Of a stretch of DNA of 58,543 nucleotides, positions 1-58,543 are shown piece after piece. The notes beneath the pieces are model-generated. The model made no database searches, was not told the origin of the DNA, and worked only from the letters and a program-made list of their open reading frames with translations. The stretch is from Bacillota bacterium (GTDB taxonomy: Bacteria > Bacillota > Sulfobacillia > JAJYWN01 > JAJZPE01): positions 1-58,543 of the forward strand of contig DASXUT010000067.1 in assembly GCA_036504675.1 (NCBI GenBank), written 5' to 3'. Each line of letters starts with the position of its first letter. Position 1 is the first letter of the stretch. A program made the translations under genes and the position numbers.

Positions 1-416
1 AGCTGATCCAGCTCAACGAGAGGCTGCAAGAGAAGTACCGGATCATCGAGGCCGAGGAGCAGCGGGCCGAGTGCCTGCGGATGGATGACGCCGATTACGC
101 CATCGTCGCTTTCGGCATCGTCGCCCGGCTGGCCTCGATGGCCGTCGATAACCTCCGGGAGAAGGGCCACCGGGTCGGGATGATCCGGCCGATCACCCTC
201 TGGCCGTTCCCCGCCAAGACCTTCCAGCGCTACCCGAAGGTCAAGGGCTACCTGTCGGTGGAGATGAACGAGGGCCAGATGGTCCAGGACGTCCGCCTGA
301 ACGCCGATTGCGCCGCCAAGGTCCGCTTCTATGGGCACGGCGGCGGTTGGGTCCCCACCCCGGCGGCCATCGAGGAGCAGATCCTGAAGATGGTCGATGG
401 GGGGGACGGGGCGTGA
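1..416 (+). CDS. 2-oxoacid:ferredoxin oxidoreductase, alpha subunit (C-terminal part)
   Basis: The frame is open from the left edge (first full codon at base 3) to TGA at 414-416, so only about 137 C-terminal residues are seen. They contain the stretch DYAIVAFGIVARLA followed by GMIRPITLWPFP. This is the transketolase C-terminal domain of the PorA/KorA/VorB family, which binds near the CoA and thiamine pyrophosphate site. In this family the alpha and beta subunits decarboxylate a 2-oxoacid to an acyl-CoA and pass electrons to ferredoxin. The stop overlaps the GTG of the beta subunit (GTGA). The enzyme could be specific for branched-chain, aryl or other 2-oxoacids. The fragment alone does not decide this. 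Confidence 0.85.
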   Translation, partial: LIQLNERLQEKYRIIEAEEQRAECLRMDDADYAIVAFGIVARLASMAVDNLREKGHRVGMIRPITLWPFPAKTFQRYPKVKGYLSVEMNEGQMVQDVRLNADCAAKVRFYGHGGGWVPTPAAIEEQILKMVDGGDGA

Positions 417-1177
417 GCGACGGGAAGGTCTACCGAGAGGTCTTCGGCAAGCCGAAGTGCCTGACCGACAATCCGTTCCTGTACTGCCCGGGCTGCGGGC
501 ACGGCCTGGCCCACCGGCTGGTCGCCGAGACCATCGACGAGTTGGGTCTCCAAAGCAAATCGATCATCATCACCAGCATCGGCTGCTCCGTCAGGTGCTG
601 GCGCAACTTCGACGTTGACGTCATCCAGGGACCCCATGGCCGGGCCCTGGCCATCGCCACCGGGGTGAAGCGGGCCCAGCCGGACCAGTTTGTCTTCACC
701 TACCAGGGCGACGGCGACCTGACCTCGATCGGCATGGCCGAGACCATGCATGCCGCGTCCCGAGGGGAAGCGATCAGCGTCGTCTTCATCAACAACGCCG
801 TCTTTGGAGCGACCGGCGGCCAGATGGCCCCAACCACCCTGGTCGGGCAGAAGACGACGACCTATCCGAAGGGCCGAGACCCGAAGTGGACCGGCCCGCC
901 GATCCGCCTCTCGGAGATCCTGGCTCAGCTCCCGGCGACGGCCTACATCGCCAGGGGGGCGGTGTCCTCGCCGAAGAACGTCCTCACCGCCAAGAAGTAC
1001 GTTCGCCGGGCCTTCGAGACTCAACTGAACGGGGGCGGTTTCGGCCTCGTCGAGATCCTCTCGCCCTGCCCGGTCAACCTCAAGCTCGATCCGGTGGCCG
1101 CGATGCGCTGGGTCGATGAGAACCTGATCCCTTACTACCCCCTCGGGGAGATCAAGACTTCCAAGGGGGTGAGCTGA
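413..1177 (+). CDS. 2-oxoacid:ferredoxin oxidoreductase, beta subunit (TPP-binding)
   Basis: A 254-residue protein of normal length for a beta subunit. The GTG at 413 is chosen because it overlaps the upstream stop and follows a G-rich ribosome site. The open frame upstream of 413 is an overlap with the alpha gene. The N-terminus has CPGCGHG, the iron-sulfur and TPP region of this family, and GDGDLTSIGMAE followed by FINNAVFGATGGQ is the Mg-TPP binding motif. The section ATGGQMAPTT with a long segment before the C-terminus resembles VorA-type (branched-chain 2-oxoacid) enzymes more than pyruvate enzymes, but this is a judgement by eye. It forms one operon with alpha, gamma and delta. Confidence 0.9.
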   Translation: MSDGKVYREVFGKPKCLTDNPFLYCPGCGHGLAHRLVAETIDELGLQSKSIIITSIGCSVRCWRNFDVDVIQGPHGRALAIATGVKRAQPDQFVFTYQGDGDLTSIGMAETMHAASRGEAISVVFINNAVFGATGGQMAPTTLVGQKTTTYPKGRDPKWTGPPIRLSEILAQLPATAYIARGAVSSPKNVLTAKKYVRRAFETQLNGGGFGLVEILSPCPVNLKLDPVAAMRWVDENLIPYYPLGEIKTSKGVS

Positions 1178-1753
1178 ATGAAGACCGAGTATAGGATCGC
1201 CGGCTTCGGCGGCCAGGGGATCCTCTTCCTCGGCCAGACCATGGCCTACGCGGCCATGCTGGCCGGCAAGGAGACCGTCTGGACCGCCTCCTATGGTCCG
1301 GAGATGCGGGGCGGGACGGCCAACTGCGCGGTCGTCATCGCCGACCAGACGGTCCGGTCGCCGCTGGTCTACCAGCCGGACGTGGCCCTCATCTTCAACA
1401 AGCCGTCGCTGGAGCGGTTCGGTCCCGACGTCAAGCCGGGCGGACTGGTCCTCTTGGTGGCCGAACTGATCGACACCGAGCTGAAGCGGAGCGACGTGAC
1501 GGTCTTCCGGGTGCCCGCCCGGCGGCTGGCCGAAGAGATCGGGGCCCCCAAGTCCCTGAACATGGTGATGCTGGGCGCCCTCGCCGCCGTCCATCCGACC
1601 CTCGACTTGGCCCGGGTCGAGGCGGGGGTTCGCAAGATCACCTCGGGGAGCAAGGAGACCCTGCTCGAGACGAACCTCAAGGCAATCCACCAAGGCTACT
1701 ATGTCATGCGGCGGTCAAAGGATTTGGCGGCCGCTTCGAAAGCGGGGGTTTGA
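1178..1753 (+). CDS. 2-oxoacid:ferredoxin oxidoreductase, gamma subunit
   Basis: A 191-residue protein starting at ATG directly after the beta-subunit TGA, with GGGGTGAG as the ribosome site. The N-terminus GFGGQGILFLGQ and the following YGPEMRGGTANC are the hallmark of the gamma domain (POR/KOR/VOR gamma family), which helps bind CoA and organise the complex. Spacing and order (alpha, beta, gamma, delta) indicate co-translation of one soluble cytoplasmic enzyme. Confidence 0.92.
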   Translation: MKTEYRIAGFGGQGILFLGQTMAYAAMLAGKETVWTASYGPEMRGGTANCAVVIADQTVRSPLVYQPDVALIFNKPSLERFGPDVKPGGLVLLVAELIDTELKRSDVTVFRVPARRLAEEIGAPKSLNMVMLGALAAVHPTLDLARVEAGVRKITSGSKETLLETNLKAIHQGYYVMRRSKDLAAASKAGV

Positions 1754-1759
1754 GGCGAG

Positions 1760-1981
1760 ATGGCGGCTTACGTGACCTTTGACGAGAGGATGTGCAAGGG
1801 CTGCGGCCTGTGCGTCCACTTCTGCGCCAAGAAGGCCCTGGGCCTGTCGGAGCGGATCAACGCCGCCGGCTACCCGGTGGCCGCCCTGGTCAAGCCGGAA
1901 CAGTGCAACGGCTGCGCCCTCTGTGCCGTGATGTGTCCGGAGGTGGCCATCAAGGTTTACAAGGAGGCGGCTTCGCAGTAG
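1760..1981 (+). CDS. 2-oxoacid:ferredoxin oxidoreductase, delta subunit (2x[4Fe-4S])
   Basis: A 73-residue ferredoxin-like subunit. It has two cluster motifs, CKGCGLCVHFC near residue 12 and CNGCALCAVMCP near residue 50, the second in the usual CxxCxxCxxxCP form. The first lacks the Pro after the fourth Cys. In this enzyme family the delta subunit carries electrons from the TPP site to external ferredoxin. It lies 6 bases after the gamma gene and 22 bases before the aldehyde oxidoreductase start, so electrons from both enzymes may reach the same ferredoxin pool (inference). Confidence 0.9.
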   Translation: MAAYVTFDERMCKGCGLCVHFCAKKALGLSERINAAGYPVAALVKPEQCNGCALCAVMCPEVAIKVYKEAASQ

Positions 1982-2003
1982 GTTGACGAAAGGGGGGGCC
2001 CCG

Positions 2004-3890
2004 ATGCCGTTCGGCTACAACGGGAAGATCCTGAAGGTGGATCTGTCGACGTCCTCCTACGCCGTGGAAGAAAAGGACGAGCGTTTCTTCCGGACCTTCC
2101 TCGGCGGAAGCGCCCTGGCCGCCTACTACCTGTTGACCGAGATGAGACCCCGGGTCGATCCCTTGGGGCCCGATAACGTCCTGGTCTTCGCGACCTCGGT
2201 CGTGGTCGGGGCGCCCGTGCCGGGGGCCAGCCGGTTCACCGTCGCCGCCAAGTCGCCCCTGACTGGGGCGATGGGGCAGGCCGAGGCCGGCGGCTACTTC
2301 GGCCCCGAACTGAAGAAGGCTGGCTTCGAGGCGATCGTCGTCAAGGGCCGGGCTGACCGGCCGACCTGGCTCTGGATCCACGACGGCGGGGTCGAGTTCA
2401 GGGACGCCGCCGGCCTGTGGGGCCACGACACCGGCTACGCCCAGGGGAGGATCCGCGGGGAACTCGGTGATGAGAAGGTCCGGGTGGCCTGCATCGGGCA
2501 GGCCGGGGAGAATCAGGTCCGCTACGCCTGCGTGGTCAACGAGTTGAAACACACCAATGGGCGGACGGGGATGGGCGCCGTCATGGGGGCCAAGAACCTC
2601 AAGGCGGTGGCCGTCCGGGGGTCGAAGATGCCGGCCTTTCACGACCGGGAGGCCCTGAATCGGATCAACCGCAGCTTCGTCGAGGTCTTCCGGAGCCACC
2701 CGATCCAGGGTCTCCTCTACGATGGGGGGACCATCGGTTGGGACATCGAGTCCCTCGACGCCGGCGGGATCCTGCCGACCAAGAACTTCCGGGGCGGCCA
2801 CTTCGATGAATACGAGAAGATCACCCTGAACGCCATGAAGGACACCATCCTCCAGGGCCGGGGGGCCTGTTCGGGTTGCCCCAACCGCTGTAAACTCGTG
2901 TGCGGCGGGGGCAAGTTCGACATCGACCCGGAATACGGCGGCCCCGAGTACGAGACTGCCGGGGCCTTTGCCCCCAACCTCCTCGTCGGCGACCCCGAGG
3001 TCTACGCCAAGGCCCACGAACTCTGCAACCGCTACACTCTCGACACGATCAGCACCGGCGTGACCATCGCCTTCGCCATGGACTGCTACGAGGCCGGGCT
3101 GCTGACCAAGGAGCAGACCGGCGGTCTCGACCTCCGCTTCGGCAACGGCCGGGCGGTCCTCGAGCTGATCGAGGCCATCGCCTTCAAGCGTGGCCTGGGA
3201 GCCCTCCTGGCGGAAGGAAGCGTCCGGGCGGCCAAGGAGATCGGCCGCGGCGCCGAGCGCTTCGTCCGAGCGGTCAAGGGCCAGGAGATCGCGATGCACG
3301 AACCACGCGGCAAGGCCGGCATCGGCCTGGCCTTCGCCCTCTCACCCTGGGGCGCCGACCACGTCCAGGCCCCTCACGACCTGCTCTTCGAGGAGGGCAA
3401 GTTCGGCGTCGACGACCTCAAGGAGCTGGGCATCTACCGGGGCACGCCGGGCCGGGACATCGGCCCGGACAAGGTCCGCTTCTTCTACTACGGCCAGCAG
3501 ACCTGGAACCTCTTCAACACCCTGTCGATGTGCTGCTTCGTCATCGGGCCCGGCAAGCTCCTGAAGATGGGCGACCTGGTGTCCATCGTCAACGCCGCCA
3601 CCGGTTGGAACGGCAGCCTCTTCGAGTTGATGAAGGCCGGTGAGCGGACGGTCACCCTCGGGCGGCTCTTCGCCGTCCGCGAAGGCTTCACGGTGGCCGA
3701 CGACGTCCTCCCGGAGGTCTTCTATCAGCCGTCGGAGAGCGGCCTTCTGACCGGCAGGAAGATCGATCGGGCGGCCTTCGTCCGGGCGGTTCAGCTCTAC
3801 TACGAGATGATGGGCTGGGACGCCAAGACGGGTGAGCCAAAGGAATCCAAGCTCGTTGAGTTGGGGATCGCCGATCTGGGGGCGTTCTGA
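2004..3890 (+). CDS. Aldehyde ferredoxin oxidoreductase family (tungsten/molybdenum pterin)
   Basis: A 628-residue protein. ATG 2004 is preferred over the in-frame TTG at 1983 because the family normally begins GYNGKIL.VDLS and AAGGGGGGG lies just upstream. Family marks seen: the N-terminal pterin-binding region, ELKHTNGRTGMGAVMGAKN near residue 180, the [4Fe-4S] ligands CSGCPNRCKLVC near residue 290, and a C-terminal Cys in LSMCCFV. These enzymes oxidise aldehydes to acids with ferredoxin, or run in reverse, using a bis-pterin tungsten cofactor. A MoaD-like domain, often encoded next to such enzymes, follows immediately. Placement after a 2-oxoacid oxidoreductase suggests that aldehydes released from 2-oxoacids, or the matching acids, are substrates (inference). 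Confidence 0.93.
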   Translation: MPFGYNGKILKVDLSTSSYAVEEKDERFFRTFLGGSALAAYYLLTEMRPRVDPLGPDNVLVFATSVVVGAPVPGASRFTVAAKSPLTGAMGQAEAGGYFGPELKKAGFEAIVVKGRADRPTWLWIHDGGVEFRDAAGLWGHDTGYAQGRIRGELGDEKVRVACIGQAGENQVRYACVVNELKHTNGRTGMGAVMGAKNLKAVAVRGSKMPAFHDREALNRINRSFVEVFRSHPIQGLLYDGGTIGWDIESLDAGGILPTKNFRGGHFDEYEKITLNAMKDTILQGRGACSGCPNRCKLVCGGGKFDIDPEYGGPEYETAGAFAPNLLVGDPEVYAKAHELCNRYTLDTISTGVTIAFAMDCYEAGLLTKEQTGGLDLRFGNGRAVLELIEAIAFKRGLGALLAEGSVRAAKEIGRGAERFVRAVKGQEIAMHEPRGKAGIGLAFALSPWGADHVQAPHDLLFEEGKFGVDDLKELGIYRGTPGRDIGPDKVRFFYYGQQTWNLFNTLSMCCFVIGPGKLLKMGDLVSIVNAATGWNGSLFELMKAGERTVTLGRLFAVREGFTVADDVLPEVFYQPSESGLLTGRKIDRAAFVRAVQLYYEMMGWDAKTGEPKESKLVELGIADLGAF

Positions 3891-3894
3891 AGCG

Positions 3895-5079
3895 ATGACC
3901 GCCGTCCGCCTGAAGATTCCATCCCTCCTCCACCTCGGTGATCGAGGGGTGATGGAAGTCCCCGGGGACTCGATCGCCGAAGTCCTGGGGTACCTGATCG
4001 AGCGCCTTCCGGGGTTTCAGGCGGCCGTCATCGACGGCCGAGGTGGCTTCAGCGGTCACCTGATGGTCGTCGCCCAGTACGCCGGTGAGCCCACCGCCGT
4101 ATTGGTAGCGAGGCCCGGCGAGACCCGTCCGGGTCTTCTGGAGTTGTCCATCCTGCCCATCCCAGAGGGCGGATCGTCGGACATCCGCGACATGACGAGT
4201 GAAGAGGAGGAAGGGCCCGTGGGTTTCCTTCGCAGCTTCTTGTTCATGCCGGGTGACCGGGAGAAGGTCCTGGCCAAGACGGCCACCGTGGCGGCCGACG
4301 CGGTGATCTGGGACCTCGAGGATGCGGTTGCCCCGCCTAACAAGGACGCCGCCCGAGGGCTGATCGCCGCCTCCCTGAAGCCCGGGGGCTACCCGATGTC
4401 GATCTACGTCCGGGTCAATGCCGTGTCCAGCGGCCTTTGCGAGACTGACCTGGCGGCCACCGTCCGGCCGGGGCTGAAGGGCGTGGTCGTGGCCAAGGCC
4501 GAGCGGGCCGACGATCTCCGCCTGGTCGGCCGGACCCTCCGCCGACTGGAAGGGGAACGCGGCCTTCCCCTGGGGGGTTTGACCATCATTCCCCTCATCG
4601 AATCGGCCCTCGGGCTGGTCCGGGCCCATGACCTGGCGGCCGCGTCCGACCGGGTCGAGGCCATCTCCTTCGGCGGCGAGGACTTCACCCGCGACCTCGG
4701 GGCCACCCGCACCAAGGCCGGCCACGAGTTGGCCTATGCCCGGGGGGTCATGGTCGTGGCCGCGGCGGCGGCCGGCGTGCCGGCCATCGACACCGTCTAC
4801 ACCGACCTGGACGACGACGAGGGCCTGGCCGGGGAGTGCGCCCACGTCCGTCAACTGGGCTTTTCCGGCAAGCTGGCGATCCACCCCAAGCAGATAGAAA
4901 CGATCCACCGAGCCTTCTCGCCGACCGGGGCCGAGCTCGATTTCGCCCGGCGGGTGGTGGAGGCGGCCGGGCATCCGGCGGCCGAGAACAAGGGGGTCAT
5001 CGTGGTCGAGGGGAAGATGGTCGACCGGCCCGTGGTCGAACGGGCGATCAGGTTGTTGGCGCAGGCCCAAAGGAATTGA
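3895..5079 (+). CDS. MoaD/ThiS-like domain in frame with CitE-like (HpcH/HpaI) lyase
   Basis: One open frame of 394 residues holding two unrelated modules. Residues 1-93 look like a MoaD/ThiS sulfur-carrier: beta-grasp spacing, LPGF near 38-41, and LSILPIPEGG at the end, where G92-G93 would be the C-terminal thiocarboxylate glycines. Residues 109-394 are a CitE-like aldolase/lyase: FLFMPGDREKVL, WDLEDAV and IHPKQIETIH. A GTG at 4219 preceded by AGGAGGAAGGG would start the lyase separately. Codon 94 is TCG, one base from TAG. Either this is a real fusion, or two genes whose stop was lost or misread. CitE-like enzymes cleave or form acyl-CoA 3-hydroxy esters. The MoaD part probably serves the tungstopterin cofactor of the preceding enzyme. 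Confidence 0.8.
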   Translation: MTAVRLKIPSLLHLGDRGVMEVPGDSIAEVLGYLIERLPGFQAAVIDGRGGFSGHLMVVAQYAGEPTAVLVARPGETRPGLLELSILPIPEGGSSDIRDMTSEEEEGPVGFLRSFLFMPGDREKVLAKTATVAADAVIWDLEDAVAPPNKDAARGLIAASLKPGGYPMSIYVRVNAVSSGLCETDLAATVRPGLKGVVVAKAERADDLRLVGRTLRRLEGERGLPLGGLTIIPLIESALGLVRAHDLAAASDRVEAISFGGEDFTRDLGATRTKAGHELAYARGVMVVAAAAAGVPAIDTVYTDLDDDEGLAGECAHVRQLGFSGKLAIHPKQIETIHRAFSPTGAELDFARRVVEAAGHPAAENKGVIVVEGKMVDRPVVERAIRLLAQAQRN

Positions 5080-5091
5080 AAACGCCGGTCC

Positions 5092-5412
5092 TCAGCTCGC
5101 GTACAATCGCCCATAGGGTCTCAAGTACTTCGGGTAGAGCTTGACGAACTGATCCTTGAGGATCCGCTCGGGGTCGACCTGGAAGTGGGCGGCGTACGAC
5201 CCGACCGCGTCGGCCAGGAAGACCAGGTCGCCGTCGTCGGGCTCGGTCACCCCGACCTCCCGGCCCAGTTGCTCGGGATCAACCCCGCCGCGTAGGTAGA
5301 TGGCCCCGCCGTGCATCCCCGTACCGATGAAGTCGGCCCGCAGCCGCCCCCCGTGACGAAGCGTCAGGCCCAGCAGGACGACTCTCCGGTTTTCGGGCTC
5401 CTTGCCGCAGGT
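5092..5412 (-). pseudogene. Glutamate synthase domain-3 (GXGXG) C-terminal remnant
   Basis: Reading on the minus strand, the last ~105 residues match the end of the GXGXG domain family: VVLLGLTLRHGG, FIGTGMHGGAIYLRGG and, at the C-terminus, RPYGRLYAS. Intact members of this family are about 240 residues, so the N-terminal half is missing. The open frame continues to 5511, but the added residues are Pro/Gly/Arg-rich and do not look like the family. I see no ribosome site. No partner glutamate synthase domains lie nearby. This is most likely a truncated leftover of a rearrangement. Confidence 0.55.
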
Positions 5413-5651
5413 CTGGTCCTTGCCGGCGGCCGCGTGACCCGGAAGGGCCCGGCTGGCAGGGGCACCCCCGCCGAGGGTCCAACCCGGACGGGGAGACCGG
5501 GCCGTGAGCAAAGATAAATATCAACGCATATCACGAGGCGGGCCCGTAAAGGGTCAACCTTCCGCGAGCGTCCCGGCCGAGGTCGTCTGACGGGCATGGC
5601 GGCGGGGCCGCCGTCAAGCCCTGGCAGCGGCCACAAAAAGGTGAACAAGCT

Positions 5652-5753
5652 GGCACTTAAGGTGTTGACAGGGGGCACTTAACGGGCTATAATTAATTGT
5701 GAAGCCGGGCACTAAAGCAGCGGAAGTGACGCGCTTGGGTTTAGTTAAGTGCC
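5652..5753. repeat. GGCACTTAA motif cluster around the promoter
   Basis: Copies at 5652-5660 and 5674-5682 (both GGCACTTAA, 22 bases apart, about two helical turns), a variant GGCACTAAA at 5708-5716, and an inverted copy TTAAGTGCC at 5745-5753. The second copy lies inside the promoter spacer and the others flank it. That is the pattern expected for cooperative repressor binding. The downstream direct and inverted copies could also pair as a hairpin in the RNA leader. I do not recognise the cognate regulator. Confidence 0.55.
5665..5693 (+). promoter_or_regulatory. Perfect sigma-A consensus promoter
   Basis: TTGACA at 5665-5670 and TATAAT at 5688-5693 are separated by exactly 17 bases, so both hexamers and the spacer match consensus. 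A start near 5700 is expected. A perfect promoter usually needs strong repression, which fits the GGCACTTAA copies over and beside it. No gene follows within 500 bases on this strand. Confidence 0.8.
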
Positions 5754-5836
5754 TCTTATTCAAGCGGACGGCCTAGATGAAAGTGGTACTTATCCGTAGC
5801 CCAGGCCACCGCGGCAAGGGAAACAACTAAACTAAA

Positions 5837-5862
5837 TAGAAGCGGCCGATCGACCGCTTCTA
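5837..5862 (-). terminator. Hairpin with T-rich tail on the minus strand
   Basis: TAGAAGCGG pairs with CCGCTTCTA (9 bp, 8-base loop). On the minus strand it is followed by TTTAGTTTAGTTGTTT, so it could end minus-strand transcription. The nearest minus-strand gene upstream is dedA (stop at 6202), which would give a long 3' untranslated tail antisense to the candidate RNA. Confidence 0.45.
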
Positions 5863-6128
5863 CCACAAGGCTTCACCAGCCCGCTATTCAAAGCCTTATC
5901 CACACCAATCTACCCATCCTTCTATGCAGCACGCAACTGACGCCCCTCATCCGGAGCAGACTACCTCTTCATTCACTCTCAACATCGTAGCCAACGCCAT
6001 TTTCTCAACGTTCACCACACCGTCGCATCCGATTCCTTCAGACTTTACCCACTCCGGGGCTCAGTGACTCCAACTCACCTACACTATCGCAGCAATGGTC
6101 ATCCCATACGGCGGTAGCGGGCGCAACC

Positions 6129-6164
6129 CAGGCGGACCAGTCGCAGGTCCGCCTGGTTCTTTTT
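6129..6164 (+). terminator. Rho-independent terminator
   Basis: CAGGCGGACC (6129-6138) pairs perfectly with GGTCCGCCTG (6146-6155), loop of 7, followed by GTTCTTTTT. The U-tract is on the + strand only, so it ends a + strand transcript although no + strand gene precedes it. Confidence 0.75.
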
Positions 6165-6201
6165 CGGCCTGAGACTATCGTCCGGGCCCGGGGGCCGCGG
6201 G

Positions 6202-6843
6202 CTAGCGTTCGGGCCGTGACTTCTCCTGGTTGGCCCGGCTCCGGGCCCGCAGGATAAGGGCCAGGGCGGCGACGGCCACGAGGGGTAAAGCCACCGCCAG
6301 GACATCGAAGGACCAGATCCTGGACTCGAAGACCTCCCAGCGGGCGCCCAGACCGTAGCCGATGGTCAGCAGGGCCAGACACCAGGGAAGGACGCCGAGG
6401 GTGGTGAAGGCGACGAAATAGGGGAGAGGCATCCTGGCGATGCCGGCAGGCATCGAAATCCAGGTTCGGATGATCGGGATGATCCTGGCCAGGCTGACCG
6501 CCCCGCGGCCGAAACGGTTGAACCAGGCCTCTGTCCGCTCCAAGGCCTTCGGAGTCAGGTGGACGAACCGGCCATAACGAAGAATGAGGGCGCGCCCTCC
6601 GGCGGCGCCGATCCAGTACATGACCAGGCCGCCCAAGAGGCTGCCGAGGATGGCCGACCCCAGGGCCCCGGCCAGGTTGAGCTTACCCAGGTGGACGAGG
6701 TAGCCCGCGAAGAGCAGCATGGGCTCACTGGGCACGGGCATCCCGGCGTTCTCGATGAACATCCCGAAGACGATGGCCAGGTAGCCATACTTGGCGATAT
6801 CGTTGGTGATCGTGCCGATGAAGGCTTCGATGTGATCTCTCAC
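6202..6843 (-). CDS. DedA-family membrane protein
   Basis: A 213-residue protein starting at GTG. Hydrophobic segments fit four or more membrane spans. Family marks are FGMFIENAGMPVPSEP near residues 25-40, GxxxGY-like packing (LLFAGYLVHLG), and FGRGAVSLARIIPIIRTWIS near 110-130, where RIIPIIR is the conserved F/R-x3-P-x-hR motif. The family includes undecaprenyl-phosphate and phospholipid translocases and is needed for envelope maintenance. It is a single gene transcribed away from sdhCDAB. The Arg-rich C-terminal tail is probably cytoplasmic. Confidence 0.88.
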   Translation of the reverse strand: MRDHIEAFIGTITNDIAKYGYLAIVFGMFIENAGMPVPSEPMLLFAGYLVHLGKLNLAGALGSAILGSLLGGLVMYWIGAAGGRALILRYGRFVHLTPKALERTEAWFNRFGRGAVSLARIIPIIRTWISMPAGIARMPLPYFVAFTTLGVLPWCLALLTIGYGLGARWEVFESRIWSFDVLAVALPLVAVAALALILRARSRANQEKSRPER

Positions 6844-6876
6844 CCCTGACCGCGCCTGGTGATGCGCGGTTGTTTA

Positions 6877-6906
6877 ATTCTAACACCGTGGAGCAGGGAG
6901 CGGCAA
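6877..6906 (-). promoter_or_regulatory. Probable dedA promoter
   Basis: On the minus strand TTGCCG (6901-6906) and TAGAAT (6877-6882) are 18 bases apart and lie 34 bases before the dedA start. Moderate match to consensus. Confidence 0.4.
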
Positions 6907-7102
6907 GCCAAGAACGGTTAACCGCCGCTGTTCTCCGGGGGCGATGCTGGCAAGAATAGGCGAGGAGGAAAGCCAACCGAACTGTGGAACTAATTTGGTT
7001 GGAGCTTTCAAGGCCCGCTGTGGCAGGAATCTTGCAAGTTGGAAAGCCATACAACCATGCTCCGGAATAGGGGGTGAAGCAGATTTGGCAAGCCGTCGGC
7101 AC

Positions 7103-7486
7103 ATGAGCGAGCTCCACGGCAACTCAGACCTGTGGCCGCGCAACGTGAGGGCCGGGATGTACGCCTGGCTCTTCCACCGCATCACGGGTCTGGCTCTTGT
7201 GTTCTACATCCTCCTGCACATCTTCGTAATCGCTTCAGTCAACTTCGGCGGAGGTTCCTTCGACGCCGTGATGGGGCTTTTGACCACGAAGCCCTTCGTG
7301 CTCATCGATCTTGTCCTGGTGGCGGTCGTCCTGTATCACGGGCTCAACGGCATCCGGATCATCTTCTTCGACCTCGGCTACGGGATCAAGAACCAGCGCG
7401 GCATCTTCTGGACGATGATGGCCATCGGCACGGCGGTCTTCGCTTTCTTCGCCTACGCCAGCTCCAAACTACTCTTCCGGGCCTGA
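7103..7486 (+). CDS. sdhC: Succinate dehydrogenase/fumarate reductase cytochrome b subunit
   Basis: 127 residues from ATG 7103. The frame is open further upstream to 6944, but those residues do not resemble the family. Three hydrophobic helices are seen. LFHRITGLALVFYILLH near residue 20 is the SdhC quinone-site and haem signature, and YHGLNGIRIIFFD near residue 80 carries the second His. It anchors SdhAB to the membrane and passes electrons between quinone and the Fe-S chain. First gene of sdhCDAB. Confidence 0.9.
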   Translation: MSELHGNSDLWPRNVRAGMYAWLFHRITGLALVFYILLHIFVIASVNFGGGSFDAVMGLLTTKPFVLIDLVLVAVVLYHGLNGIRIIFFDLGYGIKNQRGIFWTMMAIGTAVFAFFAYASSKLLFRA

Positions 7487-7505
7487 CAAAAGGAGGCACG
7501 CGCGA

Positions 7506-7901
7506 GTGAGCGCCAACGATCGCGATCGACCGGCCTGGCTCGTCGGCCCAGGTGGGTCAACGGCCTGGCTGATCCAACGGCTGTCCGGTTTCCTGCTGGT
7601 GGTCCTCCTCGGGACCCACCTGCTCCTCTTGCACTACGGCGGTGAGGGGCAGCTGGTTTTCGCGGCGGTCACCGTCCGACTGAAGGCCTTCCTCTTCATC
7701 CTCATCGACTCCGGGCTCTTGGCCCTCGGCCTCTACCACGGGCTGAACGGCCTCCGCAACGTCGTCCTGGACTGGAACATCAGCCGCCGGGCCGCGTCCA
7801 TCCTGACCGGTGTCCTCTGGACCGTCGGCATCATGATGACCATCTATGGCGCCACCGCCCTCGTCTCCTTCTGGAGCGGTCGGGGCGTCTTCGGGGGGTG
7901 A
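7506..7901 (+). CDS. sdhD: Succinate dehydrogenase membrane anchor subunit
   Basis: 131 residues from GTG 7506, with AAGGAGG upstream. It has three predicted helices. STAWLIQRLSGFLLV near residue 18 and LYHGLNGLRNVVLDW near residue 78 repeat the pattern seen in SdhC (R-x-S/T-G and H-G-x-N-G-x-R), so SdhC and SdhD are clearly paralogous halves of the anchor. Together they should bind one or two b haems and quinone. The stop is 4 bases before the sdhA ATG. Confidence 0.88.
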   Translation: MSANDRDRPAWLVGPGGSTAWLIQRLSGFLLVVLLGTHLLLLHYGGEGQLVFAAVTVRLKAFLFILIDSGLLALGLYHGLNGLRNVVLDWNISRRAASILTGVLWTVGIMMTIYGATALVSFWSGRGVFGG

Positions 7902-7905
7902 GCCT

Positions 7906-9612
7906 ATGCCAAGCATGTACCATCAGGTTCTGATCGTCGGTGGCGGGCTCGCCGCTCTGCGCGCGGCGATCGAAGCCAAGGAGGCCGGCCTTGACGTGGC
8001 CGTCATGACCCGGGTCCACCCGGTGCGGTCGCACTCGGTGGCCGCCCAGGGCGGGGTCAACGCGGCCCTGGCCAACGCCGAGAAGGGCCGAGACGACACC
8101 ATCGAGAAGCACGCCTTCGACACCGTCAAGGGGTCGGACTTCCTGGCCGACCAGCCGGCGGCCATCACCATGACCGCCGACGCCCCGCTCCGCATCTACG
8201 AGATGGAACACTGGGGCTGCCCGTTTTCGAGGACGGACGAGGGCAAGATCGCCCAGCGCCCATTCGGCGGCGCCGGCTATCCGCGGACCTGCTACGCCGC
8301 GGACAAGACCGGGCACGCCCTTCTCCACACCATGTACGAGCAGGCCGTCAAGCGGAACATCAAGATCTACGAAGAGTGGACGGTCCTCTCGCTGGTCATT
8401 GACGGCGGGGTGTGCCGCGGCGTAATCGCCCTGAACCTCCGGGACGGCGACCTCGTCCCGGTCGGCGCCGACGCGGTGATCTTCGGGACCGGCGGGACCG
8501 GCCGCGTCTATGGACGGTCGACCAACTCGATCATCGTCACCGGATCGGGCATGGCCGTGGCCTACTACGCCGGCGTTCCCTTGAAGGACATGGAGTTCAT
8601 CCAGTTCCACCCGACCTCGCTCTTCGGCAACAACGTCCTGATCACCGAGGGTGCCCGCGGCGAAGGCGGGTACCTGAGGAACGCCAACGGCGAGCGGTTC
8701 ATGGAGAAGTACGCCCCGAAGGCCATGGAACTCGGCCCGCGGGACATCGTCGCGCGATCGATCCAGACCGAGATCAATGAGGGCCGGGGCTTCCCCGGGG
8801 GCTACGTCCACCTCGACCTGACCCACCTGGGCGCGAAGAAGATCCTCGAGCGACTGCCGGCCATCCGCGACATCAGCATCAACTTCGTCGGTGTCGACCC
8901 CATCGAGAAGCCGATCCCGATCCAGCCCGGCCAGCACTACTCGATGGGGGGCATCGACACCGACGCCGACGGGGCGACGGTGATCAAGGGCTTCTATGCC
9001 GCGGGCGAGTGCGCTTGCGTCAGCGTCCATGGGGCCAACCGGCTCGGCGGCAACTCCCTGCTCGAGACGATCGTCTTCGGGCAGCGGTCCGGGGCCCACG
9101 CGGCCGGCTACGTCAGGGGCGGCGGGAAGGGCGGCCCAGACGAGCGGCTGCTCCGCGAGCATCTCCATCGCATGCGTGAGCGCTGGGAGGACCTCCGGGC
9201 GGCCGACGGTCCCGAGGATCCGGCGGCCATCCGCGACCTGATGAAGGAGACGATGATCGAAAAGGTCGGCATCTTCCGCGACGAGGCCCAGATGTCCGAA
9301 GCCGTCGAGGCCATCAAGAAACTGCAGGAGCGGTACAGGAGGATCCACGTCGGCTACCGCGGCCGCCGCTTCAACCTCGACCTGCTGCGCACCTACGAGC
9401 TCGGGATGAAGCTCGACCTGGCCGAGATCATCGCCAAGGGGGCCCTCAACCGCCAGGAGAGTCGCGGCTCCCACGCCCGCACCGACTACAAGGAACGCGA
9501 CGATGCCAACTGGCTCAAGCACACCATGGCGCACCACACTCCGGATGGGCCCCGCTTTGACTTCAAGGCCGTCGAAGTCACCAAGTGGCAGCCTGAAGCC
9601 AGGAGGTATTAG
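7906..9612 (+). CDS. sdhA: Succinate dehydrogenase/fumarate reductase flavoprotein subunit
   Basis: 568 residues from ATG 7906; ATG 7915 is also possible. LIVGGGLAALRAAIEA is the dinucleotide fold. HSVAAQGGVNAAL (H43) is the covalent FAD site. HPTSLFGNNVLITEGARGEGG and RGFPGGYVHLDL form the substrate domain. The C-terminal RQESRGSHARTDYKERDD carries the conserved catalytic-domain Arg and His. It oxidises succinate or reduces fumarate at the cytoplasmic face; sequence alone does not tell the direction. Strong RBS for sdhB overlaps its end. Confidence 0.95.
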   Translation: MPSMYHQVLIVGGGLAALRAAIEAKEAGLDVAVMTRVHPVRSHSVAAQGGVNAALANAEKGRDDTIEKHAFDTVKGSDFLADQPAAITMTADAPLRIYEMEHWGCPFSRTDEGKIAQRPFGGAGYPRTCYAADKTGHALLHTMYEQAVKRNIKIYEEWTVLSLVIDGGVCRGVIALNLRDGDLVPVGADAVIFGTGGTGRVYGRSTNSIIVTGSGMAVAYYAGVPLKDMEFIQFHPTSLFGNNVLITEGARGEGGYLRNANGERFMEKYAPKAMELGPRDIVARSIQTEINEGRGFPGGYVHLDLTHLGAKKILERLPAIRDISINFVGVDPIEKPIPIQPGQHYSMGGIDTDADGATVIKGFYAAGECACVSVHGANRLGGNSLLETIVFGQRSGAHAAGYVRGGGKGGPDERLLREHLHRMRERWEDLRAADGPEDPAAIRDLMKETMIEKVGIFRDEAQMSEAVEAIKKLQERYRRIHVGYRGRRFNLDLLRTYELGMKLDLAEIIAKGALNRQESRGSHARTDYKERDDANWLKHTMAHHTPDGPRFDFKAVEVTKWQPEARRY

Positions 9613-9614
9613 CG

Positions 9615-10364
9615 ATGAGCATCACCGACACCAAGCCGCGCCCCGAGGACCTCAGGTCGGTCATCGTCAACGTCTTCCGGTTCGACCCGGCGACCACCGA
9701 CGAGCCGCACTACGACAGCTACAAGGTGCCGATGACCGGCAGCATGACCGTCCTCGACCTGCTCTTCTACCTTCTCGAGCACGAAGACGGCTCGCTGGCC
9801 TTCCGCTATGCCTGCCGCGAGGCCATCTGCGGCAGCTGCGCCCTCTACGTCAACGGGACCTACCGACTGGCCTGCAAGACCCAGCTCAAGGACCTCAAGG
9901 CCGAGGAGATAAGCATCAGCCCGCTACCCCACCTCAAGGTGATCAAGGACCTCGTCGTCGACATGGACCCCTTCTGGGAGAAGTACGAGCGGATCAGGCC
10001 CTACCTGATCAACGACGAGGCCCCGCCGGAGAAGGAGTTCATCCAGTCCGCGGCCGACCGGCTGAAGATGGACGACATGGTCGACTGCATCCTCTGCGGG
10101 GCCTGCCACTCGTCATGCCCGCAGGTCTGGACGGACGAGGAGTACCTCGGCCCGGCGGCCCTGTTGAAGCTGAACCGCTTCACCGTCGACACCCGGGACC
10201 GCGGCAACAAGGAGCGGACCAAGCTCTTCGACAACGAGCAAGGGGTCTGGCGCTGTCACACCATCTTCAACTGCGTCGAGGCCTGCCCGAAGTCCATCAA
10301 TCAGACCTACTCGATCCAGCACCTCAAACGCCGGGCGGTGGCCCGGAGGCTGGGGATGAAATGA
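9615..10364 (+). CDS. sdhB: Succinate dehydrogenase/fumarate reductase iron-sulfur subunit
   Basis: 249 residues, usual for the family, starting at ATG 9615 after AGGAGGT. Cluster motifs are CREAICGSC plus C (residues ~70-90) for [2Fe-2S], CILCGACHSSCP for [4Fe-4S] and CHTIFNCVEACPKSI for [3Fe-4S]. It carries electrons from FAD to the membrane anchor. The TGA at 10362-10364 lies in the right end of an inserted IS element. Joining the sequence left of the insertion (..ATGAA) to that right of it (GTAA..) recreates ATG AAG TAA, so the insertion left the protein sequence unchanged. Confidence 0.95.
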   Translation: MSITDTKPRPEDLRSVIVNVFRFDPATTDEPHYDSYKVPMTGSMTVLDLLFYLLEHEDGSLAFRYACREAICGSCALYVNGTYRLACKTQLKDLKAEEISISPLPHLKVIKDLVVDMDPFWEKYERIRPYLINDEAPPEKEFIQSAADRLKMDDMVDCILCGACHSSCPQVWTDEEYLGPAALLKLNRFTVDTRDRGNKERTKLFDNEQGVWRCHTIFNCVEACPKSINQTYSIQHLKRRAVARRLGMK

Positions 10365-10541
10365 CATCCTCCCACCCTTGAAGGGGTGGGATTCCTGAGA
10401 TGATCCCAGGCTGGTCGGCAGCTACCTTTGCCCGATCCGTTTCCGTCCGGACTTCATGGGTGCCGCCATCAGGGCCAAGTCAGTGGCCCGCCCCGGCTAC
10501 GTTCCATTGCGGTTACCGCACCGGGCGGCGGTTCTCACGGC
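10361..10541 (-). ncRNA. IS right end / probable omega-RNA (reRNA) scaffold
   Basis: In IS200/IS605 elements the TnpB guide RNA comes from the 3' end of tnpB and the right end, and the guide is the flanking DNA. Here the 181 bases after tnpB end in the classic terminal hairpin and GGATGTCA. The adjacent flank, read on the minus strand, is TTCATCCCCAGCCTCC, antisense to the last codons of sdhB. No transcript can be proven from sequence. Confidence 0.4.
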
Positions 10542-11513
10542 TTACGCCGCTGCCAGACCGCTAATCGCTCGCGCGATGTTCAGCGCAGCGACGGCGTCCG
10601 CGTGGCCGGAGTGCCCGCAGGACCTGCACCGGAAGTGTATCCCCGAGCGGTTCTCCTTCGCCGTCGACCCGCAGGCGGGGCAGGCCCGACTGGTGTTGGT
10701 GGGCACGGCCCACTCCACCTTGAGGCCCGCAAGGTTAGCCTTGTAGGTGATGAAGCTCTGCAGGCGATGGAAGCTCCATGAGTGCAGGCTGCGGCCGCGG
10801 TCCCTGCGGTCGCGCTTGGGTCGCAGCCGATCCACGTTGCGCATCCACCACTGTTCCTTGTCCTTCATGCGCTTGATGGCCCGCAGAGCTTTTGCCCGCC
10901 CCATCCTGCGCCGGAGAGCGGATATGCGGCGCCGCACGTAGGCAGCCTGGCCCCCACTGAAGAACAGCGTTTCGCCTTCGCAGTTGACCACGGCCAGGTT
11001 GCGCAGGCCGAGGCCGATCCCCGCCACCTTCGCTCCGGCGCACGGCGCCGGCTTGACGGTGACAGACAGGGCCAGGTACCAACGCCCTCGCTGCTCATAC
11101 AGTTTGGCGGCCCCTTGCTTGATGGTGGAGCCCAATTGGGAGAGGATGCAGGTCTGCCGCTCGGTGGTGGCCAGGGGTACGCGGACCCGGCCTGCATGGG
11201 TCGGAAAACTCGCCGTCCAGAAGTCCCCTGTCTTTACCAGGCTCAGGTTCTGGTTGTTGAAGGAAGGCGGCAGAACTCGGAATCGCCCAACCCTCCGGGC
11301 GGCGGCCACCTCCCGCAGAACCTGGCACACGATGACCGAAGGGATAGGGGCGGGCGCATATGGGGCCGCCGTCCTGCTGGTCAGCCCGCGAGGGCGCCCG
11401 GCTGCGACAAGGTTGTTGGCCAGGACCGTGGTCCGGGACGTCAGTTCCCTGTACAATCGCTGCTTGACCTGGGTTGGGCGGTGTAGCTTCAGTCTCAGGG
11501 TCAACCTCTGCAC
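10542..11513 (-). CDS. tnpB: TnpB-like protein with lost RuvC catalytic residues
   Basis: 323 residues from GTG 11513, preceded by GAGGAGGTGATATCC. It keeps the N-terminal RNA-binding region, the Trp-Ser-Phe-His-x-Leu-Gln segment (residues 246-252), the zinc finger C278/C281/C296/C299 and the RuvC-III Asp in GHADAVAALNIA (D306). The RuvC-I motif reads GIGLGLRNLAV: G167 stands where the catalytic Asp should be (GGC for GAC). The segment between NVDRL and RDRGRSLHSW is about 30 residues too short and lacks the ED-L/R motif with the RuvC-II Glu. The frame is otherwise intact. It is either a decaying nuclease or an RNA-guided binder without cleavage, as known for domesticated TldR proteins. Confidence 0.8.
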   Translation of the reverse strand: MQRLTLRLKLHRPTQVKQRLYRELTSRTTVLANNLVAAGRPRGLTSRTAAPYAPAPIPSVIVCQVLREVAAARRVGRFRVLPPSFNNQNLSLVKTGDFWTASFPTHAGRVRVPLATTERQTCILSQLGSTIKQGAAKLYEQRGRWYLALSVTVKPAPCAGAKVAGIGLGLRNLAVVNCEGETLFFSGGQAAYVRRRISALRRRMGRAKALRAIKRMKDKEQWWMRNVDRLRPKRDRRDRGRSLHSWSFHRLQSFITYKANLAGLKVEWAVPTNTSRACPACGSTAKENRSGIHFRCRSCGHSGHADAVAALNIARAISGLAAA

Positions 11514-11514
11514 T

Positions 11515-11777
11515 CGGATATCACCTCCTCTTCGGGATTGGACGTACTGTTCGATGATCCCCGCAGGAGCACGCCCGGTGAAGCGTTCACAAACAGGTGT
11601 ACATCGGGCATGACTTCCAGAGCCAAGACCACCAGGTCCAGTTCCCTGACAACTTCCTCCAATAGCTCCAGGAACGGCCTGTCCACTTCGCGAGTCAGAG
11701 CGCCGATACCGGGGGTACCACACGGAGTGGTAGTTGACCAACGAAACGGAGGCATGCTTGTTCCAGTCGGTGTCCAC
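11515..11777 (-). pseudogene. Broken IS200-type TnpA (HUH transposase)
   Basis: From GTG 11777 the frame reads VDTDWNKHA.. NYHSVWYPRYRR, typical of a TnpA start. The homology then continues in another frame (ELLEEVVRELDLVVLALEV) to MPDVHLFVNASPG. The HUH motif should read DHVHLF; one His codon (CAC) is missing. The core between that motif and the C-terminal IIEQYVQS, which holds the Tyr region, is deleted. Frameshift, missing His and internal deletion make it non-functional. Confidence 0.75.
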
Positions 11778-11783
11778 AGGCCC

Positions 11784-11812
11784 ATCCTAACACGAACACG
11801 TGTTCGGGTAAA
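11784..11812 (-). promoter_or_regulatory. IS promoter with LexA box in the spacer
   Basis: On the minus strand TTTACC (11807-11812), 17 bases, TAGGAT (11784-11789). The spacer holds CGAACACGTGTTCG at 11793-11806, a perfect palindrome matching the Bacillus-type LexA consensus. Transcription would start close to the GTG of the tnpA remnant. A second LexA box with the same half-sites controls the mutagenesis cassette at 34951-34964. Confidence 0.65.
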
Positions 11813-11902
11813 GGGGTGGGCGATTCACCCCACGACTGAAGCCGTGGGCTTTCTCGCCCGGTTTCTGTAAGCCGAAGACGGATCCCCTACCGCCCGAAGG
11901 CC

Positions 11903-11935
11903 GACGAGGCCGGCGCGCTGCGCGCCGGCCTCGTC
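11903..11935. terminator. Bidirectional hairpin, original end of the sdh operon
   Basis: GACGAGGCCGGCGCG and CGCGCCGGCCTCGTC pair perfectly over 15 bp with a CTG loop. It lies about 35 bases after the point where the sdhB stop would be without the IS, and 30 bases after the minus-strand darA stop, so it can serve both. U-tracts are weak. Confidence 0.6.
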
Positions 11936-11964
11936 CTTATGACTGCCCTGCGCTCCACCGAACC

Positions 11965-12294
11965 TCACGCCTTGTCAAACCGCTCCACGCCGAGGACGAA
12001 GATGGTCGCCCCACCGACCTGGACCTCGATCGGGTAGGTCGTGTAGGCGTCCATCGTTCCGCCCATCGGGGTGAGGGGCGTCACCAGTTGCCTGCGGGTC
12101 TTGCAGATCTGCTTGACGACGGCTTCGACCGCCTCGACCTGGCCGTCCTCGACGCCGATGAAGAGAGTCGTGTTCCCCTCCCTCAGGAAGCCGCCCGTGC
12201 TGGCCAGCTTGGTGGCCCGAAAACCCTTGGCCATCAAGGCCTCGAGCAGCCGGCCGGCGTCCTTGTCCTGGACGATCGCCACTACAAGTTTCAA
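11965..12294 (-). CDS. darA: Cyclic-di-AMP receptor, PII-like (DarA/PstA family)
   Basis: 109 residues, exactly the family length, from TTG 12294 with GAGAGGGG upstream. Reads MKLVVAIVQDKDAGRLLEAL, then ATKLASTGGFLREGNTT near residues 28-43, the ligand loop, and a C-terminal GGATIFVLGVERF. Members form trimers with a PII fold and bind c-di-AMP; downstream targets are mostly unknown. Usually found near tmk and holB, but here neighbours are unrelated. Confidence 0.93.
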   Translation of the reverse strand: MKLVVAIVQDKDAGRLLEALMAKGFRATKLASTGGFLREGNTTLFIGVEDGQVEAVEAVVKQICKTRRQLVTPLTPMGGTMDAYTTYPIEVQVGGATIFVLGVERFDKA

Positions 12295-12475
12295 GTGGAC
12301 ACCCCTCTCGTTGGTCTCTCTTGGTCTTCACCGGGAGCGACCATGCCCTGCCCACGCTTGCGAGGTTAGCTGACGGGTTCGGGCGGCGAGCCCTACGCAG
12401 TGACGCGATTCACCCCGATGGACCGGTTCCCCCGCTTCCTTGTGTCCCCAGTTTAGCTGGGATTGAGTCGCGGCG

Positions 12476-13303
12476 TCAAGGCGTGTTTCCGGGGTTCGGC
12501 GGGGGCTGCGGGCCGCTGTCGCCGGGGCCGATGGGTTGGGCGGTTCCGCCGGGTCCACCGGGTCCGCTGGCCCCGACCGGGCCGAGGGCCGGTGTCGGCC
12601 GCGCCCCCTGCAGGTAGCAGAGGCCCAGGGCGATGGCCGCCCAGGTGGTCACGAAGAGTCCGCCGACGGCGTTCAGGAGATCCCCCGCGGGACCTAGGTC
12701 GCGGAAGAGGAACCCGATGAAGGCCCCGGCGGCCGCCTGGATGAGGACGACGACAAGGACCGAGACGACCGCCTTGGCCGCCGCCTGCAGGCTTGTGCCG
12801 AGGGCCTTGGTGATGGGGAGACGGTCGATGACCACGGCCTGAACGGTTAGCGACAGGAGGAAGGCCACGATGATGCCAGGGATGATCAGTAGGATGAAGC
12901 CGACCAGGACCAGCAGGGCGACGAGGATCGAGGCGCCGACGACGTTCCAGACCAAGGGCCAAGCCCGACGGATGGCCTCCTGCCAGCTCAGGGGTTCCCC
13001 GTCCCACTGCATCTTGAAGAGGCTGACCACCGCGCCCGACTCCAGGCCGCTCAGGATCATCCCGACCAGGGCGACCAGACCGGCCACTCCCACCACTCCG
13101 CCGGTCGGGAGGCTCATGAAACCGAGGCCCGGTCCCTGCCAGTACCTCAGGCCCAAGCCCAGGGCCAGAAGAGCCGTGACCACGTAGGCTGGGATGAAAA
13201 TGACCAGCATGGTCGCAATATACCGGGCCCACCCTTTCCGGAACATCTCCCACGATTGCTTCAAGACTGCCCCGACATCGGCCGGGATATCACGTTCAGT
13301 CAT
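12476..13303 (-). CDS. Polytopic membrane protein of unknown function
   Basis: 275 residues from ATG 13303, with GGAGGACTCGG upstream. The N-terminus VLKQSWEMFRKGWARYI looks like a cytoplasmic amphipathic start and is followed by five or six hydrophobic segments. These include a long one around residues 140-165 (LVLVGFILLIIPGIIVAFLL), and IIPGIIV is typical of DUF975-like/glycerophosphodiester-phosphodiesterase membrane-domain proteins. The last 45 residues are Pro/Gly-rich and probably unstructured. Function not known. Confidence 0.7.
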   Translation of the reverse strand: MTERDIPADVGAVLKQSWEMFRKGWARYIATMLVIFIPAYVVTALLALGLGLRYWQGPGLGFMSLPTGGVVGVAGLVALVGMILSGLESGAVVSLFKMQWDGEPLSWQEAIRRAWPLVWNVVGASILVALLVLVGFILLIIPGIIVAFLLSLTVQAVVIDRLPITKALGTSLQAAAKAVVSVLVVVLIQAAAGAFIGFLFRDLGPAGDLLNAVGGLFVTTWAAIALGLCYLQGARPTPALGPVGASGPGGPGGTAQPIGPGDSGPQPPPNPGNTP

Positions 13304-13521
13304 TCCGAGTCCTCCTTCTTCGTGCCGGGCAGAGGAGCGCCGCTCTAGTATCCATATGCTGCCCAGCGGTCCCCGTTGCGGTCGACCGGCCTAGACCGCC
13401 CACGTTCCTCGTCCCGCCTGGAGGCTTCACCCTCAGAACCGGGAATTCCTTCCGTTCAGCGCCCGCCCTGGCTGGGCGTTTCGGAGTTGCCGGGCTGCCT
13501 GCGTGGGAGCTCACAGAAAAA

Positions 13522-13546
13522 CGCCCCGACCTTCTTGGCCGGGGCG
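13522..13546 (-). terminator. Terminator of the efflux operon
   Basis: CGCCCCGACC pairs with GGCCGGGGCG with one mismatch and a 5-base loop. On the minus strand it is followed by TTTTTCTG (13515-13521), a good U-tract about 90 bases after the last gene of the efflux operon. The rest of 13304-13634 shows no gene or recognisable site. Confidence 0.75.
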
Positions 13547-13634
13547 CTTTCTGGGGATGGGGGACGGGAGTTGACAGTGGGAACATTATGTCAAGACGAT
13601 GACCGGGCTGGGTCGCCATCGGTCCGGGCCGAAC

Positions 13635-14273
13635 TTACTGGGTCTGGCCGGGGGTGGTCCCAGAGAGCCGGGCCTCAAGGGCGTCGATGATCCGGGTGAA
13701 CATCCGCCCGGAGATGGACATGCCGGCCCGGGTCCCGCCGGGCAGGATGAAGCGAAGGACGCCGTTCAGGCCACCCTGGCGGCCGTAGCTGCCCATGCCG
13801 CCAAAGCCGCCCGCGAAGTTGCCGGACCGCTGCCGGTTGGTCCCTCCGGACGGCTGGCCGCTCGACCCTCCGGGTTGCTGGCCGTTGCCATTGCCCATCC
13901 CGGGTTGCCCCGGGCCGCCCGCACCGAAGAGGTCGCGGGCGTTCCCGCTGTTCAGAGCAGCCTGTTGGTCGGGAGTCAGGACGCCTTTCACGTCGGCCAT
14001 GACTTGCTTGGCTTCCTTGGTCGGGATGCTGTCCTCCAGCTCGAGTGGCCGGAGGACGCTGAGCAGGCCGTTGATCTGGTCGGTGGTCAGGGCCTTGGCA
14101 TCGGTGGCTCTGGCCAGAGCCCCCAGTCCGGACATGGTCATGGTGAAGCCCCGCATGAAGGCGGCCTGCTTCCGCCGGACCAAGACGAGCCCGGTGAAGG
14201 CCCCGCCGATGATGACGACGGCCGCCACCACGGAGACGATGATCACGTTCCGCCGATTCCGAAAGAACGACAT
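13635..14273 (-). CDS. Membrane-anchored protein of the efflux operon, unknown function
   Basis: 212 residues from ATG 14273 with GGGAGG upstream. After a basic start (FFRNRRN) comes one hydrophobic helix (residues 9-31). An extracytoplasmic region follows with TTDQINGLLSVLRPLE and LTPDQQAALNS, resembling the small 'ADQA/LTPEQ' proteins found with MacB-type exporters. A Gly/Gln/Ser-rich linker (~125-185) ends in a short C-terminal domain. Its position as last gene after adaptor, ATPase and permease suggests an accessory role in the same export system. No catalytic motif is visible. Confidence 0.7.
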   Translation of the reverse strand: MSFFRNRRNVIIVSVVAAVVIIGGAFTGLVLVRRKQAAFMRGFTMTMSGLGALARATDAKALTTDQINGLLSVLRPLELEDSIPTKEAKQVMADVKGVLTPDQQAALNSGNARDLFGAGGPGQPGMGNGNGQQPGGSSGQPSGGTNRQRSGNFAGGFGGMGSYGRQGGLNGVLRFILPGGTRAGMSISGRMFTRIIDALEARLSGTTPGQTQ

Positions 14274-14327
14274 CGCTGAAACCTCCCAATAAGGCCTGGC
14301 CTCGCCTGTCCTGCCTTGGTGGGGGCC

Positions 14328-15506
14328 CTACTCGTAGCGCAGGGCCTCGATGGGGTCGAGGGCGGCCGCCTGCATCGCCGGGTAGATCCCGAAGAAGAGG
14401 CCGACCGCGGCCGAGAAGACGAAGGCGACGATGATCGAAGCCATCGACACCGCGGAAGGGATGCCGGCCAAGGTACCCAGGCGGCCGACCCCGACTCCCA
14501 GGGCGACCCCGACCATTCCCCCGGTCAGGCTGAGGATCATCGACTCCACCAGGAACTGGGTCAGAATATCGCGACGTTTGGCTCCGATGGCCTTGCGGAT
14601 ACCGATCTCGCGGGTCCGCTCGGTCACCGAGACGAGCATGATGTTCATGATCCCGATGCCGCCGACGACGAGGGACACCCCGGCGATGCCGCCGAGCATG
14701 AGGGTCATCGTTTGGGTGGCCGTGTTGACCGTGGTGAGGAGCTGGTCCTGGCTCTGCACATTGATGGCGTCATCGGTGCCGGGGTTGCGGGTCGGAAACT
14801 TCTTCTGGTAGATGGCGGTGATCCGGGCCACCGCTTGGGTGGCGTCACCGGACTGCTTGGTCTGGGCCAAGATCATCTGGACCCGGTTCGTGCCCATCAG
14901 GCGTTGGGCGGTGGAGATGGGGATGATCACCCGGTCGTCGTAGCTCTGCCCGAGCCCCTGCCCCTTCTCCTCGAGCAGCCCGACGACGGTGAAGCTCGAG
15001 CCGTTGATGAGGATCTGCTCGCCGACGGGGTTACGTTCGCCGAACAGGTCGGTGTAAACCGTCTGGCCGATGACGGCGACGTGCCGGCGTTGGTCGATGT
15101 CGGCCTGGATGAGGAAACGCCCGGCGACGACGCGGTGGTTGCGGATCTCCTCATAACCGGGGGCCGTCCCCTCGATCGTCGTCGTGTAGTTGTTGGAACC
15201 CCACTTGACGGCATACTGCCGGCTGACGTCGGGGATGGCCGTGCTCAACTCCGGGACCCGTTTCAGCAGGTCGGCCGTGTCCTCGACATAGAGGCGGCCC
15301 GTCGCGCCACGGGCGGTGATCATGATCATGTTCGAGCCGAGCCCCTGGATCTGGGCGGTCACCTGCTGCCTGGCCCCTTGCCCGATGGAGACGAGGGCGA
15401 TGACGGCGGTCACCCCGATGATCACCCCGAGCATCGTCAACCCGGATCGTAGCTTGTTTCCTACCAGACCGTTCCAGGCCACCCGGATGCTTTCGAAGAC
15501 ATTCAT
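14328..15506 (-). CDS. MacB-type ABC transporter permease (FtsX family)
   Basis: 392 residues. N-terminal helix followed by RSGLTMLGVIIGVTAVIALVSIG, the usual MacB_PCD start, a large extracytoplasmic domain (about residues 45-245), then three C-terminal helices with TERTREIGIRKAIGAKRRDIL, the coupling helix that meets the ATPase, and ALDPIEALRYE at the end. Such permeases work as mechanotransmitters for peptide, lipid or drug efflux. The start overlaps the ATPase stop (ATGA). Confidence 0.93.
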   Translation of the reverse strand: MNVFESIRVAWNGLVGNKLRSGLTMLGVIIGVTAVIALVSIGQGARQQVTAQIQGLGSNMIMITARGATGRLYVEDTADLLKRVPELSTAIPDVSRQYAVKWGSNNYTTTIEGTAPGYEEIRNHRVVAGRFLIQADIDQRRHVAVIGQTVYTDLFGERNPVGEQILINGSSFTVVGLLEEKGQGLGQSYDDRVIIPISTAQRLMGTNRVQMILAQTKQSGDATQAVARITAIYQKKFPTRNPGTDDAINVQSQDQLLTTVNTATQTMTLMLGGIAGVSLVVGGIGIMNIMLVSVTERTREIGIRKAIGAKRRDILTQFLVESMILSLTGGMVGVALGVGVGRLGTLAGIPSAVSMASIIVAFVFSAAVGLFFGIYPAMQAAALDPIEALRYE

Positions 15507-16246
15507 GAAAGGGCACCTCCCAGGCCGGCCGCGCCGGCCACCGAGGGCTCGGTCACCCGTTCATCGCGGACGAGCTTTCCGTCGCGCAACCGGATGATCC
15601 TTCGGCAGTGGTGGGCGATGGCTTCGTCGTGGGTGACCACGATCACCGTCCGGCCGCGCCGATTGAGGCCCTGGAAGATGGCCATGACTTCAGCTCCCGA
15701 ACGGCTGTCGAGGTTGCCGGTGGGCTCGTCGCCGAGGACGATGGCCGGGTCCGTGGCGATGGTCCGGGCGATCGCCGCCCGTTGGCACTCACCGCCGGAG
15801 AGCTGCGCCGGTCGGTGGTGCAGGCGGTGGCCCAGGCCGACCGCCTCGAGGGCCTTGATGGAGGCCTCCCGGCGGGCGGCTACCGACACCCCTCGGTAGA
15901 GGAGCGGCAGCTCCGCGTTTTGCTGGGCGGTCAGCCGGGTCAACAGGTTGAAGGTCTGGAAGATGAACCCGATCCGCCGGTTGCGGACCTCGGCCAGCTG
16001 ATTGTCGTTCTTTCGGCTGACCTCTTCGTCCAAGAGCCGGTATTCGCCGGAGGTCGGCCGGTCGAGGCAACCGATGATGTTCATCAACGTTGACTTGCCC
16101 GAGCCGGACGGCCCCATGATGGCGACCATCTCGCCCTCTTCGATGGTCAGGTCGACGTGGTCGAGGGCGTGAACGGCCGCCTCGCCGGGGTTGTAGACCT
16201 TCGAGATGTCGCGCAGATCAATGACGGCCCTGGCCACGGCCTTCAC
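15503..16246 (-). CDS. MacB/LolD-type ABC transporter ATPase
   Basis: 247 residues from GTG 16246, which overlaps the adaptor stop. Walker A is GPSGSGKST, the signature LSGGECQRAAIAR (E in place of the more common Q), Walker B IVLGDEPTGNLD, and a D-loop with switch His in VVTHD. It belongs to the MacB/LolD/FtsE branch, which partners FtsX-type permeases. Powers efflux with the neighbouring permease and adaptor. Confidence 0.95.
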   Translation of the reverse strand: MKAVARAVIDLRDISKVYNPGEAAVHALDHVDLTIEEGEMVAIMGPSGSGKSTLMNIIGCLDRPTSGEYRLLDEEVSRKNDNQLAEVRNRRIGFIFQTFNLLTRLTAQQNAELPLLYRGVSVAARREASIKALEAVGLGHRLHHRPAQLSGGECQRAAIARTIATDPAIVLGDEPTGNLDSRSGAEVMAIFQGLNRRGRTVIVVTHDEAIAHHCRRIIRLRDGKLVRDERVTEPSVAGAAGLGGALS

Positions 16247-18012
16247 CTGCCGCCGGTGGTCGACTGAGTGCCTTGCTGACGGGCCGGTTCCGAACGGGTG
16301 CCGCCGAAGCCGCCCATCCCGCCGAACAGGCCGCCGGATCCTGAACTGCTGGTGCCGGTGACGACCGTCTGCCCCTCCTGCAAGCCGCCCGTGATCTCGA
16401 TGTTCTGGTCGTCGGCCAGGCCGATCTGGACCTCAACGCTCTTCAGCTCGGTCCCTTCGACGACCCTGACGAAGCTGTGGCCCCTGGAGGTGGTGACCGC
16501 CTCGACCGGCACGGTCAGGACGTTCTGCCGCTGGGCGATCATGATCGTCACGTCGCCGGTCATCCCGGCCAGGATGCCGTCGTTCTTGCCGAGGGTCAAC
16601 TCCACCGGGTAGGTGGTCACGCCCTGCGCCACCGTGCCGGTCAGGGAGACGTTGGTGACCTTGGCCGGGAAGCTCTTTCCCCCGATGGCCTGGACGGCGA
16701 CAGTCCCCGTCTGCCCGAGCTTGACCTGGTTGATGTCGAGCTCGTCGACGTTGATGGTGACGACCATCTTGGATAGGTCGACGATGGTGAAGGCCGGCGT
16801 GGCGCCGCCGGCGCCGGCGGAATCGCCGACCTTGAGGTTTGACGCGGTCACCACGCCGCCGAGCGGGGCGGTGACGACCAGGTCGGCCTGCTGCTTCAGG
16901 AGGCTATCCAGGCTGGCCTGCATCTGGCTGAGCTTGGCTTCTTCCGCCTGGAGGTCGGTCGTGGTCACGGTGGACTCTGGGTTTTTCATGGTGTCCAGAC
17001 TGTTTTCCGCCGAGGCCAGGTCGATCTCGGCCTGCTTCTCCGAGGCGACCAGAGAATCGTTGGTCATCGTCAACAGGATTTGGCCCGCCGTGACGGTGTC
17101 GCCGGCCTGGATGTTGACGGCCGCGGCCGTGCCGGAGGTCTTGGCGGTGACGTTGGCCGTCTTGGCCACGGCTGAAGTGTACATGGCGATTTGACCTTTG
17201 GGGTGGGGTAGGGTGACGCCTCCGGACATCCCCGGCCGGAGTCCGTCATCCGTACCCGGATTGTCGAGGGTGAACGTCACCGAGTAGGTCGCGTCATAGA
17301 GCCCCCTGGGCACACCTTGGGGGTTGATGTAGGTGACCGTGCCGGTCCTGGTCGGTCCATTGCCAAACACGGCCGTACCGGTCTGACCGACGTAGACCCG
17401 GTTGAGCGCCAGCTGGCTGACGGACAGGGTCATCGTCATGTTGTTCAGGTCGATGATGGTGAAGGCCGCGCTCCCGGCAGACACCGAATCGCCCGTCGAG
17501 ACACTGACCGCGGTGGCCAAACCGCTGATCGGGGCGGCGACCGTCAGGTTGGCCAGGTCCTGCTGCCTGAGGGCCAGCGTCCGCTTGGCCTGATCGACCT
17601 TCTGCGTGGCCAGGTCAATGGAATTCTGGCTGGCCTTGGAAGGCGGCGCCTTCATGTCGGCGTAGCGCAACTGCTCGATGGCCAGATTGGAGCGGGCCGT
17701 GGCGATCTGGTCACCCAAGCTGTCGTTGCTGAGGGCGGCCAGGACCTGCCCTTCGGTGACCTTGCTGCCGACCTGGACGTTGACCGACGCGACCGTTCCC
17801 GAGGCCGCGGGTTTGACGCTCTGCTCCTTCTGGCCGAGGATCGTGCCGTTGTCAGAGATGGTGACGGTGACGTCACCCCGCTGGACTGACGCCGTGGCGT
17901 ACTTGGACAGGGCCGTCGTGTTCTGGCTTGCGCGCGACCGGGCAAAGACGTAACCGCCCGCGCCGACGAGCACGACCAGGACCAAAATGATGACCAGGGT
18001 CCGACGCTTCAA
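16243..18012 (-). CDS. Efflux adaptor (HlyD/MacA family) with two tandem adaptor modules
   Basis: 589 residues from TTG 18012, chosen because GGAGGG lies 6 bases upstream and KRRTLVIILVLVVLVGAGGYVF is a clear N-terminal anchor. The frame is open to 18099 but that part looks non-coding. A first lipoyl/hairpin/barrel unit (VKPAASGTVASVNVQVGSKV.. to about residue 275) is followed by a second one (TSGTAAAVNIQAGDTV.., TAPLGGVVTASNLKVGD.., to about 545). Normal MacA-type adaptors have one unit in about 400 residues. The tail is Gly/Ser/Gln-rich. It should sit outside the membrane and couple the permease to its substrate. Confidence 0.88.
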   Translation of the reverse strand: MKRRTLVIILVLVVLVGAGGYVFARSRASQNTTALSKYATASVQRGDVTVTISDNGTILGQKEQSVKPAASGTVASVNVQVGSKVTEGQVLAALSNDSLGDQIATARSNLAIEQLRYADMKAPPSKASQNSIDLATQKVDQAKRTLALRQQDLANLTVAAPISGLATAVSVSTGDSVSAGSAAFTIIDLNNMTMTLSVSQLALNRVYVGQTGTAVFGNGPTRTGTVTYINPQGVPRGLYDATYSVTFTLDNPGTDDGLRPGMSGGVTLPHPKGQIAMYTSAVAKTANVTAKTSGTAAAVNIQAGDTVTAGQILLTMTNDSLVASEKQAEIDLASAENSLDTMKNPESTVTTTDLQAEEAKLSQMQASLDSLLKQQADLVVTAPLGGVVTASNLKVGDSAGAGGATPAFTIVDLSKMVVTINVDELDINQVKLGQTGTVAVQAIGGKSFPAKVTNVSLTGTVAQGVTTYPVELTLGKNDGILAGMTGDVTIMIAQRQNVLTVPVEAVTTSRGHSFVRVVEGTELKSVEVQIGLADDQNIEITGGLQEGQTVVTGTSSSGSGGLFGGMGGFGGTRSEPARQQGTQSTTGGR

Positions 18013-18125
18013 GGGACTCCCTCCATTTGCCGCCGCTTTGCGGACACCAGCGGTGCCGGGGCGAAACGAACTGGCCCTAGGCAACAATTCAGGATACACC
18101 GTTTGGCCCCTTGCACTCAGGTTCA

Positions 18126-18158
18126 GGTTAACCCAAAAGTATTAACGATTGGTTAACC
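18126..18158. promoter_or_regulatory. Twin GGTTAACC palindromes upstream of the efflux operon
   Basis: Two identical 8-bp palindromes, 18126-18133 and 18151-18158, 25 bases apart, lie in an AT-rich patch about 115 bases before the adaptor start. Between them the minus strand reads TTAATACT, a possible -10. Probable operator for a dimeric regulator. The regulator is not in this window as far as I can tell. Confidence 0.4.
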
Positions 18159-18168
18159 TCGCGGATAA

Positions 18169-18708
18169 ATTTCCCTTTACCGCGGCGGGGCCTCTTCCGC
18201 CGCCACCGACCTCGCCGGTCTGGGAGCTGGCTCATTCGACGCTGTCCTGCTGATGGGACCCCTCTACCACCTTCTGAAGGAGGAGGACCGGCGGCGGGCG
18301 GCCGCCGAGGCCAGGCGCGTGCTGAGGCCCGGGGGTCTCCTTCTTGCCTCTTTCATCAGCCGCTACGCCCCCCTCAGGGACGTGGCCAAGTTCGAGCCCG
18401 ACTGGATCGTCGAGCACCAGGCCGATGCCGAGGCCGTGTTGGCCAGAGGGGTGCTGGTCGCCCCGACCGGCTTCACCGACGCCTACTTCGCCCATCCGAC
18501 CGAGGTCTTGCCGTTCATGAAGGAGTGCGGGTACGAGGCCCTTGACCTGGTCGCCTGCGAGGGCGTGATCAGCATGATCGAGGAGAAGGTCAACGGGTTG
18601 ACCGGCGCGGCCTGGGAGGCCTGGGTCGACCTCAACCACCGCCTGGGCAAGGACCCATCGGTCCATGGCGGGGCGGAGCATCTGCTCTACGTCGGACGCA
18701 GGACATGA
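18169..18708 (+). pseudogene. 5'-truncated SAM-dependent methyltransferase
   Basis: The frame opens after TAA at 18166 with no start codon before ATG 18253. Residues upstream of that ATG already match the class I methyltransferase fold (DLAGLGAGSFDAVLLMGPLYHL, motif IV region split here), followed by RVLRPGGLLLASFISR. The SAM-binding motif I is absent, so the N-terminal ~60-80 residues are lost. Even if made from ATG 18253 (151 residues) it could not bind SAM. It ends close to a terminator and abuts the efflux promoter, so a rearrangement probably removed its 5' part. Confidence 0.65.
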
Positions 18709-18758
18709 CGGTCGCCGGCCCCGCCTGACCGTCCTTGCCGGAATCGTCTCCGGATGAA

Positions 18759-18786
18759 GAAAGGCCGACCTCGCGGTCGGCCTTTC
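18759..18786. terminator. Bidirectional terminator
   Basis: GAAAGGCCGACC and GGTCGGCCTTTC pair perfectly (12 bp, loop TCGC). It lies between the methyltransferase remnant (+) and the end of the liv operon (-). The minus-strand tail is TTCATC and the plus-strand tail TCCGTC. Confidence 0.7.
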
Positions 18787-18866
18787 TCCGTCGGGTTCGG
18801 GCCCGGGAACCGGAACCGGGACGTGAGCGGGGAAAACCGGGGCGGGGGGGAGATGGGAGGTGTGGT

Positions 18867-19442
18867 TCAGGCGTGGAGCTTCTTCATCACGTGGGCCATG
18901 TTCTCGCAGAAGTGCTTGATCGTGTCCAGCCCTTCCTGGTCCTTGTCGGCGTCCCGGGCCCCGCGGGTACCGGCCACCGACATGCTCCAGTAGCTTGAGC
19001 CGGGGACGATCATGTCGTTGATGTAAAACCACATGAGGAGTTGGGCGAAGGCCAGGTTATGACCGGTCCGGCGGGCGACCGTGATCGGGCCGCCGACCTT
19101 CCCGGACATGAACTTGCCCGACCAGCGCGAGGAGAAACCGACCCGGTCCAAAAGGGCCATCAACTGCGGGACGACCGAGCTGTAGTAGACCGGCGAGCCC
19201 AGGATGATCCCGTCGGCCTCATACATCTTGTCGGCGATGGGCTCGAAGTCGTCGCCCTCGATGACGCACCGGTTGGCCTTGACGCAGCCGTAGCAGCCGT
19301 CACAGGGCTGGACGGTCTTGCCCCGTAGACTGATCAACTCGGTCTCGAAGCCCTGCTCCTTCAACTGGTCAAGAGCGAAACGGACCAGGTACTCAGTGTT
19401 GCCTTCCTTCCGCAAGCTGCCGCTGATGCCGACGACTTTCAT
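18867..19442 (-). CDS. Iron-sulfur flavoprotein / NADPH-dependent FMN reductase-like
   Basis: 191 residues, start ATG directly after the TetR stop (TAGATG). GISGSLRKEGNT (residues 5-16) is the FMN phosphate loop. CDGCYGCVKANRC near residues 47-59 gives compact Cys spacing like that of iron-sulfur flavoproteins, and GSPVYYSSVVPQLMALLDRVG is the second FMN loop. Probably an electron-transfer flavoprotein taking electrons from ferredoxin. Last gene of the liv operon; its role with the transporter is not clear. Confidence 0.85.
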   Translation of the reverse strand: MKVVGISGSLRKEGNTEYLVRFALDQLKEQGFETELISLRGKTVQPCDGCYGCVKANRCVIEGDDFEPIADKMYEADGIILGSPVYYSSVVPQLMALLDRVGFSSRWSGKFMSGKVGGPITVARRTGHNLAFAQLLMWFYINDMIVPGSSYWSMSVAGTRGARDADKDQEGLDTIKHFCENMAHVMKKLHA

Positions 19443-20186
19443 CTAGGACTCCCCCTTTCCCTCGTTGGGTCCGCTTCCCTCGTTGGGTCCGCGCCGGCTG
19501 TCCAGGCCATGGAGGATGAATTCCAGGATGGTCTCCATGGCTTTCTTGGGCGGTTCACGCCCTTCCCAGACCGGCCAGCGCTCGCCGGTAAAGACGGAGA
19601 TGCCCATCAGACAGTAGGCCAGAGCTTCCGGGTCCAGATCCCGAACCGAGCCCTCGGCCATGGCCGGCTTCAACCGGTCGGCGTAGGCCCGGGCGAAGGA
19701 ACTGTAGTACCAGCGGTAGAGGTCGTGGTCGACGTATTCAGCGTCGCGGATCAACCGGTAGAGCTTGTCGTGCCGGAGGATGAAGCGATGGAAGGCCCGG
19801 ACGCCCGCCCTTTCTGCCTCACGCCGGTCCTGATGACGCCCGGCCACCATCTGCAGATCCCGCCTGACCGTCTGATGGAGGTGGATGATGAGCTGCCGGA
19901 AGACCGCCTTCTTGGACTTGAAGTAGAGGTAGAACGTGCCCTGGCCGATGCCGGCCCGGCTGGTTATCTCGAAGACTGAGGCGTCGTAGTAGCCCTTCTC
20001 GCCGAAGACCTCCTCGGCGGCATGCAGGATGCGGTCGTAGGTGATGGCCCCGCGCTTGGTCTTGGGCGGGGTGACCAGATGGGCCCCGGTCGGCCCCGGA
20101 TCGACCTCGGTCTCCTCCGGGCAGGTGTCGGTCTCGGGAACCGTCTCGGGGACCTGGTCGTCGGCGGGCGAGCGTCGGTGGGGCAT
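19443..20186 (-). CDS. TetR-family transcriptional regulator
   Basis: 247 residues from ATG 20186 (AGAGGAGA 7 bases upstream). A disordered 45-residue N-terminal extension precedes the HTH: ILHAAEEVFGEKGYYDASVFEITSRAGIGQGTFYLYFKSKKAVF is split over residues ~55-100 and is the classic TetR_N. The C-terminal ligand domain contains RFILRHDKLYRLIRDAEYVD. In such operons it often senses acyl-CoA, and it sits beside an acyl-CoA ligase and liv genes, so autoregulation of the operon is likely. The inverted repeat at 27498-27519 is a candidate operator. Confidence 0.9.
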   Translation of the reverse strand: MPHRRSPADDQVPETVPETDTCPEETEVDPGPTGAHLVTPPKTKRGAITYDRILHAAEEVFGEKGYYDASVFEITSRAGIGQGTFYLYFKSKKAVFRQLIIHLHQTVRRDLQMVAGRHQDRREAERAGVRAFHRFILRHDKLYRLIRDAEYVDHDLYRWYYSSFARAYADRLKPAMAEGSVRDLDPEALAYCLMGISVFTGERWPVWEGREPPKKAMETILEFILHGLDSRRGPNEGSGPNEGKGES

Positions 20187-20217
20187 CGTCAACTCTCCTC
20201 TGTGAGCTCGGGCTGGC

Positions 20218-20249
20218 GCGTCGGGTCGGGTCGCCCGCGTCGGGTCGGG
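20218..20249 (-). repeat. 13-bp direct repeat GCGTCGGGTCGGG x2
   Basis: Copies at 20218-20230 and 20237-20249 in the 76-base gap between livK and the TetR gene. Possibly a weak folded element in the mRNA; no clear role. Confidence 0.4.
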
Positions 20250-20262
20250 CCGCTTCGACCCG

Positions 20263-21477
20263 CTATTTCCGGTCCTTCCAGTTGGGCACGGGATAGGTCA
20301 GCTGGGTCGTGGCCAGCTTGTCGGGGAAGACGATCTCCTGCTTGCCGCCGCGCCACTGGACGATGATCAGGTTCGTGAAGCCCTGATACTTGGCGACCCG
20401 GCTGGGCTTGAAGCTCAGTTCCATCCCCAGGGGCGAGGCGTATTTGGTGGCCGCCAGGGCTTTCTTGATCTGCGCCTGGTCGAGCTTGCCGGCGGTCTTG
20501 ATGGCGTCCATCACGGTCATCGCGTTGGTGTAGGCCAATGGAGCCCAGTAGCTATTGGGGGCTGAGCCGAACTTGGCCTTGTAGGCGTCGTTGAACTTCT
20601 TGGCCTCCGGCGTCGGTGCGGCGTCCGGACTCCAGACCACCAGGCCGGCCATGTACTCGGCTTCCTTGACCTTGCCGAAGTCCTTCGGCCAGCCCGGGGT
20701 GTAGGCGACGATCAAGTTCGGGTTGAAGCCGGCTTCCTTGGACTGAGTGACCATCGGGATGGCGTCGGCCGGGTAGCCGATCCAGACCAAGGTGTCAGGC
20801 TTGTAGCCCTTGATCTTGGTGAGGAGGGCCGAGAGGTCCGGGCTGCCCGACTTGAACGGCTCGAAGCCGAGGATCTTGATCCCGGTATCCTTGAGGGCCT
20901 CCTTGAGCATATCGACGTTGCTGGTCCCGAAGAGGCCGTCCTCATGGGCCACGACGATGTTCGGGACCTTGGCCGCGACGAGGAAGTTCTTCAGCGTGTC
21001 GACGTTCATGTATTCCCACGGGTGGTAGTGGAAGAACCAATCGGCGTCGCCGAAGGCCTGCTCGACCGCACGGGCGGCGGCCCCCGTCAGGGCCATGATC
21101 GGGGCGTATTGCTGCTGATACTTCTTGGCCGGCTCGGCCAGGGCCTTGACGACGGTGCTGGAGACCTCACCCATGACCACCGGCACGTTGTCCTTGGTGA
21201 TCAGCTTCTCGAAGCTGGCCACCGCGGCGGTCGCGTCCTTGGAGTCCTCGACGAGGATTTCGACCTTTCGTCCAAGGATGCCTCCAGCCGCGTTGACCTC
21301 TTCTTGAGCCATGAGGAAGGCATTCTTCATCTCTTGCCCGGTGGCCGCCGAAGGACCGGACAGGGGAGCCAGGGCCCCGAGCTTGATGGCCCCCTTCGGA
21401 GCGCAACCGGCCAAGGTCAGCGCGCTGGTGACCGCCAGGACCAGGCACAGTAAGAGCATCCCGAGCTTCTTGGACAC
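20263..21477 (-). CDS. livK: Branched-chain amino acid-type ABC importer, substrate-binding lipoprotein
   Basis: 404 residues from GTG 21477, which has GGAGGG at proper distance; the ATG at 21492 contains that site and is unlikely. A signal peptide ends in the lipobox LTLAGC. LGALAPLSGPSAATGQEM and GGILGRKVEILVEDS are the typical peri_BP_6 (HAAT) lobes, and FFHYHPWEYMN is a ligand-region variant. Anchored outside the membrane, it delivers substrate to LivHM. With an acyl-CoA ligase in the operon the substrate may be an aromatic, branched or short fatty acid rather than leucine (inference). Confidence 0.9.
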   Translation of the reverse strand: MSKKLGMLLLCLVLAVTSALTLAGCAPKGAIKLGALAPLSGPSAATGQEMKNAFLMAQEEVNAAGGILGRKVEILVEDSKDATAAVASFEKLITKDNVPVVMGEVSSTVVKALAEPAKKYQQQYAPIMALTGAAARAVEQAFGDADWFFHYHPWEYMNVDTLKNFLVAAKVPNIVVAHEDGLFGTSNVDMLKEALKDTGIKILGFEPFKSGSPDLSALLTKIKGYKPDTLVWIGYPADAIPMVTQSKEAGFNPNLIVAYTPGWPKDFGKVKEAEYMAGLVVWSPDAAPTPEAKKFNDAYKAKFGSAPNSYWAPLAYTNAMTVMDAIKTAGKLDQAQIKKALAATKYASPLGMELSFKPSRVAKYQGFTNLIIVQWRGGKQEIVFPDKLATTQLTYPVPNWKDRK

Positions 21478-21517
21478 TTCCAGACCCTCCATATTAGAGC
21501 CGTCTTGGATTCCTGGG

Positions 21518-23080
21518 TCAGGCCGACTTGGATTCCCGCAGGACCCGTTTGAGGATCTTACCGACCCCGCTCTTTGGCAGACTGTCAGTGAGTGTGTAGT
21601 GCTTGGGTATTTTGTAGCGGGCGATCTTGCCTTGGAGGAATTGAGCCAGTTCTTCGGGCGTCGGGTTGTGGCCCGGCCGGGGCACGATGAAAGCCTTGCC
21701 TACCTCCCCCCATTTATCATCAGGGACGCCGATGACCGCGACTTCGGAAACCTTCGGATGAGTAGATAACACCGCCTCGACTTCGACCGGGAAGACGTTC
21801 TCACCGCCCGAGATGAACATGTCTTTCTTGCGGTCCATGATGTAGAAGAAACCGTCCGCGTCGACCGCGGCGATGTCGCCGGTGTGGACCCACCCGTCGA
21901 TGAGCGTGTCGGCGGTGGCTTTCTCGTTCTGCCAGTAGCCGGAGAAGACTACCGGCCCGGACAGGAGGAGCTCGCCGAGCTCGTCGGGCTTGGTTTGGTG
22001 GCCCTCTTCGTCGACCACCTTGGCCTGGCAATACATGAAGGGGATGCCGACCGACCGCCACTTGGCCTTCATCGTCTCCCAGGAGAGCCGCTTCCACGGC
22101 ATGAAGAGGTTGTTCGGGCCGCCCTCGGTGATCCCCATGCCCTGGACGAAGACCGTCCCCCGGTCCCAGAAGGGCTCCATCACCGGCCGGGGACAGGCGG
22201 CCGCCCCGGACATCACGCACTCGAGCGAGGAGAGGTCCGTCTTGGCGAAGCTGGGGAGCTGCTCCATCATGTGGTACATGGTGGCCGCCCCGAAGAGCAT
22301 CGTGATCCTGTGCTTGGGGATCCAATCGAGGATCTCTTGCGGGTCGAAGCCGCGGTCGAGGAGCAACCGTCCGCCGGCGAAGATGAGCGGTAGGGTCAGG
22401 AGGTTCCAGCCGCCGGTGTGGAAGAACGGCAGCATGTTGGGGGCGGTCGAGTTCGGTCCGAGGCCCCAGCAGACGGCCTCGCTGACCATGTTGAAGTAGA
22501 AGGCCCGGTGGGATAGGATGGCCGCCTTGGGGAGTCCGGTCGTCCCTCCGGTGAACAGGAGCAGGTGCGGGTCGGCGAGGTCGATGGGGGAGGCGTCCGG
22601 CACCGCGTCGCGGGCCTTGGCCAGCAGCTCCTGGTAGTCGATGGCCCCGGCCGCGTCGACCGTGTCGGTCCCCCGGCCGATGCGGATGGCCGCTTCGACC
22701 CCCGGTGACATGGCCAACTGGGCGGCCAGGGCGGCGAAGTCCGCCTCGTAGGCCAAGACCTTCGGCCCGGTGAGCTTGATCATGAAGGTCAACTCGTCCG
22801 GGGACAGGCGCAGGTTGAGGGGCACGAGGACGAGCCCGGTCTTCTGGGTGGCGAAGAAGAAATCGAAGTACTCGATGATGTTCCGGGCCAGGACGGCCAC
22901 CCGGTCGCCCTTCTTCAGGCCCAACCCGGCGGTGAGCGCGTTGGCCAGCCTCCGTGCTCTCGAGTTCAGTTCGCCATAGGTGTACCAGCGCCCAGCGGGT
23001 TCGTACCAGACCACCTCCCGGTCGGGGTAGACCCCGGCCTTTCGCTCCAGGAGGTCAAGGGTCCATCTCCAGTCGCTCAC
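21518..23080 (-). CDS. AMP-dependent acyl-CoA ligase
   Basis: 520 residues from GTG 23080 with GAGGAGGAGG upstream. A3 motif LLLFTGGTTGLPKAAILSH near residue 172, A5-like GITEGGPN, A7 DGWVHTGDIAAVDADGFF, A8 DRKKDMFISGGENVFPVEVE, and the C-terminal Lys in LPKSGVGKILKRVLR. It activates a carboxylic acid to acyl-AMP and then acyl-CoA in the cytoplasm. Linked to a HAAT importer, it probably activates the imported acid. The chain length cannot be told from sequence. Confidence 0.94.
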   Translation of the reverse strand: MSDWRWTLDLLERKAGVYPDREVVWYEPAGRWYTYGELNSRARRLANALTAGLGLKKGDRVAVLARNIIEYFDFFFATQKTGLVLVPLNLRLSPDELTFMIKLTGPKVLAYEADFAALAAQLAMSPGVEAAIRIGRGTDTVDAAGAIDYQELLAKARDAVPDASPIDLADPHLLLFTGGTTGLPKAAILSHRAFYFNMVSEAVCWGLGPNSTAPNMLPFFHTGGWNLLTLPLIFAGGRLLLDRGFDPQEILDWIPKHRITMLFGAATMYHMMEQLPSFAKTDLSSLECVMSGAAACPRPVMEPFWDRGTVFVQGMGITEGGPNNLFMPWKRLSWETMKAKWRSVGIPFMYCQAKVVDEEGHQTKPDELGELLLSGPVVFSGYWQNEKATADTLIDGWVHTGDIAAVDADGFFYIMDRKKDMFISGGENVFPVEVEAVLSTHPKVSEVAVIGVPDDKWGEVGKAFIVPRPGHNPTPEELAQFLQGKIARYKIPKHYTLTDSLPKSGVGKILKRVLRESKSA

Positions 23081-23146
23081 CGGATCCTCCTCCTCTCGTG
23101 ATCGGGCCTCGGCGGTTTGGGGCTGAGCGCGGCCAAGGCCGCGCCT

Positions 23147-23866
23147 TTACAATCCAAGGTAGGCCTGGCGGACCCGGTCGTCAGCCAGGAGTTCTTGACT
23201 GGTTCCCTGATGGACGACCCGGCCGTTCTCCAGGACGTAACCGCGATCGGCGAAACGCAGGCTACGCCAGACGTTCTGCTCGACCAGCAGGACGGTGACG
23301 CCCTGCCGGTTGATTTCCGCCAGGGCCTGGAAGACCGCGTCGACGAGGACCGGGGCCAGCCCGAGGGAGGGCTCGTCGACGAGGAGCATCTTCGGGTCGG
23401 CCATCAACGCCCGGGCCAGGGCGAGCATCTGTTGCTCGCCGCCGCTCATCGTCCCGGCCGCCTGTCCCAGGCGTTCCGCCAACCGGGGGAAGACGCTCAG
23501 GACGCGATCCTCGACCTGGCGGTGATGACGGCGGGCCCTGGGCAGGTAGGCCGCCCCCAACTCGAGGTTCTCGCGGACGGTCATCCTGGGAAAGACATAG
23601 CGTCCCTGCGGCACCTGGGACAGCCCCAGGCGGACGATCCGGGCGGGGGAGAGGCCGGCCAGCGGCCGCCCGTCGAAGGAGACCCGCCCATGGGCCGCCC
23701 GGTGCAGCCCGGAGATGGCCCGCATGAGGGTGGTCTTGCCGGCCGAGTTGGCCCCCACCAGGGCCACCGCCTCGCCGGGGGAGACTCTCAGGTCGATCTC
23801 CCGGAGGACCTGGACGCTGCCGTGGCTGGCCGACAGGCCGGCGACTTCGAGAAGCGCCTCAGTCAT
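23147..23866 (-). CDS. livF: HAAT importer ATPase LivF
   Basis: 239 residues from ATG 23866; AAGGAT lies upstream and ATG 23875 is an alternative. Walker A GANSAGKTTLMRAI, signature TMSGGEQQMLALARAL, Walker B MLLVDEPSLGLAP, and the short LivF form with VTVLLVEQN. Its start overlaps the end of livG. It pairs with LivG to drive LivHM. Confidence 0.95.
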   Translation of the reverse strand: MTEALLEVAGLSASHGSVQVLREIDLRVSPGEAVALVGANSAGKTTLMRAISGLHRAAHGRVSFDGRPLAGLSPARIVRLGLSQVPQGRYVFPRMTVRENLELGAAYLPRARRHHRQVEDRVLSVFPRLAERLGQAAGTMSGGEQQMLALARALMADPKMLLVDEPSLGLAPVLVDAVFQALAEINRQGVTVLLVEQNVWRSLRFADRGYVLENGRVVHQGTSQELLADDRVRQAYLGL

Positions 23867-24599
23867 GGCCCTCATCCTTCTCTCCGAGATAGGCCTCGAT
23901 CACCGCCGGGTCGCGGGCCACCTCGGTGTAGGTCCCGGCGGCCAGCTGGCGGCCGTAGTGCATGACGATGACCCGGTCGCAGACGTCGCGGACAGTGCTC
24001 ATCACATGCTCGATGACCAAGACGGTGACCCCGAGGTCGCGGATTTTCCTCACCAGGGTGATGGCCTCGGCCGCCTCGGCCTGGGTCAACCCCTCCATCA
24101 CTTCATCGAGGAGGAGGAGGCGGGGGGAGGGGGCCAGCGCCCGGGCCATCTCCAGGCGCTTCAGCTCGACCGCGTTCAATTGCCTGGTCACCTGCCCCGC
24201 CTTGGAGGCCAGCCCGACCAGGTCGAGGAGACGGCGGGCCTCTTCGCGGGCCCGCCCCTGGGGCAGGGGACGGGGACGCCCAAAGATGGCTCCGATCATC
24301 ACGTTCTCCTCGACCGTCATCTCCTCGAAGGGCTGAACCACCTGGAAGGTCCGGCCGATGCCGCAGTGACAGCGCTGGTGCGGTCCGAGGCGGGTGATGT
24401 CCCGGTCCCCCAGGAACAGGCGGCCGGAGTCAAGGGGGTAGACGCCGGAGATCAGGTTGAAGGTGGTCGTCTTGCCGGCCCCGTTGGGACCGATCAGCCC
24501 GAGGATCTCGCCCTCGTCCGCGGTGAAGGACAGCCCGTCGACGGCCGTCAGTCCGCCGAAGCGCTTGCCGAGCGCTTCCGCGGCCAGGAGGGTCGCCAT
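23859..24599 (-). CDS. livG: HAAT importer ATPase LivG
   Basis: 246 residues. [12 protein letters not shown], Walker [15 protein letters not shown], the LivG-type [19 protein letters not shown], Walker [14 protein letters not shown] (E-V-M in place of the common E-P-A) and [10 protein letters not shown]. The first 52 bases overlap the 3' end of livM in another frame, which is longer than usual for such operons. Confidence 0.95.
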
Positions 24600-25510
24600 G
24601 ACCTCACCACCCCCAGGAGGCCCCGGGGCATGAAGAGCACCGCCGAGACCAGGATGAAGCCGTAGATGATGCTGTAGCCGTATGGGATGTTGACCCGGAG
24701 GAACTCTTCGGCCACCTTCAGGACGAAGGTCCCGAGGAGGGGGCCGACGGTCGTGTGGAGGCCGCCGAAGACCGACATGACCACCGAATGGACGGCGACG
24801 TTGATGGAAAAGGCTTCGTACGGGATGGTCACCGTGATGTAGTGCAGGTAGAAGGCCCCGGCCACGGCCGGGAAGACGGAGGTCGCCCCGAAGGCCAGGA
24901 CCTTGTAGCGAACGGTGTCAACACCCATGACTTCGGCCAGGAGCGGCCGCTGGCGCGTGGCCTCGAAGGCGAGGCGGAGGCGGGACCGGGCGACCCACTC
25001 CGAGAAGAGCACGGCCGTGGCCAGGACGGCGAGGATGAGGAAGTAGGCCCTGACCCGGTCGCCACCGAAGAGCGGCGGCACCTGGACGCCCATGGCCCCG
25101 CCGGTGAGGCCCGGCGTCTGGAGGGCGATGGTCCGCAGGACCTCGCCGAAGGCCAGCGTGGCCACGGCCGTATAGATCCCGTGGAGGCGGAGGGTGAGGA
25201 GGCCCAAGCCCAAGGCGACCACCGCGGCGACCGCTCCGGCCAGGATGATCGAGGTCACGGCCGGCACGTGAAACCGGGTGAAGATGATCGCCGAGGCATA
25301 GGCGCCGAGTCCGAAGAAGCCCGAATGGGCCAGGGAGAGCTGGCCGGTCCGGGCCAGGACGTCCCAGGACAAAGCGAGGACGCCGTACATCACCGTGGCC
25401 AGGGCCAGGTGGAGGTAGTAGGGACCGGTGATGAACGGGAGGGCCACCAGGACGAGGGCCAGGGCGGCCCAGCCCCAATAGCGCTTGGTGATAGGTCTGA
25501 GGGAGGCCAC
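24548..25510 (-). CDS. livM: HAAT importer permease LivM
   Basis: 320 residues from GTG 25510, directly after the livH stop. It has about eight to ten hydrophobic segments. [26 protein letters not shown] near residues 48-75 is the family signature, and [20 protein letters not shown] holds the cytoplasmic coupling motif. The C-terminal 20 basic residues ([12 protein letters not shown]) run into livG and may be an extension by loss of an earlier stop. Confidence 0.93.
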
Positions 25511-26371
25511 CTAGCGTTCCACCCCCTTCGGCCGTAAGGTCAGGACGAGCAAGATCAGGACGAAGAAGACCCCTTCGGACCACCCCGACCCCTGCGGGAC
25601 ATAGGTCCCGACGAGGGATTCGGCCACTCCCAGGAGCAGGCTGGCCCAGATGACGCCGTTCATGTTGCCCAGGCCGGCGAGGACGACGATGCAGAAGGCC
25701 TTGAGGGTAAACTCCATTCCGATCAGGGGTTGGGCGTAGAGGATCATCGCCAGCATCACCCCGGCCATCCCGGCCAGCGCGGCGGAGATGCCGAAGGCGA
25801 CCATGTAGACGTCCTCGACCTCGATGCCCACCAGCGAGGCACCGTCGCGGCTCTGGCTGACGGCCCGCATCGCCTTGCCCAGGCGGGTCCTGGCCAGCAG
25901 GAGGTAGAGCAAGAGGACGAGGCCGAAGCCGACGACGAAGGTGATCATCCGGCCCAGCCCGACGGAGACGCCGCCGTAGGCCAGGGCCACCGAACGGTAG
26001 GGGGACGCGGTCCCCCGCGGATCCCCGGTCCACAGGATCAGGGCCAGGTTCTGGAAGATCACCGAGAGGCCGAAGGTCAGGAGCAACTGGTTGATCTCGG
26101 GGGCCCCGAGGACCCGCCTGATCGTCCCCCGGTAGACCAGGGCGCCGAGGGCGAAGAGGAGGACGGCGGCAAGCGGGAGGGAGAGGAGGGGGTCGATCCC
26201 GAGGATGGTGAAGGCGAAGACGGCCAGGTAAGCCCCGAGCATCAGGAACTCGCCGTGGGCGAAGTTGAGGATGCCGAGGACCCCGACGGCCAGGGCCAAC
26301 CCGATCGAGGTCAGGGCATAGAGGCCCGAACGGAGGATGCCGTTGAGCAGAGTCTGCAGGAAGACGGGCAA
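25511..26371 (-). CDS. livH: HAAT importer permease LivH
   Basis: 286 residues. Reads LQTLLNGILRSGLYALTSIGLALAVGVLGILNFAHGEFLMLGAY (shown by position: residues 5-48), with the conserved NFAHGEF motif. MRAVSQSRDGASLVGI is the EAA-like coupling loop. The start is uncertain: the in-frame TTG at 26371 gives a normal N-terminus but its ribosome site is poor. Confidence 0.92.
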   Translation of the reverse strand: MPVFLQTLLNGILRSGLYALTSIGLALAVGVLGILNFAHGEFLMLGAYLAVFAFTILGIDPLLSLPLAAVLLFALGALVYRGTIRRVLGAPEINQLLLTFGLSVIFQNLALILWTGDPRGTASPYRSVALAYGGVSVGLGRMITFVVGFGLVLLLYLLLARTRLGKAMRAVSQSRDGASLVGIEVEDVYMVAFGISAALAGMAGVMLAMILYAQPLIGMEFTLKAFCIVVLAGLGNMNGVIWASLLLGVAESLVGTYVPQGSGWSEGVFFVLILLVLTLRPKGVER

Positions 26372-26393
26372 ACCCTCGATGACCTTTCCCCCC

Positions 26394-27446
26394 TTAACCC
26401 CAGCGGATGCAGCTGGCTCCCCAGGTGTAACCGGTGCCGGCCCCGGTCACCACGGCCACCTGGCCCGGTTTCAGCAGACCCCGCTCGGAGGCTTCCTTGA
26501 GGACGATGATCTGATCGGCCGCCTGGACGTGTCCGTACTCTTCGAGATAGAAGGTCTGGTCCCAGGTCAGCCCGAGGGCCTTCAAGATGCCGTCGTGGAA
26601 GGACCGCTTCATGTGAGTGGCGCCGAAGAAGTCCACGTCGGGCACGGTGAGGCCGCTGCCGGCGATGGCCTGGCGGCAGACGGCGATGAAGTTCGGCAGG
26701 GAGACCGGGTCAAGCCGGCGCTTCATCTCCTCGACCCGGGGGATCTCGAAATGGTGCAGGCGCGGGTCAGTCTGGTCGTGCGTCTCCGGGCGGAAGCGGG
26801 AGCCCCCGACCGGCAGGTAGACGTCCTCGGCGAACTGGCCGTCGGTGATCACCGACGAGCCGAGGATCAGGTTCTTCTCCCAGCCGTGGCTGATGACCGC
26901 GGCCCCCGCTCCGTCGGCGAAGTTGAAAAGGAAGCGGCTGTCCTGGTTGCGGTAGTCGAGCAGATCCCCTTCCTTGCTGCCGGCGACGATCAGGATGTGG
27001 CCGAGCCCCGGGTCGGCCAGGAGCATCTCCTTGGACAGCTTGAAGGCGAGAATGCCGGTGGCGCAAAGGGCCATGATCTCGAAGGCGAAGGCCCGTTTGG
27101 CCCCCAGAGCGTGCTGGATCTTGGCCCCGATCGGCCAGACGTGATAATCCTTGTACTCACTCCCGAAGTAGATGACCGCCCCGAGGTCCATCGGGTCGAG
27201 CTCGCCGAGGGCTTGGCGGGCGGCCGCGATGCACATGTCCGAGACGTGGAGTTCCGGCGGCGCCTTGGGCTTCCTGACGAACCCGAACTTCTGTCTGATG
27301 ACCTCCTCTGGGATCCCGGCTCGTTCGGCGACGTCGGCGGCGGTGAGGAAGCTATCGGGGATGAAGACGCCCAGCCGGCGGATGCCGACCGGGGGCTGAT
27401 GACCGGAGACGGGTCCGGGGGGTGCGCGGCGGTAGTCGGTGGTAAT
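26394..27446 (-). CDS. KAS III-like (FabH/HMG-CoA synthase-type) thiolase-fold enzyme
   Basis: Homology extends well upstream of the first ATG (27236). The in-frame codons before it read VGIRRLGVFIPDSFLTAADV and KFGFVRKPKAPPELHVSDM, the standard N-terminus of this family. Up to the in-frame TGA at 27471-27473 there is no ATG, GTG or TTG. The best start is ATT 27446, 10 bases after GGAGGTG, giving about 350 residues, the normal size. Catalytic Cys in IMALCATGI and His in FFGATHMKRSF; the third site reads EYGHVQAADQI, with His where FabH has Asn. It condenses or thiolyses an acyl-CoA. First gene of the liv operon, so it likely acts on the CoA ester made by the ligase. Confidence 0.82.
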   Translation of the reverse strand: MTTDYRRAPPGPVSGHQPPVGIRRLGVFIPDSFLTAADVAERAGIPEEVIRQKFGFVRKPKAPPELHVSDMCIAAARQALGELDPMDLGAVIYFGSEYKDYHVWPIGAKIQHALGAKRAFAFEIMALCATGILAFKLSKEMLLADPGLGHILIVAGSKEGDLLDYRNQDSRFLFNFADGAGAAVISHGWEKNLILGSSVITDGQFAEDVYLPVGGSRFRPETHDQTDPRLHHFEIPRVEEMKRRLDPVSLPNFIAVCRQAIAGSGLTVPDVDFFGATHMKRSFHDGILKALGLTWDQTFYLEEYGHVQAADQIIVLKEASERGLLKPGQVAVVTGAGTGYTWGASCIRWG

Positions 27447-27497
27447 CGCCCATTCACCTCCGAGGTCGGCTCATCGAGGGCCCACGAGGGGCGCCCC

Positions 27498-27519
27498 AAC
27501 CTGACAGCTGATTCAGGTT
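27498..27519. promoter_or_regulatory. Inverted repeat upstream of the KAS III/liv operon
   Basis: AACCTGA (27498-27504) and TCAGGTT (27513-27519) are a perfect 7-bp inverted repeat with 8 bases between, about 50 bases before the operon start. Suitable for the TetR-family regulator of the operon, or a hairpin in the leader. No convincing -35/-10 pair was found beside it. Confidence 0.35.
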
Positions 27520-27710
27520 GCATGTTCAGACTTTTCGACGGAGGGGTGGGGAATCCTTCTCCGATTGGGCTAATGTTGCCAACTTTCCGTTAAATTCCCA
27601 GCTAGACACGGACCCCGGCAGGGTTTCGGCCGGCCTCGGAGAAAGACGAAAGGGTCGGGAACGGCCGGGCCCCACAAATCAGCCGGGTCCCGAAGAAGGG
27701 AGGCCACCAC

Positions 27711-28442
27711 TTGGGCGCGCCCCGACCACGGCCCTCACCCACGCCTGAGCCACCCGCCCCGCTAGCGGAGGGGCCGCGGACCCTGAGCCTCGAAGTGCCG
27801 GTTGACGCCGAGCGAGTCGCGGCCTGCCTTGGACCGGTCGACCGGGTCAAGGCCCGCCCGCCTTTGGTCGGTGCGGTGGACGAGGCCGTGGCCCTGGCCG
27901 CGAGGCTCGTTCGGGCCAGGGCGGTGTTGGCCGCGGTGCGGGCACCGACGGCCTGCCGGCCGACCGCGGGTCCCCGGGCCGGGGCCTGGTCAACGGTTCC
28001 GTGGGCGGTCTTCTTCGCCGCGACCATCGGGCCGGACTTGGAAGCGACGGCCTCGGCCGAGGCGGCGGCCGGGAGACTGCTCCGGGCAGTGGCTATAGAT
28101 GCCGCCGGCTCGGCGGCATCCCTGGGACTGGCCGACGCCGTCGTCCACCGACTGGCCACCGGTCTGCTGGACGGGACCGGTCTGGGGCCGATCCTGCTGG
28201 CCTTCCCGGGCGATGACGGCTTCCCCATGGAGGCCCAACCGTTGATCATCCGGGCCCTCCCGGCCGAGCAGCTGGAGGCCATCGGCCTGCGACTGCTGAC
28301 GTCCGGGGCCCTCAGCCCGCTGAAATCGATCGCCGGGGTGATCGGTCTCTCGGCCCAGCCGGGCGCCGTTCCTTCGGGCGACCGCTCCTGCGAAGGCTGT
28401 CCGTCCAGGGAACGATGCACCTTCAGAAGGTCCAGCGTCTGA
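27711..28442 (+). CDS. MetH-activation-domain-like protein (corrinoid protein partner)
   Basis: 243 residues from TTG 27711, with AAGGGAGG 7 bases upstream. Core residues WAVFFAATIGPDLEA, RAVAIDAAGSAASLGLADAV, then MEAQPLIIRALP, SGALSPLKSIAGVIGL and a C-terminal CEGCPSRERCTFR. These follow the vitamin B12-dependent methionine synthase activation-domain family as stand-alone proteins with a terminal Cys motif. In MetH that domain binds SAM and remethylates cob(II)alamin. Next to a corrinoid methyltransferase operon it probably reactivates or assists that corrinoid protein (inference). The N-terminal 60 residues are Pro/Ala-rich and not recognised. Confidence 0.75.
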   Translation: MGAPRPRPSPTPEPPAPLAEGPRTLSLEVPVDAERVAACLGPVDRVKARPPLVGAVDEAVALAARLVRARAVLAAVRAPTACRPTAGPRAGAWSTVPWAVFFAATIGPDLEATASAEAAAGRLLRAVAIDAAGSAASLGLADAVVHRLATGLLDGTGLGPILLAFPGDDGFPMEAQPLIIRALPAEQLEAIGLRLLTSGALSPLKSIAGVIGLSAQPGAVPSGDRSCEGCPSRERCTFRRSSV

Positions 28443-28521
28443 CCATCTTCCGCCGGCCCCGGTCACTTCACGGGGGATCGCCGTGGAGACCGGCCGGATC
28501 GTGGCCGATCAAACCAATGAG

Positions 28522-28556
28522 AAGCCCCTCCTGTCCGAAGGCAGGAGGGGCTTTTT
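28522..28556 (+). terminator. Rho-independent terminator between convergent genes
   Basis: AAGCCCCTCCTG and CAGGAGGGGCTT pair over 12 bp, loop of 8, followed by TTTTT on the + strand. Ends the MetH-activation-like gene; kamA converges 15 bases further on. Confidence 0.85.
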
Positions 28557-28570
28557 CGGGTCGAGTCCGG

Positions 28571-29887
28571 TCAATGGTGCTCGTCCTCGGGCCGGTGCTC
28601 ATGTTCGAACTCGTGCCGGCGCTTGGCCCGACTCAGTCCGACCGGTTCGACGCTCAGGGCGTCGCCGCGGAAGAGGACCCCGACCCCCTGGCTCAAGGCC
28701 GAATGGTCGGTCCCGCAGACGGGGCACTTCCCGTCCGGACCCTTGCGGTGGGCGGCCGCGTCGGCTTCGGCCACGCCGGCCGGCTCGTTGTAGACGGTCA
28801 GGGTCCCTTCGTAGTTGCGCAGAACATACTGCCCGGGAGCCTGGGAGATGAGGTACTGTGGACTGACCGGGATCTTCCCGGCTCCGCCGGGGCCGTCGAT
28901 GGCGAAGGTCGGGACGGCCAGCCCCGAGGTGTGCCCGCGGAGCATCTCGATGATCTCGATGCCCCGGGCGACCGGCGCCCGGAAGTGCGACAGCCCTTGT
29001 GAGAGGTCGCACTGGTAGAGGTAGTACGGGCGGATGCGGGCCTTGAGGAGCCCATGGACCAGTTGACGCATGACCACCGGACAGTCGTTGATCCCGCGGA
29101 GGAGGACGGTCTGGTTGCCCAGGGGGATGCCCGCGTCGGCCAGCCGGGCGCAGGCCTCCAGGGACGCCGGGGTCAGCTCCTTTGGGTGGTTGAAGTGCGT
29201 GTTGACGAAGAAGGGGTGATACTTGGCGAGGATCCTGACCAGTTCAGGGGTGATCCGCTGGGGCATGACCACCGGCGTCCTGGTGCCGATCCTGATGATC
29301 TCGACGTGCGGGATGTCCCGCAGGCTCCTGATGACGTACTCGAGCCGGTCGTCGTCGAGGGTTAGCGGGTCGCCGCCCGAGAGGACGACGTCGCGGACGA
29401 CCGGTGTCCGGCGGACGTAGTCGACGGCCGCGTCGATCTCTTCCTGGGTCCGTGGACGGTCGTTCTGGCCGGCCCACCGGCGGCGGGTGCAGTGGCGACA
29501 GTACATCGAACACTGGTCGGAGACGAGGAGCAGGACCCGGTCGGGGTAACGGTGGGTGAGGCCGGGGGCCGGCGAGTCGATGTCCTCGAAGAGCGGGTCC
29601 TCGAGGTCCTCCGGGGCGAACTTCAGTTCATTGATGGTCGGGATGGCCTGCCGGCGGATGGGGTCGTGCGGGTCATCCGGATCGATCAACGAGGCATAGT
29701 GCGGCGTGACGGCCATCCGCAGGGTCTCGAGACAACGTTTGACCCCGTGCTTCTCTTCGGGGGTCAGGTCGACCACGCCTTCGAGGTCCTCGACGGTCAT
29801 CAGCCGGTTGCGGATCTGCCAATGCCAATCGTGCCAGTCCTTTTCGCTGACGTTGGTGAAGCGAGGGATCGAGTAGTAGTCCCTCAT
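28571..29887 (-). CDS. kamA: Lysine 2,3-aminomutase
   Basis: 438 residues from ATG 29887, overlapping the activator stop (ATGA) with GGAGGAAGACAGG upstream. Radical SAM Cys at 126, 130 and 133 (CSMYCRHC). PLP Lys in PGGAGKIP at 338. D294 in YQCDLSQGLSHFR and D331 match the two Asp residues that bind the lysine amino group in the clostridial enzyme (D293, D330, K337), so lysine rather than glutamate is the likely substrate. CPVC near the C-terminus fits the structural zinc site. It converts L-lysine to beta-lysine. No other lysine fermentation genes are present; it ends an MttB-type operon. Confidence 0.93.
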   Translation of the reverse strand: MRDYYSIPRFTNVSEKDWHDWHWQIRNRLMTVEDLEGVVDLTPEEKHGVKRCLETLRMAVTPHYASLIDPDDPHDPIRRQAIPTINELKFAPEDLEDPLFEDIDSPAPGLTHRYPDRVLLLVSDQCSMYCRHCTRRRWAGQNDRPRTQEEIDAAVDYVRRTPVVRDVVLSGGDPLTLDDDRLEYVIRSLRDIPHVEIIRIGTRTPVVMPQRITPELVRILAKYHPFFVNTHFNHPKELTPASLEACARLADAGIPLGNQTVLLRGINDCPVVMRQLVHGLLKARIRPYYLYQCDLSQGLSHFRAPVARGIEIIEMLRGHTSGLAVPTFAIDGPGGAGKIPVSPQYLISQAPGQYVLRNYEGTLTVYNEPAGVAEADAAAHRKGPDGKCPVCGTDHSALSQGVGVLFRGDALSVEPVGLSRAKRRHEFEHEHRPEDEHH

Positions 29888-31365
29888 CCTGTCTTCCTCC
29901 TTGCTGAGCCGGAGAGGCCGAGGACCTGCAGCTTGTATTGGAGCGTCGTTCGCGGTACGCCCAGGCTGGTCGCCGCGCGCGAGACATTGCCGCCGGCCTC
30001 GTTGAGGGCGCCCTCGATCAGCTGGCGCTCGTAGGCCGCGATGGCCAGATCGAGCCCGCCAAAGCCGGCCGGCCGGCCGCTGGGCATCGGCGGCGGCCCG
30101 GCGATGACCGTCGGCCCGAGGGGTCCGCCGGCCTGCTCGAAAGGTTCGCCGCGGACAGTTGCCGGCAGGTGACAGAGGTCGATGATCGGCTCGCCGGCCA
30201 GAGCCATCGCTCCTTCGATGGCGTTGGCCAGTTCGCGGACGTTCCCGGGCCAACGGTGGTTGAGCAAGGCGTCCATCGCCTTCGGGGTGCAACCGCGGAC
30301 GGCCAAGCCCAGCCGAGCATTGCCCCGCCGGAGCATGTGCTCGACGAGGAGGGGGATGTCGCTTCGACGTTCCCGAAGCGGCGGCAGGCCCAGGTTAACG
30401 GCGCTCAGACGGTAGTAGAGGTCCGCGCGGAGCTGGCCGTCGGCGATGGCTCGGTCGGGAGCCAGGCTGCTCGAGGAGATCAAGCGGATGTCGACCGCGC
30501 GCACCTTGAGGTCGCCCAGCCGCCGCACCTCGCCCGTTTCGACCACCCGGAGCAGCTTGCTCTGTAGGGGGAGGGGCATCGTGTTGAGCTCGTCGAGGTA
30601 GAGGGTCCCACCCGAGGCCATCTCGAAGAGGCCCGGGCGGTCGGTGGCCCCGGTGAAACCGCCGCGCGTCGTCCCGAAGAAGATCCCTTCGAGCAGCGTC
30701 TCCGGGAGGGCGCTGCAGTTCTGGGCGAGGAAGGGGCCGTTGTGCCGATGGCTGGCCGAGTGGATTGCTTCGACCAGCAGCTCTTTGCCCGTCCCGGTCT
30801 CGCCGTAGACGAAGACCGGCAGGGTGGTGGCGGCCGCCTTGGCGGCGGCCTCTTGGACCGAGGTGAGCTTGGGGTCGCGTCCGATGATGCTGTCGAAGGT
30901 GTAGCGGGCGCCGAGGCCCGCCTGCGCCCGCCCGGCCGGGCGCGGCGGGTAGAGTTCTTCCCGGAGGTTGCTGATGGTGTCCGACAGTTCCTTGACCGAG
31001 GTGATGTCGCGGGAAATCTCCAGGGCCCCGACGAGGTCCGGCCCGTCCCAGATGGGGACGGTGGTGTTGATGCAGTGAATGGCCGTGCCCTTTCGGGTGA
31101 CATAGGTCTGCTGCTGATTGAGGATGGGCTTCCGGGTCCGCAGGACCAGGAGCAGCGTGCTGGTCTCCCGGCTGAGCGAGGGATAGACCTGCAGGAGATG
31201 CTTGCCGATGACTTCAAACTGGTCGAGGCCGTCCAGCCTGGCCGCGGCGGGGCTGTAATAAGTGGTGAACCCCTCGGTGTTGACGATGTGGATGGCCTCG
31301 TCCACCGTGGCCAGGATGGACTTCAAGACGACGCCGTCGATGCCCCTTTCGGGTGTGTCTCCCAT
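29884..31365 (-). CDS. Sigma-54-dependent activator with PAS domain
   Basis: 493 residues. PAS domain about residues 10-125 (EAIHIVNTEGFTTYYSPAAA), AAA+ domain 155-390 with Walker A GETGTGKE (188-195), Walker B TLYLDEL (254-260) and a C-terminal Fis-type HTH (NEAGGNVSRAATSLGVPRTT). The sigma-54 contact loop reads GGFTGA (235-240), whereas GAFTGA is nearly universal. There is no receiver domain, so it senses a small molecule or redox state through PAS. It lies in the operon whose first gene has a perfect -24/-12 promoter, so it probably activates its own operon. Confidence 0.95.
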   Translation of the reverse strand: MGDTPERGIDGVVLKSILATVDEAIHIVNTEGFTTYYSPAAARLDGLDQFEVIGKHLLQVYPSLSRETSTLLLVLRTRKPILNQQQTYVTRKGTAIHCINTTVPIWDGPDLVGALEISRDITSVKELSDTISNLREELYPPRPAGRAQAGLGARYTFDSIIGRDPKLTSVQEAAAKAAATTLPVFVYGETGTGKELLVEAIHSASHRHNGPFLAQNCSALPETLLEGIFFGTTRGGFTGATDRPGLFEMASGGTLYLDELNTMPLPLQSKLLRVVETGEVRRLGDLKVRAVDIRLISSSSLAPDRAIADGQLRADLYYRLSAVNLGLPPLRERRSDIPLLVEHMLRRGNARLGLAVRGCTPKAMDALLNHRWPGNVRELANAIEGAMALAGEPIIDLCHLPATVRGEPFEQAGGPLGPTVIAGPPPMPSGRPAGFGGLDLAIAAYERQLIEGALNEAGGNVSRAATSLGVPRTTLQYKLQVLGLSGSARRKTG

Positions 31366-31375
31366 AGACTCGCTC

Positions 31376-32194
31376 CTATTTTGAGCCCTTGGCCGCGTCT
31401 CCGCCGAGCCTTCCCTGCCGATGGGCGGTCAGGTAGGCGCGACAGAACCGGTCCTGCCCGAGCAGTGACCGGGTGGCGGTCAAGTAGGCCATCTGTTCAG
31501 CGTCGAGAGGGTTCAGGATGGCCCCATCGAGCCCGGCGGCCATGGCCAGGACGAGGAAGGCCGTGTTCAAGAGCTTGCGGTTAGGCAACCCGTAAGACAC
31601 GTTGGACAACCCGCAGATCACGTGGACCCCGGGGAGTTGGTCCCGGATGGCCCGAATGGTGTCCAGGACGACCAGACCGTTGTCGGTGCCCGTACTGATC
31701 GGCTGGACCAGCGGATCGAGGAAGATGTCGTCCCTGGCCACCCCGGTCGAAGTCAGCTCTTCCACCAGTTGATTGGCGACTTCGAAGCGATACCCGGCGT
31801 CGACGGGGATGCCCTTGTCATCCATGCACAGACCGATGATCCTCGCCCCATACTTCGCCGGGAGGAGGCTCATCGCGGCGAACCGGTTCTTCTCCATGGT
31901 CACCGAGTTGATGATGGCCTTGCCCCGATGGACTTCGAGGGAGGCGGCGACCGCCCCGGCGTCGGCGCTATCGATGCAACATGGCTTGTCGACCGCCGAT
32001 TGGACCGTCCGGACCAGCCAGGACAGGGCTTCCTTCTCCTCGCCGACGAGGGTCCCGGCGTTGACGTCGATGTAGTCGGCCCCAGCCGCCGCCTGCCGGC
32101 GGGCCAGGTCCTGGATAGCCGCCGCGTCGCGGCTCTTGACGGCCTCCCCGACGGCCTTGCGGCTGGTGTTGATGAGTTCCCCGACGATGACCAC
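31376..32194 (-). CDS. Methyltetrahydrofolate:corrinoid methyltransferase (MtgA/AcsE-like)
   Basis: 272 residues from GTG 32194, with GAGGAG upstream. The open frame to 32299 is an overlap with the corrinoid protein gene. Pterin-binding (DHPS-like) TIM barrel: VGELINTSRK, AGADYIDVNAGT, CIDSADAGAV, KAIINSVTMEKNRF and ICGLSNVSYGLP. It exchanges a methyl group between methyl-Co(III) corrinoid protein and tetrahydrofolate. In MtgB-type systems this enzyme hands the methyl group from the amine to folate, feeding Wood-Ljungdahl or one-carbon oxidation. Confidence 0.93.
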   Translation of the reverse strand: MVIVGELINTSRKAVGEAVKSRDAAAIQDLARRQAAAGADYIDVNAGTLVGEEKEALSWLVRTVQSAVDKPCCIDSADAGAVAASLEVHRGKAIINSVTMEKNRFAAMSLLPAKYGARIIGLCMDDKGIPVDAGYRFEVANQLVEELTSTGVARDDIFLDPLVQPISTGTDNGLVVLDTIRAIRDQLPGVHVICGLSNVSYGLPNRKLLNTAFLVLAMAAGLDGAILNPLDAEQMAYLTATRSLLGQDRFCRAYLTAHRQGRLGGDAAKGSK

Positions 32195-32214
32195 TTGGAT
32201 CAGCTCCTCACAGA

Positions 32215-32868
32215 TCAGCTGCCGAGCAACTTCTTGGCCACGTTGACGGCGGCTACGGCGTCCTCGGCGTAGGCGTCGGCGCCGATCTTCTTGGCCCAAT
32301 CGCCGGTCACCGGGGCCCCGCCGACGATCACCTTCAGCCCGCCGCGGGCGCCGGCCGCGGCCAGGGCCTCGATGGTCTGCTGTTGCTTGGGCATGGTCGT
32401 GGTGAGGAGGGCCGACATGCCGACGAAGTCCGGCTTGAGCTCCTTGCTCTTGGCGACGAAAGCGTCCACCGGGACATTGGCCCCCAGGTCGGTGACGGTG
32501 AAGCCGGCCGCCTGCAAGAGAGCGCCGACGATGTTCTTGCCGATGGTGTGGATGTCGCCCTCGACCGTTCCGAGGAGGACATGACCCAGGGTCTTTCGGG
32601 CCTCGTGCTTTGCCCTCAACAGCGGGTCGATGACGGCCATCGCCGTCTGCATGGCCTCAGCCGAGGCGACCAGCTCCGGCAGGAAGTAGTCACCGCGGGC
32701 GAAGCGGCTCCCCGCCTCCTCGATTCCCGGGACGAGTCCCTTCTCCACGATCTCCAGGGGCTCGGCCCCTTCCTTCAGGGCTTCCTTGACGGCGGCATCG
32801 GCGTCCTCGATCAGGCCCTCGATGACGATGGCGGTGATCCGGTCGAGGCAAGCTGGCTTGTCGGTCAT
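32215..32868 (-). CDS. Corrinoid methyl-carrier protein (MtbC/MtgC-like)
   Basis: 217 residues. N-terminal helical cap (residues 1-90) with YFLPELVASAEAM, then the B12 domain with GDIHTIGKNIV (D105, H107, G110), the base-off/His-on motif, and VGMSALLTTTMPKQQQTI. The single carrier accepts methyl from the MttB-family enzyme and gives it to the folate methyltransferase. It lies 77 bases after the MttB gene. Confidence 0.95.
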   Translation of the reverse strand: MTDKPACLDRITAIVIEGLIEDADAAVKEALKEGAEPLEIVEKGLVPGIEEAGSRFARGDYFLPELVASAEAMQTAMAVIDPLLRAKHEARKTLGHVLLGTVEGDIHTIGKNIVGALLQAAGFTVTDLGANVPVDAFVAKSKELKPDFVGMSALLTTTMPKQQQTIEALAAAGARGGLKVIVGGAPVTGDWAKKIGADAYAEDAVAAVNVAKKLLGS

Positions 32869-32945
32869 TGGGCAGGCGCCTCCTTCTATCTATCGGTGTG
32901 ATCGCGCGTCATGTCGCGCGCTCGGGGCGGGTAAGCCCTGGGGGC

Positions 32946-34412
32946 CTAGTCGCTCAGGCCGGCGTCGGCCTTGCGGATGATTTCCTCCAGTTCCCGCTGG
33001 GCCTCGGGGGCGAGCGGCTGGGTCTCGTATTCACGGATCGTCTTCTGGGCGATCTCGGTGGCCTTCTCAAAGGCCCCGGCCCGACCGGAAGTCTCCCACA
33101 CTTGGAGCGGGCTACGGTCGACGATGGTCGGCCGCCAGATCTCCCGCATGTGGGCCCGGGTGTGCTTGTGGGAGAGGTAGTTGCCGCCGATGCCGACTTC
33201 CTTGATGACGTCGACGGCGAGGGTCTCGCGGTCGACCGGGATGCCTTGGGAGAAACGCCGGGCGATCTCGTAGATCTCGGCGTCCATGATGATCTCTTGG
33301 AAGGACATGATCTTCGAGCCATTGAGCATGCCCGCGCCGGTCATCATGGCCACGGTGGTGAAGACCGAGGCGACGGTGGAGAAGACGTTGTCGACGGCGG
33401 CCTGCCAATCGGGCATCTTGGCTCCGGTGGCCATGGTCCCCATCGACAGCGGGATGCCGTAGTGGGCGCAGATCTCCTGGAAGCCGGCGGCCAGGAGGTA
33501 GTCCTCCGGCCCGCCGCCGGTGTAGCTCCCAAGGCGGAGGTCGATGGCGGTGGGCGCGGCGGCGAAGAAGAAGGGCGAGCCGGGATGGGCCGTCTGCATC
33601 AAGACCAGCGGGGCCAAGGCGTCAACCGTCGTCACCACCAGGTTGCCGGCCAGGGTCGCCGGGGCGGTGGCACAGGACATCGGCATCGGCATGAAGCCGG
33701 TCGGCAGTCCGTGCTCGGCGGCCACCAGTGAGGCTTCCAGGCTGCCGCCGTCTTGGCCGAGCGGGTCCATGGCGCACTGCATGACCGACAGGACGGGGCG
33801 CTTGCGGAGCTCCTCGTAGCCGCCGGCGACGACGGCCGCCATCTCCACGGAATACCTGGCGACCTCCTCGTCGATGATCGTCTCCGGCTGGACGTGCTTG
33901 GCCGTGCCGGCGAAGGCCGCCTGCAGCTCGTGAAGGGGACGGGTCTTGGCCGGGACGTCCTGAGCGCTGACCATCGGTCCCCAGTAGAAGGCGATGGCCG
34001 GCAGGGAGTCAGCCAATCGCGCCGAGTCTTCGATGTCTTTCTTGGTCGATAGCCGGCGGGTGCCGGTCCACAGATCATAGGTCTCGATGCCGCAGCCGTC
34101 GGTCGACAGGTAACAGTGCTTGCCGTCGAGGTCGAGGTTGTTATCCGGGTCGCGGGCGCCCAGGACGTACCGTTTCGGGGCCGTCTCAAGGGCTTTCTCG
34201 ACCAGGCCGCGGGGCAGCTTGACGTGCATCTTCTCGCGGTTCACGGTGGCCCCCGCGCCGGCCAGGATGTCCAGGGCCTTGTGGGATGGCATCGAGACGC
34301 CGACCTCTTCCATGACCTCGAGCGCGGCCTGGTGGAAAGCCTCGAGTTCTTCCCTGGTGAACAGTTTGACCTGTAGCTTTGGCTCAATGGGCAGGATCCT
34401 CTGGCGGGCCAT
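32946..34412 (-). CDS. MttB-family (non-pyrrolysine) methyltransferase
   Basis: 488 residues from ATG 34412 after GGAGGAGATGACC. Family marks are FTREELEAFHQAALEVMEEVG at the N-terminus (residues 18-38), GGSLEASLVAAEHGLP, ATGAKMPDWQAAVDN near residue 345, and YLSHKHTRAHMREIW near the C-terminus. No in-frame stop of any kind interrupts the frame, so no amber-encoded pyrrolysine is used, as in MtgB, MtpB and MtcB. Those act on quaternary amines such as glycine betaine, proline betaine and carnitine. The substrate here is unknown. First gene of the operon with corrinoid protein, folate methyltransferase, sigma-54 activator and KamA. Confidence 0.92.
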   Translation of the reverse strand: MARQRILPIEPKLQVKLFTREELEAFHQAALEVMEEVGVSMPSHKALDILAGAGATVNREKMHVKLPRGLVEKALETAPKRYVLGARDPDNNLDLDGKHCYLSTDGCGIETYDLWTGTRRLSTKKDIEDSARLADSLPAIAFYWGPMVSAQDVPAKTRPLHELQAAFAGTAKHVQPETIIDEEVARYSVEMAAVVAGGYEELRKRPVLSVMQCAMDPLGQDGGSLEASLVAAEHGLPTGFMPMPMSCATAPATLAGNLVVTTVDALAPLVLMQTAHPGSPFFFAAAPTAIDLRLGSYTGGGPEDYLLAAGFQEICAHYGIPLSMGTMATGAKMPDWQAAVDNVFSTVASVFTTVAMMTGAGMLNGSKIMSFQEIIMDAEIYEIARRFSQGIPVDRETLAVDVIKEVGIGGNYLSHKHTRAHMREIWRPTIVDRSPLQVWETSGRAGAFEKATEIAQKTIREYETQPLAPEAQRELEEIIRKADAGLSD

Positions 34413-34529
34413 TGGTCATCTCCTCCTCTGCTCCGAATGGGGCGGCGAAGGCCCCGCGCCGGCCGCGCGCCTCGACGGGGGGGCGGTGGGGCCGGCCCTG
34501 ACGCTGAATTTGTCTACGTTGTTGATTGG

Positions 34530-34545
34530 AGCAAGAAATGTGCCA
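34530..34545 (-). promoter_or_regulatory. Perfect sigma-54 (-24/-12) promoter
   Basis: On the minus strand TGGCACATTTCTTGCT: TGGCAC, 5 bases, TTGCT, which is the full consensus. A start near 34518 gives a leader of about 105 bases before the MttB gene. GTCTGaagCAGAC at 34572-34584, just upstream of the promoter, is an inverted repeat that could be an activator site. 34585-34900 holds no gene that I can support. Confidence 0.85.
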
Positions 34546-34910
34546 CCACCGGGATGGGCCCGTCCCTCGCCGTCTGAAGCAGACTGCAGCTAAATGGGGG
34601 GGCTGAACGGCGATCCGGCGTGGAAAGAGTGACGGAAATCCGGCAAGATGGGCCGAAAGGTGCCCAAAACTCGGCGAACGAGAAGCGCGGAGTCGGGCCC
34701 GGATGACGGGAAATCGTCAATGGTCTTTTCTGTGTGGCCGGCTTGGAATCCTCTCGGCCGATACCCGTCAGGCCGGCCCCGGGCCGGATCGGCCGAGGGG
34801 ACGTAGGCCACCACGGCGAGGACGGCGACCAGGGTGACGATGATGATGGGCGGATCCCCGGCCCCACCTGAGCTGGAAGGAAGTCCCTAAAGCCGAGGGC
34901 CGCGGGTCGA

Positions 34911-34939
34911 TTGACAGCCACCCGAGGGGTGGGTATAAT
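34911..34939 (+). promoter_or_regulatory. Perfect sigma-A promoter of the mutagenesis cassette
   Basis: TTGACA (34911-34916), 17 bases, TATAAT (34934-34939), all at consensus. Silenced by the LexA box immediately downstream. Confidence 0.88.
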
Positions 34940-34950
34940 GAGCTTAGACC

Positions 34951-34964
34951 CGAACAGGTGTTCG
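34951..34964 (+). promoter_or_regulatory. LexA (SOS) box
   Basis: CGAACAGGTGTTCG fits the Bacillus-type consensus CGAAC-N4-GTTCG exactly. It begins 11 bases after the -10, so bound LexA would cover the transcription start. It makes the cassette DNA-damage inducible. Confidence 0.85.
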
Positions 34965-34992
34965 GGACAGATTTATACTCGGGGTGGGGGTC

Positions 34993-36360
34993 ATGCGTCG
35001 AATCGCTTTTATCGAGGTTCGTGGACTCTTGTGCGGGGCTCTGGCCGAGGGGCTCATTGAAGCGAGGGGTCAGGACGGTGATGACCGGCCGGCGGCCGGG
35101 GCGAAGGTGGTCATCAAAGACGGCCGGGTCCTTGACTTCTCGGCCGAGGCCGGGGCCGCCGGAGTCCTGGTCGGCGTCCGCGAACGCCATGCTAAGCAGG
35201 CCTGCCACTGGGCCAAATTGGTCGACTATGACGAGGCTGCCTACCGCCCCGTGGTCAGCTCGTTCTTCGACCTCCTTATAAACCTCTCGCCGGTCATCGA
35301 ACCGGTTTCGGAAACCCAGGCTTTCGTCGATTTGACCGGTCTCCGGGCGGAAGGCGAGGCCCTAGCCGCCCTGGTCGGCTCGGCCGTCCCGAGGATGGCC
35401 TTCAAGCTTTGGATCGGAATAGCTTCCTCCAAGCTCGTGGCCAAGGCCGCCGTGCTCGGCTCCCAGGGAGCCTATACGCCGGCCCGACTGACCCAGGTGA
35501 CGACCATGCCAGGCGCGGAGATCATCGAGGTTCTCAGGGGCGGCGAGGCCGACTACCTGGCGCCGCTGCCGCCCGATCGGCTCTGGCGGCTCGATGAAGC
35601 CACCGTCTCGAAGCTCGAAGGGCTGGGGATCACGACCATCGGGCAGCTGGCCCACCTGCCCCAGGGCCAGTTGAACCGGCGCTTTGGTCTTGGCGGCCGG
35701 CTCATCCTCGACCTCGCCCGCGGCCTGGACCCAGCTCCAGTGCGCCCGCTCTATCCGCGGCGGGAGTTCGAAGAGAGGTTACCTTTCGATGCCGGCGTGT
35801 CCGACGCCAAGGTCGTCGCCGCCGCCGCCGGCCGGTTGGCCGTCAAGCTGAGCCGTCGCTTGAGCCAGAACTTTGAGGGTTGCCGGCGGGTCCTCCTCGA
35901 AGTGCGGGCCGGGCCGACGGCCTACCACGCAGCCCGCGGTTTTCCCCGGCCGGAGTCCTCGGCCGCTACTCTCAAGGGGGCGCTGATGACCCTTCTCTCC
36001 AGGCTGACAATCAATGAACCGGTGACTTCGCTCAAGGCCGTGGCCGGTGACCTCACCCCCCTGTCGGGCCTGCAGCCAGACCTGTTCTACGAACCCGTCG
36101 CGGTGTCCCACGAGCGGGCCAAGGCCCGGGAAGGGCTGGGAGGGACGATTGAAGCCCTGCGCCAGAAGTACTCCGACCGGGTGATCGCCTTCGGCAAGGA
36201 TGACGAGGTGCCCCGGCGCGAAAGGATGCTGGCCCTTTGGGATCCCTACCGCTCAGGGAGGAGCGAACCATGTCCCGTATCGTCGACTGCCGCATCTCGG
36301 TCGAACTCAACCCCGACCATACCCCACGGGCCTTCCGTCACCGCGCTTTCCACCGGGTGA
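34993..36360 (+). CDS. imuB: ImuB-like inactive Y-family polymerase
   Basis: 455 residues from ATG 34993 with GGGGTGGGGG upstream. Y-family architecture: palm/fingers in the first ~170 residues, HhH in KLEGLGITTIGQLAHLP near 210, little finger near 270-380. Catalytic carboxylates are missing: the first motif reads AFIEVRG in place of hxhDhDxFFA, and the SVDE motif reads VSETQAFVDLTG. This is the ImuB pattern, a non-catalytic adaptor that brings an error-prone DnaE to damaged DNA and the beta clamp. The last ~30 residues overlap the next gene in another frame. LexA-controlled. Confidence 0.88.
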   Translation: MRRIAFIEVRGLLCGALAEGLIEARGQDGDDRPAAGAKVVIKDGRVLDFSAEAGAAGVLVGVRERHAKQACHWAKLVDYDEAAYRPVVSSFFDLLINLSPVIEPVSETQAFVDLTGLRAEGEALAALVGSAVPRMAFKLWIGIASSKLVAKAAVLGSQGAYTPARLTQVTTMPGAEIIEVLRGGEADYLAPLPPDRLWRLDEATVSKLEGLGITTIGQLAHLPQGQLNRRFGLGGRLILDLARGLDPAPVRPLYPRREFEERLPFDAGVSDAKVVAAAAGRLAVKLSRRLSQNFEGCRRVLLEVRAGPTAYHAARGFPRPESSAATLKGALMTLLSRLTINEPVTSLKAVAGDLTPLSGLQPDLFYEPVAVSHERAKAREGLGGTIEALRQKYSDRVIAFGKDDEVPRRERMLALWDPYRSGRSEPCPVSSTAASRSNSTPTIPHGPSVTALSTG

Positions 36361-36566
36361 AAGAGATCCTCGACCGGTGGGTCGAGGCCGGCGAATGGTG
36401 GGACGGGGACGGTCCAAAGGAAGTCTTTCGGGTAGCCACTGACGACGGCGGGGTCTTCGAGCTGTCGCGGGAGGTGGAGAAAAGGTCCTCGGGCCCGCAG
36501 GACGCAAAGCCGGCCGGATTAGGCGCAAACGGAGAAGAGTGGAAACTCTACAAGATCTATGACTGA
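36270..36566 (+). CDS. Small DUF6504-like protein of the mutagenesis cassette
   Basis: 98 residues from ATG 36270, with GGAGGAGCG upstream. HRVKEILDRWVEAGEWW, a middle FRVATDDGGVFELSRE and C-terminal EEWKLYKIYD follow the pattern of small proteins (DUF6504) found beside Y-family polymerases. No catalytic motif. The first 91 bases overlap the imuB tail, so the two are translationally coupled. Perhaps a mutasome accessory. Confidence 0.75.
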   Translation: MSRIVDCRISVELNPDHTPRAFRHRAFHRVKEILDRWVEAGEWWDGDGPKEVFRVATDDGGVFELSREVEKRSSGPQDAKPAGLGANGEEWKLYKIYD

Positions 36567-36584
36567 TTGAAACGGGGCCCGACG

Positions 36585-39500
36585 ATGACCTTCTCACACC
36601 TGCACGTCCACAGTCAGTTTTCCTTCCTCGATGGGGCCGGCCGCATCGAGGACCTGGTAAGCAAATCCGCCGATGACGGTTCTCCGGCCATCGCCGTGAC
36701 CGACCACAGTAATCTCAGCGTGGCTGTCCCGTTGGCCAAGGCCGCCAAGGCCGCCGGGATCAAAGCTATCCAAGGGGTCGAGCTATGGGTAGCTACTCCG
36801 CTCGCGTCCGAGCCGGAAAAGTCCGCCGGCGACGCCAGCGCCGGCGTGGCTGGCGGGCACCTAACCTTGCTGGCCCAGAACCCCCGTGGTTACGCCAACA
36901 TCTGCCGCCTGGTCAGCCGAGCCCACCTGGAGAATCCCCGACTGGATCCGCGGGTTTGGCCGGCGGCGCTCCGGGTGAATAGTGAAGAGGTCATCGCCCT
37001 CTCCGGCTGCCGCCGCGGCGAGATCCCTTCGCTGATCCTGCGAGGTCGCCACCAGGAGGCTTTGGAAGTCGCCGGCCGCTATCGCGACCTCTTCGGACCC
37101 GACCGTTTCTTCATCGAGTTGCAAGATGAACTCCTACCCGGGACGACCGCCCTCGTCAAGGACTTGAAGGAGTTGGCCGACCGGTTGGGCCTCCGGGTCG
37201 TGGCCACCAACAACGTCCATTACCTGACCAAAGCAGGTTTTCCCACTCACGACCTGCTGACCTGTGTCCGGACCCTGACGACCATCGGTGAGGTGCACCC
37301 CGAACGCCGACTCAACGCCGAGAACTACCTCAAGTCGCCGACCGAGATGGTCGCCCTCTTCAGGGCCCACCCCGAGGCCGTCCGCACCACCGAGGAGATT
37401 GCCGAGCGCTGCCAGCCCGCGCTGGACTTGGGGGCCAACCTCTTCCCCAAGTTCACCGTGCCCCTGGGGGAGACGGCGGGCTCGTTCCTCCGCAAGGTAG
37501 CCAGTCAGGGCGCCGTCTGGCGTTACCGGACGATCACTCCAGACATCCGCGGCCGTCTCGACCACGAGCTCGACATCATCACCAAGCTGGGCTACGAGGA
37601 CTACTTCTTGCTCGTCTGGGATGTCGCCAAGTACGCCCGTGGTCAGGGGATTCGGTTCGCCGGGCGAGGTTCGGCCGCCGACTCAGCGGTGGCCTATTGC
37701 CTGGGGATCACCGACGTCGATGCGATTCGGCGGGGCCTCCTCTTTGAGCGCTTCATGAGCCTGGAAAGGGCCGAGAAACCGGACATCGACATCGATTTCG
37801 ACGCCCGTCACCGTGACCGTGTGACCCGTTACATCTATGAGCGCTATGGGGCCGACCGGGTGGCGACGGTCGCTACCTTCAACACCTTTCAAGGACGCTC
37901 GGCCATCCGCGACCTCGGGAAGGTCCTGGATTTCCCCCCCGAGGAGCTCGACCGGTTGGCCAAGAGGCTTCCCTGGATCGGCGCCGATGAATTGAAGCTG
38001 GCCTTTGAGGGGCTCCCGGAACTCAGGCAGGGCGGCCTGCTTCCGGTCAGGCGCTATCAGAAGCTCTTTGAGGCGGCGGCCGAGGTTGCCGGATTCCCCC
38101 GGCACCTCGGAACCCACCTTGGCGGGGTGGTCATCTCGGCCTGCCCGTTGAACGAGGTTACCGCCCTTCAGGAGGCGGCCAAAGGCGTCGTCGTCTGCCA
38201 GATGGACAAGACGCAGGTCGAGGACGCCGGTCTGGTCAAGCTGGATCTCCTTTGCCTGAGGACGATGGGCGCAGTCGAAGAGTCGGTCCGAGCCATCCAA
38301 ACCGCGGCCCGGGGCACCCCGCCCGCGGCCTCCGCCACCCCGCCAGGGCCGCCGGCAGGCGCCTTCGACTACGACCAAATCCCGATGGACGACCCCGAGG
38401 TCTACAAGCTCCTTCAGACGGGGAAGACGATCGGCGTCTTCCAGCTCGAGAGCCCGGCTCAGCGGGCCCTCCAGGCCCGCCTGGGGACGGAGGACATCGA
38501 GGACATCGTCGCCAGCGTGGCCCTCATCCGGCCGGGCCCGATCAAGGGCAACATGGTTGAGCCGTTCATCGCCCGCCGGCGCGGGCGGGAGCCGGTCACC
38601 TACCTGCATCCGGCCCTCGAGCCGATCCTCGAAAGGACCTATGGCGTCGTCCTTTTCCAGGAGCAGGTCATCGAGATAGCCACGGCCGTCGCCGGTTTCA
38701 CCCCGGGGGAGGCCGACCGTCTTCGCCGGGTGATGAGCCATGCCCGCTCGCGCAAGGACATGGAGGAGATCGGCCGCCTCTTCGTGGAGAAGGCGCGGGC
38801 CAAAGGGGTCGAGGGGGAGGTGGCCGAGACCGTCTTCGGCTACATGGCCGGGTACGCCAGCTATGGGTTCTGCGAGGCCCACGCGGCGGCCTTCGCCAGT
38901 ACTGCTTACAAGACGGCCTACCTCCTCCGGTACCACCCGGCTGAGTTCTTCGCCGGCATCCTGACCCTTCAGCCGATGGGCTATTACCCACCCAACACCA
39001 TCTGCGTCGAGGCCAGGCGACGTGGGGTGGCCATCCTTCAGCCCGACGTCAACAAAAGCGGCGAGGCTTTCCAGGTCGAGACGATCAATGGACGCGAGAC
39101 GGCCGAAGGGGATCCGCCGAAACAGGGCATCCGCATCGCCCTCAAGAGGGTCAAGGGGATGAGCAGCCAAGCCCTGGGCTCGATCATCAAAGGCCGCGGC
39201 GAGCGGCCCTTCGCTGATCTCTTTGACTTCTGCGCCCGGACCACGGTCGACCGTGACATCATCGAGAACCTGATCAAGGTCGGCGCCTTCGACTCGCGGG
39301 AGCCGAACCGCCGGGCGCTTCTCTGGTCGCTCGACGACGCCCTGGCCCGGGGAAGCGTGGGCGGACTGCTGGAGGTGGCCGAGCCGGCCCCGCCAAGCCC
39401 GGCCATCGATGACTTCACCGAGTTCGAGAAGATCGCCTTCGAGCATCAACTCCTGGAGATCCAGGTCAGGCGGCACTATATGAGCCTGCTCCGGGAAAGA

Positions 39501-39875
39501 CTAAGGGCCGCCGGCTTTTGCGCCAGTCGTTCCCTGGCGGCGATGAGCCGCGGCCGTCCGGTGAAGATCGCTGGATTGTTGGTCCGGCCTCATCGTCCGC
39601 CGACCAAGAGCGGAAGGACCGTGGTCTTCCTGTCCCTCGAGGACGAGTTCGGGCTGGCCGACGTGACCGTCTTCGAATCCGTTTACCAGAAATACGGGCA
39701 GTACATCTTCTGCGATCCCTGTCCGCCGCTGATCGTCTGGGGCCAGATCGAACGGCGGGGGAAGGGGGTCAGCGTTACCGCCGAACGGCTGGCCCACCTG
39801 GACCCGAAGGACCTGCCGCGGGACCCGACCGCGCCGCGGTGGCGGGCGAAAAGCCTGCGGGAGTATCAGCCGTAG
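36585..39875 (+). CDS. dnaE: DnaE-type DNA polymerase III alpha (error-prone, DnaE2/DnaE1 clade)
   Basis: 1096 residues from ATG 36585; TTG 36567 is an alternative. N-terminal PHP domain HLHVHSQFSFLDG, active-site motif EKPDIDIDFDARHRD near residue 400 with the Asp pair, GVVLFQEQVIEIA and YGFCEAHAAAFA in the fingers, and a C-terminal OB fold (VKIAGLLVRPHRPPT). Length and order after imuB match SOS mutagenesis cassettes in which ImuB, a small partner and DnaE carry out translesion synthesis. It also resembles DnaE1-type enzymes, but the LexA promoter makes the mutagenic role more likely. Confidence 0.93.
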   Translation: MTFSHLHVHSQFSFLDGAGRIEDLVSKSADDGSPAIAVTDHSNLSVAVPLAKAAKAAGIKAIQGVELWVATPLASEPEKSAGDASAGVAGGHLTLLAQNPRGYANICRLVSRAHLENPRLDPRVWPAALRVNSEEVIALSGCRRGEIPSLILRGRHQEALEVAGRYRDLFGPDRFFIELQDELLPGTTALVKDLKELADRLGLRVVATNNVHYLTKAGFPTHDLLTCVRTLTTIGEVHPERRLNAENYLKSPTEMVALFRAHPEAVRTTEEIAERCQPALDLGANLFPKFTVPLGETAGSFLRKVASQGAVWRYRTITPDIRGRLDHELDIITKLGYEDYFLLVWDVAKYARGQGIRFAGRGSAADSAVAYCLGITDVDAIRRGLLFERFMSLERAEKPDIDIDFDARHRDRVTRYIYERYGADRVATVATFNTFQGRSAIRDLGKVLDFPPEELDRLAKRLPWIGADELKLAFEGLPELRQGGLLPVRRYQKLFEAAAEVAGFPRHLGTHLGGVVISACPLNEVTALQEAAKGVVVCQMDKTQVEDAGLVKLDLLCLRTMGAVEESVRAIQTAARGTPPAASATPPGPPAGAFDYDQIPMDDPEVYKLLQTGKTIGVFQLESPAQRALQARLGTEDIEDIVASVALIRPGPIKGNMVEPFIARRRGREPVTYLHPALEPILERTYGVVLFQEQVIEIATAVAGFTPGEADRLRRVMSHARSRKDMEEIGRLFVEKARAKGVEGEVAETVFGYMAGYASYGFCEAHAAAFASTAYKTAYLLRYHPAEFFAGILTLQPMGYYPPNTICVEARRRGVAILQPDVNKSGEAFQVETINGRETAEGDPPKQGIRIALKRVKGMSSQALGSIIKGRGERPFADLFDFCARTTVDRDIIENLIKVGAFDSREPNRRALLWSLDDALARGSVGGLLEVAEPAPPSPAIDDFTEFEKIAFEHQLLEIQVRRHYMSLLRERLRAAGFCASRSLAAMSRGRPVKIAGLLVRPHRPPTKSGRTVVFLSLEDEFGLADVTVFESVYQKYGQYIFCDPCPPLIVWGQIERRGKGVSVTAERLAHLDPKDLPRDPTAPRWRAKSLREYQP

Positions 39876-40293
39876 AGGCGGGGTCGCGGCCCCCAACGTC
39901 CGGCTGCGAGCCGGCAGGTTCGGCATCCTCATAGGTCGAGCGGGTAATGGTCGGGCCGGTCGTCGAAGGCCAGGACCCCGTGCCGACCATTACCAGGAGG
40001 TCCATCCGGCCGAGGTCGGCGGGGGCCAACAGGTGGCCATTGCGCAAGAGCAGAGGATTCAAAGATTCCACAGGCAGATGAGGTCAACCTCCCCGTTGGC
40101 CGACCGCCGGGCGCGCTGAGTCGCACCGGGCGATGAGCCCGCCAATAGGTGCCAAACCGCCGAGGCCGACTTGGCCTCGGCGTCGTCTTGGCCTCCCCGC
40201 CCAGCCTTCCCTCGAGCGGTCGGCCAACGACCTCGGGTCATTTGTCGGTCAACCGTCCCCTCAAGACGGACAACCCCTCGACCGCGAATCGAC
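39876..40293. other. Intergenic region after dnaE
   Basis: About 420 bases before the next promoter. A minus-strand frame at 39929-40126 ends in GVLAFDDRPDHYPLDL and might be a decayed coding fragment, but I cannot name it. The only clear element is the hairpin at 40159-40181. Confidence 0.5.
40159..40181. terminator. Hairpin, possible terminator of the dnaE cassette
   Basis: GCCGAGGCC and GGCCTCGGC pair perfectly (9 bp, loop of 5). The following GTCGTCTTGG is a poor U-tract. It lies about 285 bases after dnaE. Confidence 0.4.
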
Positions 40294-40322
40294 TTGCACA
40301 ACATTGTGCACAATGTTAGGAT
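40294..40322 (+). promoter_or_regulatory. Promoter with 18-bp palindromic operator
   Basis: TTGCAC (40294-40299), 17 bases, TAGGAT (40317-40322). The spacer and one flanking base form the perfect palindrome AACATTGTGCACAATGTT (40300-40317). Its core TTGTGCACAA has the GntR-family form TTGT-NN-ACAA, and a GntR regulator is encoded at 42259. Repression by steric block is expected. Confidence 0.7.
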
Positions 40323-40425
40323 GGAACCAGAAGCCTGCCCATCCAACCCTCAGCACAACCATCCAAACACCTTTATAGCTTGGGAAATGCAGCACTGACC
40401 AGCTCCTATCGGGAGGTCTCAAGAG

Positions 40426-41814
40426 ATGAATCCTGAGGTTTCGACCGAAGACGTTCGCGAAGTGGCGGGAACCGTCGGCGCGACCGCCCCGGCCCGCCCC
40501 TCGAACGGGGGGGGCCGCCAACTCGAGAAGCGGGAACGACTGCTCCGCGGGGAAGTCGACCTCTTCCAGGATAGCCTGGCCGACTTCTACGACCTGCCCG
40601 ACGAAGATATCTTCGCCAAGAGCAAGCCATTCTGGCGTTTCACCTCCCTCAACAAGCAGAGTGGCTACTACATGTACCAGCGGACGCTGCTGGGTCCCTC
40701 GGCCCATCGGGTCAAGGTCCGTGACGAGGTCACCGGCCAAGTCCGCGAGATGGTCATGATGGCCTCCAACAACTACCTCGGGCTGACCACCCACCCACGG
40801 GTCATCGAGGCAGGGATCAAGGCCTACGAAAAATACGGCGGAGGGGCCGGCAGCGTCCCCCTCCTAGCCGGGACCATCGACTTGCACACCGAGCTCGAGC
40901 GAAAACTGGCCAGGTTCAAGGGGTGCGAGGAGGCCATCGTCTTCCCGGCCGGTTACTCCTCCAACGTCGGCTGCGTCGCGGCCCTCGCCCGCCAGGGTGA
41001 CGTCATCGTCAACGACATCCTCAACCACGCCAGCATCGTCGACGGCTCCAGGCTCTCCGGGGCGACCATCAAGGTCTTCCCGCACAACAAGACGGACGTA
41101 CTTGACAAGCTCCTCGGCCGGCTCCGCCGCTCGGGCGAGGCCCGGGGCATCCTGGTCATCGTCGACGGCGTCTTCTCCATGGACGGGGACATCGCCCCGC
41201 TGCCCGATCTGATCAACGTGTGCCGCAAACACGGGGCGAGGCTGATGATCGACGAGGCCCACGCCACCGGAGTCATCGGCCAGAACGGCCACGGGACCCC
41301 TGAGCACTGGGGGGTCGACGGGCAGGTCGACATCGTCGCCGGGACCCTCTCCAAGGGCCTCGGCGGGATTGGCGGGTTCGTCGCTTCGAACAAGGAAGTC
41401 GTCAACTACCTTCGGTTCTATGCCCGGTCCTACATGTTTTCGACGGCCCTGCCGCCGGCCGTGTCGGCCTCCCTCAACGCCGCCCTCGACGTCATCGAGG
41501 AGGAGCCGGAGCTGCGGACGGCTCTCTGGAGGAACATCGTCTACATGCGGGAGCACCTCCGGGCCTTGGGCTGGGACCTCGGCAACGCCGAGACGGCCAT
41601 CTTCCCGCTGATCATCGGGGACGACCGCAAAGTCAAGGAGATGGGTAGCCGCCTCGACGCCATGGGCATCTACGTCAACCCGGTCTTCTACCCGGCCGTG
41701 GCCCGAAAGCTTTCGCGGATCCGCCTCTCGCTGATGGCCACCCACACCCGGAAGGACCTTGACGATACGCTGGCGGCCATCGAAAAGGCGGGGAAGGACG
41801 TTGGAGCGATCTGA
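40426..41814 (+). CDS. Alpha-oxoamine synthase (Kbl/BioF/SPT-type PLP enzyme)
   Basis: 462 residues from ATG 40426 with GGGAGGTC upstream. SNNYLGLTTHPRVIEAG, GTIDLHTELERKLARFKG, the Asp-x-x-His in DEAHATGVIG and the PLP Lys in GTLSKGLGGIGGF. An N-terminal extension of ~90 residues precedes the core, which is longer than in E. coli Kbl (398 residues) or BioF and is closer to serine palmitoyltransferase-like or autoinducer synthase proteins. It condenses an amino acid with an acyl-CoA. No tdh or bio genes are near, so the product is undetermined. Single gene between its own promoter and terminator. Confidence 0.85.
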   Translation: MNPEVSTEDVREVAGTVGATAPARPSNGGGRQLEKRERLLRGEVDLFQDSLADFYDLPDEDIFAKSKPFWRFTSLNKQSGYYMYQRTLLGPSAHRVKVRDEVTGQVREMVMMASNNYLGLTTHPRVIEAGIKAYEKYGGGAGSVPLLAGTIDLHTELERKLARFKGCEEAIVFPAGYSSNVGCVAALARQGDVIVNDILNHASIVDGSRLSGATIKVFPHNKTDVLDKLLGRLRRSGEARGILVIVDGVFSMDGDIAPLPDLINVCRKHGARLMIDEAHATGVIGQNGHGTPEHWGVDGQVDIVAGTLSKGLGGIGGFVASNKEVVNYLRFYARSYMFSTALPPAVSASLNAALDVIEEEPELRTALWRNIVYMREHLRALGWDLGNAETAIFPLIIGDDRKVKEMGSRLDAMGIYVNPVFYPAVARKLSRIRLSLMATHTRKDLDDTLAAIEKAGKDVGAI

Positions 41815-41850
41815 GCCACCGATTCGCCGGATTCACTTGAGTCGACCCAA

Positions 41851-41880
41851 GGACCCGGGAAACCCTGGGTCCCTTTTTTT
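41851..41880 (+). terminator. Strong Rho-independent terminator
   Basis: GGACCCGGG pairs with CCCTGGGTCC (one bulge, AAA loop), followed by CTTTTTTT. Ends the alpha-oxoamine synthase transcript. Confidence 0.92.
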
Positions 41881-42258
41881 GTCAGCCCAGACCATTCCAT
41901 TGAGTTTTTTGCCTAGTTAGCAGGGATGTCCGTGGACACCGTCGAATTGGTCAAGACATCTGACCAGCTGGATACCCTGGCCACCTGACCGGGCCTGGCC
42001 GACCGAGCCATCCACGTGAGTGCCAAGATCGAACGCCAAAACCGAACGCCAAAACCGAACGCACGCTGGTGGGAGCACCAGAACCCGGAGGCCGAATACC
42101 GACCGCCTGGTCAAAGCCCGCCGAGCCAATGAGGCCGCGGGCTTTGGTACAGCAGCGGAGTCCGATGCGGCGTCCGGAGTGATCGGACACAGTTCGTTTG
42201 GACGCACCCGTCGGACAATCTCGGCCATCGTTGGTCGTTTGAAGGGGGGTGAGAACCT
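41881..42258. other. Intergenic region before the GntR gene, with 13-bp repeats
   Basis: No supported gene. CGAACGCCAAAAC occurs twice in tandem, followed by a partial copy (42030-42063). The surrounding text is of mixed composition and may hold the GntR promoter, but no convincing -35/-10 pair was found. Confidence 0.5.
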
Positions 42259-42993
42259 GTGACTCCGTTCGCGGCGATTCGCACTAAGAAGGTCTATGAA
42301 GAGATCATCGAGCAGATCGAGGCCCTGATCACCGCCGGCGACCTGAAGCCGGGGCAGCAACTGCCTCCCGAGCGAGAGCTGGCTCAGCGGCTTGGGGTCT
42401 CGAGGCCGTCGATGCGGGAGGCCTTCAGCATCCTCGAGACGTTGGGCGTGATCGAGATCCGCGCCGGCGATGGGTCCTACGTCGCCAAGCGGCTGCCGGC
42501 TTCCTTGCTCAGCCCGATGGCCCTCTCGCTCGACCGGACCAGGCGGCGGATCCTCGAATCGTACGAGGTCCGTCAGGTGCTCGAGATCGAGGCGGCCCGC
42601 CTCGCGGCCGAGCGCGCCACGGCCGAGGACCGGGCCGAGATGGGGCGGATTTACGACCGACTGGCCGCCGCCTATCTGGGCGGTCGGGTCCCGGAGGATG
42701 GCGACACGTCCTTGCACCTGGCCGTGGCCCGAATGACCCACAACGAGGTCCTTTGTCAGTTGCTCGACGACCTGCAGGGCATCTTGCTCAAGATCAGCCA
42801 CGTCTTCTACCGGTCGGTCGTCAATCACGAGACCGGGGAGGAGCAGATCGAAGAAGCCGTGTCCGACTTCAATCACATCGCTCAGGCCGTCGTCGCCGGC
42901 GACCCCGACCGGGCCGCCGTGGCGATGAAGACCCACCTCGACCGGGTCAAGCCGATGATCATCAGCGGGTTGAAGGAAGAAGACATCGACTAG
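42259..42993 (+). CDS. FadR-family GntR transcriptional regulator
   Basis: 244 residues from GTG 42259 after GGGGGGTGAG. N-terminal wHTH: KVYEEIIEQIEALI, GDLKPGQQLPPERELAQRLGVSRPSMREA (residues 30-58) and GVIEIRAGDGSYV. C-terminal FCD all-alpha domain with SLHLAVARMTHNEVL (metal-binding Asp/His pattern) and FNHIAQAVVAGDPDRA. These sense small organic acids or amino acids. It lies 86 bases before the importer gene in the same direction, so it probably controls the 43080-56894 cluster and possibly the palindromic promoter at 40294. Confidence 0.93.
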   Translation: MTPFAAIRTKKVYEEIIEQIEALITAGDLKPGQQLPPERELAQRLGVSRPSMREAFSILETLGVIEIRAGDGSYVAKRLPASLLSPMALSLDRTRRRILESYEVRQVLEIEAARLAAERATAEDRAEMGRIYDRLAAAYLGGRVPEDGDTSLHLAVARMTHNEVLCQLLDDLQGILLKISHVFYRSVVNHETGEEQIEEAVSDFNHIAQAVVAGDPDRAAVAMKTHLDRVKPMIISGLKEEDID

Positions 42994-43079
42994 GGGCGCC
43001 CCCGGCCCCGGCCGAGGTTGATTCGAACCGCAATGAAGGCCGAGCCTAAAGGCTGAGGCAGAAGAAAGGGGAGAACAAG

Positions 43080-44786
43080 TTGACCGCTATCCACAGCCGC
43101 CTCCGCGGCAAGGGCTGGGCCAGGACGCTGTCCGTCCTGATCGCCTGCATCCTTCTCCTGACCCTGGTTCTCAGCGGATGCAGCGGGGCCAAGACGGCCA
43201 AGCGCGAGAACGTCCTGGTCATCGCCGGCGACACCGACCTTGATACCGCCCTCTGGACCCAGTCCGGTCTGTTCCTCATCGACCAGCTCCTGACGATCAT
43301 GGGTGAGCCTCTCGTCTACGTGCAGCCGGATGGCACGGTTCAGCCGGCCCTGGCCGATAGCTACGAGATGTCCACCGACGGGATGGTCTACACCTTCCAT
43401 CTCAACCCCAAGGCGAAATGGCAGGACGGCCAGCCGGTCACGGCCAAGGACGTCGCCTTCACCATCGAGCAGACCATCCTGCCCGATACGCCGTCGGGCG
43501 GCGGCCCCAGCCTCCTGCTGAAGGGTGCCGATGAGTTCGCCACGGGCAAGGCCAAGTCGGTCTCGGGCGTCGAGATCGTCAACGACCAGACCATCAAGCT
43601 GACCTTCGCCGAGAAGTCCGGCCAGGTCCTGGCCATCCTCGCCGCCGACGCCATCCTCCCGTATCACCTCCTGGGCAACGTCGCGTCGAACAAGATGGTC
43701 GACGACCCCTTCAACACCAAGCCCATCTACTGCGGCCCTTACAAGCTGACCAGCTGGACCAAGGGCAGCGAGATCGTCTTTGAGCGGTTCGCCGACTTCT
43801 TCGGGCCGAAACCGGCCTTCGACAAGATCATCTACCGGATCATCCCCGAGCCGGCGACGGCCATCGCCGAGTTGAAGGCGGGCAAGGTCGACGTGGTCAT
43901 GAACGTCCCCGTCGACGACTACGCCGGCCTCACCGCCGACGCGAACTTCAAGGGCGTCCAGACCAAGGGACCCTATGGGCGCCACCTGATGATCAACCAG
44001 AACAAGCCGGAGTGGAAGGACCTCAAGGTTCGCCAGGCCCTGACCTACGCCTTCGACTGGAAGGGCGTCCTCGACGGACTCTACAAGGGCAAGGGCACCC
44101 TTTCCACCAGCCTGTTCCATCCCGACAACTGGGAGTACAACAAGAACCTCCAGCCTTACGAGTACAACCCGGATAAGGCCAAGCAGCTCCTGGCCGAGGC
44201 CGGCTGGAAGGACACCAACAATGACGGCGTCGTCGAGGCCCACGGGGTCAAGGGGGTCAAGGACGGCCAGAAGCTGACGGTGGTCTTCCCGGTGACCAAG
44301 AAGTTGCAGGAGGACATCTCCCTGGTCCTCAAGGATCAGTTGGCCAAGATCGGCATTTCGGCCACCGTCCAGAACTATGAGGCCAGCGCCTTCTACGCCG
44401 ACGTCTACACCAAGGGCGGCACCAAGTGGGACCTGATCATGATGCAGTGGGGCAACTCCTTTGTCGGCGCCTGGCCCTCCTCGCGGGCCGTGGAGTTCAA
44501 CTTCGGCGGCGTCGGGACCACCCAGCACAAGCGGGAAGGTTGGGACGACAAGGCCCTGGCGGCCAAGATCGACGAGGTCATGCGCACCCCCGACCAGGCC
44601 AAGGCCAAGCCGATCTGGGACGACATTCAGAAGACCATCTATGACAACGTCTACCGGATTCACGCCTTCCGCGAAGATGCCTACATTGTCTACAACGCCA
44701 AGCTCAACGTCGACGCCAGCCAGCCGATCTGGGACATGATGTGGCTCAAGTTGAGCCGCGGCGCCGGTTGGAGCGACCTCAAGTAG
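43080..44786 (+). CDS. Oligopeptide-type ABC importer, substrate-binding lipoprotein
   Basis: 568 residues from TTG 43080 with AAAGGGGAG upstream. A signal peptide with lipobox LVLSGC is followed by SBP_bac_5 marks: PLVYVQPDGTVQPALADSYE, YTFHLNPKAKWQDGQPVTAKDV and VRQALTYAFDWKGVL. Family 5 proteins bind peptides, nickel chelates, glutathione, opines or other amino-acid derivatives. It is the first structural gene after GntR. The substrate cannot be read from sequence; the enzymes further on suggest an amide or thiazoline-type amino-acid derivative. Confidence 0.93.
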   Translation: MTAIHSRLRGKGWARTLSVLIACILLLTLVLSGCSGAKTAKRENVLVIAGDTDLDTALWTQSGLFLIDQLLTIMGEPLVYVQPDGTVQPALADSYEMSTDGMVYTFHLNPKAKWQDGQPVTAKDVAFTIEQTILPDTPSGGGPSLLLKGADEFATGKAKSVSGVEIVNDQTIKLTFAEKSGQVLAILAADAILPYHLLGNVASNKMVDDPFNTKPIYCGPYKLTSWTKGSEIVFERFADFFGPKPAFDKIIYRIIPEPATAIAELKAGKVDVVMNVPVDDYAGLTADANFKGVQTKGPYGRHLMINQNKPEWKDLKVRQALTYAFDWKGVLDGLYKGKGTLSTSLFHPDNWEYNKNLQPYEYNPDKAKQLLAEAGWKDTNNDGVVEAHGVKGVKDGQKLTVVFPVTKKLQEDISLVLKDQLAKIGISATVQNYEASAFYADVYTKGGTKWDLIMMQWGNSFVGAWPSSRAVEFNFGGVGTTQHKREGWDDKALAAKIDEVMRTPDQAKAKPIWDDIQKTIYDNVYRIHAFREDAYIVYNAKLNVDASQPIWDMMWLKLSRGAGWSDLK

Positions 44787-44895
44787 CCCGGTACCAAGGT
44801 GCCCCGTGGGCGGCGCGCAACGTCGCCCGCGGGGCGACCTCCTCGGGCAGCCTCCGACAGACCCGGCCGTCTCTTTTCTGAGGGAGTGAGGCCAG

Positions 44896-45849
44896 TTGGC
44901 CAAGTTCATCACCAGACGAGTCCTCCAGGCCATCCCCATCCTGATCGGCATCTCGCTGCTGGTCTTCTTGATGGTCAAGCTGGTTCCGGGCGACCCCATC
45001 AACGCCATCGTCCCTCCGGAGAAGCAGTCTCTGGTGGACCTCGCCGCCATCCGCCATCAATACGGGTTGGACAAGCCCTTCCTCGAGCAGTACCTGTTCA
45101 TGATGAAGGGCATCTTTACCGGCAGCCTGGTCTCCTTCAGCCAGCGCGTCCCGGCGATGACGATGATCGCCCGGACCCTCCCGGTGACGGCCCTTCTCGG
45201 GGTGACCTCGTTGATCATCTCGCTGATTCTCGGGGTAGCCCTGGGGGCCTTCGTCTCCCGACGGCCCTTCGGCCCGGCCGACCAGACCTTCTCCGTCCTG
45301 TCGCTGGGCGGGCTGTCGATGCCGACCTTCGTCAGCGCCCTCATCCTGATCTACTTCCTCACCGAGAAGCTTCGCCTCTTGCCGGCTTCGGGAATTCTGC
45401 CTCCGGGCGTCCAGGCCTGGTCCCTGGGGGGCATCCTGCCGCACATGGTGATGCCCGTCCTGACCATGTCCTTCGGGCTCTTGCCCGAGTTCTACCGTTT
45501 CACCCGGTCCTCGATGTTCGAGGTCCTCAGCGAGGACTACGTGCGGACGGCTCGGGCCAAGGGGCTCGCCGAAAGGACGGTCTTCCTGGTCCACGCCCTG
45601 CGCAACGGACTCCTCCCGGTCCTTACGATGTTCGGGCTGAACATCCCATACGTCCTGGGCGGTTCGGTGGTCCTCGAGAGCGTCTTCGCCATCCCCGGGA
45701 TGGGGCGCCTGGCCATCACCGCCGCCATGGCCCGTGACTACCCGCTGATCATCACGACCAACCTCATCGCCGCCGTCCTGGTGATCGGCTCGAACCTCCT
45801 GACCGACATCCTTTACGGCGTCGCCGACCCGCGGGTCAAGCTGCACTAG
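44896..45849 (+). CDS. Oligopeptide-type ABC importer permease (DppB-like)
   Basis: 317 residues from TTG 44896 with GAGGGAG upstream. Starts FITRRVLQAIPILIGISLLVF with the typical first helix, then LPGD-like PGDPINAIVPP. It has six helices, and EDYVRTARAKGLAERTVFLVHALRN is the EAA coupling loop. Partner of the next gene. Confidence 0.95.
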   Translation: MAKFITRRVLQAIPILIGISLLVFLMVKLVPGDPINAIVPPEKQSLVDLAAIRHQYGLDKPFLEQYLFMMKGIFTGSLVSFSQRVPAMTMIARTLPVTALLGVTSLIISLILGVALGAFVSRRPFGPADQTFSVLSLGGLSMPTFVSALILIYFLTEKLRLLPASGILPPGVQAWSLGGILPHMVMPVLTMSFGLLPEFYRFTRSSMFEVLSEDYVRTARAKGLAERTVFLVHALRNGLLPVLTMFGLNIPYVLGGSVVLESVFAIPGMGRLAITAAMARDYPLIITTNLIAAVLVIGSNLLTDILYGVADPRVKLH

Positions 45850-45873
45850 CCGCCGACGCTGGAGGAGTGGGAT

Positions 45874-46746
45874 ATGGCAAAGGAAAACGCAAAGAAGGTC
45901 CGAGGCCGGCGGCGCTCGCTCTGGCGGCGCTTCCGACGGTCGCGGGCGGCCGTCGTCGGCCTTGGCATCATCCTCGCCCTCGTCCTCGGGGCGGTCTTCG
46001 CCGGGGCCATCGCGCCCTACCAGCCCGACCAGCCGAACCTCAAGGCCCGCCTGGTCCATCCGTCGCCGCAGCACCTCTTCGGCACGGATCAGCTTGGTCG
46101 GGACGTCTTCTCGCGGGTCCTTTACGCCGGGAGGGTCTCGCTCAGCGTGGCCACGGTGGCCGTGCTCATCGTCATCTCGTTGGGTGTCTTCGTCGGGGCG
46201 GTGGCCGGTTACGCCGGCGGCCTCGTCGACACGATTTTGATGCGCTTGACCGACGTCATCCTGGCCTTTCCGACCTTCTTCCTGATGCTCGGGATCGTCG
46301 CCCTCTTCGGGCGCTCCATCCCCGTGCTCATCCTGGTCATCGGGTTGACCTCCTGGCCGACGACGGCCCGCATCGTTCGTAGCGAGTACCTGTCGTGGAA
46401 GGAGCGCGAGTTTGTCCTGGCCGCCCGGGCCACCGGGACCAGCCGCACCCGCATCCTCTTCCGCCACATCCTGCCCAACGTGATGGGCTCGGTGCTGGTC
46501 ATCGCCACCCTCCAGGTGGCCTGGGCCATCCTGGCCGAGGCCGGCCTGTCCTTCATCGGCCTCGGGGTCCAGCCGCCCACGGCCAGCCTCGGCAACATGG
46601 TCGCCGATGGTCGCTCGTACCTGCGCGAGGCCCCCTGGGTCACGCTCATGCCGGGGCTCGTCGTCTTCCTCTGCGTGATGTCCTTCAACCTGATCGGCGA
46701 CGCTCTCCGGGACGCCTTCGACCCGAAGATGGACATCCGTGGCTAA
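45874..46746 (+). CDS. Oligopeptide-type ABC importer permease (DppC-like)
   Basis: 290 residues from ATG 45874. Basic N-terminus then FRRSRAAVVGLGIILALVLGA, HLFGTDQLGRDVFSRVLY (the DppC signature), the EAA loop EREFVLAARATGTSRTRILFRH, and the C-terminal DALRDAFDPKM. Forms the membrane channel with the DppB-like subunit. Confidence 0.96.
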   Translation: MAKENAKKVRGRRRSLWRRFRRSRAAVVGLGIILALVLGAVFAGAIAPYQPDQPNLKARLVHPSPQHLFGTDQLGRDVFSRVLYAGRVSLSVATVAVLIVISLGVFVGAVAGYAGGLVDTILMRLTDVILAFPTFFLMLGIVALFGRSIPVLILVIGLTSWPTTARIVRSEYLSWKEREFVLAARATGTSRTRILFRHILPNVMGSVLVIATLQVAWAILAEAGLSFIGLGVQPPTASLGNMVADGRSYLREAPWVTLMPGLVVFLCVMSFNLIGDALRDAFDPKMDIRG

Positions 46747-46770
46747 ACAGTGAGAGGAGTCACACCAACC

Positions 46771-48597
46771 GTGCGCAACGACGCCACTGATCGCTATATC
46801 GAGACCGACGTCCTGATCGTCGGGGCCGCCGCGGCCGGGGCCCGGGCGGCCATCTCGGCCATGGCCGAGGGGGTCAGGACGCTGGTCGTCACTAAGAGCC
46901 GCTTCGCCAAGGGCGGAGCGACCCCGACGGCCAACGCCGCCGACCTGACCATCGACGGGCTGAGCGCGGCCGAGATCGGCCTTCCCGGCGACCGCCGCGA
47001 CAGCCCCGAGCAGTTCTTCCGGGACATCGTCGCCGACGGCCTCTACCTCAACAACCAGAAGATGGTCGAGGCCTACGTCCGCGAGAACCCGCCGGCCACC
47101 CGCGACCTGATCGACTGGGGGATGAAGGTCTACTCCTTCGAGGAGGCCCACTCCCAGAAGTACGTACGGGGAATCAACACCTCCGGCAAGGAGTTGCTCA
47201 AGGCCCTCGGACGTGGTCTGGCCGCGAACCCGCCTGAATGGCTCGAGGACCACATGGTCGTCGACCTCCTGACCAACGACGGGGTGGTCTGCGGGGCCGT
47301 CGCCGTCGACCAGCGCTATGGCGGGATCACCGTGATCAGTTGCAGGGCCGTGGTCATCGCCACCGGCGGTTGGCAGAACGGTTGGTCCATCAACTCGGCC
47401 TCGACTGACCTGACCGGGGACGGCCAGGCGATGGCCTATCGCGCCGGCGCCGAGTTGATCGACATGGAGATGGTCCAGGCCATGCCGGTGTGCCTGATCT
47501 GGCCGCCGTCGCTGCGGAACAGCTACCTCACCTACGTCCTGGCCGAGTGCGGCGTGGGTAGGCTCCTCAATGCCAACGGGGAGCGCTTCATGCAGCGCTA
47601 TGACCCGCGGATGCTCGAGCGGAGCACCAAGGAGATCGTCTCCGTGGCCACCGCCCTCGAGGTCCGGGCCGGCCGCGGGACCCCCCACGGCGGGGTCTAC
47701 TACACCCTCGAGGGGACGACCCGCGAGGAGTACGAGGCCGCCGTCGAGGCCGTCGCCCAGTACGCCCAGGGGAGCATCCAGTTCAAGGAGGGCTTCCCGA
47801 AGGTCGCCAGGGAGGCCTTCGAGGGCCGCGCCTTCGAGGTCGGCAACCTGATGCACTACATGATGGGCGGCATCCGGACCGATGAGGACGGCCGGGCGAA
47901 CGTCCCCGGTCTCTTCGCCGCCGGCGAGTGCACCGGCGGATTGTGGGGCGCCAGCCGGGTCTCCTCGGCGGTCAGCGAGGCGGTCATCCACGGGCGCATC
48001 GCCGGCCGGACGGCCGGGCGCTTCGCCAAGACCGCCGGCCTGGCCGCCGTCGACCGCGACCAGGTGGCCGCGGTCAAGACCCGGGTCCTCGCGCCGCTGG
48101 CGAGCGAGGGGGGACCGGCCCCTTATGAGGTCAAGCGGAAGATCCAGGACATCGCCGCCCGCGGCATCGGGATCGTCAAGGACGGCAATGAACTGGACCA
48201 GGCGCTGACCGAGCTGACCGAGATCGAGCGGGAAGACTTGCCGCGTCTGACCCTGACCGGCGCCAAGTCGCGGCTGGTCAACACCGAATGGGCGGAAGCT
48301 CTCCAGTTGCGAAACCTGGTCGAGGTCCTCAAACTGAGCGCGGCCGGTGCGCGACACCGTGAGGAGAGCCGGGGTTCCCACTACCGGCGGGACGCGGTGG
48401 TCATGGACAACGATCGTTGGCTCTGCAACATCGTCATCAGCCGGTCCGGCGACCGCGCCGTCCTCAAGGAGACCCCGGTCGTGGTGACCACCATCGAGCC
48501 GCCCAAGGGTCGGATGACCTACGAACAAGCCAAGCGAGTGGCCACGGCTTCGCTGTCCATCGTCGCCGAAGAACCCGGCCAGAAGAGGGATGAGTGA
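46771..48597 (+). CDS. Fumarate reductase/succinate dehydrogenase-like flavoprotein
   Basis: 608 residues from GTG 46771 (GAGGAG upstream); GTG 46750 is the alternative. VLIVGAAAAGARAAISA is a FAD fold with Ala replacing the middle Gly residues. TKSRFAKGGATPTANAAD occupies the flavin site; the His that binds FAD covalently in SdhA is not obvious. HYMMGGIRTDEDG and a late SRGSHYRRDAV keep the substrate-domain His and Arg. It resembles flavoproteins that act on substrates other than succinate. It overlaps a gene for a [2Fe-2S] protein and lies inside the importer operon, so it probably oxidises or reduces the imported compound. Confidence 0.85.
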   Translation: MRNDATDRYIETDVLIVGAAAAGARAAISAMAEGVRTLVVTKSRFAKGGATPTANAADLTIDGLSAAEIGLPGDRRDSPEQFFRDIVADGLYLNNQKMVEAYVRENPPATRDLIDWGMKVYSFEEAHSQKYVRGINTSGKELLKALGRGLAANPPEWLEDHMVVDLLTNDGVVCGAVAVDQRYGGITVISCRAVVIATGGWQNGWSINSASTDLTGDGQAMAYRAGAELIDMEMVQAMPVCLIWPPSLRNSYLTYVLAECGVGRLLNANGERFMQRYDPRMLERSTKEIVSVATALEVRAGRGTPHGGVYYTLEGTTREEYEAAVEAVAQYAQGSIQFKEGFPKVAREAFEGRAFEVGNLMHYMMGGIRTDEDGRANVPGLFAAGECTGGLWGASRVSSAVSEAVIHGRIAGRTAGRFAKTAGLAAVDRDQVAAVKTRVLAPLASEGGPAPYEVKRKIQDIAARGIGIVKDGNELDQALTELTEIEREDLPRLTLTGAKSRLVNTEWAEALQLRNLVEVLKLSAAGARHREESRGSHYRRDAVVMDNDRWLCNIVISRSGDRAVLKETPVVVTTIEPPKGRMTYEQAKRVATASLSIVAEEPGQKRDE

Positions 48598-48607
48598 GGT
48601 GCCGACG

Positions 48608-48967
48608 ATGAAGACCACCAACCAATCGGCGACCGCCGACCACGCCGAGGCCAGGACCGTCAGGACGATCAAGCTCGAGTGCTTCCGCTTCGACCCGGAG
48701 CGCGACGAGGCCCCCCGTTTCCAGACCTACGAGGTGCTCCTCGACGGAGAGATGCGGGTCAGCGACTGCCTCGAATACATCCGTGAGAACCTTGACCCGA
48801 CTTTGGCCTTCTTCGTCAACTGCAAGCGGGGCACGTGCGGCCGCTGCACGATGAGGATCAACGGCAAGCCCCAACTGGCCTGCCTGACCGTGGTCGACGG
48901 GGACACCCGGGTCGAGCCGGTCAAGGTCGGAGAGGTCATCCGCGACCTCTGGGTCAAGTCGATCTGA
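48608..48967 (+). CDS. [2Fe-2S] protein, SdhB N-domain only
   Basis: 119 residues from ATG 48608; in-frame starts at 48590 (ATG) and 48599 (GTG) are possible. The sequence matches the N-terminal plant-type ferredoxin domain of SdhB: CKRGTCGRCTMRINGKPQLAC carries the four ligands. The [4Fe-4S]/[3Fe-4S] domain is missing, so the protein is half of a normal SdhB. No anchor genes follow. It probably takes electrons from the flavoprotein and hands them to a soluble carrier or another complex. Confidence 0.85.
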   Translation: MKTTNQSATADHAEARTVRTIKLECFRFDPERDEAPRFQTYEVLLDGEMRVSDCLEYIRENLDPTLAFFVNCKRGTCGRCTMRINGKPQLACLTVVDGDTRVEPVKVGEVIRDLWVKSI

Positions 48968-48983
48968 GGTGGGAGGGATGACC

Positions 48984-50303
48984 ATGAACGGGCTGCTCGG
49001 AAACGAGGCCAGCGGGCGGAAGCCCGAGCGAATCGCCCTCGTCGGCGGAAAGCTCATCGACGGCACCGGCGCCCCGCCGGTGCCGGACGGGGTCGTCTTG
49101 ATCAGCGACGGCCTGATCGAGGCCGCCGGCCCGCGGGCCCGGGTCGGCCTGCCGGCCGGCTACCGGGTCGTCGACTGTGCTCGGAAGGGCGTCCTGCCGG
49201 GCCTGGCCGACATGCACGTCCACCTGTGCGGCGGCTGGGACGGCGAGTCCAGCGAGATGCTGGGCTTCCAGCGCTACCTCAACGCCTTCCTCTACGCCGG
49301 CGTGACCACCGTCTTCGACGTGGGCAACGTCTTCCCGTTCATCATCCAGGTCCGCCGGGAGATCGAGGCCGGGCGCATCCCGGGCCCGCGGGTCCACACC
49401 GTCGGACCGCTCCTCGACGGCCCCGACCCCTTCTGGTTCCCGCTCTCCCGGGTGATCACCTCGGTCGCCCAGATCCCGTCGGTCGTCGCCCAGCTCAAGG
49501 CGGCCGGCGTCGACGCCCTCAAGGCGTACTCCCAGCTGTCCCCGGTCCACCTGCAGGCCCTCGTCCGTGAGGGCGCGTCGCACGGCCTTCCGGTTATCCT
49601 CGACGCCTGGTACTCCAACGGCTCCTATGACTTGATGAAGAGCACCGGCATCGCCGCCTGGGGCCACCTTGATTCCTTCGAACCCATGACCGAGCGGGAG
49701 ATCGAGTACATGCGCACCATGAAGATCGGCCAGCTGACCACGCTGACTGTCTTCGAGGCCTTCTCCCGGCGTCGCCTGCGCGACCTGGCCTTCCTGAAGG
49801 AGCCGATCATCGCCGACACGACGCCACCGTATGTCTTCGAGGAGCTCCGGGCCTACGCGGCCAGGGCCATCGCCGACCCCTCGGCCGGGCAATCGGCCGC
49901 CGTCGGCCGCCTCGAGGTCGGGCTGAAGAACGCCAAGGCCCTTCACGACGCGGGGGTCCTCCTGGTGGCCGGGACCGACGCCCCCTACCCCGGCGACTTC
50001 CAGGGGGAGGGGCTCCATCGTGAGCTTGAGCTGCTGGTCGAGGCGGGACTCGAGCCGGTGGAGGCGATCGCCTGCGCCACCGGCAACGCCGCCAGGTTCG
50101 TTCGGGCCGAGTCGAAGTGGGGAACCCTGGCCCCCGGGCTGGCCGCCGACGTCATCGTCGTCGACGGCGACCCGGCCGAGCGCATCGGCGACTCGCGCCG
50201 GATCGACCTGGTCATCCAGGGCGGTGTCCCCCTTGACCGCTCCACCCTCCGCTACGACCCGGCTCGGGAGGTCGACTTCCGGCCGGTGAAGGGAATCACC
50301 TGA
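48984..50303 (+). CDS. Amidohydrolase-superfamily enzyme (imidazolonepropionase/prolidase-like)
   Basis: 439 residues from ATG 48984 with GGGAGGG upstream; ATG 48978 is possible. [30 protein letters not shown] (HxH metal pair), [11 protein letters not shown] holding the Lys position, [12 protein letters not shown] (His), and [14 protein letters not shown] (catalytic Asp). A TIM-barrel metal hydrolase acting on a C-N or cyclic amide bond. The substrate is not determined. Confidence 0.88.
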
Positions 50304-50352
50304 CGACCGACCGGGCCCAAAGGCCCGATGCCCTTTGAAGGTTGGTGAGAGC

Positions 50353-51384
50353 ATGAGCGAAGCACCGTTGCTCGAGGTCAGGGACCTCGAGACGTCCTTC
50401 TTCACTGGTGACGGTGTGGTCAAGGCGGTCGACTGCGTCTCCCTGCGCCTCGGCCGCGGCGAGACCCTCGGCCTCGTCGGCGAGAGCGGCTGCGGGAAGA
50501 GCGTCACCTCGCTGTCCGTTCTGCGCCTCATCCCCGACCCGCCCGGACGGATCACCGGCGGGCGGATCCTCTTCGACGGCCGCGACCTCCTCTCGGCCAG
50601 CGCCGAGGAGATGCGCAAGATCCGCGGCAACCAGATCTCGATGATCTTCCAGGAACCGATGACCTCGCTGAATCCGGTCTACACCGTCGGCTTCCAGGTC
50701 GCCGAATCGCTCCGTCTCCACCAGGGGATGGACAAGGCCCGGGCCCGGGCGAGGGCCGTCGATATGCTCCACCTGGTCGGCATCCCCATGCCCGAGCGGC
50801 GGGTCGACGATTACCCGCACCAGATGTCCGGCGGCATGCGCCAGCGGGTGATGATCGCTATGGCCCTGGCTTGTGAGCCCCGGCTGCTGATCGCCGACGA
50901 GCCGACGACGGCCCTCGACGTGACCATCCAGGCCCAGATCCTCGAGCTGATGAAGGAGCTCAAGGAACGCCTCGGGATGTCGATCCTTTTCATCACCCAC
51001 GACCTCGGCGTCGTCGCCGAGATGGCCCAGCGAGTGGCGGTCATGTACGCCGGTCAGGTGGTCGAAGAGGCCGACGTCCGGTCACTCTTCAAGGAGCCGC
51101 TTCACCCCTATACCCAAGGACTTCTGGCCAGCATCCCCGGGCTCGAAGCGGCCGCCGGGCCGCTCTATGCGATCGAGGGTACCGTGCCGAGCCTGCTCGA
51201 CCTGCCCCCCGGTTGCCGGTTCGCCGACCGCTGCCCGAAGGTCATGGAGATCTGCCGGACCAAGCCGCCGGCCCTCACCAGGCTTCAGCCGGCCGTCTCA
51301 ACCGGGCTTCAGCCGGCGGCCGCGGGTGAGTCGGGGCGGTCTGTCCGCTGCTGGCTGCAGGCGAAGGGGGGCGCAGCCTCGTGA
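50353..51384 (+). CDS. Oligopeptide-type ABC importer ATPase (DppD-like)
   Basis: 343 residues from ATG 50353. [15 protein letters not shown], Walker A GESGCGKS, signature [15 protein letters not shown], Walker [13 protein letters not shown], and the oligopeptide-type C-terminal extension with [14 protein letters not shown], whose Cys residues may bind an Fe-S cluster as in other members. Confidence 0.95.
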
Positions 51385-52370
51385 GCGCGGTGCCGCTGGT
51401 CGAGGTCAGGGAGCTCAAGAAGTGGTTCCCGGTCAGAGACGGGGTCGTCGCCCGGACCGTCGGGGCGATCAAGGCCGTCGACGGGGTCAGTTTCACGGTC
51501 ACCGCCGGGGAGACCCTCGGACTGGTCGGGGAGAGCGGCTGCGGCAAGACGACCACCGGCCGGATGATCCTCGGGCTCATTCCGCCGACCTCCGGCGAGG
51601 TCCTCTTCGAGGGGCAGCCCGTCTTCAAGCTCGGCGGGGCCGCCCTGCGCCGGTTCCGCCACGACACCCAGGTCGTCTTCCAGGACCCTTACGCCTCGCT
51701 CAACCCGCGGATGTCGGTCGGCGAGATCGTCGCTGAGCCCCTTCTCGTCCATCGGGCCGCCCGTGGGCACGAGCGGGTCGAGCGGGTCGAAGGACTCCTG
51801 GCCGTGGTCGGCCTGGACCAGAACTACCTGCGGCGCTTCCCCCACGAACTCAGCGGCGGGCAGCGCCAGCGGGTCGGGATCGCCCGGGCCCTGGCCCTGA
51901 ACCCGAAGTTCGTGGTCTGCGACGAGCCCGTCTCGGCCCTCGACGTATCCGTCCGCTCGCAGGTCCTCAACCTGCTTGAGCGACTGCAGGCTCGGTTCGG
52001 CCTGACCTACCTGTTCATCTCCCACGACCTCTCCGTGGTCAAGCACATCTCCACCCGGGTCGGGGTGATGTACCTCGGCAAGTTGATCGAGCTGGCCGAC
52101 AAGGCCGACCTCTACCGTCGTCCCGCCCACCCCTATTCGCGGGCCCTCATCTCGGCGATCCCCAGGCCGGACCCGGAAGCCAAGTCGAAGCGGATCATCC
52201 TCGAAGGCGACGTGCCGAGTCCCGCCGATCCCCCAGCGGGCTGCCGCTTCCACGTTCGCTGCCGCTATGCCATGGCGCGGTGCAAGACTGACGAGCCGGC
52301 CTTGAGAGACCTCGGCGGCGGCCACTTGGTCGCCTGCCACCTGGCTGAGGAACTGCCGAAAGGGGACTGA
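51381..52370 (+). CDS. Oligopeptide-type ABC importer ATPase (DppF-like)
   Basis: 329 residues from GTG 51381, overlapping the DppD-like stop. Walker A GESGCGKT, signature [15 protein letters not shown], Walker [13 protein letters not shown], and the C-terminal extension with [17 protein letters not shown]. It completes the five-part importer (binding protein, two permeases, two ATPases). Three enzyme genes separate the ATPases from the permeases. Confidence 0.95.
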
Positions 52371-52375
52371 CAACG

Positions 52376-52885
52376 ATGGATGAGAAGCGTCCCCCCGCGG
52401 AAGGGACGGTCACCGTCGAAGAGGCCACCGAACAGGTCAAGTTGATGGCCCGGCGGATGGCCATGATGTACCACCACATCGGCCAAGTCCTCGTCGAGAG
52501 ACTGGGCCAGGACCAGGCCAAGGAGATCCTCCGCGAGTCGATCAAGCGCTACGGAAACGAGTGCGGCGAGATGGTCCGCCAGAGGGTCCTGGCCATGGGC
52601 CTGCCCCTGACGGCCGAGAACTTCGAGAAGGTCCCCGACCTCCCCAAGTATGGTTGGGAGACGGAATGGGCCTTCGACGAGAAAGGCGTGGCCCGCCCCC
52701 GGGTGACCCACTGCCCCCTGGCCGCCGTCTGGCTCGAGAAGGGCTCCGCCGAACTGGGCCGCCTCTACTGCGGCGTCGATCAGGCCAAGTACGAGAGCTA
52801 CGGCGGGCTGTCCTGCGTCCATCGGAAGAACCTCCTCGACGGAGACGGCCAATGCCTCTTCGCCATCGGGGAGAAGCAGGGTTGA
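52376..52885 (+). CDS. ATC-hydrolase-like protein (L-2-amino-thiazoline-4-carboxylate hydrolase family)
   Basis: 169 residues from ATG 52376. An alpha-helical N-terminus (MARRMAMMYHHIGQVLVERLG) and IKRYGNECGEMVRQRVLAMG are followed by HCPLAAVWLE near residue 112, LYCGVDQAKYESYGG near 133, and KNLLDGDGQCLF. Conserved Cys at CPL, YC and QC match the family named after Pseudomonas ATC hydrolase. Most bacterial members are uncharacterised. Found directly between the importer ATPase and a desulfurase-like enzyme, it could open a thiazoline ring to a cysteine derivative (inference). Confidence 0.7.
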   Translation: MDEKRPPAEGTVTVEEATEQVKLMARRMAMMYHHIGQVLVERLGQDQAKEILRESIKRYGNECGEMVRQRVLAMGLPLTAENFEKVPDLPKYGWETEWAFDEKGVARPRVTHCPLAAVWLEKGSAELGRLYCGVDQAKYESYGGLSCVHRKNLLDGDGQCLFAIGEKQG

Positions 52886-52929
52886 CCGCTTCACGGGCCG
52901 AATAATGCAGCGGGGGGATACGATACTCA

Positions 52930-54342
52930 ATGGCCGCGACTACGCTGCGCTACCGGATCGAGGACGCCCGCTCGCTGGTGGTCGGGGTGGGCCGGCCCGT
53001 GCCGCTCCTGGACGGGCGGGCCGTCCCCTACGTCAACCTCGATAACGCCGCCAGTACGCCGCCGCTCCGACCCGTCCTCGACAAGCTGAACCAGTTCATG
53101 GAGTGGTACTCCAGCGTCCACCGGGGGGCCGGCTACAAATCGCGGGTGGCCACCAAGGCCTATGACGAGGCCCACGAGATCGTCGCCGACTTCCTCGGCG
53201 CCGACCTCCGTTACAACACGGTCATCTTTGTCAAGAACGCCACCGAGGCAGTGAACAAGCTGGCCCACCGGATGGCGAGGATAGACGGGCTGGTCATCGC
53301 CACCGGGATGGAGCATCATTCGAACGACCTCCCCTGGCGGCGGACCGGGCCGATGGACTACGTCGAGGTCGACAGGCGTGGAGCCCTCATCCCCGAGGAC
53401 CTCGAAGAGAAGTTGAAGCGCCACCAAGGGCGGGTCAAGCTGGTTGCCGTCACCGGGGCCTCGAACGTGACCGGCTTCACCAACCCGATTCACGAACTGG
53501 CCGCGCTGGCTCACCGATACGGGGCCAAGATCCTCGTCGACGTGGCTCAATTGGCGCCCCACCGCCGGGTCGACATGCGGCCCGACGACGACCCGACCCA
53601 CCTGGACTATCTGGTCCTCTCGGGGCACAAGATTTACGCCCCCTATGGGACGGGGGCCCTCATCGGGCCGAAGTCGACCTTCCTCAGCGGCGACCCGGAC
53701 CTGGTCGGCGGGGGAACGGTGGACATCGTCACCGTCGACAGCGTCGCTTGGACCGGCCTGCCGGATAAAGAGGAAGCCGGCTCGCCCAACGTCGCCGGGG
53801 CCGTCACCATGGCCAAGGCCATGCTGGTCCTCAAGGACATCGGGATGGACCAGGTGGCCGAGCACGAGAAGAGCTTGACCCGCTATGCTCTGGAGAGGAT
53901 GGCCGACATCCCCGGGCTGCGGGTCTACGGCTCGGCCGACCCGGATGAGGTCGGCGGCAGGCTCGGGGTCATTTCCTTCAACCTGGGGGACACCCCGCAC
54001 GCCCTCGTCGCCGCGGTCCTCGCCTATGAGGCCGGGGTCGGCGTCCGCAACGGTTGCTTCTGCGCCCACCCGTACCTGCTGAAGCTGCTGGCGGTGCCGG
54101 AAGACGAAGCCAAGCGGCGCCGCGACGAGATCCTTCGCCACGACCGCACGAACCTGCCGGGGATGGTCCGGGCCAGCTTCGGAATATACAACGACCGGGG
54201 CGACGTCGACCGGCTGGTCGATGCCCTCAGACTCATCAGCGGGCGGTCCTACCGAGGCCGCTACCGGCTCGAGCCCTTCCACGGGGCGTACTACCCCGAG
54301 GGCTTTGAGTGGGCCCTCGGCGAGGCCTGGGGCTGGGAATGA
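52930..54342 (+). CDS. Class V aminotransferase, cysteine-desulfurase-like
   Basis: 470 residues from ATG 52930. YVNLDNAASTPPLRPVLDKL at the N-terminus, GMEHHSNDLPWR, VDVAQLAPHRRVDM (PLP-binding Asp), and LSGHKIYAPYGTGAL with the PLP Lys. GVRNGCFCAHPYLLKLL holds two Cys where SufS/CsdA-type enzymes have the active Cys. A C-terminal extension of ~50 residues goes past a normal SufS. It may release sulfur or ammonia from a cysteine-like product. Housekeeping Suf/Isc genes are absent here, which favours a catabolic role. Confidence 0.87.
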   Translation: MAATTLRYRIEDARSLVVGVGRPVPLLDGRAVPYVNLDNAASTPPLRPVLDKLNQFMEWYSSVHRGAGYKSRVATKAYDEAHEIVADFLGADLRYNTVIFVKNATEAVNKLAHRMARIDGLVIATGMEHHSNDLPWRRTGPMDYVEVDRRGALIPEDLEEKLKRHQGRVKLVAVTGASNVTGFTNPIHELAALAHRYGAKILVDVAQLAPHRRVDMRPDDDPTHLDYLVLSGHKIYAPYGTGALIGPKSTFLSGDPDLVGGGTVDIVTVDSVAWTGLPDKEEAGSPNVAGAVTMAKAMLVLKDIGMDQVAEHEKSLTRYALERMADIPGLRVYGSADPDEVGGRLGVISFNLGDTPHALVAAVLAYEAGVGVRNGCFCAHPYLLKLLAVPEDEAKRRRDEILRHDRTNLPGMVRASFGIYNDRGDVDRLVDALRLISGRSYRGRYRLEPFHGAYYPEGFEWALGEAWGWE

Positions 54343-54348
54343 ACGAAC

Positions 54349-54376
54349 GGCCGCGGTCCCGAGAGGGGCCGCGGCC
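54349..54376. terminator. 12-bp hairpin between two cluster genes
   Basis: GGCCGCGGTCCC and GGGGCCGCGGCC pair over 12 bp with one G-T pair and a GAGA tetraloop. No U-tract follows, so it is more likely an RNA-stabilising or attenuating element than a full stop. Confidence 0.45.
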
Positions 54377-54388
54377 TTGCACTGGGAG

Positions 54389-55636
54389 GTGCCTACCCTG
54401 ATAAAGACGGCCAACGATGATCTGGCGGCCTTGAAAGAATTGGCCTGCCGGGCGGTGGACGAGACCAGGGCGACCCTGGCAGAGTTAGCCATGGCCATTC
54501 ACGCCCACCCGGAGCTGGGCTTCGAGGAAAGGCGGGCGGTCGGACTGATCACCCGGATCCTCGAGGCTAACGGGTTCAAGGTTTCCCGGGAGGCGGCCGG
54601 CCTGGAGACAGCCTTCGTCGCCGAAGCCGCGGCCGAAGGGGGCGGGGGCGATGGCGCCGGCGCGGTATCCGACCGTGCCGGCCGGACGGTCGGCATCCTG
54701 GCCGAATACGACGCCCTGCCGGAGATGGGTCACGCTTGCGGGCACAACCTCATCGCCGCCTCGGCGGTCGGGGCCGGCTTGGCCGTCAGGCGCGCCCTGG
54801 AAGCGGGGAAGGTGACCGGGACGGTGAAGGTCTTCGGGACCCCGGCCGAGGAAGGCGGCGGGGGGAAGGTGCTCATGGCCGGCGCCGGTCTCTTCGACGG
54901 GCTGACCGCGGCCCTGGCCATGCACCCGAGCCAGCAGAACGCGGTCGGCGGCTCATGCCTGGCCGTCCGTCCCTTCACCTTTCGTTTCCGTGGTCGACCG
55001 GCCCACGCGGCGGCCTCGCCCCACGACGGGATTAACGCCCTCGACGCGGTCATCGCCACCTTCAACGGGGTCAACGCCTTGCGGCAGCAAGTCAAGCCGG
55101 ACGTCCGGATCCACGGGATCATCACCAAGGGCGGCACGGCGCCGAACATCATCCCCGAACTGGCCGAGGCCCGCTTCGCCGTCCGTGCGGCCAAGGTCGA
55201 CTACCTGGCCGAGGTGGCGGAGAAGGTGGTCAACTGCGCCCGGGCCGGGGCCCTGGCCACCGGTGCCACCCTGGAGGTCAAACAGGGGCTGGAATACGCC
55301 GACATCCTGCCCTGCCCGCCGCTCTCCGACCTGATGAGGGCGAACATGGAGAGGCTGGGCCTGACTGTTCGCGACCTCACCGGCACGGTCACCCCGGCCT
55401 CCAGCGACCTGGGCAACGTCAGCCACGTCGTGCCGATGGAGGAAGGCAACTTCGCTCTCGTCCCGCCCGAGGTCGCCTACCACACCGAGGCGTTCTGCCG
55501 AGCGGCGGGTTCCGCGGCGGCCGCCGACGTCGTCGTCGCGGCGGCCAAGGCCATCGCCATGACCGCCCTTGACCTGCTGGTCTCGGACGACGCAGCCGAG
55601 CGGGTCCGGGAAGGCTACACCGTGGCCAAAGGGTAG
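54389..55636 (+). CDS. M20-family amidohydrolase (M20D type)
   Basis: About 415 residues. The start is unclear: GTG 54389 is used here, but CTG 54398, 8 bases after GGGAGG, and TTG 54377 are also in frame. Metal ligands are in MGHACGHNLIAA (residues ~113-124) and GTPAEEGGGGK, with MAMHPSQQNA after them. The lid domain has RFRGRPAHAAASPHDGINALDA. Relatives are aminobenzoyl-glutamate, indole-acetyl-amino-acid and N-carbamoyl or N-acyl amino-acid hydrolases. It would cleave the amide bond of an imported N-acyl or N-carbamoyl compound. Confidence 0.88.
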   Translation: MPTLIKTANDDLAALKELACRAVDETRATLAELAMAIHAHPELGFEERRAVGLITRILEANGFKVSREAAGLETAFVAEAAAEGGGGDGAGAVSDRAGRTVGILAEYDALPEMGHACGHNLIAASAVGAGLAVRRALEAGKVTGTVKVFGTPAEEGGGGKVLMAGAGLFDGLTAALAMHPSQQNAVGGSCLAVRPFTFRFRGRPAHAAASPHDGINALDAVIATFNGVNALRQQVKPDVRIHGIITKGGTAPNIIPELAEARFAVRAAKVDYLAEVAEKVVNCARAGALATGATLEVKQGLEYADILPCPPLSDLMRANMERLGLTVRDLTGTVTPASSDLGNVSHVVPMEEGNFALVPPEVAYHTEAFCRAAGSAAAADVVVAAAKAIAMTALDLLVSDDAAERVREGYTVAKG

Positions 55637-55706
55637 AAACGCGCCGAGCGGGGCATAGTCCTCGTCGGCCACCCGCGAGACACCCGCCACCTGGAGATGA
55701 AAGCTG

Positions 55707-56894
55707 ATGACCCACCCGCCAGTATCGATTGTCAGGTGCGGCACCTATGACCAGGCGGCCGTCGACGCCGCCGTGGCCGAGAGCATTCGGCTCGTCGGCG
55801 GGATGGGGCGCTATGTCCAACCGGGGCAGAGGGTCCTCATCAAGGTCAACCTGCTGTCCCGGAAGAAGCCGGAAGAAGCGGTGACCACCCACCCCGCCGT
55901 CGTTGAGGCCGTTGTCAAGCTGGTCCAGGCGGCGGGGGGCAGACCGGTCATCGGCGACAGCCCGGCCGGGCCGTACACCGGACATCGGATGACCCAGATG
56001 TACCGGGTCACGGGGATGGAAGAGGTCGCCCGACGAACGGGGGCCGCCCTCAACGATGACTTCGGCGAAGCCACCCGGTCTTTCGCCGGCGGGGCTTTGT
56101 TCAAGAGCTTCAGCCTCACCCGGTCCGTCCTGGACGCCGACGTGGTCATCGCCATGCCGAAGTTGAAGACCCACGGCCTGACCGCCTATACCGGGGCGGT
56201 GAAGATCCTCTTCGGCTGCATCCCCGGGATGGGAAAGGTTGAATACCACGTCCGCCTGCCAAGGCTGGAGGACTTCGCCGGGATGCTGGTCGACCTGGCC
56301 CTCTGCGTCAGGCCGGCCCTGACGGTGATGGACGCCGTCGTCGGCATGGACGGGCCGGGGCCGTCGGCCGGGCGGATCAGACCGGTCGGCTTGATCATCG
56401 CCAGTCCGGACCCATTCGCCCTCGATGTCGCCGCCGTGTCCGCCGTGGGCCACGACCCCGGAAGGATCCCGACCATCGCCGCGGCCGGCCGGCGGGGGCT
56501 CCCGGCCCGCATCGAAGATGTCAATATACTCGGCGCGCCGCTCGATGAGGTCCGCCTGCACGACTTCGTCCTGCCCGGGACGGGCGGTATTCAGTCGGTC
56601 CAGAACCGCCTGCCGGGGCCCCTGAATCGGGCCATTCGCACCGCCATCAGCCCCCGACCCGTCTTTCACCACGACCTATGCACCGGCTGTGCCGACTGCT
56701 TCACGAGTTGCCCGCCCAAGGCCATCGAGATGCGGAAGGTGGCCGCGGATGGCCGGGGCGATCAGAAGGGCGCCGCCCGCCCCCATGTCGACCTGGGCCG
56801 GTGCATCCGCTGCTTCTGCTGTCAGGAGCTATGCCCACAGAAAGCTGTCGAGGTCCATCGGCCGTGGCTGTCGAGGGGGCTCCTGAGGACCTAG
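55707..56894 (+). CDS. DUF362 protein with C-terminal 2x[4Fe-4S] ferredoxin domain
   Basis: 395 residues from ATG 55707. The DUF362 domain (residues 1-~300) has RVLIKVNLLSRK, VIGDSPAGPY and ADVVIAMPKLKTHGLTAYTGAVK. The ferredoxin part has CTGCADCFTSCPPKAI and CIRCFCCQELCPQKAV. Such proteins are common near anaerobic redox enzymes but their reaction is unknown. Here it might pass electrons from the lone [2Fe-2S] protein of the cluster to ferredoxin. Last gene of the cluster. Confidence 0.88.
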   Translation: MTHPPVSIVRCGTYDQAAVDAAVAESIRLVGGMGRYVQPGQRVLIKVNLLSRKKPEEAVTTHPAVVEAVVKLVQAAGGRPVIGDSPAGPYTGHRMTQMYRVTGMEEVARRTGAALNDDFGEATRSFAGGALFKSFSLTRSVLDADVVIAMPKLKTHGLTAYTGAVKILFGCIPGMGKVEYHVRLPRLEDFAGMLVDLALCVRPALTVMDAVVGMDGPGPSAGRIRPVGLIIASPDPFALDVAAVSAVGHDPGRIPTIAAAGRRGLPARIEDVNILGAPLDEVRLHDFVLPGTGGIQSVQNRLPGPLNRAIRTAISPRPVFHHDLCTGCADCFTSCPPKAIEMRKVAADGRGDQKGAARPHVDLGRCIRCFCCQELCPQKAVEVHRPWLSRGLLRT

Positions 56895-56942
56895 GATCGG
56901 GTGACGCCGCGGAACGCGTTCCTGCTCCGCGACCCAGACACA

Positions 56943-56970
56943 AAGGCCCGCCGGATTGCCGGCGGGCCTT
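56943..56970. terminator. Terminator of the GntR cluster
   Basis: AAGGCCCGCCGG and CCGGCGGGCCTT pair perfectly over 12 bp (loop ATTG). The + strand tail is CTCG and the minus-strand tail TTGTG, so it can act in both directions. Confidence 0.65.
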
Positions 56971-57118
56971 CTCGTAACCGCTCGCCACCTTGTTATGCAA
57001 CCTCACCCTTGTCACGCAGCGGGAATAGGATGGGGCAGACCAGGCGTCCGCGGCCGGCCGCGCCCCGCGGGCCACCCACGGGCCGATGGACAGGTATCGC
57101 GCCAGGGGGAGGAGTCCG

Positions 57119-57871
57119 GTGGCAGCCCTCGACGACGCCCTCACCTATTTCCCGTTCGGCAGCCGCATCCTTCGGTTGACCGTCCCCCGCCTTCATGGGA
57201 CCGACGTGAAGATCCTGCAGCACCTGTGCAACGCCAGCCCAACGGTCCATGGGGAGGTCCCCACCGACGGCCTCTATGGGTCGGAGACGGCCAGGGCGGT
57301 CCAGCGCCTGCAGGCCCTGTTCGAGGTGGACGGCGATGGGTTTGCCGGACCGAAGACCTACTACGCCCTGGGTCACCTGACCGGGGGATACCTCGTCAAC
57401 GGGCCGGAATTCGGGAGCCGCCCGCTGGCCGAGGGGGACACCGGCAACGACGTCCGGATCCTCCAGAACCGGCTGGTGGCCAGCGGGTCAAGCTTCGCCC
57501 GTATCCTCGGGCGTTCCCCGGACGGGGAGTTCGATCTCCGCACCACCCAGGCCCTGCTGGCCTATCAGGAGGCCATCCAGGGGCTGAACCCCGGGGTCCC
57601 GGTGACCGGTACGGCCGGGCCGGAGACCTATGACTCGCTCTGGGTCTTCAGCGGTTACGGCGGGCGGACCCTCCGCCGGCGGCGGAAGGGCCACGACGTC
57701 TACTCCCTCCAGAAGACGCTCACCCAGACCGGCTTGTTCAGTGGCGAGGAGGACGGCTTTTTCGGACCGATGACCGAAGCCGCCGTCAGGCGTCTGCAGA
57801 GGGAGGCCGGGTCGACCGTCGACGGGGTGGCCGGCTCAGAGGTCTTCTACCACTTGGCACTGTGCCTATGA
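57119..57871 (+). CDS. Protein with three peptidoglycan-binding domains
   Basis: 250 residues from GTG 57119, with GGGGGAGGAG upstream; ATG 57086 is an alternative. Three PG_binding_1 repeats: VKILQHLCN..GLYGSETARAVQRLQ, VRILQNRLV..GEFDLRTTQALLAYQ and VYSLQKTLTQ..GFFGPMTEAAVRRLQ. No signal peptide or catalytic domain is visible. Such proteins in spore formers bind cell wall or cortex. The absence of a signal suggests a mother-cell or non-classical location. Confidence 0.85.
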   Translation: MAALDDALTYFPFGSRILRLTVPRLHGTDVKILQHLCNASPTVHGEVPTDGLYGSETARAVQRLQALFEVDGDGFAGPKTYYALGHLTGGYLVNGPEFGSRPLAEGDTGNDVRILQNRLVASGSSFARILGRSPDGEFDLRTTQALLAYQEAIQGLNPGVPVTGTAGPETYDSLWVFSGYGGRTLRRRRKGHDVYSLQKTLTQTGLFSGEEDGFFGPMTEAAVRRLQREAGSTVDGVAGSEVFYHLALCL

Positions 57872-57950
57872 GATCTCGCCCGAAATCTCTTCCGGACGGT
57901 GGCCGGATGTGGTAGTCTTTGGGCGTAAGCCACTTTAGGGGGGACGACCG

Positions 57951-58543
57951 GTGCGTTTTCTCCGGGCCCTCTTGTTGACCGTATTCCTCCTGGTCCTCCT
58001 GGTGGACCTGGTCGTGGTCGAAGTCGCCCTTGGACTCAACGGAACCGTGCTCAGTCCCGGCTATGTCATCGGCGGCCTCGACCGCGCCGGGGCCTACCAG
58101 ACCTTCCGCGACCTGGCCGTGAAGTCACTGACCGAAGGCGCCACCGACCAATCCGCCAAGATCATGGCCGAGGCGGTCGCCGAGGCGGCCACCCCTGAGC
58201 TTCTCCGGTCGCAGGTCCAGATCATCCTGCCGAAGCTCTACGGCCTGGTCAAGGACCCCCAACCGCAGCCCACGCTGGTGATCGACCTGACCGAGTTCAA
58301 GGCGACCTTCCTGGCCTCCATCGAACGGCGGGCCAAAGAACTGGGCGCGCCCAAGTCGGTGATCGCCGAGGTCAAGGCCGAGCTGTCGGCGGCCGTCCCA
58401 AAACAGCTCGACCTGATCAAGAGCCTGCGGCTCGACCCCCAGGACCTGACCGCAATCGCCGGCTATTACCACACCTATCAGTCCGGCCTGGCCGGCGCGG
58501 CGGTCCTGGCGATCGTCCTGATCATCCTGATCGTCGTCCTCGC
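57951..58543 (+). CDS. Membrane protein, N-terminal part (runs off the window)
   Basis: GTG 57951 follows AGGGGGGACG. 197 complete codons without a stop. N-terminal hydrophobic helix (FLRALLLTVFLLVLLVDLVV), then an extracytoplasmic region with SPGYVIGGLDRAGAYQTF and long helices, and at the edge a second hydrophobic segment (LAGAAVLAIVLIILIVVL). The layout looks like large uncharacterised membrane proteins of Gram-positive bacteria with an N-terminal helix, ~160-residue outer domain and C-terminal helices. Function unknown. Confidence 0.7.
   Translation, partial: MRFLRALLLTVFLLVLLVDLVVVEVALGLNGTVLSPGYVIGGLDRAGAYQTFRDLAVKSLTEGATDQSAKIMAEAVAEAATPELLRSQVQIILPKLYGLVKDPQPQPTLVIDLTEFKATFLASIERRAKELGAPKSVIAEVKAELSAAVPKQLDLIKSLRLDPQDLTAIAGYYHTYQSGLAGAAVLAIVLIILIVVL

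Follow-up and report, generated by a model that had tools for sequence, protein, structure and literature searches.

A probable LexA operator in the tnpB promoter of a decayed IS200/IS605-type element, with counterparts in other Bacillota

Introduction

TnpB, the ancestor of Cas12, is encoded by one of the commonest genes of prokaryotes, and to our knowledge little is known about the natural timing of its expression. The DNA analysed here, a stretch of 58,543 nucleotides from a Bacillota bacterium hereafter called the window, bears on this point: in an IS200/IS605-type element, the promoter next to the left end holds a perfect palindrome with the sequence of a LexA box. This raises the question of whether the palindrome is a LexA operator and, if so, which product of the element it controls.

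Results

The palindrome lies in the promoter of a decayed element

The features of the element, in the order in which they are read, are as follows.

11819-11866, minus strand: left end (LE), with the hairpin CCCACG...CGTGGG (11829-11848) followed by GTGAATCGCC; TTAC flank at 11867-11870
11807-11812, minus strand: -35-like hexamer TTTACC; siblings have TTGACC, TTGCAC or TTGACG in the same place
11793-11806, strand not applicable: LexA (DinR/Cheo) box CGAACACGTGTTCG, a perfect palindrome of Firmicutes consensus, with the same half-sites upstream of lexA and imuB
11784-11789, minus strand: -10-like hexamer TAGGAT, or AGGA ribosome-binding site of the tnpA remnant; siblings have TATAGT, TATGAT or TATAAT
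about 11530-11777, minus strand: remnant of tnpA (Y1) with a frameshift; lacks the first His of HUH (MPDVHLF) and the C-terminal half
10542-11513, minus strand: tnpB, 323 codons, GTG start after GAGGAGGTGAT; PF07282, NF040570
10348-10491, minus strand: right-end or omega-RNA-like region, RE hairpin end near 10362; weak Rfam HgcC match

On the minus strand, TTTACC (11812-11807) is followed by CGAACACGTGTTCG (11806-11793), TGT (11792-11790) and TAGGAT (11789-11784), and the 17-base spacer that the first-pass annotation had described between the two hexamers is present as claimed, filled by the palindrome. The promoter itself is weak, each hexamer matching four of the six bases of the sigma-70 consensus, and is surpassed by those of siblings (TTGACC-17-TATAGT, TTGACG-18-TATAAT). 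Within TAGGAT, AGGA precedes the GTG of the tnpA remnant (11777) by seven bases, and the hexamer may be a ribosome-binding site instead of a -10 element. An operator CGAAC-N4-GTTCG overlapping a promoter, as found here, is expected of members of a LexA (SOS) regulon of the Gram-positive type. Exact copies of this motif occur at two sites only in the window, 11793-11806 and 34951-34964. When up to three mismatches are allowed in the 14-mer, five sites are found against 2.87 expected, which is by itself not unusual; what goes beyond chance is the exactness of the site, its position and its recurrence.

The element has the hallmarks of the IS200/IS605 group in its subterminal hairpin ends, its TTAC flank without terminal inverted repeats and a TnpB with the RuvC/TNB zinc-ribbon domain, which scores 65.8 bits with PF07282 (cut-off 26.3) and 109.3 bits with NF040570 (cut-off 100). 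The same LE is found at C172, G002 C9, C46, C38, G041 and G124, and the right-end region matches Rfam HgcC (RF00062) at 29.6 bits (E=1.8e-4), under the gathering score of 50. An intact tnpA is missing: only the frameshifted remnant is left, whose second piece gives a weak Pfam Y1_Tnp match below the cut-off (E=0.0058), and neither a Y1_Tnp match nor an intact Y1 transposase was found in the whole genome. For this reason we file the copy as a relic and not as an active member. Its TnpB is also damaged, the first D of RuvC being replaced by G (GIGLGL) and the stretch bearing the E deleted, which leaves the state G, gap, D, with two of the three residues gone. Because of this substitution and deletion, the nuclease is predicted to be dead, and the protein may be regarded as the product of a pseudogene or as a dead-nuclease derivative. 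On this evidence the element in the window is dead, a relic in which the operator persists, and the box appears to serve no working element now; since the TnpB is predicted to be inactivated, no present function of the box is evident.

A search of the genome with the 400-bp left-end region returned only a deletion relic at C172 (10027-10120; L002 1501-1620), the true siblings being too diverged; these were recovered by the inventory of boxes and by TnpB protein searches. In the C172 relic, which is MITE-like, LE and RE are joined and the interior is deleted. It shares the RE hairpin of the window element and has lost the right half of the box (GACCCGAACGCTCGACC).

LexA and the other SOS-type boxes of the genome

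The genome encodes a LexA protein (PF01726, 91.5 bits) that matches PDB LexA structures to E=3e-38. Three boxes, CGAACAGATGTTTG, CGAACAGACGTTCC and CGAACGTGTGTTTG, lie upstream of its gene and use the same motif as the window site, that is the published Firmicutes LexA motif CGAACRnRYGTTYC / tacgAACatatGTTcgta (PMC2248561). The other exact site of the window belongs to a mutagenesis cassette, which serves as the in-genome control.

34951-34964, strand not applicable: LexA box CGAACAGGTGTTCG, the second in the window, located behind TTGACA (34911-34916), 17 bases and TATAAT (34934-34939) and serving as operator of the mutagenesis cassette
34984-39875, plus strand: SOS mutagenesis cassette encoding an imuB-like Y polymerase, a DUF6504 protein and a dnaE2-type polymerase

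That the half-sites of the element recur at this cassette had already been remarked, and the exact box before imuB-DUF6504-dnaE2 bears it out. A gene similar to those of trimethylamine-corrinoid methyltransferases (32946-34412; TIGR02369 below its cut-off) lies beside the cassette.

In the whole genome there are 12 exact CGAAC-N4-GTTCG sites, compared with four for the reversed pattern, and in three cases the site lies in the promoter of a TnpB element. Another, 25 bases before a gene for an ImmA/IrrE-like peptidase recognised by inspection of its HELGH motif, is located at C191:760 (L017). In the order sample of four genomes described below, the genes preceded by the remaining exact boxes include imuB, DinB-family, GyrI-like and DinF/MATE-like genes, named by sequence inspection and not by profile searches; in three genomes (L008, L271, L290) the box stands directly before a gene for a DinB-superfamily-like protein of about 150 residues. 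Some loci first taken for element copies or element promoters turned out to be other LexA-type promoters. L007 and L020, picked by left-end similarity, are promoters of a helicase gene and of the lexA region, respectively, and L281 and L284 are imuB promoters, excluded from the count. At L007 (about 1501-1532, G002 C50), the boxed promoter TTTACC..TTAGAAT, nearly identical to that of the window, drives a gene that by sequence inspection encodes a YprA/MrfA-like helicase.

Boxed tnpB promoters in the genome and its order

The check that the first-pass annotation had set for itself, whether sibling copies keep the box, came out in favour of its proposal, at C161 and C74 of the same genome and at further elements of the order, so that the site is retained in sibling promoters. 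The C161 element carries CGAACATCTGTTCG in TTGCAC-17-TATGAT and the C74 element CGAACGTATGTTCG in TTGACG-18-TATAAT; the tnpB genes of both have diverged from that of the window, and the left end of C74 is different as well.

The order sample consists of four multi-contig assemblies, G000 to G003, of which G000 is the window genome and G002 a MAG (Bacillota, DBS2-4.bin104). Together they hold 59 exact boxes, and the reversed pattern occurs 18 times (2-7 per genome); about 41 of the exact sites are therefore beyond chance. A TnpB homologue in the right orientation was found by tblastn downstream of 21 of the 59 boxes, three in G000 (window included), six in G001, ten in G002 and two in G003, and three further boxed left-end relics (L276, L278, L287), without tnpB in the available sequence, bring this number to 24. 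Roughly half or more of the sites beyond chance are thus TnpB elements, and tnpB promoters form the largest class of assignable perfect boxes in the clade of the window. The view that a LexA box is rarely built into an IS promoter is consequently wrong for this clade.

Part of the element set was found via the box, which inflates the raw counts, and samples drawn by tnpB first are free of this bias. Among the 22 order elements with enough upstream sequence, 10 have a strict box within a 500-base stretch at the tnpB start, where shuffled sequences give a mean of 0.055, and none has a strict box in an equal-length stretch within the ORF. The strict rule scores as negative L169, the sister of the window TnpB, which has AGAACGTGTGTTCG in TTGACC-17-TAGAGT, and two other elements whose sites are one base off.

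Of the 33 elements, most have the box in the 16-18-base spacer that separates -35 and -10; type D (G001) and G163 have it immediately behind the -10. Within each element type the half-site positions are 96-100% conserved and the four central bases 61-83%, as would be expected of an operator bound by a dimer. At G002 C9 and C46 the half-sites are CAAAC, matching half-sites upstream of lexA.

Distribution in Bacillota and in the TnpB tree

A search of 398 genomes of the phylum provided 70 TnpB elements, most of them without a box; promoter boxes were found at L221, L226, L235, L245 and L250. The L221 element (G488) has a pair of LexA boxes some 1 kb ahead of the zinc-ribbon domain of its tnpB; the first occupies the spacer and the second follows the -10. 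Boxed TnpB elements occur in Neobacillus rhizosphaerae (CGAACTCACGTTCG in TTTACC-17-TATAAT), on pBM20 of Bacillus methanolicus (AGAACAAATGTTCT, after the -10) and in Priestia koreensis (AGAACACAAGTTCT). No box is present in a plasmid element of Enterococcus faecium with intact tnpA and tnpB. In other families of the window's class, none of 13 sampled TnpB elements has a box, and G073 (L028) is the sole boxed case. A match at L231 lies inside the tnpB ORF and was excluded from the count. The class-wide pattern GTGGGRYGAATCGCC was set aside as returning mostly chance sites, and a pattern scan of genome contigs gave 33 places, of which three are in G002, one is in Neobacillus, nine are haloarchaeal ends and the rest are mostly chance-like.

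When mapped on a tree of 77 TnpBs, 19 of them boxed, the presence of the box requires 12 trait changes, at least nine of which are forced by well-supported branches. The true number may be slightly lower, L169 having been scored as unboxed under the strict rule, and the tree counts changes rather than gains, exchange of promoters between elements being possible.

The product under control is most likely TnpB

The promoter had been assigned to tnpA and tnpB together, which fits poorly with what was found: the tnpA of the window is a frameshifted remnant, the genome holds no intact Y1 transposase and the boxed siblings are mostly tnpB-only. By tnpA status, a box is present in 22 of 65 elements without tnpA, in three of nine with a tnpA remnant and in one of 17 with a tnpA-like frame, a contrast that is suggestive only, because part of the set was added for its box. 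The one boxed element with a tnpA-like frame (L250) has neither a start codon nor a normal end in that frame. In contrast to the window TnpB, which lacks the RuvC D-E-D triad of an active nuclease, 18 of the 19 boxed TnpBs of the tree keep it. Since boxed elements nearly all lack an intact tnpA and 18 of 19 keep the D-E-D triad, the controlled product is most likely TnpB with its guide RNA, chiefly an RNA-guided nuclease and not the single-strand transposase. The rationale first offered, a transposon that needs single-stranded DNA, thus gives way to one in which the box of live siblings would govern the TnpB nuclease.

Discussion

Taken together, our results suggest that the palindrome is a LexA operator in the tnpB promoter of an IS200/IS605-type element, from which TnpB and its guide would be released in the SOS response, and that the window copy is a dead relic of such an element; we give this reading a probability of about 0.83. 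The core of the earlier proposal, an IS200/IS605-type element with a LexA-type operator in its promoter, is thereby supported at the level of sequence. Weighing against the reading are the predicted inactivation of the window TnpB and the many TnpB elements that have no box.

A different explanation of the palindrome is that it belongs to the structure of the IS left end, as a second DNA hairpin for TnpA or as an RNA hairpin, and happens to look like a LexA box. In type A its distance to the LE hairpin is constant (GAATC-N15-box), and a similar dyad exists in haloarchaea, where IS605-like ends and MITEs (L055, L056, L064, L065, L071, L073, L079, L080, L085) have CACGAAC-N4-GTTCGGTG, or a sequence close to it, equally far from the LE hairpin. 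We know of no LexA in the haloarchaeal hosts of these ends. Because such ends carry the dyad in hosts presumed to be without LexA, a dyad at that place alone is no proof of LexA. However, two type A copies have CAAAC...GTTCG, in which one stem pair is broken and the site is still LexA-like, this half-site being found upstream of lexA; other element types retain the box at the promoter despite other left ends and spacings; it follows the -10 in type D and G163; and the left ends of the unboxed relatives L021 and L022 have no dyad. We therefore consider a structural role very unlikely.

Binding of a regulator other than LexA that recognises the same sequence, such as a phage-type or ImmA-linked repressor, seems to us somewhat less likely still. 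The exact box before the ImmA/IrrE-like peptidase gene at C191 would fit it, but the same kind of site precedes lexA, imuB, DinB-family and MATE genes, lexA is present, and the motif is the one published for Firmicutes LexA (PMC2248561). Least probable is that the boxes are chance palindromes or descend from a single old boxed element that was merely copied. CGAAC-N4-GTTCG does arise by chance a few times in a genome of this size, as the two to seven reversed patterns per genome illustrate, but boxes at tnpB starts in the order sample exceed those in shuffles by about two orders of magnitude, the boxed TnpBs occur at dispersed places in the tree, nine or more changes being forced, and both box centres and left ends differ.

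If the palindrome is a LexA operator, DNA damage probably switches on the boxed TnpB nucleases. In the undamaged cell, LexA bound between -35 and -10 would block RNA polymerase; upon damage, RecA-triggered cleavage of LexA would free the tnpB promoter. TnpB, together with the guide RNA derived from the 3' end of the transcript, would then be confined to the SOS response, a time of high RecA and recombination functions. The benefit would be that element-free sites are cut when repair from an element-bearing copy is possible, with low toxicity otherwise. TnpB cutting aids transposon retention, in the manner of homing endonucleases (PMC11870625). A wider proposal, to which we give even odds, is that acquisition of a LexA operator has been a recurrent event among the tnpB-only elements of Bacillota, TnpB and guide being made only upon damage; a TnpB cut could itself trigger SOS and lead to more TnpB, a possible positive loop that would couple retention or homing to the recombination state of the cell.

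Repeated gain of a LexA operator at tnpB promoters would mean that in many elements production of the nuclease is restricted to SOS conditions, and would imply that much of the SOS regulon of these genomes consists of transposon genes. Such SOS control of a nuclease is to be set apart from the known way in which damage acts on IS605 transposition, by means of single-stranded DNA. The role of TnpB is testable in culturable hosts such as Neobacillus and Bacillus methanolicus.

Comparison with known systems

In the open-access full texts dealing with LexA together with TnpB, IS605 or OrfB, we found no report of LexA control of tnpB. Several systems resemble the present one in part. SOS links of transposition are reported for Tn5/IS50 and IS10, which differ from the elements described here in their transposase chemistry; in the case of Tn5, the part played by LexA is disputed (PMC13393415). 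The integron integrase intI and other mobile elements are described as LexA-controlled (Fornelos 2016, as cited in PMC13393415), and intI is likewise a mobile-element enzyme under the host SOS repressor, but a site-specific recombinase and not an RNA-guided nuclease. ISDra2 of Deinococcus radiodurans is also an IS200/IS605 element with tnpA and tnpB, whose transposition is raised by irradiation; this was put down to the single-stranded DNA substrate, no induction of transposase expression by irradiation having been found (PMC2806898), whereas here control would be transcriptional and of tnpB.

With respect to its protein, the window TnpB recalls TldR, the TnpB-derived, nuclease-dead RNA-guided repressors (PMC13418256), in that RuvC residues are missing. 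We set this assignment aside: a deletion and the decay of tnpA accompany the loss and suggest a pseudogene, and a single dead copy is concerned, whose boxed relatives keep the triad.

The nearest case is that of the IS91-like ISCR1, ISCR2 and ISCR8, whose transposase promoters have a LexA box with binding by EMSA and SOS induction by lacZ fusions; according to the same study, SOS control is known for few IS (PMC13393415, June 2026). Like the boxed tnpB elements, these are HUH-type insertion sequences with a LexA box in a promoter; there, the box is CTGT-N8-ACAG, in E. coli, and controls a transposase, whereas here it is CGAAC-N4-GTTCG, known from sequence in many elements of Bacillota, and would control mostly tnpB alone.
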